Shown: positions 1 through 64,000 of the stretch, piece after piece
How the letters are laid out: the number at the start of each line of letters is the position of its first letter
Position numbering within the stretch: the first letter of the stretch is position 1
Assembly (NCBI GenBank): GCA_009869945.1
Contig: WIXG01000216.1
Location: 1 to 64,000 of the forward strand
Length of the DNA: 64,000 nucleotides
Direction: 5' to 3'
Source of the DNA: Mesaphorura yosii
Lineage: Eukaryota; Arthropoda; Collembola; Poduromorpha; Tullbergiidae
Notes under the pieces: model-generated
Told to the model about the DNA's origin: nothing
The model's database searches: none
What the model saw: the letters and a program-made list of their open reading frames with translations, nothing else
Made by a program: the position numbers and the translations under genes

Positions 1-101
1 ACTAGCCAGCAGAGTGATTCCCATGCTAAAAGCATTACTCTGCTGGCAAGTAGGGTTTACTCTGCTACTCTGCTGGAAAGTACCCTACTCCACTGGCTAG
101 T
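1..101. repeat. Short inverted repeat (foldback)
   Basis: The segment starts ACTAGCCAGCAGAGT and ends ACTCCACTGGCTAGT, so its ends pair as an imperfect inverted repeat of about 15 bases. Inside are a perfect 10-base pair of arms (CCAGCAGAGT at 6-15 and ACTCTGCTGG at 36-45) and further copies of the ACTCTGCT word. It could be a small foldback or MITE-like element, or part of a larger element cut by the window edge. No coding capacity is seen. Confidence 0.5.
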
Positions 102-3100
102 ACAAGCGACTTCATTCCATGTCCTTTGTTCATGGAGCAATGCAGCCTGTGTACAAAACGAGACAGTGTACGACTCCCCTGGCTCAACATGAACTCTCCT
201 CTTTGTGCATCTAATATTTACATGTGCAACTGTTAAGGACGGATGTTCGGTTAACTGCAAACGGAGCAGTGTAAAATTACTGCAATGGATGCTTGTCAAT
301 TAATTAAGACTTAATCAATAACCAATCGTATTCACCAGCGCTGAGTCACGCGTTTTCATTGAAGTTACATCGAATACGTTTAGCGAATGCGAAGACCCAA
401 TGACAATGAGGTTTAACTGTAAGATGGGCCAAGAATATTGTCAGTCACACGATCAGTCGGAGTAATTCGAACTGGTCAATTAATTCGTTCAACTTTCAAA
501 CTGTACTTGTGACCCAAGAACTAGAATGAGAAAAGTATATAAACAACGCTTACGTCAATCTACACGGCGGACCAGAATTCAGGGGGTCAAGCTGATCTTC
601 AATGTACCGACCCGAACTAGCAAACAAATGTAGTGAACAAGTTCCAGTATCGATAAGCAGTCAACGACAGTTCCGGTCCAACTGGCGAGTCAAATCACTA
701 AAGCAATTGAGTATTCAAGACTCCGATTGCTACTAGACGCACTGACACCAATACAAGAATGTAAATAGTGGGCATTAACTTTAATGCGAGATGTAAGTAT
801 GTCAATAGCAGCAGTAAACCTACTTCAGCTATAATTCAGTTTCAGTTTAAATTGTCGGTATGAAACCCGCACTGCAAATGCACATTGGTGTATGTAGGTT
901 TATTGCAAAACAAAACACGGGCTTCGCTTTCAGCAGCAGTTGCAGTCCGGACCTGCGAGTTGGGCGAATGCAATTTTGCAAACCCACACAGCACAGAAGT
1001 AGTAGCGATATTATCGATGGCCGAAGTTGGTTGGTAGATGAGCTGGATGTGCGTACTCGGCTCGATGAATGTGTGGAGAGACGTAATGCAGAGGACAAGC
1101 CCCACAGCCAGAGAGAACTTGCTCAGATCCTGCAGCTCGGAATCGCTTCCACTTTCTGCTGGGCTCTTGCAAAATGCTTTAGCGGTGAGTCGTTGTACGC
1201 AGTGCTGATCTGCTTGAGTGTGTATTCGTAGTCGCAGCCGCTCTCCCAAATTACAGAGGAGATGAAGAGTGCCAGCCAATGGTCGACGTGCTCTCAAGCC
1301 AGCGCTTGGAGGCGTTCCACGCTTTGTTTTTTGTTTCGTTGCGTGACGGACGGGCTCAGTCGGATATGCAGTTAAGAAGAAACGAGCAGAATGATTTATG
1401 AGATAGTAATATTGGGGTTCGGCTGCATTCCTGCTTGTTCACTGAATAACATTGATATACGCAAGTACACTGATTGGGGCTACAAAAGTTCTGCCATGTC
1501 TTGTACCCGACTCCTCTTCAAGGAATAGCAATATGAAACCTCGAACCCTGCAATCAAGAAATACTGGAATTAAGCAAGATTTGCCTTCGTCTTAATTATT
1601 TGGTGCAGCACTTGGCGCTCAACCCGGATGGAACGGATGCAATGCAATGAATTTTCACAAAATTAGAAATCACCCAAATGCCAAGGTGGACACACAAGCG
1701 ATTCGACTCACTTTCAGGAGAATGATAGTTTAAAAGCTTGCACGGGCACTTCCGTCAAGTTCTTGATAATTTACCAATGATCGCTCATACCGGTGAGAAA
1801 AATAAATAAGTTCGATAGCTCTGCGTTTGGTGCCGTTTGAACAGTCTTGAAAAAGACTTTGATAGCGCGTGAAGTAGGAACGAAGTTCAAAAGTATGAGG
1901 GCATCTTCGATACACGGTTCCAGGTTCATTGTCGCTTTGTTTCTCTTATTTGAATTATCAAGACCAAAATAAACTACTCAAATTGCATTGATTATAAAAG
2001 GTGTATTATGAAATTAAAGAATAAATCGAAGCAATTCTAATGTTTCAAAACACTCATTGATTGAATTTTGGAGAACCAACGTTCCCAGCCGGAAAGCACT
2101 TCCTGCCAAGTTCAACAATTGACAATTAATCATTCTATTATTAATCATGAACCAAGCCAACAATGGTGTCTGGCTCGTACCCTTGGATTTTCAGTCAAGG
2201 CGTCGCAATCGCACCTATTATGAATGTTTCTGCACAATCATTTTCCGGTTTCATGCAATGCAGCAACTCGAGGCTGCAGAAAAGAGTCCGTTCCAAACAT
2301 ATCGACGCAACGCGGCGTTGTCAATTTTACCTGCAAGAGGGATTCCATCCAACATGAAGTTGTACACGCACCCAAGAGAAACAGAAGTGAGCAGTGCGTT
2401 GTTCCTGTTGCAGTTGCATTAGTTCATACTACGAATTCTTCATACCATTGCAGTCGCCTGATGTTTGCACTATTTCACTTGAAGTTGGCTGGGGTTGTTT
2501 TCGTATCTTTCTTCATTCACTATCGTCTACCACCAATTCATGCCGATGCTCAAACTGGATTGGCTGTCAACTTTGTATCTGTGGCTCTCATTGGATCTCA
2601 GAGCGTGAGCAGGAATACTTCTGCATTTTACGCAAGTCTCGCTAACTGAGGTGATGTGAGGTTCACTGCAGAGTAGAACTGTGGATGGGTGGAATCTGTT
2701 TTACCAACCCAATCTTTTACTTTAACTGTGCGTGCAGTGTGGTTGAAAATGCTCGTTTACGTTGTACGCGCTTGATGGACTCACTGGCAAGCAGTGGAGG
2801 CAGAAGTAGAAAAACTATGCACGGGTTTAGCACAAACATTTTCCTTCGAAGGGGGAGAATTTGGGGAAGGAAAACCTCATCCTGTCCCGTCTGATTTTAG
2901 GTACTTCCAGCTCTCGAACCGGATTATTCCAATCCAATCCCTGCTTTGCATTTGCACATAACTTGTGCGTAAGTGAGATGCGTGCCAAGCGGGAGGACAA
3001 TGGTCGTCAGTCGCCATTAATTACCCATTCTGTTAATGAATGACTCGAGCATTCGAGAGTTTGAATTTCGGACATGTTCCCGATCTGCCCTGTGATGCAA

Positions 3101-4200
3101 TCGTGCCGCACAATTTGATATGCCAAACGCTCAGTGACCTGTAGAGCTGATTTCTTACTGGCGCATAGTTTGATTGCGCTCAATGGACGATGGCTTTAGC
3201 ACTTTAACATCTTACGAGTCGAGCTGACAGGCATACAGTCAACTAATCGATGAGAGAACGACCCTGCTGAAATATGAACCAAACACTGGCACATTAATTA
3301 ATGTTGTGTCTAGTTTGCCGGTTTGCATTTACTTATTTTACTAGCCATTAAATACCTACAGAACACTTGACAGTATCCGAAAGGTTTAAGAGGCGTTTGG
3401 ATTTCTGTCTCCATTCTTGGTGGAGTAGAATTAGAGAAACTGAGATACGGCATCTGGAGGTTAAATAAATGTTAACTTGGAAGGGCAGCAATCTGGAATC
3501 GCTATTTCAAAAGACTTGGACTCTTTTTCAACTTGTACACAAACGTTTGTACTTAAATTATAAATTAACATCATGTTCTCTGAATCGAATTCGAAATGGA
3601 CTAGCGTCGTGGACAACGACGGGCTCGACTCAGCAGCAGACTCAAATACGGTGCCTAGGATTCCGGTTCATTCTGAGCGAGAACGCAGGAATCAGCAACA
3701 GGAGGTCCGGAAATTAGAAGGTCGGAACCGTGGCTCCTTTCCATCGGTGCATTGAATTGAATTCCCGTTTCTTTCATGTGCCACTTCGTTCATATTTTCA
3801 TGGTCCTGGTCCTGGGCTGTGCATTCTCGCCACACGCAACATAGCAAATGGCCTGTTCAAATCCTTGATCCGTCTCAATGTGGGCTCCAAACTTTAACCA
3901 AGGCGGACGAATGTTACGTTGCGCTCTTCTGAGAATCTTCTCAGCACTTTTCTGAACGATCACACACGACGACGAGAGAATACGGCGATAGGAGATGATC
4001 TGTGATCCGTCAGTCAATTACGTGATAAAAAACCTCCGTGTATTTCTTGAATCGGCGAACTTAGTTTAGAGTAAGTATTCCAAAATTCTTTAATTCTTGA
4101 GTGCTAAAGATAAAGTCGAGACTGGAAACCGGGAAGGAAAGGAGGCCCAGGTTTAATCAATTGTGCTGGTGACGTGCTGGACTGGTTCTCAAAGTCGACA
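102..4200. other. Upstream region, no supported gene
   Basis: No open frame here has recognisable domains or a consistent chain of splice sites. The longest frames (842-1297 minus, 2224-2649 plus) overlap other frames and look like chance. A short ATG frame at 3573-3755 has a plausible composition but does not join in phase to the nucleoporin exon at 4201. The stretch just before 4201 probably holds the nucleoporin promoter and 5' leader. Confidence 0.5.
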
Positions 4201-7200
4201 ATGAGTGACAGAATTAATTTTCGTGAGTCTATTGACAATCTTCGTCAATTAATTAGTCAGCATTCTGATGACTGGTGGCCACATTTTCTCATATTTAGTG
4301 AGCATGTAGATAGACACTACTTAATCGGCGCGACTGGGCTGCTGATTTTGTTCCTGATAGCTGGAAATATTTCGTCATTCATTGACTTTGTGCTATTTTG
4401 TACGTTTGTGCTCATAACAAGTATCAAAATTTGGAAATATTGGCAAGTTCTTGAACGAAAGTCCCGGAGAAAACCCATCACAACCCAGCCAGTCATCACG
4501 ACGAGTGGAAATTATCCAACTTTACAGAAACGAAAGTATGGAAAGAGGTTATCTCAAGAAGGCACGAATGATGAGGGGTGCGAGAATTCCCCGGCGTCAT
4601 CCAGGTTCGGCGATGGTGAAGATGCGTCAACATTTGAGGCGTCCCAGAGAGGATCCAGACGAAGTCAGAGATATCCTTTGAGCTTGAGGTAAGTAATTGA
4701 CAACCAACAAGAGAACCATAATGGTAGTAAAGAAGTCTTATCTTTTGTGGGACGAGTTAAATCACTTGAATAATAAAAATCTTTATATTATAGGGAGTGG
4801 TCATCAGTCACAAGTCCTGGATTCACAACAAGGGTTGTGCAACAGGCTGGAATTTCCAACAGCAGCTTTGGGGAGGAAAGAAATTGGAACAGATCACCAT
4901 TTCAATACTCTCGGGACAAAAATCTGCAAGTCGGTGAAGTTGCGTATGGATCCAAATTGAAACGGAGTCGACGCAGTGGCAGCCCCTATCAGTCAGAAAA
5001 AACGCCGTCGATGGATATTATAAGCTGGACCCGAAATAGATCACTCACACCTACGACTTACATTTCTTTTAACTCACGAGAACCAGAGAAGGATAAAGAA
5101 GATTACGTGAAGACAGCACCATTAAGAAATATAAGTCAAATGTCCGCAAACCGAAATGGAGGGCTTGGCGGTATACCACATTCCAGTATAATTGGAAAGA
5201 ATCACAGTCAGTTAGTGGCATCGGCAAATAATATTCTGGAAAATTCCAAATCATCCTATAATAGTCCCACTTCCACTTCGAGTCTAACGCCGACTCCACC
5301 TCCTTCGAGTATATTAGAAGCTCTAGCTAATCGAAAACGGTGAGTTACCTTCTGTTTCACTTTTTCACATTACATTCATTCAGACTTCCTCCTTTTTCTC
5401 AGCTTCTGAGTAAATTTTGTGTTTGCACAGGATTCGGGATTCTGAGGCAGGCTTTCAGAGTTCTCAATCACCAGCTCAAAACAGACGAACTTCAATTCCT
5501 AGCATCTACAATGAAGACTTGGCTAAGGGCTCGAAAAGAGTCAAATTTCTTTCTCACACGCACGACGCGAACACCGTCTTACCCTATTCAATGATGCCGT
5601 TGCCAGACATGAGAGTAAATGAAGACGAACCGATGATGGCTACAGAATCAATTCTTGATCAATTGAATCAAACAGAGAAACGATACCTTCCGGAGGAGGA
5701 TTCGCCTCCTTCATACAATAGGCAGGGTCCCAAAAAGATGAGGCCCAACAATGTCGTCGGATCGAGGAATGTACCTGCGACGAGTCCGGCGAGAAAACGG
5801 AAAATTATGAATTCCCTAGGCCCCCTGGATGAAGAGGTACAAGAAAAGTCAACCAAAATGTGCAATTGCACAGAATGTTACGACGAGGTAAGACTTGCTG
5901 TAGTAAATGGGCTGGTAGCCCATTTAGTAAATCAGCTCCTTGCCTTAACCTAATGAATGTCTTTCTATAATTTGCAGCTGGCCGGAGCTAAGGTAGACCA
6001 ATATGGCAATAGTCTTCTCAAGAATTCAGTCGACGGGGATAGCTCCAGAGAGACAAGATCCAAAACCATACGTAAAGTTGTTGATCAAGCCACTGAAACC
6101 GAGCCCGTCTTCTCGACTGAAACTAGGTCTGCACCTTATCCGTATCATCAATTACTGGCATTCTTTTCTGCTTCGACATACCACCTGACTAGGATGTGTT
6201 TACTTACGTCTAGATTGGTAGAGACTGCAAAGCCAAGGGTAATTACAAAGGAACAGTTCAAACACGACAAAAATCTGAGGCAGAAGCGACTGCAGATAAT
6301 GTTGGAATTGTCAAAAGAAAAGAGTAAGACAATCTCTAGTTCTATATCAGGAACCAGTAAACGTTGAAATCGATATTAAGCCATTATTTAATTTACTTAT
6401 TGGTGTCACAGAAGCAAAGCTTGAAACGTTGAACTCAAGAGCTCTTACTAACTTCTCCTCGTGCCAAGCAAACGGGATTGGAACCAATATTACGACTCCG
6501 GCTCCTAGTCCTATGCTAAGCGCTCCAGGAACTCCTGCAGCAGGTGAGAGTCATTCACACACCAAATTTTTCGGCTTATTCTTAATTAACCGGACCGATG
6601 TTATTTCTCGTAATTCTGCAGAATCAACAAGGGCCGTGGTTGAGGGTGAGCACCCTATTCAACCTGTGGTATCGTCCGTGGGGCCGACAACAACGACAAC
6701 TTCTCCTCCAGTATTTTCACCACCCACAACCACTTCTAACCAAGAGACGACACAAGCTCCTAACAGTTCACAACCTTGGGGATCTTGTAAGTCCAGCTTA
6801 ACCAGATTAGTCACCTTCTTCAACCATGAACAAACTAACTTTGAATTTGAATGTTGAATTTATCTAGCTTTGGGTGGTCCAAGTGATACACAGCAAAAGG
6901 AAGTTCCTCGATCCAATAACTTGACTACGTCATTTTCTTCTTTCCCAAATACGAGCTCTGCCGTACCGAGCTTCGTGAATACCAGTAAGACGTCTGGTAA
7001 CACCGTGATTGAAGGAAATAAGGAGCAGAATTTAACAGACCACCCTAAAGCAGCAAATCTGTTTCAGTTTGGTAAATCTGGATCTGAGCAAGGTAAGAAA
7101 GAAACTAGCTATTTACGACCAAATAAATATTAGTTAACATTAAAGTTTTCATTTCTGAATTTTGGACCTGCAGGTGGTTTTACGTTTGCTCAATCGGCCG

Positions 7201-9072
7201 AGCCTTCCTCCGCTTCTGTTCCACCATCTACAACAATAGTACCTACGCCAGCAACCACGACTCCAGTTTCCACTCCCGCAAAACCGCAATTTAATTGGGG
7301 ATCACGTAAGACTCAAAGCTAGATAGTATTTGTGTATTCTTCGTGTATTTGTGAGACTACTGGTTTTTTTTTATTAATTTAAATTCAATAGCAATAGCAA
7401 GCTCTTCTGGTGACGCCGAACCTAAGGAAATTCCTCGGTCAAATAATTTTAGCCAGTCATTTTCGTTTGCCGGAAACACGAGCTTCACCGGGCCGGGTTC
7501 AGCCCTTCCAAACCTTGCTAATACTAACAACCCATCTAATAGCACGACGATCGATGGGTCGCTAGCTAGCGAAACACCAAATAGGCTTAATCCCCTTTCA
7601 AATCGGGTTGAATTTGGTAGGCCTGCTTCTGAAGAAGGTAATGCATTAAAAAAAGTCTAAAGCACCAAATTTCAATTGTGCTACGTTCAAAACTATGTTT
7701 GTAGCGAAAAAGGACATACCATCGTCCAATACATTCAACAATTCTGTCGTATTTGGTTCCGGAAACACGGGTTCCACTATATCAAGCTTTGGGAATTCCG
7801 TCAGTAAGCCAGCTGATAGCACTTGGAACGCCAGGTCACTAAATAATAATCAGTCAAGTGCCCCAAATGCTTCTTTGACCACGTTTCAATTTGGCAAGCC
7901 CGCACCTGAAGCAGGTATAGAAACCAATTCATTCGAAGGGTTGCAACTGTGTATAGTTTTAAATTTACTCAAATTTTGTAGCCAAGAAAGATACACCGGC
8001 TTCCAATACACCCAACAATTCTTTCTCATTTGGCTCTGGAAGTACGAGCTCTACGACGCCAAGCTTTGCGAATACTAACAAGCCATCTGATAACACTGCG
8101 ACCGTCACACCTGTAATTAAAGACCAGAATAGCTCAAGTGCGCCAACTCCATCTTTAAATACGTTTCAGTTTGGCAAACCTGCGTCTGAGCCTGGTAAAA
8201 AGAATTTCCGAATATTGCGAAAGAATAATATGGCTAGATTTCGAATACCCCCTTAGTTCTCAACCGACTTTCCAACTATTGCATATTTATGATAATTTCT
8301 AATTTGCCTTTGCGAATAGAGAAAGGGCTTGTGCCTTCTGTGTTTCAAATCATGACTTCGGGTTCTGGTTTACAGGTGGTTTCACTTTTGCTCCGTCGGC
8401 CGGATTTTCGCCTGCGCCAACCACAACAGCTTCTAGTACAGATACGATGTCCGGCTTCTTCAAGCCACAAGGGTTTACTTTCGCATCATGTAAGTTTTGT
8501 GTAACTTATTTATTAACTTCATCTCGTATGATCTATCTTAGTACAACTTGGTAGAATTTTTAGTGTACCGAAATACTGATTATAATTATCTTCTAGCGTT
8601 TGGAAGCTCTTCCGGTTTGAACCAGCAACAAGAAAATTCTCAGTCGAATACCTTGGCTCAATCCAATCAACAGCTTTCATCATTCGGAAGTACAAGTTCC
8701 AACTTTAGCTTTGGGAACGCCAGCCAGCCTAGTAACACTGTGGTCGATGGGACATTAAGCAAGGATCAACCTCAGGCAAATGCACCAAGTCCCTCTTCCA
8801 ACCTGTTTCAGTTTGGCACACCTGCATCCACATCAGAATCAGGTATGTCTTCATTTAGCTGTCTCTCCTTTGTGTCGTCAAATTCAGTTTCCCGTTGTCA
8901 TTTACCTAATTTTGCAGCAGGTGCTGGTGGCTTCAATTTCGTTCCACCGGGTGGCTTTTCACCGGCGGGGAGCGCGTCTCCAAACCCGATGTTCTCTTTC
9001 GGCAGTTCTCCTGCAGCTGGCACAGCAGCGCCCAGGCGACGAATTACTGCACGTGGAAGAAAGTACCGATGA
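4201..9072 (+). CDS. Pom121: POM121-like FG-repeat pore-membrane nucleoporin
   Basis: Predicted nuclear pore component of about 1195 residues, close to vertebrate POM121 in length. Coding exons: 4201-4688, 4794-5339, 5431-5887, 5978-6126, 6214-6323, 6412-6543, 6622-6786, 6868-7092, 7174-7305, 7392-7637, 7705-7914, 7982-8194, 8376-8489, 8597-8842, 8918-9072; all junctions keep frame. Residues 41-77 form one long or two adjacent membrane segments. Basic, Ser-rich segments with NLS-like runs follow (KLKRSRR, ARKRKI). A block near ESILDQLNQTEKR and an acidic/basic stretch after it resembles the VLSALKEKEKK region of POM121, as I remember that sequence. The second half carries FG motifs (FQFGKPASE, FSFGNAS). 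The C-terminus is arginine-rich (RRRITARGRKYR), as in POM121 and Nup153. By family it would sit in the pore membrane and bind transport receptors through FG repeats. Nup153 is the main alternative, but it lacks an N-terminal membrane segment and no RanBP2 fingers are seen here. The ATG at 4201 is chosen as the first in frame. Confidence 0.8.
6868..8842 (+). repeat. Tandemly duplicated FG-repeat exons
   Basis: Exons at 6868-7092, 7392-7637, 7705-7914, 7982-8194 and 8597-8842 encode variants of one unit of about 70-80 residues. Each has a Ser/Asn-rich start, a phenylalanine cluster (SFSF, VVFGSG, FSFGSG), an N-T-x-K/Q-P-S type centre, and an end like FQFGKPAS followed by a Glu-Gly splice. All begin and end in phase 1. 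Shorter phase 1-1 exons starting GGFTFA (7174-7305 and 8376-8489) are a second unit, also duplicated. Confidence 0.8.
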
Positions 9073-9226
9073 AGCAATGGTGATCTTGAATTAATCTGAA
9101 ATTAAATACGCCTATCCTGAAATAATCTAAGTAAATGTAATGAATCACTACATTATACAATTAAAACTTTTGAATTACTTTCATGTATCCATGAAGGAAT
9201 GTGTTCCTTTTCCTTTCCTTTGACTT

Positions 9227-9232
9227 AATAAA
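9227..9232 (+). terminator. AATAAA polyadenylation signal of the POM121-like gene
   Basis: AATAAA lies 155 bases after the stop codon of the nucleoporin gene. It is the first canonical signal downstream, about 480 bases before the Hyperkinetic start codon. Confidence 0.5.
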
Positions 9233-9710
9233 TATAAAGCATAGATCACACATTCGAAATGTGTAAATCTAACCTCTTTGAAACGTTGAGGACTCAAGAG
9301 CCAGAACCAGAACCCAACACAGCTTATCCCTGAGAGCTGGTTTGAGACGAGATGCACACTAGACAAGCTTGTGGTATTGCGTCGTCTCATTTTGCACAAA
9401 TTCTTTCTTTGTAGAGTCAGTCTCGCCTTGCACTTTGTTGCATCAGGTTTGTGACAGTTTCCTGGTCTTGTTCCTCTTACAAAACATTTAACTTTGATTA
9501 AAAAACGGGATTTCGCTCTATAGAGAGATACGCACTTCATGACCTCTCAGTTGTGAAGTCTTCGATGAATTTCAGATTAAAACCGTAATCTTAAGCGTTG
9601 AACGTTGTGAAGCATTTATGACCACCGGCCCAAGTTGACTTTGTGAAGAGCGAGTGCGAGCGAGAGAGTGGTGGTCGTTTAAGTGAAGCAGTGGCGAACT
9701 GAATTTAGTC
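9233..9710. other. Intergenic stretch and Hk leader
   Basis: No coding frame is supported. The stretch separates two plus-strand genes and probably contains the promoter and 5' untranslated leader of the Hk transcript that uses the ATG at 9711. No clear TATA box was recognised. Confidence 0.4.
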
Positions 9711-12700
9711 ATGTTCCATTGGGAGGGAGACAGCATTCCAGCCAGCAGCAGAAGCACAGCGGTCAACGGGGACGAAGCGCTAAGTGAGTATCTCATACCT
9801 GAGTCTGACCAAAGCATGGAAACTGCTCCAAGCAGGGTGGACGCAATGATGTCGTCCACCGTGCCAGTCACGGTGACCACGTTTTATGACCCCATAAGCA
9901 CGGGTAGCGAAGAAACAAAGCAGGACGATTGTGCCAACAGGTTTGTGTGTAGACCAAATACCCGGACTGCAGTGCGGTGATTGTGGTGCGAATTATGCGA
10001 CAAATTAAACGCGTCGGAGTCCCGAGTGCAATTTTAACACACGCCCAGCGAAGCGCGCTCTTACAAACTAATGCCTTGCTGGTTTATAAGTTTTTTTTCT
10101 TACTTACGACGCACTGACGCTGATAATTAAATTCAAGTCAGGCCGCATTTGCTCAGTACCCGCCAGTAATTTTGCAACTCGTAATGATCGTGCCCTAGAC
10201 ACTAAGCACTCGACTTACTTCTTTTATTTCTTGATAGGAATAAGTAAGCAGTAAATTGAAATTGCAATACTCTTCATGCGTCCGGTTAGACTGGCACTTT
10301 CACCCATTACCATTTATTTGCATGAGATTTTGCAGCCCATCTTATTAGCATGCGCCTCACAATTCGCTTTTCGTGGAACCCATTAAGCCAGGATCAAAAA
10401 GACAGACGGGATTTTTCTACGTCTGCAACTTACGTGATGTCGTTTTGCTGCAACCAGAACAAGCTCCTAATTTTTTTTATTGCAGGAGATTCACAGCCCA
10501 TTCCACTTGTAGTGGCTGCAATTGCGTGTCTTCTATTTTTATTCCGTTTTTAAAACCCAGACAGCGCAGTAACTTCATGCCATACTTGATGCTTCATGCC
10601 TATTGTGCTTTTTCTTCCGGAATACATTCCGGGTCGTAATTCTTATACACTTTTCAGCCTGTCTTGTATCACGTTAGCTCAAGAACAAGAATGCGACCTG
10701 CAAACACGCCAAAGAGGAATTTATTGCAGATTGTGGCGCATTGTGGAAGGATGAATTGTAGTTGATGGGTATCGATTTTGTACCGATTATTATGCAGTTG
10801 AAACCTGGCCGACTTCCTCTGTCTGTCTACTTTGCATCATTGCATTGTTCTCGTTTCCCAGCACTTGCCATTTTAGTTCGATTAATCACTGCCGTGGTGG
10901 AGAATGTCTCCATGTTCACGCTTGGTCTGTAATGCTTTGGCAAGTACGACTTATTAAATCGGTTCAATTATGCATTCGTAATTCGCATCAGCACACGTGC
11001 GGGCGATAACAGAAAACGGAAGGTGATCGCTTATTCCACAGTTTCAGAGTGAAAGCCCAGTTGAGACTTTCGTTCCCCATGCAGCTTTCAAATTGCTTAT
11101 TGTTTTCCTCAGAATTACAGTGTCTCTCAGTGCTGTCATAAAGAGCTTGAGCCGAGCCTATTACATTACAGCGTTGTATTTGATAGCTTGAGCTTAGGCT
11201 TAAGTCTAAGATTGTTTTGTGGTTGTCTATTTCTCCACTCTACTTGCTCGCATGGCCAAGACGCAATGCAGTATTCTTATTCCAATTCCGCAGGTTATTA
11301 CATTAAGCGTGTTGTGCTGCTGCTGTTCTGACTGCTCAGTTGAGGTTGTACGAGCTGTGTGCTTTGCACCAGCTCCAAGCACTGAATGGAGAAAACAGAA
11401 CAGAACAGTGATAGCAACAACTGACTGTTAACACGATATTTATGATACCTCTTTAAATTCACTGTTCGAGTTCACATTCGCACTGCATCGACAACTCACT
11501 GTTCACCAATTATTCACGCTGCACTGCATTGCCCAAAACTTTGGATAATTTGAGAAATTGCTGGTCTTTGCTGTGAACAAATTACTTTAAATACTTTATG
11601 TATACTTTCGAGCACGCACTCGCCACACCACACGAATTGTAATCAGAGCCCGAGATCTTGCTCTCACCGCAGGTCGAGTGCAGTGCACGCACGATGCACG
11701 CAACTCGGGTCATGTACCTGTTTGACCCGTGTTATATGGTAATTATGCACGAGGTGCGCAAATAACAGCAATTATTTATGCAAATCATGGACTTTGGTTC
11801 CAGTAAACTTTGTAACAGAAATTTTCAAGCTCCACATTCAAGCGTGGCGTTGAAATTCAGGTCATGTCTAAGAATTGTCTACTGCAGTGTTGCACTAGTG
11901 CTGCACAGATTGGCAATAAAATCCAGATGTTGTGAGCACGTTTGCTGACGGACGCTTGCAGCTAAAGTACTGACGAGGGAAAAGGAGCAAACTGAGTTGT
12001 GATTGTAACACGTGGTGACGCGCATGGCGAATCACAGATTGGGCGATTTTCGATCGGAAAGATTTCCAAATGCCAGAGCAATCCAGAGTCGGTCTTGCTT
12101 TCTCTTAAACTTCGACGCTGTTTCAGCAAACAGACGCAAACAAAACTGGTATCGTAATTTACGTTGTGATTCCTCGCCTTGATTCAACCTTCTGAGAGTT
12201 TCATCCATTCGCCCATTTCTGACTGAGAAAGTGCTGCCTTGCGTGCGAGTACACTGCAGGAGGTTTCCTTTTTACCAAAGTGAGAGTTGCCGGGTAAAGA
12301 ATTCATGTGTTGTTAAAAATTCATTGACTGCCGTGAAGTGTAAAGCCATTCTAGACTGAGGAAAGCAAAACAGCTACACCGCTTGGGAGAAATTCCTTCG
12401 GCCAACTGCTCTATTGCTCCTTTGCGTCGAGCGAAGTTGATGCTTTTTGTGCTTGACATGCGGGCTCGTAGCGTCTTTTTCTGTCCACTTCAAACCTGCT
12501 CCGCATAGGTTTTTCACTTACCGTTTAATAATTAAACAATTCTTTCCTTCCACGTAATGAGGCTTTAGAAGTACGACGTGAGATGCACGGAATGCATTCG
12601 TAATGGCAGTGTTTCTCTGCAGTGCAGTGGCAATCCTTTTATTTTTAGCCATCGCCGCCGTGTTCATTCGTAATAACTTCATTAACTTTATTAGAATACT

Positions 12701-15700
12701 CATTAATAATTTGTGCTTAGTATGTGTCTGTCGAGTCGTCCGAGGTTAGCATTGACGTTCGCTTTGTTCTTGAAATCCTTCGGGGTCATCACCGCTATTC
12801 GCACTGCACTGCACGATTTTTCCTATCCGATCTTTGATCCACTCTATTATTATCTCGCCGCGGCCGCCCTTCACGTGTACTTTGAGGTTGTCTTTAAGAT
12901 TTGTTTTTATAAGATTATCAAGAAAGAAACAAGGGCGTAAGTTAAATTGCCAAGTTATAATAATAAACATGAGTATCTCATTACTGCAAAGGAGGAACAC
13001 TTACGACTACTTTAATCCTACCATTCCATGCCATTACTGTGCCTGACTTTTTCTTCTACTTTTCCATCCTTCTTTCATCCTCCTGGTGTAAAATAGTGAG
13101 GACAGAAATTCTCTCGCAGTAAGTCACAGCAGAGAGGAGACATTCGCTGAGTTCATCAAAACCATTGCCTCGTATCCATATTTGCAATATACACAAGAGT
13201 TCCCTTAATTAAATTTACCAGCATGCAGGATGTCAGGTTGCGTCGAATTTATGCAAAATTGATTTGACTTGACATTCTTGTGTCAACTGAAAAGCCACGC
13301 TTTGAATTCCTCAATTTTCCTGTTCACATGAACAAAAACGTAGCTGTCCTGCACCGTTTTGTGGTTCTGACTATCAACATACCGTTTTGACTGTCGCTTC
13401 TTAGTTCGTAGTCCTTTGTTTACTTTCGCATCAATTATGAATGACTACGCGAATTCAAGTCACTTGCAGAATTGGAAGAGTGAGGACTCCGATTCGGCTA
13501 TCACGCACAGGCGTAGGCTGCGCTAAGAGCGACCGTGACTGAGAGGCGTGAATTTCGAGCTGTCAACCGGAAATGTGTAAATATTTAGGTCACTTTTATA
13601 GGCTGTCATTCTTAATCATGAATTATATTAGTACTTCCCCGCAGTATTCTCCAAAGAAAACTTGTCCAAAGCAGACGGACAAGCAGATTTGATGCGGGAT
13701 GATCGCACTATTTAGAATCCATTTATTCGTTTACCACATAGCCATCTATTGCAAGTGCTGGTGGAACAAGCATGGCAGCACAACGCACAAAGTTTGTGAA
13801 GTCGTTTAGCTGAAGACTTGTACGAACAATGTGGAAGGCCTGCTGTGAAAGTAATTCCAAACTAAGTGTGCATTTCACCATTTCTTTATATTTTGCCCCG
13901 AGAGCCTCTGCCTCTTACAGTAATTTATAGACGTAAGCCTTAAGCATGGTCCTATTATTCATTGGCATAAAGTCCGCACGTTGTCTTTGTGCTCAGAAAA
14001 ATTAGTGACTTGATACAATGGGGAATACAATGAAGGAATGAAGCAGCAGCAACGTACTTGAATTCTTAGAATAATATTAGCACAGCACAGCAGGGCCAGG
14101 CAAAGTGGGGTCATGTGAGTTATGTTGAGCTCTGCAGCTTGAACGCATTCCAGACCTCAGAGTTTATGACTGTGAACTCGGATTAATATAAGGAATGAAG
14201 CCAAGAAGCTAAAGCGGAGTGCATTCTTCCATTAAAATGATTTTCACTTGTTTTTACTTTCTCTAAGCATGCTTTTCTTTCTCTTCTTGGCTCGCTCTTT
14301 TCAATGCTCGCAGTTCCTAATGGCTCATTTCCAGTTCGAAGCAGCAAGCAGCACCGGTCTGGCTATGCCTTAACCGTTAAATGGTTTGTTCAGTAGAGAA
14401 TTTTCCCATTCGCTGCTCGTTGGAGCAAAAAACCACAAGGGATATTCATCACGCGCGTAAATGTTAGATGTAAATGCGGCACAGATATTTTTCCTTATTC
14501 GTTTTGCCCGTTTTGCGATTCTCAAACCGAATGTGAAATGCGCATTGGCCTTATTCTCAGGAATTCTGATGGACAGATCGCACATAGATCGCAATAGTTC
14601 TTCCAATTCTTGGCCCAGACTAGAGGTGATAATTCTAGTGACAAGAACTACATTTTTACAAGCCTCTGCAATGCATGAGTCCCCTGATAATTGGGAAATG
14701 TACTGTGCTGCGAGAGATAAGACACTTTCTTGTTCCCGAAAAGTTTTTACATTTTCAAACACTCTCCTTATGAAATGAAAAGAAACCTTCTAATTCCGAA
14801 TCACGAATGTAATTTGGTTTCGCGACTTGACTCAAAGAGTATCCAACATCCAACTTCAGACAACTTGAATTGACTGCTCTCACATTCTGATTCTAGCGCG
14901 CGTTTGATAAATAGCCAAAAGGGCCACATGCCAAATCTGGATTCATCCTTTTCATCTCATTCTCACTTCATATTTACGACATCATGAATATGAGACTTGG
15001 AGAAGTGCAGAAGCGCAGCGGTGCAGTGGAGCTTTAATAATTCTTCCTAACCTGTGCGACTAACGCGGAAATTAACACTTGTGCTTCATGTTAATAGAAG
15101 TTGAAACTTTGCTTGACATTACCAGATAAGAGAAACAAGATTTTATCATACGTCTGTTACAGGCCACGATGCAACGGCGAGCGAGTAGAAGCCATGGAGC
15201 CTCTCTTTCTTCGCGCTGACTCAGCTGTAGACAATGGAACTATGGGAATGACCCCGCAACCGTCGCCGTCACCGAACCCTTCCAGGAACTTTGTCGCCGG
15301 TATTCGGTACCGAACCCTCGGGAAGAGCGGCCTTCGCGTGTCCAACCTCGGACTCGCGACATGGATGCTCTCCACAGAATCTCCAGAAACGCTTGAGAAT
15401 ATCGTGACACTTGCCTACGACAGCGGCATCAACCTTTTTGACCTGTCGGAAGCGTACTCCGGACCCAGCGCTGAGATTGAATTGGGAAAGATTCTCAAGA
15501 AGCGGAACTGGAAACGGAGTTCGTATGTCATCACTACGAAAATTTATTGGACCACCAAGTAAGTGACGTTGATTTGTTAATTGTTGGTCATACTATTAAT
15601 CACGTGCGCAGTGAATCCGCAAAACATGATGCGACAGGCAGCGCGGGCCGACCGACCCAGAGTCTCAAGCCCAAGGCTGTCATACACCGTTCTTCCGTGG

Positions 15701-18147
15701 CTTATTTTCGTCCGCTCATTACGCGCCGCTTTCATCGACTCAACCTTCTCAACATTTATTTTTGATCAAGTCAACGTGAGCGTAAAGCGTAAACCAAAGT
15801 CTAGCCAAAAATGAAACCAAAGCCACTTCTGCTGAGAAATAAAGTTGCAACATACATAGCACGACGCATTCGTACTGATATCGAATGTGTACATTGGCAT
15901 CGACTACGACTAACGACAGTGCATTCGTATGTAAAAATGTAAATAATAGTAAAACATAGTAGGCAGGCATAATTAGAATTAGGCTGAAGCAATGGCGGCA
16001 GCAACAAGCCAGGAGCACAGTGCCAGTTTGAGATGTTGCGAGACAACTTTTCCAAGTTTGCTTCCTGCAAAGTAAATATATATGATTATATACTACGGAT
16101 GGAGGACGAAGATGAATCGGTCTGAAATTCTATAAATAAACTTTATTTCCGAGCTGAACTTCTGATTTTCTATTTACGCTGTCTAACACTGTATACCACA
16201 CGTGCTTGTTGTATTTACGATCACGGCTACGAAGCTGATTATTATTTATGAAATTAATATTTCCGTAAACAACCCGCCAGGAGATACGAGGCTTGAAGCG
16301 AGATTTTACCGATATTCTGATATTGGGGGGTTAAACACACGAAAAACAAAATCTAGATAAACATCACCACCTCAACTTTTTAACGAAGAACCCGAGTATA
16401 ATTCATAGCCCAATAATGTGCCACATTTTTGTATATCTAACGGCGTACTCTTGTGTTACATGCAAGGAGGTTAAAATTTGACCAAAACTAAATTGACTGA
16501 CTAATTCCACATTTCCAGATGCGAAGAACGTGGTCTTTCGCGGAAGTACATTGTTGACTGTGTAAAAGCGTCGCTGGAGAGATTACAGCTTGACTTTATA
16601 GACGTGGTGATCATACATCGCGTGGACACAATGTGCCCGATGGAAGGTGAGCCACTTGAATTCGAACAACCTCTGTGACTAGCCCTCTCTAATCTAATGC
16701 TTCGGATCGTTTTGGAGTTTCGTAATTAACGCGTTCCAAGCCAAATCTGCCTGACTCCCGCATAATGATCGTTTCCACTTTCCCTCTTCGTGATTAATGA
16801 CTGTAATTAATTTTCTCTGGGTGCTTCAAAGTGAAGATACCAGAGAGAGTGCGATTGAGTGAGGCGAATGCGGTCTACCACTTCACAATAATTATTGAAT
16901 TCCCTATGTTGTATGTTTTCAGAAATTGTTCGAACAATGAATCACGTAATCAACCATGGCTGGGCAATGTATTGGGGAACGAGTAAATGGACTCCAGTGG
17001 AAATCATGGAAGCCTATTCAAATTGTCGGCAGTTCAACTGCATCACACCGATTGTGGAGCAAGCAGAGTACCACTTCTTCTGCAGAGACAAAGCGGAGCT
17101 GTACATGACCGAACTCTTTAATAAAATCGGTACGCAGTGTTTTTCTTATGTGGAATTATCTCTTCCCCCTGGAATTCACCAGTAAAGCGTTGAAATTTTA
17201 TTTAGGCGTTGGATTGATGACGTGGTCACCACTCACAATGAGCTTCAACAAAGTATTTGGTAAACACGCGGACGAAGCCTTTGCCTTCTCTTTCCGTTCA
17301 TCGTTTAAGGTAAGTGCGTTTTCGCATGAATAAATGTATCGAATTTATTATTTATCTTTTAATCTGCACATTTAATATGCTCTCGAGCTCGGAAAGCTGA
17401 TTTATGATTCTTTCCATGCCATGCCTCGCCATAATTTTTTAATCAGACAGGCCTTTGCAGAATTTCTGACTTTATTTTCAGAAAAAATACTCGTCTTCAT
17501 ACAGTTGGGGCGATGAAGACACCAGCACGACAGGAAAAGAGGTGAGTCTGGTGCGGCGCGTCACATAGCCCAGGATTTGGGCTGTAGGCAGTCAAGGTAG
17601 AGATAAATTCTATTCAAGCCAAAAAATTTCTTAAACACGAGAAGTCACTTAAACGTTTATTGGTTCCATTCCTGTACAAGTCCTTCCGTCATCTTGATTA
17701 ATATTGCATCGCGTTGTCTTGCAGAGTTGGGTTAGAGAACGTTCAATCTCCGCAGAAGAAGGAACAACTCATAAACAACTTCACCAACAAAGAGCGACGA
17801 AAGAACTTTCTCATTTGGCAGAGAAATACGGGTTTTTACTGTCACAACTCTCAATTGCTTGGTGCTTGAAGCTAAATGATGTTCAGAGTATGCTTGTTGG
17901 TCCCACCTCGACGCACGAATTGCTGCTTTATCTCCAAGCTCTTCAGGTACCTACTAACTGAACCTTAAACTGATGAAGATTTAATTTGGTCTGTCATAAC
18001 CTCATAACCGTAACCGCATCTCTTACAATATTCCAGTTGGTACCTAAACTTACATCTGGCATAGTGAGTGACTTGGAGAAGATACTAGACAACAAGCCGG
18101 CTCGTCCTCCGATGATTTCCACTTTGGCCTTGACGACTCAGAGATGA
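9711..18147 (+). CDS. Hk: Hyperkinetic: voltage-gated K+ channel beta subunit
   Basis: Cytoplasmic Kv-beta subunit of the aldo-keto reductase fold, about 485 residues, expected to bind Shaker-type channel tetramers and tune inactivation according to NADP(H) state. Exons: 9711-9940, 15163-15558, 16519-16646, 16923-17129, 17206-17309, 17482-17541, 17725-17946, 18037-18147; all phases match. The core starts at [12 protein letters not shown] (about residue 126). The AKR tetrad is visible as Asp170, Tyr175, Lys203 and His242 (in VVIIHRVD). [17 protein letters not shown] and [10 protein letters not shown] are standard Kv-beta blocks. A Ser-rich insert after SFRSSFK, and the ending [10 protein letters not shown], match the Drosophila Hk style from memory rather than vertebrate Kv-beta. 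The first exon (76 residues, acidic, Ser/Thr-rich) joins in phase but through a weak CAG|GTTTGT donor, so that N-terminus is less certain than the rest (about 0.6). An inner ATG at 15194 would give a shorter form. Confidence 0.9.
9941..15162 (+). other. First intron of Hk (5.2 kb)
   Basis: Runs from the proposed donor after the 9711 exon to the acceptor TGTTACAG before 15163. No internal exon with recognisable domains was found. Kv-beta genes often use alternative first exons, so another start exon may lie here. Opposed open frames at 14370-14778 on both strands cancel each other as evidence. Confidence 0.5.
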
Positions 18148-18749
18148 CAATCACTTCCCGCTCCTGACGGCACAGGTTCAAGCCAGCAACGATCCACGAG
18201 CCCAGGTACTAATCCGAGCCGAGCTCCATTAATCTTTCATGTGGGCATTGTGCTAATTTTTTCATTTTGCCTGTTTCCGTCTTACCGATGGAGGAGCGGG
18301 TCAGCAACCAAACACTTCCGGTTTATCCACAGAACCCGAACCTAGCTCCACGGCACAACTTGCCCAGCGTACGGCATCGCAATCTACATTCAGCTTAGAG
18401 AAAGCTCACCAGCATCACGAACGCCGGGTGACCTCATGGAATAATCGAGTTCCTGTCTGTAGAACTCAATAATTAACTCATTTTACAAGAAACTGTCGTT
18501 GGCTTCCTCCGATTCAATTCTGATTCAATTCGCTTTAATGCTTTATCGCATATCGAATCGTTAACGCAGCTAGCATCTCTTCTGAAGTTGTATCGACACT
18601 TGTGCCGAGGCGGAGACCACTTATCGTAATATCTATCAGACAGTAAAACCATTTGTGCTCTGTGTTACAGTCTTGCTAATCTTGGACGATGTAATTATAT
18701 CAGTTTACAGGGAATGGGTGCTTTTTGAAATTGTTATATGTGAAGGTCA

Positions 18750-18755
18750 AATAAA
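18750..18755 (+). terminator. AATAAA polyadenylation signal of Hk
   Basis: First AATAAA after the Hk stop codon, about 600 bases downstream and before the transporter gene. It would give Hk a 3' untranslated region of roughly 0.6 kb. Confidence 0.45.
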
Positions 18756-19187
18756 TACGAGGTTAATACGCATGTGTGAATGGCTTCGCCTTCAATTGCT
18801 GCTAAATTGTCACATGCCAGCATTTAATTAGGCTGAACTCATGATCAGTTGATCAGCGAGACAGTTGGAAGATTTTCGACAACTAAATGCTACGCTTCTG
18901 AAGACACACACGTACGTACACTGTGGAGCAGACACGGGAGATTCTCAATTTTCTCATGCTATGTGCATGGCCTGAATGGGAAAGCAACAGGTGACACAGC
19001 GCCAAACGCTTTATTACGAATATTCTATCTTTGTAGTGTCATACATGATTAGATTTGCCAGAATTGCTTGGAATTATAAAACTCTGAAATGTAATCTTAA
19101 GAATTCAACATTAAGTGGGGTTTAAATGAATTTACCATATTTCGGAAAGAATCGCAGGTGCGGCACGGTCTGATCCAGTCAGTCTGG

Positions 19188-19271
19188 GTAAGGTGATTTA
19201 CGCCTACAATTTACTGTCTGTACACTGCACAATTTGACACCTAACCTTAATTGCGCCTATAATTTTTACAG
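19188..19271 (+). other. Probable 5' UTR intron of the SLC46 gene
   Basis: A GTAAGG donor at 19188 and the acceptor AATTTTTACAG ending at 19271 bracket an 84-base intron that stops five bases before the start codon at 19277. This implies a non-coding first exon ending near 19187. The region 18756-19187 otherwise shows no supported gene. Confidence 0.5.
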
Positions 19272-19276
19272 AAGGC

Positions 19277-21316
19277 ATGTCCACGCCGTTGGCTCGAACC
19301 TACAGTGATGAGGATGACAGCGTTTCGGAAGGGGCGTCGCAAGAAATTGAGCATGGAGAGCCTAGACCAAATCAGATTCAAGATAATGATCTGAATCCAG
19401 CGACCACGGCGAATGGCCAGTCAACGAACGCTGTTTCGTCACTTGGGCATATAAGGAAATTCATTAACGCAGCTTCAATTGAAGTCCTACTGTTCCTGTT
19501 CAGATTCGCAATGAGCATTACTGATGTGACAATTCAAACGTTTTATACGGAGACTGTCTGTAATGATATTTTTCGGGTCGATTTGGATGTTAATTGTTCA
19601 AACTTGAATGATACTAGTAAGTCAAACAAAAATGGAGAATTTAACTGGCGTAAGGGACTCTTTTATTCTTTTACTGACACTTTTATTTTACAGAAAATGG
19701 CGAACTTGTAACAGCCACAACCAAATTCTTTATGTACAGGGAAATTATTGAAGCTGGTATTCCGATATTTTTCATTCTGATAATGGGTCAATATGTGGAT
19801 AAACATGGCTCGAAGTTTCCGTTGGTCTACACAAGCACATGCTCCGCGATTACTGCCATTATCTACTTCATTTTGGCATTCATTCCGGATCTGAATCCAT
19901 CAGGACTTCTCGTTGCATCAATTCCTATTGCAATGGGCGGTACTTTCGTTGTCTTCCTCTTCTCATCCATGAAGCACATTGCTAGTAACACAAGCACTGA
20001 GTCCCGAAGCTTAAGAATTGCTATCGCCGAAATCATCTGGCAAATTGGGTCGCCGGTTGGACTGCTAGTGGCCTTACCGGTAAGCTGGACGTGTATGAAC
20101 ATCAAAGTAGCCACAATCCTGTTATCTACTGATTCTGAGTTTCTGGACTTTAGATTCTTAAACACTTCGGGTACAAACCTGTGTTTATACTAGCAGCTGT
20201 TTTATACTTCTTCTGTGTGATTTACGCCATTATATTTGTAACAAATGACCGGCCACACAATGAGCTGATCCCATTGGATTTGGTGGAATCCGATTCGTTC
20301 AAATGTCGGCCATTGTTCAATCTGAGTAATCTTACAGAAACATTCCGAAGTTGTTTCCGGAAAAGACACGGCTTACGTAGAATGTAAGTGTGATTCGTTA
20401 GTAGGCGTTTATATTTTAACTCATATTTGTCATATTTAATGCCCTTTACTACTTTTACGATCATGAAGATGGCTGATGGCTCTATTCGCGATTCTTTTCT
20501 TCCGGTTCTTGGTATATATCGGCGATTATGACATTGCTTACCTGTACACCCAACAGAAATTTAAATGGGCAGGTCAAGAATATTCGTATTATCAAACTAC
20601 GGTTGGACTATTCGCAATTGTCGGTCAGTTATCCTTACTAACTGCAACTAATTTTGAGTTGGAAATTGCACCCTAAATTATTGTGACTATTTAATTTAGG
20701 CTCAATATTGCTGTCAGCTTCTTTCAAATTCTTGCCCTGGTCTGATCCTTTCGTTGGTCTAATCAGCTCAGTTAGCTATCTTTGCGGAATGATCGTTGTC
20801 GCGGCTGCTACACGTGGATATATGATGTATATCGGTAGGAACAGAAAGTAGAAAGTGGATAGCTTTGATTTGACGATTCTATTGGTTGTAAAGGTCCTTA
20901 ATGGAATGAGTTATAATTTTTATTCTTAGGTGCTGCATTTCAAATGTTTTCCAGACTCATCACGATTATTGTACGGTCGTTATCGAGCAAAATTGTCGCT
21001 AAACAAGAAATTGGAAAGGTTTACTCTTTTCTGGGATGCATTGAAAGCATCACGCCGCTACTTGCCTCTCTAATTTTTAATGCCGTCTTCCTCGAAACTA
21101 AGGAAATCTTGACTGGTGCAGTTTACATTTTGTGCTCATTACTGGTGTCAGCCGTCACATTCCTATACTTGTAAGTGGTTTAGACATCGTGCTCCTGCAC
21201 TTTGTCTGGAGCAGAGCTAATGAAGTTCTTTCCTCGCCAGGTGCCTGTACATTTCTATGAAGGGCCAACAGCTGCATCAGGAAGTTGAAGGACATCCTGC
21301 TGGAGTGGAAACATAA
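19277..21316 (+). CDS. SLC46-family major-facilitator transporter
   Basis: Predicted 12-helix solute carrier of 520 residues, the family of the proton-coupled folate transporter (SLC46A1) and its relatives. Exons: 19277-19616, 19694-20079, 20154-20383, 20469-20623, 20700-20834, 20930-21170, 21241-21316, all in phase. An acidic cytoplasmic tail of about 60 residues precedes helix 1 (AASIEVLLFLFRFAMS). The first outer loop carries cysteines and N-glycosylation sequons (NCS, NDT), as is usual for SLC46. Helix 2 leads into the MFS motif A, GQYVDKHGSK (residues 145-154). The second half begins with RFLVYIGDYDIAYLYTQQKF, followed by EYSYYQT, a typical SLC46 helix 7-8 region. The end is a short cytoplasmic tail. 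The substrate cannot be told: insect paralogues are numerous and the family includes folate, hydrophobic-compound and immune-ligand carriers. Likely at the plasma or lysosomal membrane. Confidence 0.88.
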
Positions 21317-21506
21317 GGTGCTCGTTGCTCATGAACACGAGAAGTTCAAGGCTGTGTGAATTCCCATTAATACTCGGCTTCAACTGGTTTGAATCAAGAA
21401 CGCATACAGGAGATATATTTTCAGACAAACGTGACAAAGTATATTTATATCTTCATATAGTGAAGGTACTTTTATTAATGTGATAGATCAAATGTCGTCT
21501 ACTGAA

Positions 21507-21512
21507 AATAAA
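21507..21512 (+). terminator. AATAAA polyadenylation signal of the SLC46 gene
   Basis: AATAAA 190 bases after the stop codon at 21316. The convergent minus-strand gene ends its coding at 21894, so the two 3' ends lie close together. Confidence 0.5.
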
Positions 21513-21758
21513 CTTCATTTAAATCATCATGGACAGTAGGGGATAGAAAAGATATATTAATGTACTGTGTCTTACTAAAAGGTCTTGTCATAACGATATA
21601 TCACTTGTGGGAAACTCACTTCCTTTCGTATATTTCAAATTGCTGATGGTCTTTTAATGTAATATGTCTGGATTGACATGTAACCTAGTTCTAAAAAAAA
21701 TGTATACGTTTTCATTAGTCCCTACACCTCGCTACATTGACTTGTAAAGAGCTAATTC

Positions 21759-21764
21759 TTTATT
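21759..21764 (-). terminator. AATAAA polyadenylation signal of the CARD gene
   Basis: TTTATT on the plus strand reads AATAAA on the minus strand, 130 bases past the stop codon at 21894. It lies about 250 bases from the opposing signal of the SLC46 gene, so the transcripts are tail-to-tail and nearly touch. Confidence 0.5.
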
Positions 21765-21893
21765 GCATATAAGATACTGCACGTAATTCTGCTATCTACA
21801 AGAAATGCTTCTCTAAATTAATCAACCCTGAAATTGTGAAATCTGAATTCACTCGAAGTTTTTATGGAAAGTTTGAGATGCATTGCTTTCCTC

Positions 21894-22874
21894 CTAGTCA
21901 TCATCGTCCAACCAATCCTCGTTAACTATCGGCTTAAGAGCTTTAGGAATAATTTCAAAATTACATATTTTGCAGACACCACACCCAGCTGGATTGATGA
22001 AAGTACACTGCGGACACTCCAACGAAGAATTTCCTGGAATATCTTTGAAATCTTTAGTCTTGAAGCACATTTCGCAGACTGAGCCGTACGAGCTATTCAG
22101 ATAGGTGCAGTTCACGCATTCCCATTGCGATTGTGAGCCTTGTTTAGTCTCTTGAAAGTCCATTAGAGGATTCCATTGGATTCTGGAAACAAAAATAAGA
22201 TAAGAGCAAGGTTCAAAATTATTTGGTTGTGTTATAATCTACGTAGTCCGCCCAAAAACTCACTTTTCATATATTGGAAGACCTGCATCTGCATTGGCAT
22301 CTCGAATAATTTTGGCGAAATTCTCGTTTTGTGTTACGTCGAGAGCATCCAACACCTTCGGAAACACACTGGCGTCCTTTTTGACCAAATAAACAAGTGT
22401 GACAAGAGATTTCAGATGCTCGTTTTCATGTCTCATCTGTAAAAATGACACCATACCATTCAAAAATTATGTTCTTCTGTAATACGCAATTGTGCTAATG
22501 CACAGCAATGTCTTAACACTCACAATTGCGTCCTTCTCGTCCAACGTAAGTACTCCTCTTTGAACTAGCTGGATGACTACGTTAGTCGAATTCTTCAACT
22601 CAGAAGCCAGGAAATACAGATTCTTTCGCAAGCTTGCGTCGTCATTGTCCCGGTGAATTGCTCCAACGAAGGCGATTCTGTCCAAACTCGTGTTGTCGTA
22701 CAATGGACGGAGAAACAGGCCGGACAGTGTTACGTGTGCGCTGCAAACTTGCTGCAAGATTCTGAAGGATGAGTCAATTTTCTGGAAAGTGTGTTCAACC
22801 GCTGGAAAACAGCTATCACAAATGTTGTCAGCAGGGTCCACAATCGTTGAATCAGGAACTACGCTGGCAGCCAT
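21894..22874 (-). CDS. CARD + two NZF/RanBP2 zinc fingers protein
   Basis: A 270-residue soluble protein from three exons, read downward: 22874-22524, 22436-22264, 22182-21894, with consistent phases and GTGAGT donors. Residues 79-168 read as a six-helix CARD: LRKNLYFLASELKN, then STNVVIQLVQRGVLTLDEKD (the GVLT-DE turn is typical of CARDs), a fourth helix (HLKSLVTLVYLVKKD), FPKVLDALDVT and FAKIIRDA. Two C4 fingers follow: Cys197/200/211/214 and Cys231/234/245/248. Both carry the Thr-Tyr/Phe pair and a hydrophobic residue before the last Cys (CTY...CEMC, CTF...CKIC), the ubiquitin-contact signature of NZF domains. The tail is acidic (WLDDDD). Residues 1-78 match nothing I know. Inferred role: an adaptor linking ubiquitin chains to a CARD partner in caspase or innate-immune signalling. 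An in-frame ATG at 22916 would add 14 hydrophobic residues; the 22874 ATG fits a cytosolic protein better. Confidence 0.82.
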
Positions 22875-24067
22875 AATGATTATCACAGAAAATCTAAAAT
22901 CAATCAGGCTGATCAAACGAACCTATCAATTTAAGTTATTTAAGGTAAACTCCACTCGTGAGCTCATTCGCAAGTATTTATGTTTTGCGGCTGCAGGAAT
23001 TAGTCACCATCAAAGCAATCACAATTTGAAAGCGGCTATGCCATGCGTGCATTCTCTTTGTTGTCTTCATCGCCCGACTGAGTGATGAAAAGTGAGATTA
23101 CCGCATCGCTGCTGTAAAATGGTAACTCAAAGACTTGTCAATCAATATTGATTCTTTATTCATTTTCACCCATAATCTTACAATTAATTGATAGCGAATA
23201 GTTTTACTTATATCGAGTTAAATAATAATAATAATTTGTGCTACTTTCTACATGACTTAGATTAAGTTGCAGGATGTGAAAATGATCAAAAACAAAGGGT
23301 TGCGAACTAATTTGTGATTCAGCATAACCAAATCTAAACTAATTTAACAACTAGGAAAACGATAGGGGATATAAATGCACGTAAAATCAGTGATAAGAAA
23401 ATGAGAATGAAAGGATTCCATTATTGTAACAGCTTCTGCATGAGATGATAGCATTTGGAAACATGTTGTCCACTGTCCACTAGCCCAATTGCTTTGTCTT
23501 GGTCGATGTTCATGTTGTAGCTAGTTTCTGCGTTGTGAACAGTGAATAATTGAATGATGAGAATAATCACAACGGGAGAAGAGCCGAAAGAAGGAATAAA
23601 ATAGCTGTGTTATTGTAGGAACATGAGAGCACGTTCTTTTGATCGAGAGCTTTCATTCAAGAATATATCACGGACTTGTTCTTGTGCCAGCCACCACCGC
23701 TTTGATCGCACGCACTACAACATATTACAGCAATATTCCAAGAACTAAGACACAGCATGTGTCACGTTCATCTCTTATTAGGTTTCGCATTTCTATTCAT
23801 TCAATGATAACGCGTCCATACTTTGTACACAGAACATAGGAAAGTGAGACTTGCGTGTCTGTTGTCTGTTGTGGGTTCAAGCAGCACGGACTTTGGTAAC
23901 AAAAGACTCTATTGACAGGCTAACAAATAAAATCACGTCATCGTCATCCATTCTTACGTTACACGTACATATAGTTTACAGTTTTACAGCCCAATAATAG
24001 ATTTAAATTGATTCTTCAGAATTTATCTTTCACGACACAACAGAAGAGAAGTCCACACAATCTGAGT
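22875..24067 (-). other. Eva-1 3' UTR and CARD-gene upstream region
   Basis: No coding exon is supported. Reading the minus strand, it should hold the 3' untranslated region of eva-1 and then the promoter and leader of the CARD gene. An ATT/AAT trinucleotide run sits near 23221-23235. Confidence 0.5.
23155..23160 (-). terminator. AATAAA polyadenylation signal, probably eva-1
   Basis: TTTATT on the plus strand is the first canonical minus-strand signal I found after the eva-1 stop at 24068. It implies a 3' untranslated region of about 0.9 kb, ending some 280 bases before the CARD gene start codon. Confidence 0.4.
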
Positions 24068-27000
24068 TCAACCGTAATAATAGTGGATGTTGGGATGCTC
24101 ACGGTTAAAATTTAAACTTCTCGGGTGATTCATGTCAGTTTCATCTTCCGCAGAATGTCTCAACAGATCCGACGATCTACTATTTGAGAAACACACAACT
24201 TCACTGTTACGACCTAAAGTCGTTGTGGCAGTTCCACCTGCACTACTCGAACAACTTGCTAACGGAAACAGCTCATCGCGCGGAGTGGCCGAACGACGCA
24301 TAATTGAATGCAGGTCGACAATGTCGCCGGGGTCCATCATCCCCACGCTCAATTCGTCAATATCACTGAGTTTTGTGGAGGTCAAAGGACCAACTGAGGA
24401 CGAAGAGGACGGTTTGGCGAAGCTTGAACTTGTGCCGGCTGCACGTTCGGAGTCAGCTCCAGTTCCATGCACGCTGCATTTTCGTTGAATGCCAACTTTC
24501 AGCAGAATCAGGAGGACTAGCATCAGAAGACCGGAAGCAATACTGATTGCGATGTACAAGTACACCCTCTCGGAGTTGTCTGTGGGGAAAGCACAAAGAG
24601 GACGTTAGCACGTGTGTTTCGAGAAAGCGGTCTCGCGATTCGTGACTCGCTACTCGCGAATGCGATTCCAGACTGTGCTATCTTTCTGCTCTCAGAGAGA
24701 TACGCGCACAGTTGCATCCCGCTGTTAATTATGTCGCTTGCATGTGGCGCATCGTGACGCTTCGAATCATTAAAATAGTAATTTTTGTAACTTACTCAAC
24801 ACGAACTCATAAGCCTGAATTCCTTCCGAAAGAAGGTAAACTACGCGGATGTCGGACTCGTCGTACGTGAACTTGTTTGCATTCACCGGTTTTGTGGATA
24901 TTTCATCGCCATTCTCGTCTGAGTGCCTAGCATTGTTTACACTCCCGTGATTATTGAAATTATTAGCACTGTAATAATCACTCTGATTCTCCTCAGGAAC
25001 TGCGCCGGCTCGTATGGATCCGTCACTGTCTTCTGTGTTAATGTAATTCATTTAAATAGTATTTCATTTATTTTGAGCCGGTAAATGGTTAGTGATTCGT
25101 GCAAGTAGCGTGCCTGTGTTATCTTTGCTTTTGGTTCAGTAGCGTTGTTAGTTGAAAAGCGGAAGCAGAGTGGCAGGCTTTGAAATAGATATCAGTTAGT
25201 GCTACAGATAGGCTGCATTTGCATTGAGGATATTCAATCGTGCTCGCCCAACGGTAATAATTAACAGCTGAGAAATTATATTTTTGAAATTTGGAAGATA
25301 CAAGACATTTGACTGACTAGAACACTAGACGAAGAAGCGTGAGAGACAGTTGCGAGAAACCAGTGAACATGAATTGTTCATTTCTTGGTAGTTTTCTTTC
25401 GCAGAAACTTACTAAAAATTGTTAGTAGTGAGATTAAGGCGAGCGCTTGTGCGTAATGCGTGAATTGATCCGGCATAGATAAAATTAGGTTGGTTAGTAG
25501 ACGCTTGCTTTGTGTTAGAGTACAGTACAGTAAGCGGCAAAAATGTGATTGGGATCAAATTAAGACTTTCTCTCACAATAATTCCACTTGATGTGTTTTC
25601 CTTACCTGGAGATTGATTGAGAGACGTTTGATGTGGTTTCTCGGTAGACTTTGGGCTTGGTGCAGCCGCCCAACCTTTCGAACGATCAGGCGAGTAGATA
25701 CTCGGTTGTTCCATTACGGAGGAGAAGGGATCATCAGTAATTTCTTCATCGTTCTCATCTTCAAACATCTCATCCGGCTCGAGTTCACCTTGATACTTTT
25801 CTTTCAAAACTTTCCGAGGTACTGCAAAAATACGAGGAACGAAAAGAAATACGATTATGTGCTTAGTCGGACATTTCTCGCGTTTCCAGGCCGTAGCCAC
25901 GTTCAAGAGCACGCGTACGGAGGGCTTTGGGCTACAACAAATGTGCTCCTTAATGATTATTCCCGTGGCTATCTTTCTTATTTATTAATACTGCACCGCA
26001 AGACATTTAATGCCAGTAGTTTATGATCTGTGACTGGTGGAGTGGGGCGAGATTGCATTGCACCGCGCTGAAGTTCAGCGAAGAAAACTGCGAGGAAGGA
26101 ACTCAATCCACACGCCTGAGTCAACTTAATTTTGAAGTACAAGATTAAACCTTCATGGCTGACTGGACATAGCACGCTTGATTCCATTAAGGGCTTGAAT
26201 GCGGACTAGACTAGACGCGAGACACATTTCAAAGTCATTCAATCCAGTGTGTAATGAACCCATGCGATTACGCAATAGTGCTGTGCTGTCGTTACGTTAC
26301 GTTGTGTTGCCTTGCCTTTGTGACACAGCCAAGCGCGAGACAAAAGTGTGCCGTGGTGCCAGGTCAGACTGTTCACATGCGTGTCCCGACAGTATGTGCT
26401 CCTTGTTTTAGCTTTTGTAACAATTTCATTTGCTTTTCCTTTCTCCCACTCTTTCGCCTTTTCTGCAATTTGTGCTTCGAGAGATCGCCCAAGCCAAGCC
26501 TCTCCATCACCAGTCAGAAAGTTGACGTTGCGTTGCAAGACACGCGTTGCAGACTTGTGTGGCACGAATCTAACTTTCTCTAATGACTGGATTGGCGGAT
26601 GAAAGGAGAAAGCCCGCATCAGCAACTATGCATCACTCATTAAGGACACATGCACGGAAAGGCGAAACTCGAAATGTAAAACATTGGGAATTTGTGTGGG
26701 AAATTAATGATCAAGACTTTTCAACCTAAATCGCAGTTGATGAGAGCGTGAGCGAGTGCCAGAGAGTGAGAAAGGCAAAAAGGAAGGCCGAAAAAGATGT
26801 TTCAACGCTGCGAGCAAGCCCGCACTGATTTCTGCGCAGACATCAGAAAGAAGAGGAAGAGTCGGATGAGAAATTACTCGAGAACACTCTGTGTCGAGTG
26901 AAGATGTTGGGAAAAGGAGATTTTGATGCAAACTCATTATTGAGACTCATTCGTCACTTTACCAGCAGCGGCAGGAGCTTAAATGCAGCACAGACACTTC

Positions 27001-30000
27001 CTTCTTCGCTAAATACCGAACCGGGCCAGGGCCCACGCTTGCTTTCACGCTTGTTTGCAGAGTGCGAGCAAAGTTTCGGTATTATTCAAATGTACACGTT
27101 GATTTATTCAATAAAAGATTTATCGGTAATTACTGAAATCTTCCTCCTGGTGAAGTGAACCTCTGCGTGCTCCAGATTCCGACTCTTCCGTTTAAAGTGC
27201 GCTATCTAAAACTTGACTTTGGTTAAGCAGAAGACGCTAAGAACTACATAAGAAGTAGGATGCTTCCAGTAGAAGCCGCATTAAGTGTTTCCCACGCCGC
27301 GGCATGCATTGCATGCATACAACGAACGTCTCGGAATAGAAAAATAAGTCGCCTTTCTCCAAACTTTTGTAGTAAAAAGTCTAAAAAAGAAAGTTGTCGC
27401 ATCTTCTCAGTCTCGTGCTGGTAGCTTGCGCCAGCACAACAACCTCGCCTGCATCCACTTGCTTGCATTCATCGTGTGCGAGATGCGGACGTTGGTTGCC
27501 TTATCGCATGGACTATTATATTAAAATCATTATTATTTTCGTGGGATATAAAGCCATATACTTTTATTTTATGAATATTACACTTCCACATGGTCTTTTT
27601 GTCTCCTTCACTCAACCTGGTTTCTTCAGTTCAGCTGTTTCTGTTCAATGTCAGAATTTTGAACAAGGCGGTGCTCAGGCGAAAATTGAGAATGAAAGTA
27701 ACCCAGTAATTAAAGTTACTTTTTACGTTAACAGCATTACAGCAGATTTCTCATCATGCCACGCAATATTATAAATATAATACTTTAAGTGCAAGAGTAA
27801 TCCTTTTCATTTTCCAGACTCCTGATTCACTATTCGTTGGAAGTCAGACAACTCAAGAACTTTCTTTGCTTCTCGGAAAAGTCATCAAGCATACCGCAGA
27901 CCAATAATTTAACACTTGAACTACAAATTCATGTTGAAACTTCTGGTTTCTTCCTCTTTCAATAAATCTATTTCTGAGAACTTGGTCGGTCGGTTGGTCA
28001 ACCTCAAAATTCACCAGCACTCGGAGAAACTTGTTGTGCGAGGCATCACAGTAGACAATAAATAAAAGTTAAATACAATTTATCAACTTTTAATGATGCC
28101 AGGAAAGCCTACCACTAAGACAGGCATTATTTGCTCGCCGCATTCTTTGCGAAGCATTTGAATGGAAATGGGATGTAAGGAGTCAGGAAAATGTTTTATG
28201 CGAGCCGAGGCCATTAACTTTTCACCTTAGCGAAAATGAATGGTGAAAAGTGCCATTCTTTCAAGCGGTGGTTTTTGTTTCGGTTGGAAGAGAAAGCATT
28301 GCCTTCCACAATGAATGGAGAAAACTTCTTAAGGTCAGTTTTAATAAGAGATGTTAAGGCAGGCATTTGCATTGTGCAAACTTTGACATGGCTTCTGAGA
28401 AATCAATGCGCACACTTGCTTCAGTGGTTTGAATGCAGTAGAATGTCAATACTTTCATCCCTGAGCATGGAAAAAGGTGGATGGCAACATTGAACTTACC
28501 ACACGTGTGAATAACTTTCAGGTACATGCGAGACTCTGGTTTACACGGATTTCCAAAAGTAGTAGGATCAGCTCCCAAGGCACATTTTCTTTTCCCGTGA
28601 CACATCTGCATAACCGTCTCGGTAGCATAGCTCCACAAGCACGCTGGAGAATACGGCGTACAAAACCAAAGTTAGACGTGCGAATCCATAAAATTTAAAA
28701 TATACTCTGAAATGCAAATCCTGTTAATTTATGTAATTCCGACTTACATTCTTCAGGAACTCCTTTCGGCTGCGGGCACTGCACGCTTTCGTATTCTGTG
28801 CGCCCGAAGCTGGCCGAGTAAATTGCCAGTCTCGAACTGCGATTGCATTTCAGCTGCAGTACGTCATCTTCGCATCCAATTAAACTTCTAAACTCACCTG
28901 CACGTGAAGAAAGAGACATCATTAACAGAACAATGAAGCTATAATTTAAAATCAGTGCTCAAACCATAGACGCCAGTTGCTTGTTAAGCGCTATACTGAA
29001 TTTGAAGCCATAAAATGCTAACCACACCGTATACATTTGTGCAATACTTTTACAAAATACGTGATTTTTAAGTTTGGTGACATAAAAAGGAGAAACGCGT
29101 ACCAAATTGGCAATTCAGAGAGAAATCTCGTGCCGCATGCACGCTTCGAAGTTCATTCGCACGAGAAAGACTCCTTCGGCTCTTTCATAGATTTAACAAG
29201 CGTCATAAAAAGGAAAAGAAAAAGGCAAAAACCGAGTTGGTCGAACCGTTTTACTCACTTGGTCTGCATTTGTAGGCGACTTCCACATACTTTCGACTTC
29301 CAGGACACGGATCTCCTCCAAAAGTTCGCGGACTAGTTTGGAATTTACAGCCAACCTTCTTTTGGCACAGCCCGACTACAGCCTGCAAGAGAGCATACTA
29401 CTCCAATTTACTATTCGGTGTTCGTGTAAATCAGCGAGGACAAAAGCGGAGAAATCGGCCTCAACCGATCGATTAAAAGTCGTAATTTTTATCATTTATC
29501 TTTTCCCTAAGTGCAGAATCATTAAACTCCTTAGAATGCAAATGATTTGCTTTGTCGAATCTGTTTGCCAGAACTCTGCTCCTAATGGCATCGGCGTGCA
29601 GTGCACCAGGAATATTTAATAAGAACCCCTGCAGTAGCAAATGACTTGAATTTATTTTAACACCCCCAAATCACGTCCTCTGAGACCAATAAGAGGGAAG
29701 GGAATACTACGGAAGCCAGGTTCAAAAATCCTGGAGCCGTGCACGCTCGGGCAAAGTGAAGGAGCGACACGTGCAAATAAATGGGAAACAACAAGTCTCA
29801 AAAGTTATTTTTAATGTTGACTTACGACGCGCAAAAGTACATCTGTCACATTGCGAGCTCCCAATCACCCATCAACTTCACATCAACAAAATCTGTTTGG
29901 CTGTCTGCTTGTCTCCTAGCTTGCACCGCGCCGCATCGTGCGGGTTTGTGTTTGAGTTCAACTCGCAGTCGTGAAACATGTGTAAAATTGTAATGGCAAA

Positions 30001-32594
30001 CTCTCAAATTCCGGTTGCATCGTCTACAATGACAGTTGTTCCTTCTCGTGGCTTGGCTCTCGACTCTAAGCGTACGTACATTCCGAGATAACTGCGTCCA
30101 TAAAAATTGTTTGCGGAGACAAATAAAAAATGTAAGTTCAAAATCACTTCAAATTGTGCAATTTTGCTCCCACTTCATGGCCTCATGTGAACGCATTCGA
30201 TTTGTATACGCATGCCATTACAGTAACGACATTTGGTTTCGCCATCAAATACCTCCTCAAATGGGTTTATACTTCTATTTCTTCAGTAAAATGAGATTCT
30301 TAATCTTCCGATACTGAATGGAGACGGGAAAGTACATTTAAGAGAGATTCTCGGGATTTATTAATTGTTTCTTCATGCAGTCATATGCGTGTGCATGTAA
30401 AGTATAGTTGAGTCGCTTATTGCCTGGAATTCAAGTGCATTCTTGCGATCTTGACGCTGATCTGAAGGAAAGCGACAGAATCCTGGATCATCATATTGTA
30501 AAAGGCAGGAAATCGTAGGAACTTTCAGCCATTAAAAATAGACATAAAACTTGACGGATATTCCACTTTGATTTAAATTCATGAGCGCATAAGCTCATTC
30601 ACTCTCATTCATGTTCGTTTCAATTCATGCCACCGGAGCGAGAATCGCGGCCTGGAAGGGAGCTTAGAAGATAAGGCGACTTTTCTCTTTCGTTTTATTG
30701 TGAGCAACTTTAACTACTTTACGGAAAAATATCAAGTAACTCGGCTGTTCAGCTGTTCCGTGCTGTTTTATTATCTCGCTTGATGTTGTGTCACAATAGA
30801 GTCATAAGTCCTAGTCATCTAAAAAGGAAAAGACTGTTCTCATCAGTCGTCAATGACTTCTGCGTACGTCGTCCATGTCAAGATAATGTCACCAAATTGG
30901 GGGCCATACTCGTCGTTTCTACTTTTATGAAGTCTGCAATTTTATAACATTTCTGGTTCTGTTTCCTGTTCCTGCACTTACAGAACTGCATCAGAGGACA
31001 TTTACGGAGTGCGTAGAGAAATACCTGAATAGCTGGTGGCCAAAGACACGTAACGTTGGCATTGTCCAAGAGTTCTGGATGTGTACTGCTCGTGCTGGAC
31101 TGGCAGAGTGAGGCTGCCGGAGCAACTTTTCCATATTGAGCGTAGGCGATTGAAAGCGTAGTTCCTGTTGGACACCTTTATAAAAAATATTAGAAAATAG
31201 TTATTCAAATTAAGAATTGGTTTCATTCGATTTCGAAGAAAGGAAACACATTACTGTTATTTTGGCTTGTGTTCAGTCTACCGGCTTTCATCTTGTCTTA
31301 TTCTTTTGTATTTCTTTTGCCTGTAGAACGTACCGATTTATACTACTTTGTAATTTTCAAAAGAAGTCGGCTCGCAACAGCGTCCGTGTAATGACGATTC
31401 ATCTTTTCGCTACGCATTTCAGTTAATTGAAATTCATCAACTTTTGCACTCAATAAAGTGTTCTTTTCATGAAAATTAACATAGATTAAAACAATTGGTG
31501 TAATCTTAAGCTCGAGCAGCTTCTGTGCCAGTTCTCAGCAAGTTTCTAGTTGGTCAATCAACTGACAATCAACTACCATCATACAGTTTGATTCTGCAAA
31601 TTTTTAACATAAACATGTCTAAACAGAGTACGCTGGACGGATTGTGAGGACACAACTCCCAGGTAATATAAATTTGCGCCTTCATTTTGTCGTTATCTTG
31701 ACCTTAGATGACCGAGTTTTGACGCCTATTTTAGACCGGACCGACAATGTGTACAACTCCAAAAAATGAATACTCACTACACGAAAAAGAATCTTCCGTC
31801 TGGACAGAAGGAGTATACTTGTATGAAATGTTCCACGTCCATAGTCCGCAAGAATCCAGGTGCAATTATCACGCACTGTCGATCCTTAACATGCTATCCA
31901 GAGTTCTAAGAAGCTCAGCTTGTAAGGAAGCTGAAATGTAGGCGAAAAAACCCGGAGCACTACACAGAATATGAAAGAAAGAGACGTCGAAACGCCAAAA
32001 CAATGGAACAAGAAGTCGAATCTTCTCATTTCCAGTACATAGTAGTTACATAAACTGTGGCACTAAATTTCACAGCCCAATGCTTTACCAATAACATCTT
32101 AGTTGTCATAGGTCAGTACCAATTAATTATTATACTGTGAAGGAGTTGGAAGTCAGACTGATCTAATTGAAACTTCGTATTCATTCAAATCATTCGTATT
32201 ATTCATTCATTCATTCCAACTTCGTTGGGCTCAATACTGTTAAACAATCAATTGCATTCTTTTAACGGAAGAGCTTACCTCAAAGTCATCCATTCATCAT
32301 CACATGCTGCTTTCTGATAAGTTCGCAGTGTTCCCGACAGTAAAGCTGCAACACATAAAAAGAAACAAAAGATTGTGAGACTCAAATTGAAATCAATAAA
32401 TCCACTCTACAAAATAATTCCGTGATGTTCCTGGCTTCCTGCTGCGTCGGCGAATAACTCCTAACCAGCGCCGCCAAACCGGCTTCCCATTGTTTCCCCT
32501 CACTCAATTCGTTTCAATAACCCAATTTTCAAGACTTACTTGTAGCGGCACAAGAACAGGCCAAGCAAGAACCAGAGTTTTTGCTGACGGCCAT
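24068..32594 (-). CDS. eva-1: EVA-1 (EVA1C-type) receptor with two SUEL lectin domains
   Basis: Single-pass membrane protein of about 551 residues, homologous to C. elegans EVA-1 and human EVA1C, a heparin-binding co-receptor in Slit/Robo axon guidance. Exons read downward: 32594-32540, 32345-32279, 31175-31025, 29382-29259, 28897-28748, 28643-28500, 25821-25606, 25032-24796, 24579-24068; all phases match. After the leader comes LLSGTLRTYQ, the conserved start. The first SUEL domain (about 33-130) has CPTGTTLSIAYAQYGK and FGGDPCPGSRKYVEV. The second (about 142-230) has CEDDVLQLKC, SASFGR and FGNPC. A phase-0 intron splits the first domain. An acidic Ser/Pro-rich linker follows (232-381), then a membrane helix at about 387-410 and a Ser-rich cytoplasmic tail of about 140 residues ending HYYYG. 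The first exon encodes only a weak signal peptide (CLACSCAATTLLSG) and is the least certain part; the real start exon may lie far upstream. Confidence 0.88.
28891..28900 (-). other. Acceptor followed directly by a 5' splice-site sequence (eva-1 exon 5)
   Basis: On the minus strand exon 5 of eva-1 reads GTGCAG|GTGAGTTT, so the acceptor is followed at once by GTGAGT. Joining exon 4 to exon 5 therefore rebuilds the same donor (CCAA|GTGAGT) that exon 4 had. This is the layout of a recursive-splicing exon. Exon 5 is 150 bases, phase 1 at both ends. Confidence 0.6.
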
Positions 32595-35500
32595 GACTTC
32601 AATTTCTTGAACCAAACTTTCACCGACTTTCTTTCAACTTTTTCAACTTAACTACTTGATAATCAACCAAAAGTTCCTCGGGAACCAGCGACTTGCTCTT
32701 GCCGACGTTATCCGCTTAACTCGCACAAATACTGTTCCTGGCAGCTTTGCATCGTGGGTAATTTACAGTATAGCTTCCGGATTGTATGGTTCCGGGGTAG
32801 AGTTAATCAAATATCAGAAGACACTTCAAACAAAACAGCGAAGCGAACCGGGAAAAATTAATCTATTCTAGACTGAAGACTCTCAACTTCGACTTGAGTT
32901 TAAGAGATTGAGGAAATACCAAACTTTATAAATCATTTAAAATACACGATCACGTAGGAGGCCTCAGGCTGACAACGTTTCTTTATCCCAAGCGAGTGCA
33001 ATAGGAAACCTGTTCATTTGCAATCGTACTTGACTTCTTAGACACATCTGGCAGGAGCGATGAAAAACCTCTCAGTATTACTCATATTTATTCGGATCAT
33101 GAAATCAAGAGGTTATAATTGAATTCATTAGTTTGGAATTAAAGAGCTAATTTTATTCCCCCAAAAAAGTTTGACTTGTCTTGTAAATGCCACCCCGCCG
33201 AACGCGGATTAAGTATTCCAGCCAGAGGAGATGCGTGGTGCACTTGTGCGTCAGCTCTGATTTGATATTCCGATGACATAAACCATGCAATAATACATTG
33301 CACAATTGCAGATGACGATTTCAAGACGCTCACTAAGAGTCACATCTCACAGTGCACAAAGCCGAAGGGGAAGGACGGAAGCAACTCTGAACATCAGTCA
33401 TGTGTGCAATAATAAAAAAGAGACGCTTTCTAAATTTCAATGAACTCGACCCGGGTGCGGCGCATTGCATTTCGGCAATTTAATGCAAAGCAGAGCTGGA
33501 GTTTAGAAATCTTTCAGTCCGCATTATGTTGCAGGAATTCATCTTGCTTAAATTCTCTGGAACGAAAAGTCTTGAATGTTCCTCTTTCCGTCGTCCGCTC
33601 CAACATTCTTTATTTCCTCTTTTCTTATCAGCCCCTGTGAGTTCGCGGTTCGCAGTTGGTTTTGCACTGCGGGGCAATTTACTTTTCAAAAACCTAATTT
33701 TTTGGCTTTAGGCTGCTTCCTCTTTTTTGAAAAATTCAGCTACATAAAAGGATAGAAAACGAAGCCGTGCAGCTCTTTGTTCTGACACATTCAAACCTAG
33801 TGGAATTTGCATCCCGCATTGTGCGAAAGAGATTAGAAGTCAACTTCGAATTGCGCACCGAATGGAATTCTTTGAGGTCTGTATTCTGCACGAAAAGAAC
33901 GAGCAGGGTGAAGTAGGAATTTTTGCATTCATGAAACTCTAGTTCCACGTTCCAAGTATAAAAATTCATTAACTTGGTATACAAGCGGTTCTGGAGTGGG
34001 CCAATTAAGGACAGCAACAGCAGCATAAGTCGGTCCTGTGCCTGTAGCTATGTTTTAAGGTACAATTTTCTGAAATGGTGGAGTAGAATCTTATTTGCGC
34101 TAAATTGTACACAGATGCTAATCTTTGAGAAAACGAATCCTGAATCAACGTTCTGCTGTCGAAGTTCACGGCATGAATCAGGTCAACGTGTAAGGACATA
34201 AGAAATGAGCAAAGATAACGGATAATAAAAAGAAGCTCCGCGTAGTCATAAATCTTCCTCTTTGTGTCATCACTAAATCTTTATGAGTTGCTGCTGTCTG
34301 CCTGCCAGCTCGCGCTGCGAGTGCTTGGGAGAGCAACGAGAGAAAGAAGTGAGTTTAATAAGTTGAAGTGAGTATTTTTCTTCTTTTCGATACAGTTGAC
34401 CTGGGCCTAGTTTCCTGCCCTGGTCATGATTTAATCCTGCATGTCTGCAGCAAAAACAACCACCTCACTCGCACTTGCCTTGCCGACTCCATCGTGCAGC
34501 ATACAGTCTAACTTATTGCGTTTTTGTTCGCCCCTTTTAAAGACAACTCTTTATTTACTCTCTTAATTTTGTGATATATTTATTTGACTTTCTCTGTGTC
34601 GACATCAGCTTTCTCCGCGTCTCCAGCGTTTGCTGCTCACAAAACCAGTTAATTAATTTAAATTCAGTGACACAGTTAGACATACTGACTTTCATTAGTA
34701 AATCAATGAGGTCGAACCCAAAGTGACAGCCATCAACACTTGCTCCGTTCGCTTTGAGTACAATGAAGTCGCCCTCTCCGCTTTCAGAAAAAGAATCAGT
34801 GGAGGTATAAAGTAATATAATAACTGGAGGGAGCATTCCCTTTATAATTTGACCAAACTTTGTGAGGAATTGAATACAAGAGACGAAATTAATTAACGGC
34901 AGAGAACTGGAAGTCAATTCGCGTAAAGTTCTTAACTTCAAGCACAGTTAAAGGTCAAGTTGCCATGGGCTGCTCCTGGCGCAAAGTTAAAAGCACCCTG
35001 TTTAACAAGTCGATTTCCTCACAAGACTCGCCGTTATTGCCCCCTCCAGTTATTATATTAGTTTGTACCTCCATTAAAGAATCAGTTGATGATGGACGAC
35101 ATGCTCAATGTTCTACTGATTAAATCAAATGCGCGAAAATTTTCAACCGGCGATACTCAAGAACTGATTGGTAATGTTGGTTAAAAGTGTAATAAATTAA
35201 TAAATGGTCAACAACTTTACAGTGAGCATAGTCACAAATTCTTTCCTGTAAAATCCAGACATACATGCAGAATGCATGTAAAAACCCTCGATCAGCTAAC
35301 TTACTGGGAGCAATTATCTGGAACAATCGCCAGGAAAATATTATCACTTGGCACAATTTATTTCTCAGCTGCCCGTATTTCTCGCTACACTAATGCTTTG
35401 TCACAACTCCGCAGGATCATTTTCGAGAATTGCATCGTGATAGAACTCCACTACGGTTACAATCGGCATTCTTCGTGTCTTGGATATTTTCACATCGTGT

Positions 35501-38500
35501 GGGCCGGCAGGTCTTAGCGTTTTAGCTGTGCGTTAAGGAGGTTGGCTCCTTCGAGTAACGCATATGAAGCGTATAATTAGTAGCTGGTTCATCGAAATTC
35601 GGGAGTTCCAGGCGAAATAAGTCGAACCTCAGTACTAAAACCGTATTTTTAGCATATTCTGTATTCCGTGTCATATTCTGTAATTCCGTTCGTTGCAATG
35701 ATAAAGTTGAAAGCTTCGTACAAAGGCACTTAAAAGAAATCAGTGTAATCCAGAATAAACATCGCCGTGCTTGCAGCAATTTGTGCTCCTTTCAATCTTA
35801 TCTTCATGATCGACTTACTCTTTTGATTGACCGTTTATAAAATCCCAATCTAGTACGCAAAGTGGGCTAATATGAGGGATCTGCATTATGCCTGCTTGAA
35901 TACCAGTCGAGTTCTTTAGATGAATGCCGGAGATTGATCACAAGTCCTTCAAATTGGATGCGATGTGAGAATATGGAATCAATCTCGAATAGCAAATAGC
36001 AAGCAACCTCCATTGCTTATCTTCAGTGAAATATTTACAGAAAGTGCTCTCGACAATTCGGATGTGATACCCGTTTACTCGGGATTCATCTCATCTCCTA
36101 TGGATGCGGGATCGAATCAGGCATTCTATTTTGAGAATGCATAAAAATTTATGTAGCAAATCAAAGTCTTGTCCAAACGCTCCACAGTGCACTCCGTACT
36201 GAAGGTTCCGGATAAACTTTTTCTGTGTTTGACTCGCATATTTGTGCCAGTTTCGTCGGCAGCAAACTAGATGAAGTAATTTATTCTTGCATGCGTTTCA
36301 TTGATCAATTCAGACTTTCTCGAATTGCTCACTGAATTAAGCCGACATGAGAGGAGAAAGTTAATTGGTGCAACGTTTTACTGTCACACAGTGAGATTCA
36401 TTGAAAGGAGACTTTAAATTACATCTTTGCGATTGTGAGCTGAAGAGATTCGTATATGCCTAATACAACGCTGACCGTCAAAAACAAATGGAATTACACA
36501 ATTCAAAACGGGACACAGTGAAACTTTCATTTGATTTTTAACGATCAGCACTGAACAGCTCAAATTTTCTGACTTAATCTTAGTTTTTGCGAAAGGATGT
36601 GACAAGGGCTGAGTGCTGCTGAACTTTGTGAGTATGCGGCTGAGGAATTTCATTGGGGAGAGTGAACAAAGAATTTAAAGCCGAGATGAAATTACTTAAT
36701 GCAACTTAGACGGTCAAAGTCAGCGAATGGACACCTTTGCCATTCCTCCCTCCAACAACTCAGTGAAATGAAATTCCAGCCTTCCTCATTCGCCTGTACT
36801 TAACATTCCTTCATTTTCAAAGAAAAGGTTAGCTTTGTCGAAGCCATTAACTGTTCAGTATCGTAGTCCCTGCCCTTTGATTGAAATGTATTACAATTGC
36901 AATCTGCCCATCATCAAAGATCAAAGCCAATTAGACTATTTCCAGGCTGAGCTAAAATATGTAATGTGGTTTGCAAGTTTTCAGCTGCCTGGGTCGCGAG
37001 GCTCGGCTAAATGAATTGCAAGTGAAATGAATATCACAATTCGTGGCGTTGTGTGAAAGAACACGTGCTCCCTGGTTTTTATTGCTTTCGTTACAATTTA
37101 TGGCCTTTGAGCCGAGTAGCAAAAAGAGAAACAAAGTCAAGTCTATTGTAGTCGCTGCCAAGCCTCCATTCATGCAATTCTGGTTATTTGAACTTGGTTT
37201 AAGCGATGAAATTCGGTGAGCCATGCACCACACGCGAGTTATTTAGTTTGGCTTGGTCGGTCGGTCGCCGAAGTAAAAGTAAAAGCTGGTTTCAGGAAGT
37301 TCAAATGGGCAATAATATTGTAATGGTGCATGCTTTTTTCAATAAAATCTTTAAAGCCAAGTAAGCACTTTCCTTGTGTCGTGTTGCACGGGTTTGGAGG
37401 AGATTGGAATGAAATGGAAGCAAAGAACAATGGTTGCGCGTGCTATATTACCAAATATAGATTGAGTAATAAATTTTTAAGAGCCTGAACTTTAGTGCGT
37501 GTATACGGCTCCAGGTTTATCTGAAAGTAGAATCTGGAAGCGTTTCATTGCTTGCAAGATGTGTTACTTTGTGTATGTTGTGAGCAAGTTTAAGTAAAAA
37601 AAAATTTGCGTAAGCGCAATCTTGGATCTTGGGTTTGACTTAACTCGGCTTGAAAATGTGAAATCCTATTTTTTTCTTTCGTTGTCTTTGCTGATTGTTT
37701 CATTTCTTTTCTCGGAAATCAAGTTAAATACTTGTCGAATCGTATTTCAGTAGGCTTTCCTTCCTCATTTGATTGAAAAAGCTTATTATTCTTCTGCATA
37801 CTCAACTCCGTAATGAATCAGGAAATTCAGCAACAAGAAATGTCGGCAAAAGTTTCAGAACGACAAGAAATCAGCATTGAAATTGGATTTGCGTGTCGCA
37901 TCATTCTCATATGCAGTTGGGGTTGGGACCCATAGCATTCCATGTTCAGTGTGAAACAGCAAGGCCCCTTGGAAATAGGAAGTGGTTCATACATGCGACT
38001 GTGCCTGTTGTGTTCAGTTTCAGAATATAAAATGAAGACAGTCATTATTCAAATGAACTTGCTAATAATCTTCAAAATATGCAGGATGCAGACGTATTAA
38101 TACATGATAGTTTCAACAGCACCCATAACGAGATGGAACATTAACTTCTCCTTCTTGACAGCATTAATTTTTTTATCACAATGATGCAACGTCCAACATC
38201 GACAACGTTAGAACTTCGAAGGCTTATTTGATCACGTTTAGAAGCGAGTTCAGTTATTCTTCCATTTTTTGACAAACGTTTGAAGTTCTATAATTAAAAT
38301 GATAGCTACTGGAGCTTTGTCTAGTTCTGTAAAAAAAAACTTCCTAGCCGCTTCTTCGTTTGTTTATTCTCAACTTCGATTCAAAACTTACGCGGAATTT
38401 AATTGCAATATTTTATGACAGCCACCTCTTTACTCAGCCTTTGAATTGTTGTCACTGCTTATCCAAGTCATCGTTTTATTGTTCAACCTACTTTCTCCAT

Positions 38501-41500
38501 ATCTGAGATAGCTCATCAAGTTTCAAAGTTTCAAAGTTTTATTTGCATGGTTGCGAATATTGGTGTGATAATCTCACTTGCAGTAGCCACAATCTTTGAC
38601 CAACTTCTCGAATATTTTGACTTGCTGGTTCGAAGCAGGCCGAAAGTTTGTACACACCAACCGGTCATTTTGACATGCCAATTGCATCTTGTGATATGTG
38701 ATGTAAGCCGAAAGTCCTTGAGGAGTTCATGTGTGCCTTAGGACACATTCTCTTATTTCACTTGGGTGCCTCCTTTAACTCTTTGCACTTCCAAGGTCCA
38801 AATTCATCGCGCTCCAGTCAAAACGAGGAGCTAGACAAACTACCTAATTGTTGAACAATACGGCAATGACGAGACCCAACCAACTACCATGTGCTGGCTC
38901 AGATGTTGTACTTAAACATATTTTTAAATCTGCGACCACAAAACAATCCGATGATTTCACTAGAAATGGGCTTCATGAAAGTAAAGAATGCTTCCACGCC
39001 CAAATATTTGAATTGATACCGAGGTTGTTTTCGCACTAAATCCATAAAATACAGTAAGAAGCAGTTGTAGTAAAAACAAGTTGATGTTTTCCGATTCGAA
39101 AACTGTACCAAGCCATAAATAACCTATTTAAAACTGCGAATCTTCGACACTCATTGTAGTATCATATCAAGTTGCTTGTGTCATCAAACCGGTAACTCGA
39201 GGAAAGTGCCCGAGACTGGAAATTCAATCAAGAAGTGTTGCGTAAATACTCTCACGCGTTCGTATAAAGTACGATCGTACATTCTCGTCCATTTTCTCTT
39301 GGCTTTCAAGCTTGAGTGTAAGTAATGGCAAACACGCAAGAGTGTGTAAAGATAAGAAAAATCCATAAACAATATTTTCGTGCAGTCACACGGCAGAGAA
39401 GAAACTGAACTTCGTATCATCACCTGAAGCGTGGACTAGGGGGCTTTTAGTTCCAGTTCTCCCTCTAATATTGCTGTTGGCCGATGATAGCATCGAACAT
39501 AAACAACATAACATCACTCAGGGGCTGCGTTCAGCTACTCAGTGCAGTAGATCAAAGACAGTCCCAATCCCAATTCGTGGTCACGTAGAATAGAGGCTTC
39601 CAGAAATTGAGTCCATGAAATATATCGCGATTCACCACGAGCTAGCACGTCTAAAAGCTTTGTTCGCTACTTACCCGTTGCGCTGTGCTAGGGACTTGAT
39701 TTTCTGAACCCGTGAAGTATATGTTTATGTGCTGCACTGTGTTGATGATGATTGCATCATTCTTATCAACCGGAATTGGGCCGCTCGCGCGCGCTTGCAC
39801 AGTGCATTTGCAGTTTTGCGGGTATTTTTGCACTGTACTCGAATCGCACTCCTAGTTTATTTTATGACAACTTCTGCAATCAGACACTGATCACGATCAC
39901 GTCTCATAGCTCCAATACAGAATGTTCTTCCACTAAATTAATGTGAGTGAGCTTGAAGTGAACTTTCTAACAAATCAAACAGCACTTACAAACTTAACTG
40001 CGGATCTACTTATTGATAATTGTTTTGGCATTAGTTTCCGGTCTTTCCTGAAATTTGAGTTACGGATGTCGTCTACGTCTCTGTCTAATTTCAAATAGAC
40101 AAAACAAACACTTTAGGAAATTCATTCATTCAAGTTTTTATCCCCAGGTGAAAGGGTGATGGTGGTGGGTAGGTTATAAGTGCATCTGGTCCCTAAACAG
40201 CTTGAAGTCAAGATGGAAGGAGCCTCAGATTAAATGCCGAGTTACATGCCCTCGTTTAATTAGGATTATCTCCTTCTCTTTTATGTTGCATTTGTCATGT
40301 AACTCGAGGATTGTGATCTGTAGGGGAAAGCACTTCAAACAATCTCCATTGACTTATGTGGTCCCGGCCCGAAATCGTGCGCAGCGATCATGTACCAAGT
40401 TCAGTGTAAGCATCAGTTACTTCGTGATAAGAACACGTGAAATGGATCTGAAGTGGTTGTGTTGGTAAAGTTTCCAGGAGCCAGGCACAGGCACAAGTTT
40501 TACCCATTTTACGAGTTCCAGTTCCACCAAAGCACGGTCCGTACTCGAAACGAGTGATTAACAGTCGAGAAAAGTGATAATATCAAACAGCGTAATATGA
40601 CAAATGTTTTTGAAACAGAAAGGGCTTAATGGAAGTCATGGCCATGGAAGGCAATGGGATTCTTTCCTTTAATGTTACAATTAAGAGATACTGGGCCCAG
40701 ACACACACGCGACAGACATGAGAGATCTCTGTCTGAGTTACTCGTGTAGTCAAAATATGTCCTTATCATATAGAACAATCGCAAGTGCTTCTGCACAACA
40801 TTCATTCTACATGCGTACATTCTCCGGGATGTAATTCTTCCCTTTTACTCAATTACCCGCTCTTACTACGACGTTTCCTGCTTCTGTGAGCTCCAACTCT
40901 CTTGCTCGAATGAAATCTAATCCAGCCAGTGCAAACTATCCAAATTCGTAATAATTCTTTTCTTTGCTCACGAAAACAAACTTTTTCGATGTCTCCTGCG
41001 TATGGTTGTTGGGACTTGGCACTTGGCACACGAGATGTTTCATTTCTGCTCGTAATAATATGGAAATACTACAAGGAAAGAATACGTGCGGGTAACAATG
41101 CATTTTTATTGTAATTCATGGAAATCCCTTCAGTTGCGTATCACGCATCTCGGCAAGAGAAAGCAAAAAGCAGCATTCCCTTTGTAGTGGCAAAAAGAGA
41201 AAAGAGTCAAGTCCAACGTTCAATGAACCTTTACGAATTTGAGTGAACAAGTTCAGCTGTCTTTCTCTTCTGTCTACTTTTGTTGCGACAAGTTAGACAT
41301 TCCATCACAGGGCTAGGAGCATTGCGTGCCAAAATTTCGAGTTTGTGTCAAGTCTCTCTCGTTGCGACTTATTTAAATTCTTCCTGGCATAGGCAAAATA
41401 ACGAGTAAGAAAGCGTGGATGCAACAATTGTTAGCTAAACGATCAAAGAATCAATACCTCACAAGCTCGTCGTCCTTGTGAATGTTCGGCCATTATATGT

Positions 41501-42563
41501 GTAAGGAAATTTAATGGATACAACCACCGCCCTTCATAGAATCCTTGCACTGTACCTTTGTTGTCCGTCGCGCTTGTACGTATTGTAGGAATCCTACGAA
41601 TACGTGCACCAGTAAAGCAAAACCTTTATTGCCCGTAAAAATCCAGGAGTCATTTGCCAGTTCTAAAATTTTGCACGCGGCTATTTTGGAACACGCTCTA
41701 TCACCTAGTACAAGTTTTGAGTCCATTTGGTTAGAACAGCTCGTGGAGACTCCATGTGAGCTATGAAATTTCGCAATGCTATAAAATTTCAAAAACGCAC
41801 GGAGATGGTCTCATAAAAAGGTGTATCGCAAATGTCAAAACAATACGAAAAGACAAAATTCGGAGCCCAGTCTGTACCACTATTCAGTCTCCCACGGAGG
41901 TAAGGAAATATTCGAACGCAAGGCTTCAACAGAAGAACAGACATTGCAAAAAGTCATTCTCCAAAAGAAAGGGCTCGTCCAACTGAAAAATGTGAGTCAA
42001 GAAGTTGAATTATATTTCACTTGACTGAACTCGTGAAGTCTTTCTCTTTCTTTCACCAGAGCTTTAAGTTCCCTTTTAAAGTGAAAAATAAATTCAATGA
42101 CTTGAAGTGTGCGTTGGCAAAAGAAATATTGCCAGAAAGGTAGGCTTAGCGAGTCCTTTCTGCGTGAGTAATCTATACACGACACGGTGTGACATATTGT
42201 GACTTTGAGAGGAAATTATGCATTACGCTCTCCCGTTCACGCCGTCTCCGCCAATTTATAATTCGCCTTCATTTATGCAAATGTGAATTGCGAACGCATG
42301 TCAAACCCACAAAAACTCCATGATTCTTAACTGCGCTTTCTTCGTGTTTGTATCATACGTATGTAAATGACTTGCTGATGACTTTTCACACTTTTCGTAT
42401 GTGTTCAATTGCCTGGATTTGGCTCTTTCGGTTCCCCTCTTGATTGAATATTCATGTAACCACACGGCAATCAGTCTTGCGTGTCTTGAAAATTGGGTTG
42501 TAACTCGTGAGTGTCCCGAGTATGACGGACCTTAGTGCAATGTGTGAGTTGCTGAATTTGTAG

Positions 42564-42572
42564 ACTTACCTG
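42564..42572 (-). other. Ratchet-like recursive splice site
   Basis: The minus strand reads TTTGTGAATTGCAG|GTAAGT with a pyrimidine run (CACTTTTCTTT) just before. This is a full acceptor joined to a full donor with no exon between, the form of ratchet points in long fly introns. It lies about 10.0 kb upstream of the first modelled eva-1 exon. Confidence 0.45.
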
Positions 42573-45500
42573 CAATTCACAAAGAAAAGTGCCCAAAATT
42601 AATTTGTTCGCGTGAAAATGAATGGTTCAAATCGTTACGCAAGGTGAGAAATATTTCGACAAATTCTTCACACATCTGACAATGTAATTTAACACGGGTA
42701 GCAAGAACCGGTTTCGGGCTGCAAAGCATGAATTAATCCTTCGAATACCAGAAGCTTGACGTGGCAAAGTACACTGGAGATTAAGATGTCCTCTAGAATT
42801 ACTGCCAACTCAAAGCGAAAAGGGACGCATTGCATAGGCGATGACAAAGTAGGTATAATTTTACGCTGAGAAATGCGTGTCTCAAATTTCTAAACGCATT
42901 TCAAGTCACTGGCTCAAGCTTGCGTGTCGTCGTCGTCGCCAAGTCGTCACATAGCAGCTGGAACTGATTGTAATATCGCGCCAAATTCATGACTGCTGAC
43001 TGCCGCTGCATGTTTCCTGATATTTTAGGTTTCCGAAAATTTCATGAAATAAAATGAAAACCACAACTATAAATCCAATAATATGGCTGCCATGCGTGTG
43101 CCTTTGACTTTTGTACGGCTGCCGACTTGCTTTTGTGGAGATAAAACTTTTCACGAGCAGCAGCAGTTGAGATCAGACACACACGTGTGCTTTCAATAAA
43201 ACAGTTGGACTTGGAAAAAGGAACCAATTCAAGCGTGTGGAGGCGGATACACATTCTTCGTATTCATGAAATAATTTACAAGTTTTAAAATATTTGGATT
43301 ATTGTTTTTTATATCTTCAACTTTAATAAACTCTTTTTCATGAGGCATGAACTGTTGCGTGCAGGCTGAGCTGCCTTTGTCATCAGCTTTATTAAATTTC
43401 ATGCACGGTCAAAATTCAATTCAAACATCAGCATTGTCACTGAATTGTTTAACGTCTAGCACAAACAAGTTTCCAATAACAACTTGTCTCGGAATGTGGA
43501 ATCACGCTTGGCGTTGACACATTCAGGTGGAAACCCAAAGCACAAGAGTAGACTCGGAAAGGAATTTAAATATGATCTTCGCATACGTAAGTCACCGCGT
43601 CACGAAAGCAGGTGAGCCTCAATTTTCCATTTGCGGTTCTTGCCTAACGCCAAGTAATCTGTTTTACTTTCGTGTGTCGTGTTGAACTTTACACTTTCAC
43701 ACGCTATCAGCTACAAGCAAAGAGATTTGGGCACGTAATGTTCACGCACAGATTCCATCAAACCGTGTGCATTCTGGCACAATCCACTCGGGATTAAGAT
43801 GTGAAAATTTCTCAAAGTCAATAAACCTGTTTTGGTTATTTTATTCGCGATGTCTCAAGTTCACAAGGTGAGAATGTAAACCCGTCTGAGTTCGGGCCGC
43901 GTCTATTTTGGGTCAGTTTGAATCTGTGTGAAACGTTTCTATGCGGCATAGCAGGTCTAATTAGTTGTAGACTTCAATGATTTTACGGCAGTTCCTTGGT
44001 TATAACACACAAAACGCGATTCTGCGTCATTTCGATAATATCATTTAAGTGATAAAGTCACAGACGTGGGCTTGCGTGCAAAATCTCTTTCATTTGATTC
44101 TGCAGGCACACAGTCGCAGCTGACGATATAGAAATTTTAGCCAACAGTCTCAAGGGAGCAACTCTGGGAAATAAAACAGCTAGCCCACAGCCATCGGCAA
44201 AAGGGAATCCGACGTACAGTGAAACTGCGAAATGGTCATGCCATACTGCCAAATAGTAAAAAATTGCAAAGCAGTATAACAGTTTCACTGTAATAAACGA
44301 TAAGACAGTAATGACGCTGAGGACATTTCGCTTCATACCGTGGCGTGGTTGCAAAAAACTGGAGCACCGCTTACATGACAGAAGCGATGCAATGGATAAG
44401 CGGGCAAACGGGTAAAGAAGTGAAATTCTTGTACAGTCTTGAAAACATTTGCAAATATTATTGTGTTCTGAAACGGTAAGTTTAGAAAAATTCTCCTGGA
44501 AAGCAAATCTGCATCTACAAAATACGCAAGTAAAAAAAATGAAGAAATTCAATTTTGGCATAAGAAAATAGACCCATCACGGTCAGTGAGTTCGACTAAA
44601 AAAGTAAGTCAGTGCAATCAAGCGGATGTATGGAAATAATTTGAAACCAAAATACTTCTTTGGTTTCTTTTAATATTGGAAATATTAAAATTGCACATGG
44701 GTTTTATGAAGTATCTGCAGAATTTTGCGAGAACCTCCCGAGTGGAGTCCGGCTGCCTTACGACAGCTATAGAATGTAATAGGCATTTTTGGAAAGTGCG
44801 CCGGAAAACAAGCAGCACATAAAGTTTAAAGATCCTGAAGTGGAATCGAATGGAATACTTGCTTCGTACTATCTATCTAACTGTTTTACCCACGCATCAT
44901 GGAGATGTCCACTTTATACCTTCGCACTTTACAAAATGTAAGTAAACATTTACACATTTATTCAGGGCCGGAATCTAGCAAGTCATTTCTTGGAATTCGA
45001 AGGTACAAAAAGTACAAATGTTTCAAAAAGTGAACCCACTTCGTTCGCTCGAGACCACCAGAAACACTTGGGCAGCACTTTGGCGAAAGGATTCTTGAGA
45101 GAAATGAGCTAGAGCAAGTAGGACATACGCATTCCAGAAAATTCAATCATCTAGCGCGAAAATATTATTACCATGAATTCTCTGCGTATTAAATCACGGA
45201 GTTCAGTTCACCAATTAAGGCTCTAGCGTGCTAGCAGGTCATCACTTCAGCAGGCAAGTACTAGTAATAACTACGCAGGTTAAATATGTGTAGTGCGTGA
45301 AGACTACGATGCGTGTGTGCTGATGACTTTGCAGGTATAGAATAAAAGTGGGGATTCTGCCTCTGATTCTGATCCCACCATTCCATCTACGTGAGAAATA
45401 ATTTCAAGTCCCGAAAGTAAGTCAGAATTATGGTTGAATATGCTGCATCTTGGGAGTCGTGCCATTATGCAAAAACTCATCTTTTGCAGTCAGGTTCTCT

Positions 45501-48500
45501 GCACTGCACCTATTCTGAGCTTGACTGTGATTTTCTGTGGAGTGTAATTTTCTCTTTCTCCTTCTCCAGCACACATGGGAGTAACTCTTGAAGTTGAAGT
45601 GAATAAATTAAATCTATTAGCATACGAATGAACCATCAATCGCTACGCAGAGTTGAATACGCGTGGAAACGTAAAAAGAGGTATCATCAAATGCTACCTT
45701 CGTTTACACGCTCCCGTCCACGCTTCTCACTTTTCCTCACACAAATATTTACACAACCTCATACCTTGGCTTAACTGTATACGCTATTAACAAAGGAGAA
45801 AGGGTAACAGAAGATTAAATTGAATTGTCTGGTCCGATGTTCTATAGGTTGATCCAGCTCGGTCAGATAATTTTGTAAATAAAGAGAAAACAGGAAACAT
45901 TTCTACAATCCACAAACACGGTTTCCGGAAAATATGAATGGTGAGAGATAAACATTGGCAAATGGTCGAAATGGCGCAGCATCCTTCGGACGAGATATAA
46001 CTCGAGGCTGGTGTGTTTTGGAGCTCGCTTTCACAGTTTTACATTTGCTTCACGAGTAGAGAGATAAGAACTTTTAGAATGGCGGAAGAATAAAAGCTGA
46101 CGTGAAGTTGACTGCCAAGTGACAGTTTGCAATGTGACATATGTTGATGTTTTAGCATAACAGGAGGTAGGGAGGACTCCTTTCGGATGTGCTTTGTGAA
46201 TTTTGTCTCTTTCAATACAACATCCTGGTACTTTTTCTAAAATACCGGACAGGTGAAGTTCAACTTTTCGATACCCGCTTCTCATTGTAAATACAAATAC
46301 TGGGAGCCATTGGAATTGTAAATTGAATTTTCATCTTGTTTACCACACGAGACTCACATCGGCCGGGACGCATTCGCTTCATATCTCAATAGATTCTCCA
46401 ATATTAAGGATTTGCTTTACTAGGTCGAAAATATTACGTCCATAATTTTACTGATATTCTCCTTTGAAGGGCAAATATGTATTATAGAATGGATACGAAC
46501 AGCAGTGGAGGCGGGTTATTTCCTAAGGAATTGATTTTAAATTCCTGTGGTGGCTTTCTTTCCTGTTCGCCTTGCAAAACGCCAAGGTCCATTGAAATTT
46601 TACAATATCAAATGTGATATGTGATGGAGTCATCTGGGATCTTCTCACAATTCAGTGGGATCTTTTCTGTAAGCTCAGTTTCCTATTTCCTTACGACGCG
46701 GCCATGAAAAGTGAGTGTGGATGAAAATGACTCAAACCAAGGAGGAATAAAAATTTGTAAGAGCTTTTCATTCTGCCGTAATGTGCAAATAATACATAAA
46801 AAGAATCCAGGTCTAATCCACAAGGAATCTGCGTTTCATTCAGAAATCAAGAGATCGACTTCTATCTGATTGGTGCTTTTGAAATTCTTGACACAAGAAT
46901 GTAGGCTAATGTTGGAATTCCTGCTGCGACATGTGTTTCATACAGACGCAAGAGAAGTACCTCGTATTCGTTGCATATGCTACTGATATTGGACTTGATC
47001 ACCAAACCGGCAAGTCTTATCGGTAAGAATGGAGAATTTCAATTTCCAAGGCTTCAATACTTCAAATCCTATGCTTAAGCTTATCGTAAACTCGTAAAGG
47101 AATTTAATTTCAAAATTGTCTCTAAAATGTTGGTTCACCATCAACATGGTTTTATCATGTTTAAACCCAATTGGCTATTTTACAGGGACATGGACTCATC
47201 GATGTCCAGCATCATTTTAGTCTTTCAGACAAGCTACATTTTGTTTTTAGGACAAAGTGATAAACCAATGAATGTTTATATTCAGCCGCCTCTATACACA
47301 AAGTGCTCAAATCCACCGCGCCGCTTAAATCTGGTTTAGACTACCATTCATTTCGACGGGAGTGCCTCTGAAAAGAATAATAAAATTCATTCATTGGAAA
47401 GTTAGAATGAATTTATTGTGACTCCGCTCATTTCCACTCTTCCAGATTTCTTTGCATACGCAATACGCACACACACATCTACGAAATGACTTGTTTGGTG
47501 GACTGGCGAGACAGCGAAACCACATCAGCTCTCTACTTCTGATGTGATTTTCCTGAGCTTCGTAGCTAACGCTCCCTCAGCAAAGTCTTGTTGATTGTTT
47601 CCTTTTTCTGGATCCTTTCATTTCGTGGAAAATGAAAAGAAAGAAGGACACTAACATTTGGTGTGTTAGTTCAAAAGCAGCGAAATGCAACTCAAGCGCC
47701 TTTTGAAGAGAAACACACTGGTGTCGGGTCGCACGGGCATACATACATCCTGGGTATATCAGTCTAGTAATGAAAGAAGTGTTATCTGCTGGTCTCAAAA
47801 GGGGACATAAGCCTCCTAGCAGGATCGCTGTTAGCTTCATATTCTTGCTAGCGAAGAAACGAAGAAATGTCAAGACGTCCTCTACGCCTGTCTCGTCAAC
47901 CAATATACCATATTCAGTTATCGAGGGTGAAAAGCAAATTCGATTATTTATGCTATATTAATGTTGGGTTTTATTACTCTAAAAGCGTAAGGCTCAAGCT
48001 CACAGAATTGGTAACTAGTGATTGTTATGTAAAGATCCGACTTCACTACTTGGTCAAAGAACAAACGTTCGGTATTCGCCCTACCATAAGCCGTAACAAG
48101 TGTACGAAAGCTGTTCATTTCGCTGGTGATTAGTGCTTCAAGGAATGCATTTTTGGAATTATAATAAATTTGATTGTTGCTCAGGAATTTATGCTTCAGA
48201 CCGCTAATTTAGCTAACAATCAGCACTTAGCTTAATCACAGCGATTTCCTTTGACTTGATCTGAAGTGTCGCTTCTGATTACTAGTTACCAATTATGTGC
48301 TCAAGCTCGTATTGTTCCATGTCAAGTTAATTTAATGGATTGTGCATGCATGGCTTATTTTGCATTGTTCCTGTCAAGCATTAAAGTAACCTTGTAATCT
48401 GCCTTAGATAATTTATGATAGAAATTTTGAAAATAATATCCATGTTTACTGGAATAGTCGAATATACCATGATTTAATGTCATCATAATCTAAACTTCCG

Positions 48501-49156
48501 TAAACACGATCTACCGAATTTCGTCGCCTGAGAAGGTAAAAGCAGATAAACTTTTAATTTTGTGCTTAATTATTCCGCTGATATTACAATTAAATTATGT
48601 TTGCCTACATCACTTCAAATTCTTGACCTGACAATCTACGTATTGCTGATCGAGTAAATGCACCTCAACTTCTCAGGAGCACATCCGAGTAAAGAACATT
48701 TACTACAAAACAGATTGTAAAGAATCAAGTCACGCTGATAGAAGTGTAAAAATTTAAGAGGTCTTTTAGAATACGTCGCAGAGTTGTAAGTAAATTAAAT
48801 GTCGCTGTTCGTGTTGGTGCCTAGAGTGCAAAGTTTTATGTGCATGTTCTATGATTTAAAGAAGCTAAAATTCTTTCAATCGTGGCTGGATACATTGACG
48901 ATATGACTGCCGTCGGATATGATTCATGACCGAGGACTGTTGTAGCAACTGGCAGTAATTAATATAGCACTGCTACAACAGGAAAGACCAGTGATTCATT
49001 TCATGGTCACAAATGTTGAGAGAACGCAGCGTCGAACGTGTATTGCGTCACTAGAATTATGATCTTCATTTTATTACAGTGATTTGGTTGCCCTTAAGAC
49101 CTTGCACGCGTTCCTTTATCCGAACGTGATTTGCTCTCAATCGTACGCATTAAGGC

Positions 49157-49182
49157 GACCCGAAAGACCCGAAAGACCCGAA
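49157..49182. repeat. Short tandem repeat, 9-base unit
   Basis: Nearly three copies of GACCCGAAA in a row. It is small, with no sign of function. Confidence 0.6.
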
Positions 49183-52100
49183 TGACTGCGTCAGCTGCGT
49201 GCGCACATGACGCTGGTCTGACGGGCTGACCACATTGCAGCTTGTGTACTTCTTGATGGAACTTGAGATTATGCACACCCTAAATTGTTTCACAAAGAAA
49301 CTAAAAAATAATTTGTGATATTAGGCACAAGCCAAGACTGTCATTGGATTCTCTGGCAAACCGCATCACACTGCCAATAGGGAAATACAACTTGAATGTT
49401 TGCCGATCTTTATGCCAATAGCAAAATATGAAAGGAGTGATTTTACGAAAAAGGTACTAAAAACAGTATTATTTCCATGAAGTCCGCTCAACATTGATTT
49501 AAATTATAAGGTGTGATAAACTATGATAGAGGGAAGCCACCAGCACGCAAGTGTTCCGCCTCAGCTACACTCAATACGGCGTGCTCTCCAGCCGATTCAT
49601 TTCAAAATTAAGCACCTTGTTAACGTTTGACTTTAATTTCCGGGAAATGTCCATAACATAAATTATGCTGGGCACCAGCACTGAACATTTATCACAAACT
49701 TGCACTTGAGTATGTTACAGCAAGGAAGCAATCCAATCAACTGCTTGTCATTAATGCACAAATCGAATTATCTTTTGTGTATGTCCGCTGTCCTGTCTGA
49801 CAACCGACATTCTAGGTCATACTACACTGGTAGTAGGGCAACATGAGACGGGGAAGTATTTAAGTAAAACCTATCCTATGACGGAAACATTGAACAGATC
49901 AATCTCTATGAGATAGTTATTTGTGGCGCACAATTTTATGGAAGTTTGATAAAATCGTGCGCCCAAGACATATAAGATTTGGTTTGGGTTTGATTTGATG
50001 CTGCTCTGCTGTTTAAGTTGACGGAAACGAAGATAGATTGATCCCTGCTTTGTATTAGTCCCGTCCACGTGCATACGCTTTATGGTCACAACGGAAATTA
50101 GCGGATTTAATTGCATTAAAAGGTTTAAGGTCAAACTCTTCAAAAATATCGTTCCTGTATTCAAGTTTTTAACGACGACTTATTGATAGAATACTATAAA
50201 TATTGAATAATTCGAACGGTGAAAATGCATCCCAAATGCCCAAACTTCAAGAAGGCATTCACATTCCCTGGACCAACAGCCCAAGCCAGCCGATTGTATT
50301 CAAGGATTCAATCCTCCCACACAATTCACTACTTTGCTGGTAGTCTTTCCGAATTGGAGTCACAGAAAATATCCTTCGTAATCCGTATGAGACGGAGAAA
50401 TCGACAAAGTAGCAGTATTCTGTTGCATTTCTCTCGTTTTGTGTTTTGTCGTCGTTTTCCTGAATGCGCTTGCAAGCAGCCTCTTTTTCTGGTTGTATTT
50501 TGCAATACGTTATCTTCTATGCACAAAGGCTGGATAATGAATGAATACAAACAATTCCATTTGAGAAAGAATAAGAAAAATCAGCCTTGAAATTGGATTT
50601 CTCTTGCTATTTTTTATTTCGTGGTCTTAACAAGCTTTCTAAAATGCCCGCACTTCCCTGAGCCGTCTCGCTTCTTATGGACTTTTGTTAAGCTTTCTTT
50701 TTGTCAAGCCTCTTGCCAAATCCTTGAAATACGTGTGAGCGATACGCTTTCGTTCCTAAGATAAATAGGAAAGCAAGTTGCAATTCAATATGGTGATCGT
50801 AATCCGTCTTTGTCATGTTGCCGTCTTCAACCAACAACCAACACCAACTGCCAAGAATCGCCTTTAGGCTGACTTGCACCAGTTTCCGTCCATTCAAACC
50901 AATATCAATAGTTTTTATTCCAGTTCCAGTTTATTGTGTGGCTGTAGGTAAACCGATCCTTCGCTCTTATAACTAATCGTTCGTCATAAAAAGTCACTTC
51001 ACTAATTAGAAACCGATACCTTATGAAATGTGAGCTCTATGAACAAAGACCCATAAAGTATTATGATTGCTTGTGTTGGTTGTGTTTTCCTCTCTCTTGG
51101 CGACCAGCAACAAGAAACGCAGCCACAAACATAACACTCGACTTTACATGAAGCATCCCAAATGGACCATTAGCTTGCCGTCTGATGCCAGCAAACTGTA
51201 ATGACTCAGTAATGAGCCATTTTTACGCTAATTCGAAAGTAGTACGGAAGCCACTTCGCATACTACACTTTCCTAACATGACGTATGCGGCTGTCCTGCT
51301 AAAACTTTGATGTCACTTTTTCTGCGCAGAAATGATGCTGATTCCGCGTGCATTGCAGATTACTTCTAAATTAGGTCAAAGAAAGGTTTTTTGTTTTCTG
51401 CACTCTTCGAACTAATCTTTCGTCCATGAAATAACCGCTTGTTGCCTGAAAATTGGATGCTTCACTTTGGCCAGTCAGTAAAGAGCTACGTTGCTTGCTG
51501 GAACAAAGTTGGCCTCAGATTTTTCATGGACTTTTATTATTAAGTCTGATCGAAGATATTGCACAAATGTTACTAATATTACAATCTTCAGCAGCACCTT
51601 TATGGGTCCTCCAGAAATCAGAATGAAAAGCATTTAAACACCAATTCGAGTTTATGAGGGTAAGAGTTGTTTTGAGTTCGAGCCACATGTGGCTTAAATC
51701 AGTAACATTTCACGGTATTTCGTTCCTGAACTGCAATGCCACAAGAAAACGCGAAGCGGGTAGATGATGGTGATGAGTCGTCCGGAAACAAGAATCCAAC
51801 GCAATAGCGCGGGATTCGTTGCGTTAGAATGGCAGGCATCCTTTCAACGAAGCGACACGGCATGCGTCGTAATGTGTTCGCAACTAATGAGGCACTAGCA
51901 ACGTTAACCGAGCATGACTTGTCCGTTGACTTGAACTATTGCGGCTGAATTTTAGATAGACTTCAAGTAAGAACAGAGGACTCAAGTTCGTTAGAAAATC
52001 GTACACTGGAAATTGGACATAACTAATGGAGGACAATGCAATAATGTAGCACAATCACGAAATGTGTTTACTTTACACCTACACGCAACCGAGCGAAGCG

Positions 52101-55100
52101 CTAATGAAAATTGGCAACTCGACATTGAGGGTGCAGCAGATATTCTTCACTTTGCGGGGAAATATGCTCTTTCTCATTATTCACTATTGTGTGGTGAAAG
52201 CAGCCAACGCCCTTCTATCGAATATTTGTTTCACAGTCGCATTCGCGCCGGACAGAAAATTGTGGATTCTGAAGCCGACGAGTTAAGGATTCCTGTCAGG
52301 TTAGCACGAGTGAATAGCGATAATGATGATCGGTATCATAGCACACGAACACGCTTTCACTTCTTTAAGTCTATGATGAACTGGATAGCTCTTGCACGTG
52401 AGATCAGTCCTTTTTATAAAGCTTTCGCATAAATGGGCAGTCGTAATACGTGTGAGCTCGGAGTCTATATTTCATGGACATTTACAAATATGCAACTGCA
52501 AGCGTACGAAAGCGAAAAGTCAGAATTGTTAAAGTGTGCCCATTACAAGTTTACAAGAGATAAATTACATTACTGTATAATCTTATTTATGGCAAAATAT
52601 TCGGCCATAAATATGTAAAATCCCTAAAAGTGCGGGGACCGCGGGAGGGGAGCTGTTTGGGGATTGTCAACGCTTTGTCACTCTTTTAAGCTCGTGTAAA
52701 TCATGAAAGCATCTACGAATGCATCTCAGAGATCATTCCAGTAAATAAAGCATGCAGAATATATTGTAGCGGATGATAACTTTCGGCGTAAACTGATCGT
52801 ATGAGACATTAGAAAAATATGCACGCTAATGTTGCGTTGTTAGCAAAAAAGGAACAGTCGTGTCGCTGTATCCCAGTCCAGTGAAGCAAGTGTCGACAAG
52901 GCGAAAGTACAGCAGAATAGAGAAAGACGCGGCCAAGTTCATATAAAATTCACAAAAAGATAGGAAAGTAATTACTTTAATGAAGTGAAAGCGAGAGGAT
53001 GCGAAAAGAGAAAAAAGTCCCAGCTGTACGTTTGCCTTATTAACATGGACGTCCTCGTTTTATTTGGATTATCTTGTATAAAATTAGCCAAGCCTAGTTG
53101 TACACACAATTCTTAATGGAATTTGTACTCTGATACTCTTTACTCTGCGACAAGGGCGAGACCAAGAGAAACTAGCCTTGGTTGCAGGAGTCAGTTCAAG
53201 AAACGAGAAGACCAGAATTTCAGTTCACTTCTGCGCCGCGACCAGTTCTATCAGACTATTGATTGCAAGGGATACTTTATTTCAGCTTTGGCACACGGTG
53301 TTTGCCCTGCCTACCTTGCTTTAAATCAGTCATTAACTTTTCCAGTTTCTCGGCTACTTTTATAAAGACAAGTGATGCCGAAAACAGTGTTTCTGAGCAG
53401 TAGCAGCGGGCTTTAATGAAGAATGCGCAAAGCCAACAAGCATGGTGAATCAAATGTCATAGTCAACTCGCATTCATTCATGCGTGATTCTGTCATGTAC
53501 GCACTTTATCTCCGATGAACATCGCAAATGCGTGTAACCAAATGGGAGTTGCCGCAAAGAAGTAACATTAAACCCAGAACTTTACTCATCGCGTGAATGA
53601 ACGCATGAATTGCATCCCAATGCCTGACTGACTGACGCGCTGCTGCACGTTCCGCGCCCCGTCCTGTGCATTTGCCGGCTGCCGAGCCGGTTCAGACAGC
53701 ATATTAAGTATTCAAAAGCTGTTTATGCGTACACCGTGTACTTGGCAATGAAATGACACTCGTTTATTATTTTTGGCAAGACAATTTACATTTACGCACG
53801 CTCATTCGAATCAATGAAGAGCCTGAGAAATGTAAATTCTCCGAGTGAGTTTGTTTCCTGAAGTGCTTCCAACTCTTGATTTCAAGGGCTTTCCTTCTGC
53901 TGCGATGTAATTCTGCCTTGCCAACATGAATCCCTTGCCAGTCAAAACGTCTGTAGGAAAAGTTTGTTGAGCACGCCGTCTTGAAGTCATAAACTTCATT
54001 CTGGGAAAGTATTTTCATTTTCTAAAAAGTCTGCTTATTTTAAGCGAACCCGCACAACCGAAGCAGAGACCAGGCGAGGTAGAGACTTTATCCGTGTTTG
54101 TTTGGGGTACATTTGCGAAATGGAGTGCTACTTGACAATCCAGCGTTCAAAATGAAAATTCCCAGACGCAACTGCCGTTCTGTATGCATACAAGTTGAAT
54201 ATGGTGAGAGCGAGAAAAAACGAAGCAACAAAGAAGTGTTGGCTTAACTTTTTCGTATAAATTCAGAGGACTTGTGACTTAGTCGCCTTGCCTTGTTTTG
54301 GATTCTGTACGCTTGTAATCTTTTGATAGTATTATTATCTCAAAATGCTGCTCACAATACACAAATTTTGGAAAAACTTTCCCAAAGCTGACAACAGGAT
54401 AAATGTTGGACATTCGAGCACAAAGCAACGCTTTAACTGTAGTTGTACTTTATTTCTTGTTTCTTCCTAGGTGTGAATTCGAAGAGAATAGCGCAACTAA
54501 TTTCAACACAAAGCGCCATGCACAGGGCATGTCTTATCGTTTTCAAGAGGTTCACGTACGCCGTCTTAACAGAAAGTTTCTCGCGACCGTCAAAACAAGT
54601 TTAGATTCCTTATTTATTCTCGCGCACACCTCTTACGCAAGATGCAGCAGGAAATAAAATTAATGTTGTCGTTTCCTCGTTTATTCGTAATTTGTAAGTG
54701 TTTACACCGTTCACGCGCAGAGGCTACCAGCGCTTTAATGAACCTAATAAAGTAATTGCATTACTGCATTATGTCAACGTAAGTTAAACAAATGTTTACA
54801 ATTGTGCAGACGCGTGTCTTAATTTATGAGAATAGGACAATATTCGTACTGCACTTTCTTTCCTACGTACGACGCACAAGCTGCGTGCATTTTTCCTCCC
54901 AGGTCTAGCATCTTGCTACATTGTCTCCAACTGATAACGTCTGGCGCGAACGAACAACGAACTAGTGAGTCGACAACTTGAGTTATCTTTCAGTTGAGTA
55001 ATTTTGCGAAGTCTTTCGCCTTTACCAACACAAACGCAGTGCGCGTTGCCAGTGCATTTGTGAAAGTCGCGAGTTGAGTAAGCTCAAGCATGAAGAAACT

Positions 55101-55286
55101 TTCTACATCCGAATGCACACGAGGAAGGTACAGTTTGGAATCGCTTTCCGTTTTCCTGTGTTGCCGCTTCCCGAGTCCCATTCCGTACCAGCCGTGCTGT
55201 GACCCGTAACCGTTGAAAATTGGACTGTTATCTTCTTGCAGTTATCGGTCAAGGTTTGCAGTTTAAGAATGATGTGAATTCCGTGG

Positions 55287-55295
55287 ACTTACCTG
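55287..55295 (-). other. Ratchet-like recursive splice site
   Basis: The minus strand reads TTGGTTTGCAG|GTAAGT after a pyrimidine-rich stretch (GCTTCTTTCTG). It is the stronger of the two such sites, about 12.7 kb upstream of the site at 42.57 kb and on the same strand as eva-1. Confidence 0.5.
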
Positions 55296-57866
55296 CAAAC
55301 CAACAGAAAGAAGCAGCATTAGAAAACTGAAGCACCTTACCCATTGAAACGGCATACTGCGAGTTAATTGACGACATTCATAATTTTTAAGAAATATTAA
55401 AATGTTGCATGCAGTAATCAGGCATATTTCTGCTGTCAACATAATCTTCGAACAAAATACTTCGGATGCTTTGTACAGTGGTATTTTTCAACTTGCTGAA
55501 CATATTTCTGGTTTGTTTCGTGTTGCACTTGATTAAATTCTTCGCCAGCACGTAATTTCATGTGCAGCACACATTGAACCAGTTCTAGTCCCATATTCAT
55601 TAAGAGATTCTCATTATGGTTGTCTCGGAATGTGGAAGTGGTGGTGACAGGAACAATCATATACAAGAGAAGACAAATCTGAAGGCACAATGCCTAGCCC
55701 AGACAGCAGGTAGGCTTTGTGTTTACTTCAATAAATAATCAACTCTCGCTTTACGTGTAAACTGCAGACACAGACTGGAAGACGTGCAAGTCAGATACAG
55801 AGTGCGGGTCTTTGTCTTGGTTTGCGGTTCGACTTCACATGTTCACGCATTAATATTTACATGGGCATGAAAACTGGAGCAGAAAATGGAACAGAATTCA
55901 CAGCGGATTTCAATTCCAATCCATGAATGCATGCAATCTGAGCCCTTTGGAATATGTCAAAGTCAAACACACGACGTGAAGTTATTTTTCTCTCTTTAAT
56001 TTACGGAGGTGAAGATTACCGACTCTCGTCTTGTCTAGCATTTCCGTAACACTGTGGATGCATTTCTACTAAAGGATGAACTGGCACGAATGGCCGCCAG
56101 CACTTTTACATACTGTGGGATTAAACTGCAATAAATTGATGTTATTGTTCTTTCTTAGCCATTGACCCAGTTAAAAATAATTTTACACCCTTCAAACTAA
56201 ATTGGCAGAAAGCATTTCGGGTCTCAAGTAGTCAAGTGCCACAAGAGAAAGATCAACCGAATGAAGATCTCATTAAATCATTGATATGATCTTCAATGAG
56301 GTCAAATGTGGAAACAATGTACTGGAATAAATGAAATGACACATAACAGAAGACAAATCCCACTTCCGCACAGTGCAGTCAAAAAGCGTAAAAGTTGTTT
56401 TGCCATTAATGTCTTATCTTTCTTGAGTTGCAACAGTCCGAATGAATGAGGCGAAATGACACAGAAACAGATTGGAGTGGAATGAAACTTGAGGAGAACG
56501 AATAGTAAAATCGTCTCTTGAAACCTAGACATCTGACACCAATATTTCTATTTTAAGGTTTTGCTGTCTCAAGTCTGACAAAGTATTGGATACATATCTG
56601 ACCGTTCGGCTACATACTTTCTACAGAATTCTCTTGGCTGCAGTCTTGACTTGCTGAGTCGGTTAGAAATTGCCTGCTTTAGAGAACTCAATTCAATTTT
56701 GTAGTTCTGACTCTGGAATATTTGCACGCATACACTTCGGATGGTATCGAGACTCCGGAGTTACGGACCACGAATTGATGGGACAAGACACGAGGAAGAA
56801 GTAGCAGGGCGCTTTTCCCATTTCTTGCCAGCGTTTCTGATTAATGCCTCTTCCATCGAGCACAGATGCATTTTACGACCCTCAAATGGAGAAGCTGTTT
56901 CGAGTTCAATATGATTAACATATTCGTAATGCCGTTTCAGCGCCCTGAAAGGATGACCCCAGCGCTTGAGACATGCAAGATGCATCGGATGCCGAATGCT
57001 GAGGTTGCATTTTGACAGCTTTGGGAAAGAGAAAGAAGTTTCGAACGAGAATTAATGTCAAAACAGGGGCGTCTTTCTTACAAGCATGCTTACTCATTCG
57101 GTACTGCTGTTCCTTCGTGACTCAACGATTTAACTGACTCGGGCAATTTTTCTGCGTGTCAGCTTGACCGAAACTTTTTCGTCTCCACTATTCAGAATGC
57201 AGAGCAACTGACACAGCTACCGGACTGAAGCAACTTTGGATCGTCGTGATCGTCAGTCGCAGCTAATGTTAATGAAATGAGCTAAAACTGCGATAGATGA
57301 TGTGGGGGTTGGCAGTTTATCGATGTTCAGCGGGCCTCTCGGATAGAGCTGACGTTGAATAATTAATCATGTATTAATGAACACGGATAATGAATTGGAG
57401 GCAGTTTGCACGCTGAATATTCACGTGCAATTTGCAGATTTAATCTTTTGCTTTATTTCCAGTCTACGGAATTCCGTCCTGTCTCAAGGGATGGCACTAT
57501 GAAGACCATTAAATTTTAATTCCAACTGTTTGCACGGATGCGTTTAGAGTCCCATGAACGTAACTCAGGATCACAGGTACGATGCAAGTTCAATGTCTGG
57601 GATGATCTTCTCGCGATGCAAGCTGCTACTAAATTATCCCGAAACATGAAGAGACGGCACGTCACCCGTGCATGCTTGTTAGTATAATTGTGCAAGGCAC
57701 GCTTCACATGAACACGTTAACACTAAATTCATGCGCGTTTTTGTTTCAGAATACGAGTGCCGTGGAAAAAGAGAACACAGAAGACATTTCAGGCTTGCTT
57801 CGGCATTATTATTTTTTCGAATAAATCCAAGCCGAGATTTGCTTCAAAGGTTTATGTAATGTCACG

Positions 57867-58711
57867 ATGCCAGCGGCAAGCGAACGCCACGTGTCAATAC
57901 ACAGATGCCTGTTGGTTGCTGTCGCGCTGTTGCTGAGTCTGACACCTTTCCTCCATTCGTCGACAGGGATAACGGTTTTTTCTTTCACAATTTCTCTTCC
58001 TTCAGCGAGCAGCAACTTTCCCTTCCAGGTGCTTTCTCAAATCAAATCTTACCCGTGAAACTTCAATTTTTGTTGTCAAATACTACAGAAAAAGATGACA
58101 GTTGGATCCAAGAGACATACAAATTGATCAGACAAGCGAAAAAATAGAGGTCTTCGATTTCTATTACTATCAGGTGTACCGTCTTTGCAGAACTGCAAGA
58201 CTCGACGAATGCTGTCAATCCAAATGCATACCATGCTGAAGTGCCACAACAAACTTGGGCTACTACCGAAGTGAGAATTTGCACGCGACTAATTCGAATC
58301 TTCTTCATAATCTTACTTCAATCCTTAGCATTTTGTAATTGCAGAATTAAACGAAATAGCATTCAAGATTGGCTGCAAAACATAAAGTACTTTGCCGAGG
58401 AAGCGACCGAGGAGACAGTAGTTGAAGTGCATGGCACCATGCAGTATTTATGCTGGTATGTGACTTCAAATGTCATGTGGATCAGGTGCAAGTCAACCAT
58501 TCGAGAGTATTTATGTGCGGCATGCCAGGGCTTTGTGTATTTAAAGACTGAATCCCGATGGAATTTCCACGTCTTCTTCTATGTCACTAACTTTCTCTTG
58601 CTCTCTTCGAACTGCGCTCGCATCACACATTTCTACCTGTCTGACTCAATTCTACTCTGTTCTGACTTTATCTGTCTCTGGCAATCCCCAACCGGCCTGT
58701 GCGTTAGTTAA
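57867..58711 (+). CDS. Candidate small secreted protein (weak)
   Basis: The ATG at 57867 opens a frame with a signal-peptide-like start (RCLLVAVALLLSLTPFLHSS). A phase-consistent model joins 57867-58028, 58191-58270, 58345-58455 and 58708-58711, giving 118 residues that end LCC. Splice sites are CAG|GTGCTT, CTTTGCAG, GTGAGA, TAATTGCAG and GTATGT. The mature part would hold a few cysteines and basic residues (NCKTRRM, KCHNKLG). No family is recognised. Competing open frames run through the same region on both strands, and one last exon holds only a base and a stop, so the model may be wrong. It would lie inside the proposed eva-1 intron, on the opposite strand. Confidence 0.2.
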
Positions 58712-61700
58712 AGTCCAAGTTCAGTCAACCAAGCAAGATATGAAACAGAGCTCGTGCACATAAGAAAAGGTAAAACGTGTCCTTCGTAATATCAGTGCGT
58801 TCGGTAAACCTTCCCATCACTGTACTTTCCTATTCCTCTCTTCCACCTACGAATGAGCCTGCAAACGCGAATTTAACTCACTACAAACAACGTCGTAAAG
58901 CAAAAATGGATCTTTGTAGTAAACCCAGAGAAAGAAGATCGAGAGGACTTTGAATGAAGAAGAAACGTCACTGTAAACCACAAAGAGGATTATTTGCTAA
59001 GTGCGTCCTCGTAAATCTACGCTCGAGAGGAGGCAGCCTTCGGGCCGACAAAGAAAGAAAGACGCAAGATGAATTCCAGCAACTTGGTGCAAAAGGAATT
59101 TATTTTCGCCAATCCAGTGGCAGTTGCGAATTGTGATTTGTGGAATGCGAAATGCCAAATACGGAGAACTGGCCTGGTATATCACTTGACGTGATTGTGA
59201 TTCATGCAGTTTAGATTCCGATAAAGTATTTTGTAGAGTACTATTAAACGTAAACTGTTTCGCTAGGTCTCGAGTTGAAGTGAATCGTTTTAAAATTTCC
59301 CAAATGAAGGGTTCCGCGACCTGATTCGTGCGACTCATTCGATTGTTGCTCTACCGTTGGGAATCGTAGTTTTAAATAGTCAGAATATGCACATAATCAA
59401 GCGGAGTGTGTGAAAAATTAGATTATAGTCGCTTCCGTTTGCGAAGTTGCAACTGTTCTTTACTTAATACATTTTCCTTATACGCCTGATTTTACTCACA
59501 ATAGGAAAGATGATGAATGGAATCCATTAAGTTTGCACTGAGCAATCTGGCTATTGAGAAATGATTGAAATGCTGTTAAACGATTCTTCAAGAGCTGGCC
59601 TACTCTCGAAAGGGTGGCTGAGTTTAAGTTAAGTTTAGAAAATTAGACAGCTTGGGCCAAGAAAGGCTCGAATTAATCAACCGTTCAATTTTCCTTTCTC
59701 AGCATCATTTCTATTGCTTTGCCTGGTGTGATTTCTTACTAAAGTGCTGGCTGGGTTGAGGAACTTACTTAAAACGAAAGCCCATTCTGAAGATTTAGAT
59801 ACTCTGACTTTTTGAAACGAGGAAAGAAGATTCTTGAAAAGAGCAAACAAACAAACTCAGAAACATCTTTTCTCCAGAATCGTAGTCGGGCGAGTTGAAA
59901 GGCCAGCCAGCTAACATGGAGCGGTCTTATTATAAAATATCTCACAGAAAGTGAACCGCCGCGCTGTAGAAGGAGTCTGTGCGTGGAATATTGACATTAC
60001 CAAGATTTATTACCGACTTACAAAGTATCCGAGATCATATACGGACGATATTCGTATTACTCCTACTTTAATAAGAGTAAAATAGAATGAAAAAGCTTTT
60101 CTCGTTTAAATGATTCCATTCTCTTGCCTGACTCCATTTCAAAGACGAAGGCGAGTAGTAAAATACAGAGAATTATGTTTGTATAAAAAATTCTCTGATC
60201 TCAATCTACAAACAAAATCAAATTATTTTAACCTTTTTCTTTTCGGGACTCAGCTGCTGCTGCTTCTTGGTCCAAGAGAAAACTTTCACTTTGCGAAAAT
60301 ATTTATTATTCGTCCGAGCACTCGAGCTCTTGACTTTCAGCCAAATTGATGACAACTTCTGAAATTTGTTCTTGCCTGAGTACGGAGTGCGTAGTTCAGA
60401 AGCCAAGCCCTTTTTCCGCGTACGACCTTGTGTTGCAACGACAAGACGGAGCGTGCACGCTTACGAGATCGCGTGCACAGTTTGAATTATTGGCTTGATG
60501 TTGTAATTGGCTCAGTAATGGATGGGATGATGAAATGATTATTGCGACCCAGTTTTGCAAGAAATTAATTAATACTTTGACTTGTAATTAATTATACGAC
60601 ATAAGTACAACCATGCACTTCCACTGTCTTTTGGTTTGAATTCTGCGCGCTTGTTGACTGAAGCACCTAAACTCCTGCAGAAATCTGCTCCGGAACTGGC
60701 AAGAATTATGACACTTGAACTCGCTTGAAGCTTCTTTGGCTACTATTTTCAGGGTGCACGAATTATACGAAGCATCATGCGAAGTAAACCGGATTTCGGA
60801 ATCAAAATAGCTCATTTCCAATGAGGCTGAAGACATGAACTTGCATCCTGAGCTTAATTAAATTTAAATTACTAAGCTAAGATATCATGAGGAAGTTGAA
60901 TGGGACAACGGAAGTAGCATGTTCCTGAGTTTATGCTTGCTGAATATTTGTTCTGCCGTGAATTATAAACATCACTTGTAATCCTACGAGTGTCTAGCTG
61001 CTTGAAGTGCAACTTGCTATGCTGTAGCATTCGAAGCGTGATAAATGCCATAATTTTACACCTATCTTCATTTGACACTTGTGGCTGTCGTTTCCTCAGT
61101 GCGAAATTCAAGCCCTGTCCCTTTCTCCACTTCTCAACTCAACACTTTCTTTCTGAGGCTTACAGCATTTCATTTTGAATCTCGATGGGACCATAAACTT
61201 GATTGATCTATTGCATTCTCGCTTTGTCAACTGTCAGACAGGAAAAACATTCTGTGCAGTTTATCATTTCTGAGTAAAGTGCATGTAAATAGTATGAGAA
61301 ATCTCGGTGCCCAGTTTAGTGAGAAATCTTGCTATATCTCAACTTTTCAGACTGTTTCTGTTAGCCATTATAATTTCAATCTTACAAGCAACTACTAAAG
61401 AATTGGAGTTTATTGAGTTTAAGTAGTTGGTGTTGTACCTTCTAGACACGATTGTTAAGTCAAACGGAAAATTTTGGATTCATTATTTATAGATAGGGTA
61501 TAATAAGACCGGAACAAAATGCGGTAGTCACCTGAGGACAACCTTTGCATTTACCCACATCAGTGAATTTTGCAGTGTACGAATTTTTACGAATATTTGC
61601 AAGCTATTAATTTTTGCATACTACGTGATCCTTCTCCCAGAGAGGTGAAGGCCCTTTGAATCGAGATGCAGAACAATTTGATAGATACAAGCGCTTGTAA

Positions 61701-64000
61701 TATCGCTGCTGGCTGCAACTAAGTATGAGCAGTTAGCAATGAATTCGAACTGCTTTTATTCATCACACTCGCCAAATAATAGCATCACAAAAGAATTTTT
61801 GGTAGAATATTTAATAGTCTGGAAACATAAATAAAAATTTATGCGTAATGCTGAATCTCCTTTTCCTGAAAGTAAAGTGTAGTCTTTCAGGATGCCCTTC
61901 TTGATTAAATCATTCAGAAGTAATACCGAAATCTACCAGAAAATCCATTCGGGTCCTTGAGTTGCATCGCAATCCAGCAGCAGTTGCACCACTCAAAGTG
62001 CCTTTCATTGGAGAGGAATGCAGCAGCAGAATTTGAGTTAGAACTGCAATAACTTATCGTATTCCCAGTGCAATTATGCAGCCCTGCACTCTGCACTATT
62101 TCATGCCAGAGAATATTTCAACGAAAGTTCCGTCAGAATTCTTCTTCAGATGTTGAGAAGCGAATTCACTCGTCTGTGAAATTCCTAGATTATGTTTTAC
62201 TCAAAGACAAAATGCTCTTTTGAGCGCTATACTTCCGAATTCAGTATTCAGTCGGTCCAATTCGTGCAAGAAAGTAAAATGAGGAGAGAGTTTTATGAGC
62301 TTAAGTAAACAAGGAATCTTAAGTTGAAATTACTTTATGTAACTGCAAGAAGTTAGCGTAACCTTTTGTGTGAAAATAATGAAAGACAATGAATGAATGG
62401 AGTCAGGCACTTCACATCAGTTTTCTCTACGCGTCGTTCTAAATTCCTTTCTCCGAGTAAACTAAACAAATGTTTGTTCAACAACTTTTAAAGAGTTGCC
62501 ATTCTTCACGTCAAAATGTAGAGTGGAAAGTAGTTTCTTTCGCAATTACTGCATTCTAATGACAACAAAAGTATTTCGAAGGTTTGCACGATGCAGGCGT
62601 TGAGAATTCTTATTATTGTAATTAACTGTCGTGATTCAATTTTTTAAATTTGTACGGTCAACTTCTTCGCGTGAAATGTAACAGGAAATCAATGATGGAA
62701 ATCAACACATTTCGCGGAACTCGGCGCAGAATCAGCCGCATCCCGTGTGAGGTAATTATAAACGTATTACGGAAGTAATTCCGCGTACCAACTCTGACCA
62801 TGGAAGGACAAGGCTTATGGCAGCCACTGATACGAAAGGTTTCGTTCCGCTAATGCGAATCCTTTGAAACCATCCGACTTTCTTTGCTTATTTCTTCGGT
62901 CAGGACAAGATGGAATTTCTTTATGTGTGTCCGCGCTCTCTTCGCCGTAAAGAAACTTTTGCGTTAACAATACAAGTTGAGCCCTTTCTCATAAGACGCG
63001 CGCGAATGTTGAAGGTATTTTCACTTCACATTGTGTACCTCGAAATACTCTTACAGCTACTTTTAAGCCCTTTTCGTGCGTCCTTTATAATTTTTGGGTT
63101 GCGAAAGTTTTTCAAGCTTTTAATTAAACTGCGTCTCGACTTTTGCTCCAGGTTTTATTGTTGTCACTCCGTGTTGTAAATACCATTTTTCTAGCTTCCA
63201 CCACAAATCCAGTCTGAAGGTCTTCGAGTCAGTTGTGTGCCACGCCACTTTCTGAAAGTTAGACTCAACCCCGAGGTTCAAATTCCAATCAGGTCTTCGC
63301 CACCGACTCGACGCATTGTTAGAGTTTCATCATTTGCTTTAACTTTGCCCTTCGAAATGGTTTCCATACTCCACAATGGTAAATTATTGGTATGAAAATT
63401 TCAGACGTAATAACATTATCTTTTCTAAGAACTTACAACCAAGTTTTCACATTTCTCCCCGCATTCAGGCGTTATTTGTCTCCTTCCCACTAGTCTATTT
63501 CACCTAAACCCTCAAATTAGTGAAGCCACAAAGTATTTAGTTCGAGAACATTGTGCCGGTTGAATTCACACACAAATTCCGCGTGCAATGTTTACACAAA
63601 GGCAGGCGGCAGGGTTTTCTAACGCTGAGCCGACGTGGCACAAGTAAATTGTAAAGATGCTATCTCATCTGGACCGCCCGACCGAAAACAATGTTAACAT
63701 AAACTAGACCAAATGAGGTTAGTTTGAACAGAAGTTGAGACTTGCTAGACAGAAATCGAGAGCGGGGAGAACTTCATGCGAGCATTTCATTAACAATTAG
63801 TTACTATTGCAGCAGCATGTGCGTTTCGGTCCCAGCCCAGACACGAAGACGGCAAACTCGGTCTCAACCTCGCATAACCTGTTTAAAATCAACATGGAAT
63901 GGAATTGCTTAAACTCTGATAGTCGTGTCCAGTCGCATTCAGAACAGAAGACGAATTATTCTTGGGTGAGGAAATAATTTTCAGGAAAAGTTCACGGACT
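58712..64000. other. Region without a supported gene
   Basis: Only chance-length open frames are seen. A T-arm-like word at 63275 has no matching acceptor stem. If the eva-1 intron model is right, this is more of that intron, and the true first exon lies here unrecognised or beyond the window. Confidence 0.45.

Follow-up and report, generated by a model that had tools for sequence, protein, structure and literature searches.

A collembolan gene that joins a weak CARD to two ubiquitin-type NZF fingers

The 64,000-nucleotide stretch of Mesaphorura yosii DNA analysed here (the window; contig WIXG01000216.1, positions 1 to 64,000) contains a gene for a small protein in which a CARD is followed by two C-terminal C4 fingers with the residues of ubiquitin-binding NZF domains. 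A diverged second copy of the gene has the same domain order and the same two introns, and we are close to certain that the architecture, a CARD with two NZFs, is right. Our preferred reading, to which we give a probability of about one half, is that the protein would be a ubiquitin-reading CARD adaptor, pulled into CARD assemblies and reading ubiquitin chains there. One small protein might in this way connect ubiquitin signals with the complexes of cell death or immunity.

Results

Gene model and coding evidence

The gene has three exons on the minus strand (22874-21894) and encodes 270 residues, with its ATG at 22874 and its stop codon ending at 21894, exactly as placed in the initial annotation. 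The reading frame is unbroken across both GT-AG introns (Table 1). With 17 long frames from this genome as the training set (some of them possibly overlapping), codon log-odds were 0.13, 0.10 and 0.02 bits per codon for exons 1, 2 and 3 respectively, the last of these barely positive, and the true frame came top of the six each time. Both introns scored negative in all six frames. Pfam found no family in the N-terminal 80 residues. This stretch (window 22634-22874) contains a PLYxxTxLxR motif, which precedes the CARD and is common to the window protein and the paralog described below.

Among the neighbouring frames, a convergent plus-strand gene ends upstream (in plus coordinates) of the AATAAA of the window gene, and its frame at 19678-20193 (+) has a sub-threshold Pfam match to MFS_1 (24.2 bits, cut-off 33.4). 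The frame at 24068-24604 (-) has one clear membrane-spanning stretch by eye and no Pfam match.

Table 1. Features of the CARD-NZF gene in the window.
Feature	Coordinates	Strand	Description
Exon 1	22524..22874	-	Residues 1-117: N-terminal helical stretch with PLYxxTxLxR, then CARD helices 1-3
Intron 1	22437..22523	-	87 bp, phase 0, after third CARD helix; GTGAGT...CAG
Exon 2	22264..22436	-	Residues 118-174 and part of 175; CARD helices 4-6
Intron 2	22183..22263	-	81 bp, phase 2; GTGAGT...CAG
Exon 3	21894..22182	-	Residues 175-270 and stop; two C4 fingers, acidic end
CARD	22293..22634	-	Residues ~81-165, split by intron 1; from Pfam CARD and own-genome CARD HMMs
NZF finger 1	22065..22124	-	Residues 195-214; contact residues T201, Y202, M213
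NZF finger 2	21963..22022	-	Residues 229-248; contact residues T235, F236, I247; L229 instead of the usual Trp
AATAAA polyadenylation signal	21759..21764	-	~130 nt beyond the stop codon of the window gene

A paralog with the same architecture

A search of the source genome of the window (93 Mb, 1127 contigs) with the window protein revealed a diverged paralog at C3:88673-87486, which encodes 344 residues when spliced, in the order CARD-NZF-NZF. The matching segments were C3:88328-88173 (52% identity over residues 78-130, E 8.2e-7) and C3:87752-87537 (residues 182-252, E 4.0e-4), with weaker matches on C692, C144 and C440. The converse search with the paralog recovered the window gene (E 5.4e-6 and 0.0069), and BLASTP aligned the two proteins with 29% identity over 216 columns (E 1.5e-19). 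Both genes have introns at the same two positions and in the same phases (0 and 2), intron 1 following the third CARD helix in each.

Since the paralog shares domain order, intron positions and phases, the CARD-NZF-NZF fusion is best seen as a kept gene family and not as a misjoined model. The pairing of a CARD with two ubiquitin-type NZFs that the initial annotation had proposed is backed in this way. An origin by chance, or an artefact made from two genes, was considered and rejected in view of the same joined architecture on C3. None of the viral contigs searched with an alignment of the two proteins encodes a relative.

Identity of the CARD

Pfam ranked CARD (PF00619, curated cut-off 23.9 bits) first both for the whole window protein (15.1 bits, E 0.023) and for the CARD piece (18.5 bits, E 0.0021), in each case below the cut-off. 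A genome-wide Pfam CARD search (E ≤ 0.001) gave seven matches, all above the cut-off. The exons of the window gene itself were missing from this search, as they were from the genome-wide RanBP search (E ≤ 1), and single-exon matches are therefore weak.

An HMM was built from the seven above-cut-off CARDs of the same genome, with the window and paralog CARDs left out. It scored the window CARD at 35.2 bits (E 1.2e-9), which none of 2000 shuffles reached (best 11.7). The window CARD also scored 22.6 bits with an HMM of the five more distant CARDs, where the best of 1000 shuffles of the window CARD gave 8.9, and 40.0 and 40.4 bits with HMMs of the three nearest and of all eight CARDs, scores that none of 1000 shuffles of the window CARD reached in either test. 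By these comparisons of sequence, the helical part of the window protein is a weak but real CARD. The CARD called in the initial annotation thus stands as a similarity beyond chance (35.2 bits, 0 of 2000 shuffles), although it stays under the Pfam cut-off (15.1 and 18.5 against 23.9 bits).

AlphaFold2 models, each predicted from one sequence in which intron 1 was translated along with the exons, carried no confidence (mean pLDDT 38.7 and 47.4), and a PDB sequence search with the CARD piece returned Apaf-1 CARD chains only, all at E about 1, which is no evidence when taken alone. By eye, residues in helices 1 and 4 of the window CARD are basic (R83, K84, K126, K136, K137) and residues in helix 3 are acidic (D112, E113, D115), so head-to-tail CARD stacking would be possible.

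The CARD of the paralog is weak. Its Pfam CARD scores were 15.0 bits for the whole protein and 18.5 bits for the piece, below 23.9, with CARD_2 at 15.9 bits for the piece. The seven-CARD HMM gave 9.4 bits for the piece and 12.7 bits for the full protein, and 2 of 2000 shuffles (11.7 and 11.6) beat the piece. With the HMM of the five distant CARDs it scored 6.0 bits, a value equalled or exceeded by 4 of 1000 shuffles of its own. The HMM of all eight CARDs gave 13.3 bits, which none of 1000 own shuffles reached, while one shuffle of the window CARD hit 17.4. Good support for it comes from the HMM of the three nearest CARDs alone (24.8 bits, 0 of 1000 own shuffles). Between the two paralogs, 22 of the 37 positions in helices 1-3 are identical, as are 9 of the 45 in helices 4-6; strong conservation of helices 1-3 would be expected if these carry a shared docking face.

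The NZF fingers

Both window fingers read C-x2-C-x10-C-x2-C, as do both fingers of the paralog. In the window protein a Thr-Phe/Tyr pair follows the second Cys and a hydrophobic residue precedes the fourth (T201-Y202/M213 and T235-F236/I247), at the positions that the initial annotation gives as ubiquitin contacts of NZFs, placed here by Npl4 numbering. The paralog has T-Y-I and T-Y-M at these positions, and so each of the four fingers combines the Thr-Phe/Tyr pair with a Met or an Ile as its third ubiquitin contact. The residue two places ahead of the first Cys is Trp in finger 1 (W195) and Leu in finger 2 (L229), against Trp and Arg in the paralog.

In a PDB sequence search, the closest chains were the NZFs of Npl4 (best, E 0.039), HOIL-1 and TAB2 (up to E 0.096). 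Fingers of HOIL-1/RBCK1 and HOIP/RNF31 matched at E 0.04-0.6, with HOIP ranking lower. The initial annotation had described two C4 fingers with NZF contact residues, and these are indeed present, with T-Y-M and T-F-I at the contact positions and with ubiquitin-binding NZFs as the nearest PDB chains. From the contact residues only, we infer that the window fingers would bind ubiquitin.

Pfam RanBP (PF00641, cut-off 27 bits) matched finger 1 alone at 16.4 bits, the best score in the window; this lies below the cut-off, and finger 2 alone matched no Pfam family. The zf-RanBP profile check proposed in the initial annotation thus gives, for finger 1, a match below threshold. The finger pair of the paralog, taken as a piece, scored 30.3 bits, above the cut-off. 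The genome-wide RanBP profile search (E ≤ 1) gave 30 matches, with the window fingers not among them. A script-readable C4 pattern was held by 23 of the 30, and a Thr-Phe/Tyr pair was carried by 11 of these 23, including the two of the paralog, and not by the other 12. Of the seven dropped rows, two (C165 and C45) by eye resemble fingers of other spacing.

M213 and I247 occupy the position of Q686 in TAB2. There, as described in an excerpt of PMC6220233, the change Q686M stabilises the distal contact and renders recognition linkage-independent.

Relationships among the CARDs of the genome

A tree built over 96 columns from 11 CARDs of this genome paired the CARD of the window with that of C3 (92/91) and joined the pair to those of C880, C440 and C776 (97/96). 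The pair stood apart from the caspase-joined CARD of C895, the NB-ARC-joined CARDs of C371, C857 and C572, and the CARDs of two other adaptors, C284 and C171. With one starred branch of eight, a short alignment and long end branches, this grouping is a lead and not proof.

The introns within the CARDs of C284, C895, C171, C371 and C857 lie at profile position about 60, and that of the window CARD at about 42-45. The CARDs of C440 and C776 are without an intron. The C880 gene, whose second exon scored 20.1 bits with Pfam CARD, has its intron at the same place as the window and C3 genes; no NZF or C4 finger pattern was found within its 3.2-kb locus on the strand of the gene. A by-eye candidate frame for a GH19 chitinase (L005 2232-3200 +) adjoins the C440 CARD gene.

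In the reverse test, 2107 sequences were ranked with an HMM made from the CARDs of the window and C3; C440 came first and C776 second. The remaining five CARDs lay among the shuffles, at ranks 11, 17, 22, 83 and 1174. Given the tree, the CARD intron positions and the reverse test, the apoptosome is not the first candidate for a partner. The link to it raised in the initial annotation is thus not preferred: three non-apoptosome CARD genes form a group with this CARD (97/96), and the intron sits at another position than in NB-ARC and caspase CARDs. The NF-kB branch that the annotation also named, or an NLR branch, may still be where the protein acts.

Genome setting

The genome gave 66 matches to Chitin_bind_4, a cuticle domain whose matches we take to be an arthropod marker. 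COX1 had no match in the assembly, from which the mitochondrial genome seems absent. There were at least 52 NB-ARC matches, 20 caspase-domain matches on 11 contigs, and Rel-domain matches on two contigs. CARD-like N-termini precede NB-ARC in C371 and C857, and weakly in C572 (E 0.017); CARD-caspase and CARD-NB-ARC genes are both present. The one NB-ARC protein checked against Pfam, that of C339, has TPR repeats and a Death domain match below threshold besides its NB-ARC. In C277, an NB-ARC frame is followed by repeats that look WD40-like by eye, and this is probably the true Apaf-1.

The NB-ARC set looks like a large NLR-like family, and with at least 52 matches NLR-like receptors are possible upstream partners of the window protein. 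To our knowledge, arthropod models have one Apaf-1-like gene; set against that number, the size of the NB-ARC set here suggests that the CARD-NZF protein may belong to an undescribed NLR-like branch. Nothing on point about NB-ARC expansion in arthropods was found among the titles and abstract openings listed by literature searches.

Discussion

No description of a CARD-NZF protein was found among the titles and abstract openings listed by searches of open-licence literature, and in an excerpt of PMC9334734 RanBP2 fingers and CARDs are treated as separate genes. The pairing is new but its domains are known, and the protein does not amount to a new kind of system. Animals build their death and immune complexes mainly in two ways, by CARD assembly and by ubiquitin chains; as far as we know, different proteins provide the two in well-studied animals. 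A protein that has both would make their order testable, that is, whether ubiquitin holds a CARD assembly or the assembly collects ubiquitin.

How might such an adaptor work? Its starting point can be read from the gene, which encodes a CARD and two C-terminal ubiquitin-type fingers. The CARD would join a CARD assembly, whose most likely builders are the C776, C440 or C880 genes, and this assembly may lie below the NB-ARC receptors of the genome rather than in an Apaf-1/caspase apoptosome. Many tandem fingers would be gathered together there, and through this clustering ubiquitin chains produced on or near the assembly would be bound firmly, even though the contact of each single finger is weak. 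Bound fingers could then hold the assembly or recruit chain-making or chain-reading partners; we would guess that ubiquitin binding stabilises the assembly or recruits partners of the TAK1 or LUBEL type. With Met or Ile where TAB2 has Q686, each finger is predicted to make single-ubiquitin (Npl4-like) contacts and to show little preference for linkage, in which case avidity from CARD clustering and from the finger pair would set the response. As it has no recognised enzyme domain, the protein would act as a reader or scaffold. Ubiquitin is described in an excerpt of PMC4134136 as binding the CARDs of NOD1, NOD2, RIG-I and MDA5; as ubiquitin-binding CARDs are known, the joining of both functions would be a plausible step for selection. 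A bolder version, which we put forward tentatively and consider rather unlikely, is a direct NLR-to-ubiquitin bridge in some arthropods: CARD assemblies seeded by an expanded NB-ARC receptor set would recruit CARD-NZF proteins, and the tandem fingers of these would collect ubiquitin chains, so that one protein does the work that NOD-RIPK2-TAB2 divides among three.

The same domains could serve an opposite end. The CARD might be a decoy that caps CARD assemblies, with the NZFs passing these to ubiquitin-dependent removal by Npl4/p97, the proteasome or autophagy. CARD-only proteins act by competition, and a brake of this kind would suit a small protein without an effector domain, whose finger 1 has Met at the third contact position and most resembles that of Npl4 (best PDB match, E 0.039). 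However, the sequence data do not separate an activator from an inhibitor, and two kept paralogs suit either role; we regard a brake as possible but doubtful. It is a good deal less probable that the ligand of the fingers is RNA or some other protein, as it is for other RanBP fingers, leaving a CARD adaptor with a structural tail. Their low Pfam scores would agree with this, as would the many fingers of another kind in the genome (12 of 23 C4 fingers lack Thr-Phe/Tyr), but the window and paralog fingers all have Thr-Phe/Tyr with Met or Ile, like the TRABID-like and other ubiquitin-type fingers found, and their closest PDB chains are ubiquitin-binding NZFs.

Where the CARD docks is a separate question. 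The initial annotation raised docking on an Apaf-1/caspase apoptosome, which would link ubiquitin to caspase activation. The genome has CARD-caspase and CARD-NB-ARC genes, and Apaf-1 CARDs were the sole PDB matches of the CARD piece, at E about 1. Against it, the tree separates the window and C3 pair from the caspase and NB-ARC CARDs (97/96), the reverse HMM test placed only C440 and C776 above all shuffles, and not the caspase or NB-ARC CARDs, and the CARD is interrupted by its intron at a different point (profile position about 42-45, not 60), so that we think an apoptosome role unlikely. Least probable by far is that the CARD assignment of the helical part is wrong, or that the model fuses exons of two genes. 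Sub-threshold Pfam scores and AlphaFold2 models without confidence (pLDDT 38.7 and 47.4) would fit such an error, whereas the CARD score was reached by 0 of 2000 shuffles, the paralog has the same joined architecture and intron phases, and the frame is continuous through both GT-AG introns. A ubiquitin-reading CARD adaptor is the reading that we prefer.

Within the same genome, the proteins of C692 and C144 are comparable in having two NZFs, the second at the extreme C-terminus, all with T-Y and M or I. Their similarity to window finger 1 is weak (BLAST, E 0.04 and 0.05), and unlike the window protein they are paralogous frames of 641 and 577 residues without a CARD; Pfam finds only fingers in the C692 frame. 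CARD-only proteins (COPs) are likewise small CARD proteins without an enzyme domain, to which the window protein adds ubiquitin-type fingers. The LUBAC subunits HOIP, HOIL-1 and SHARPIN bring NZF fingers into death and immune signalling. The window protein shares such fingers with them, but has a CARD instead of RBR, UBL and PUB domains, which were absent among its Pfam families up to E 10.

TAB2 and TAB3 have a CUE domain, a coiled coil and a C-terminal NZF that reads ubiquitin chains in immune signalling. The window protein has the same type of C-terminal NZF (TAB2 NZF sequence match, E 0.096). In contrast to their one NZF, it has a CARD and two NZFs, with Met and Ile replacing Gln686 of TAB2, and CUE was absent among its Pfam families up to E 10. 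The CARD module of NOD1/NOD2-RIPK2 also couples CARD signalling to ubiquitin, and an excerpt of PMC4134136 describes the NOD1 and NOD2 CARDs as binding ubiquitin themselves. Pfam found no kinase or NOD domain in the window protein, and its putative ubiquitin reader is a separate pair of fingers on the same polypeptide as the CARD.
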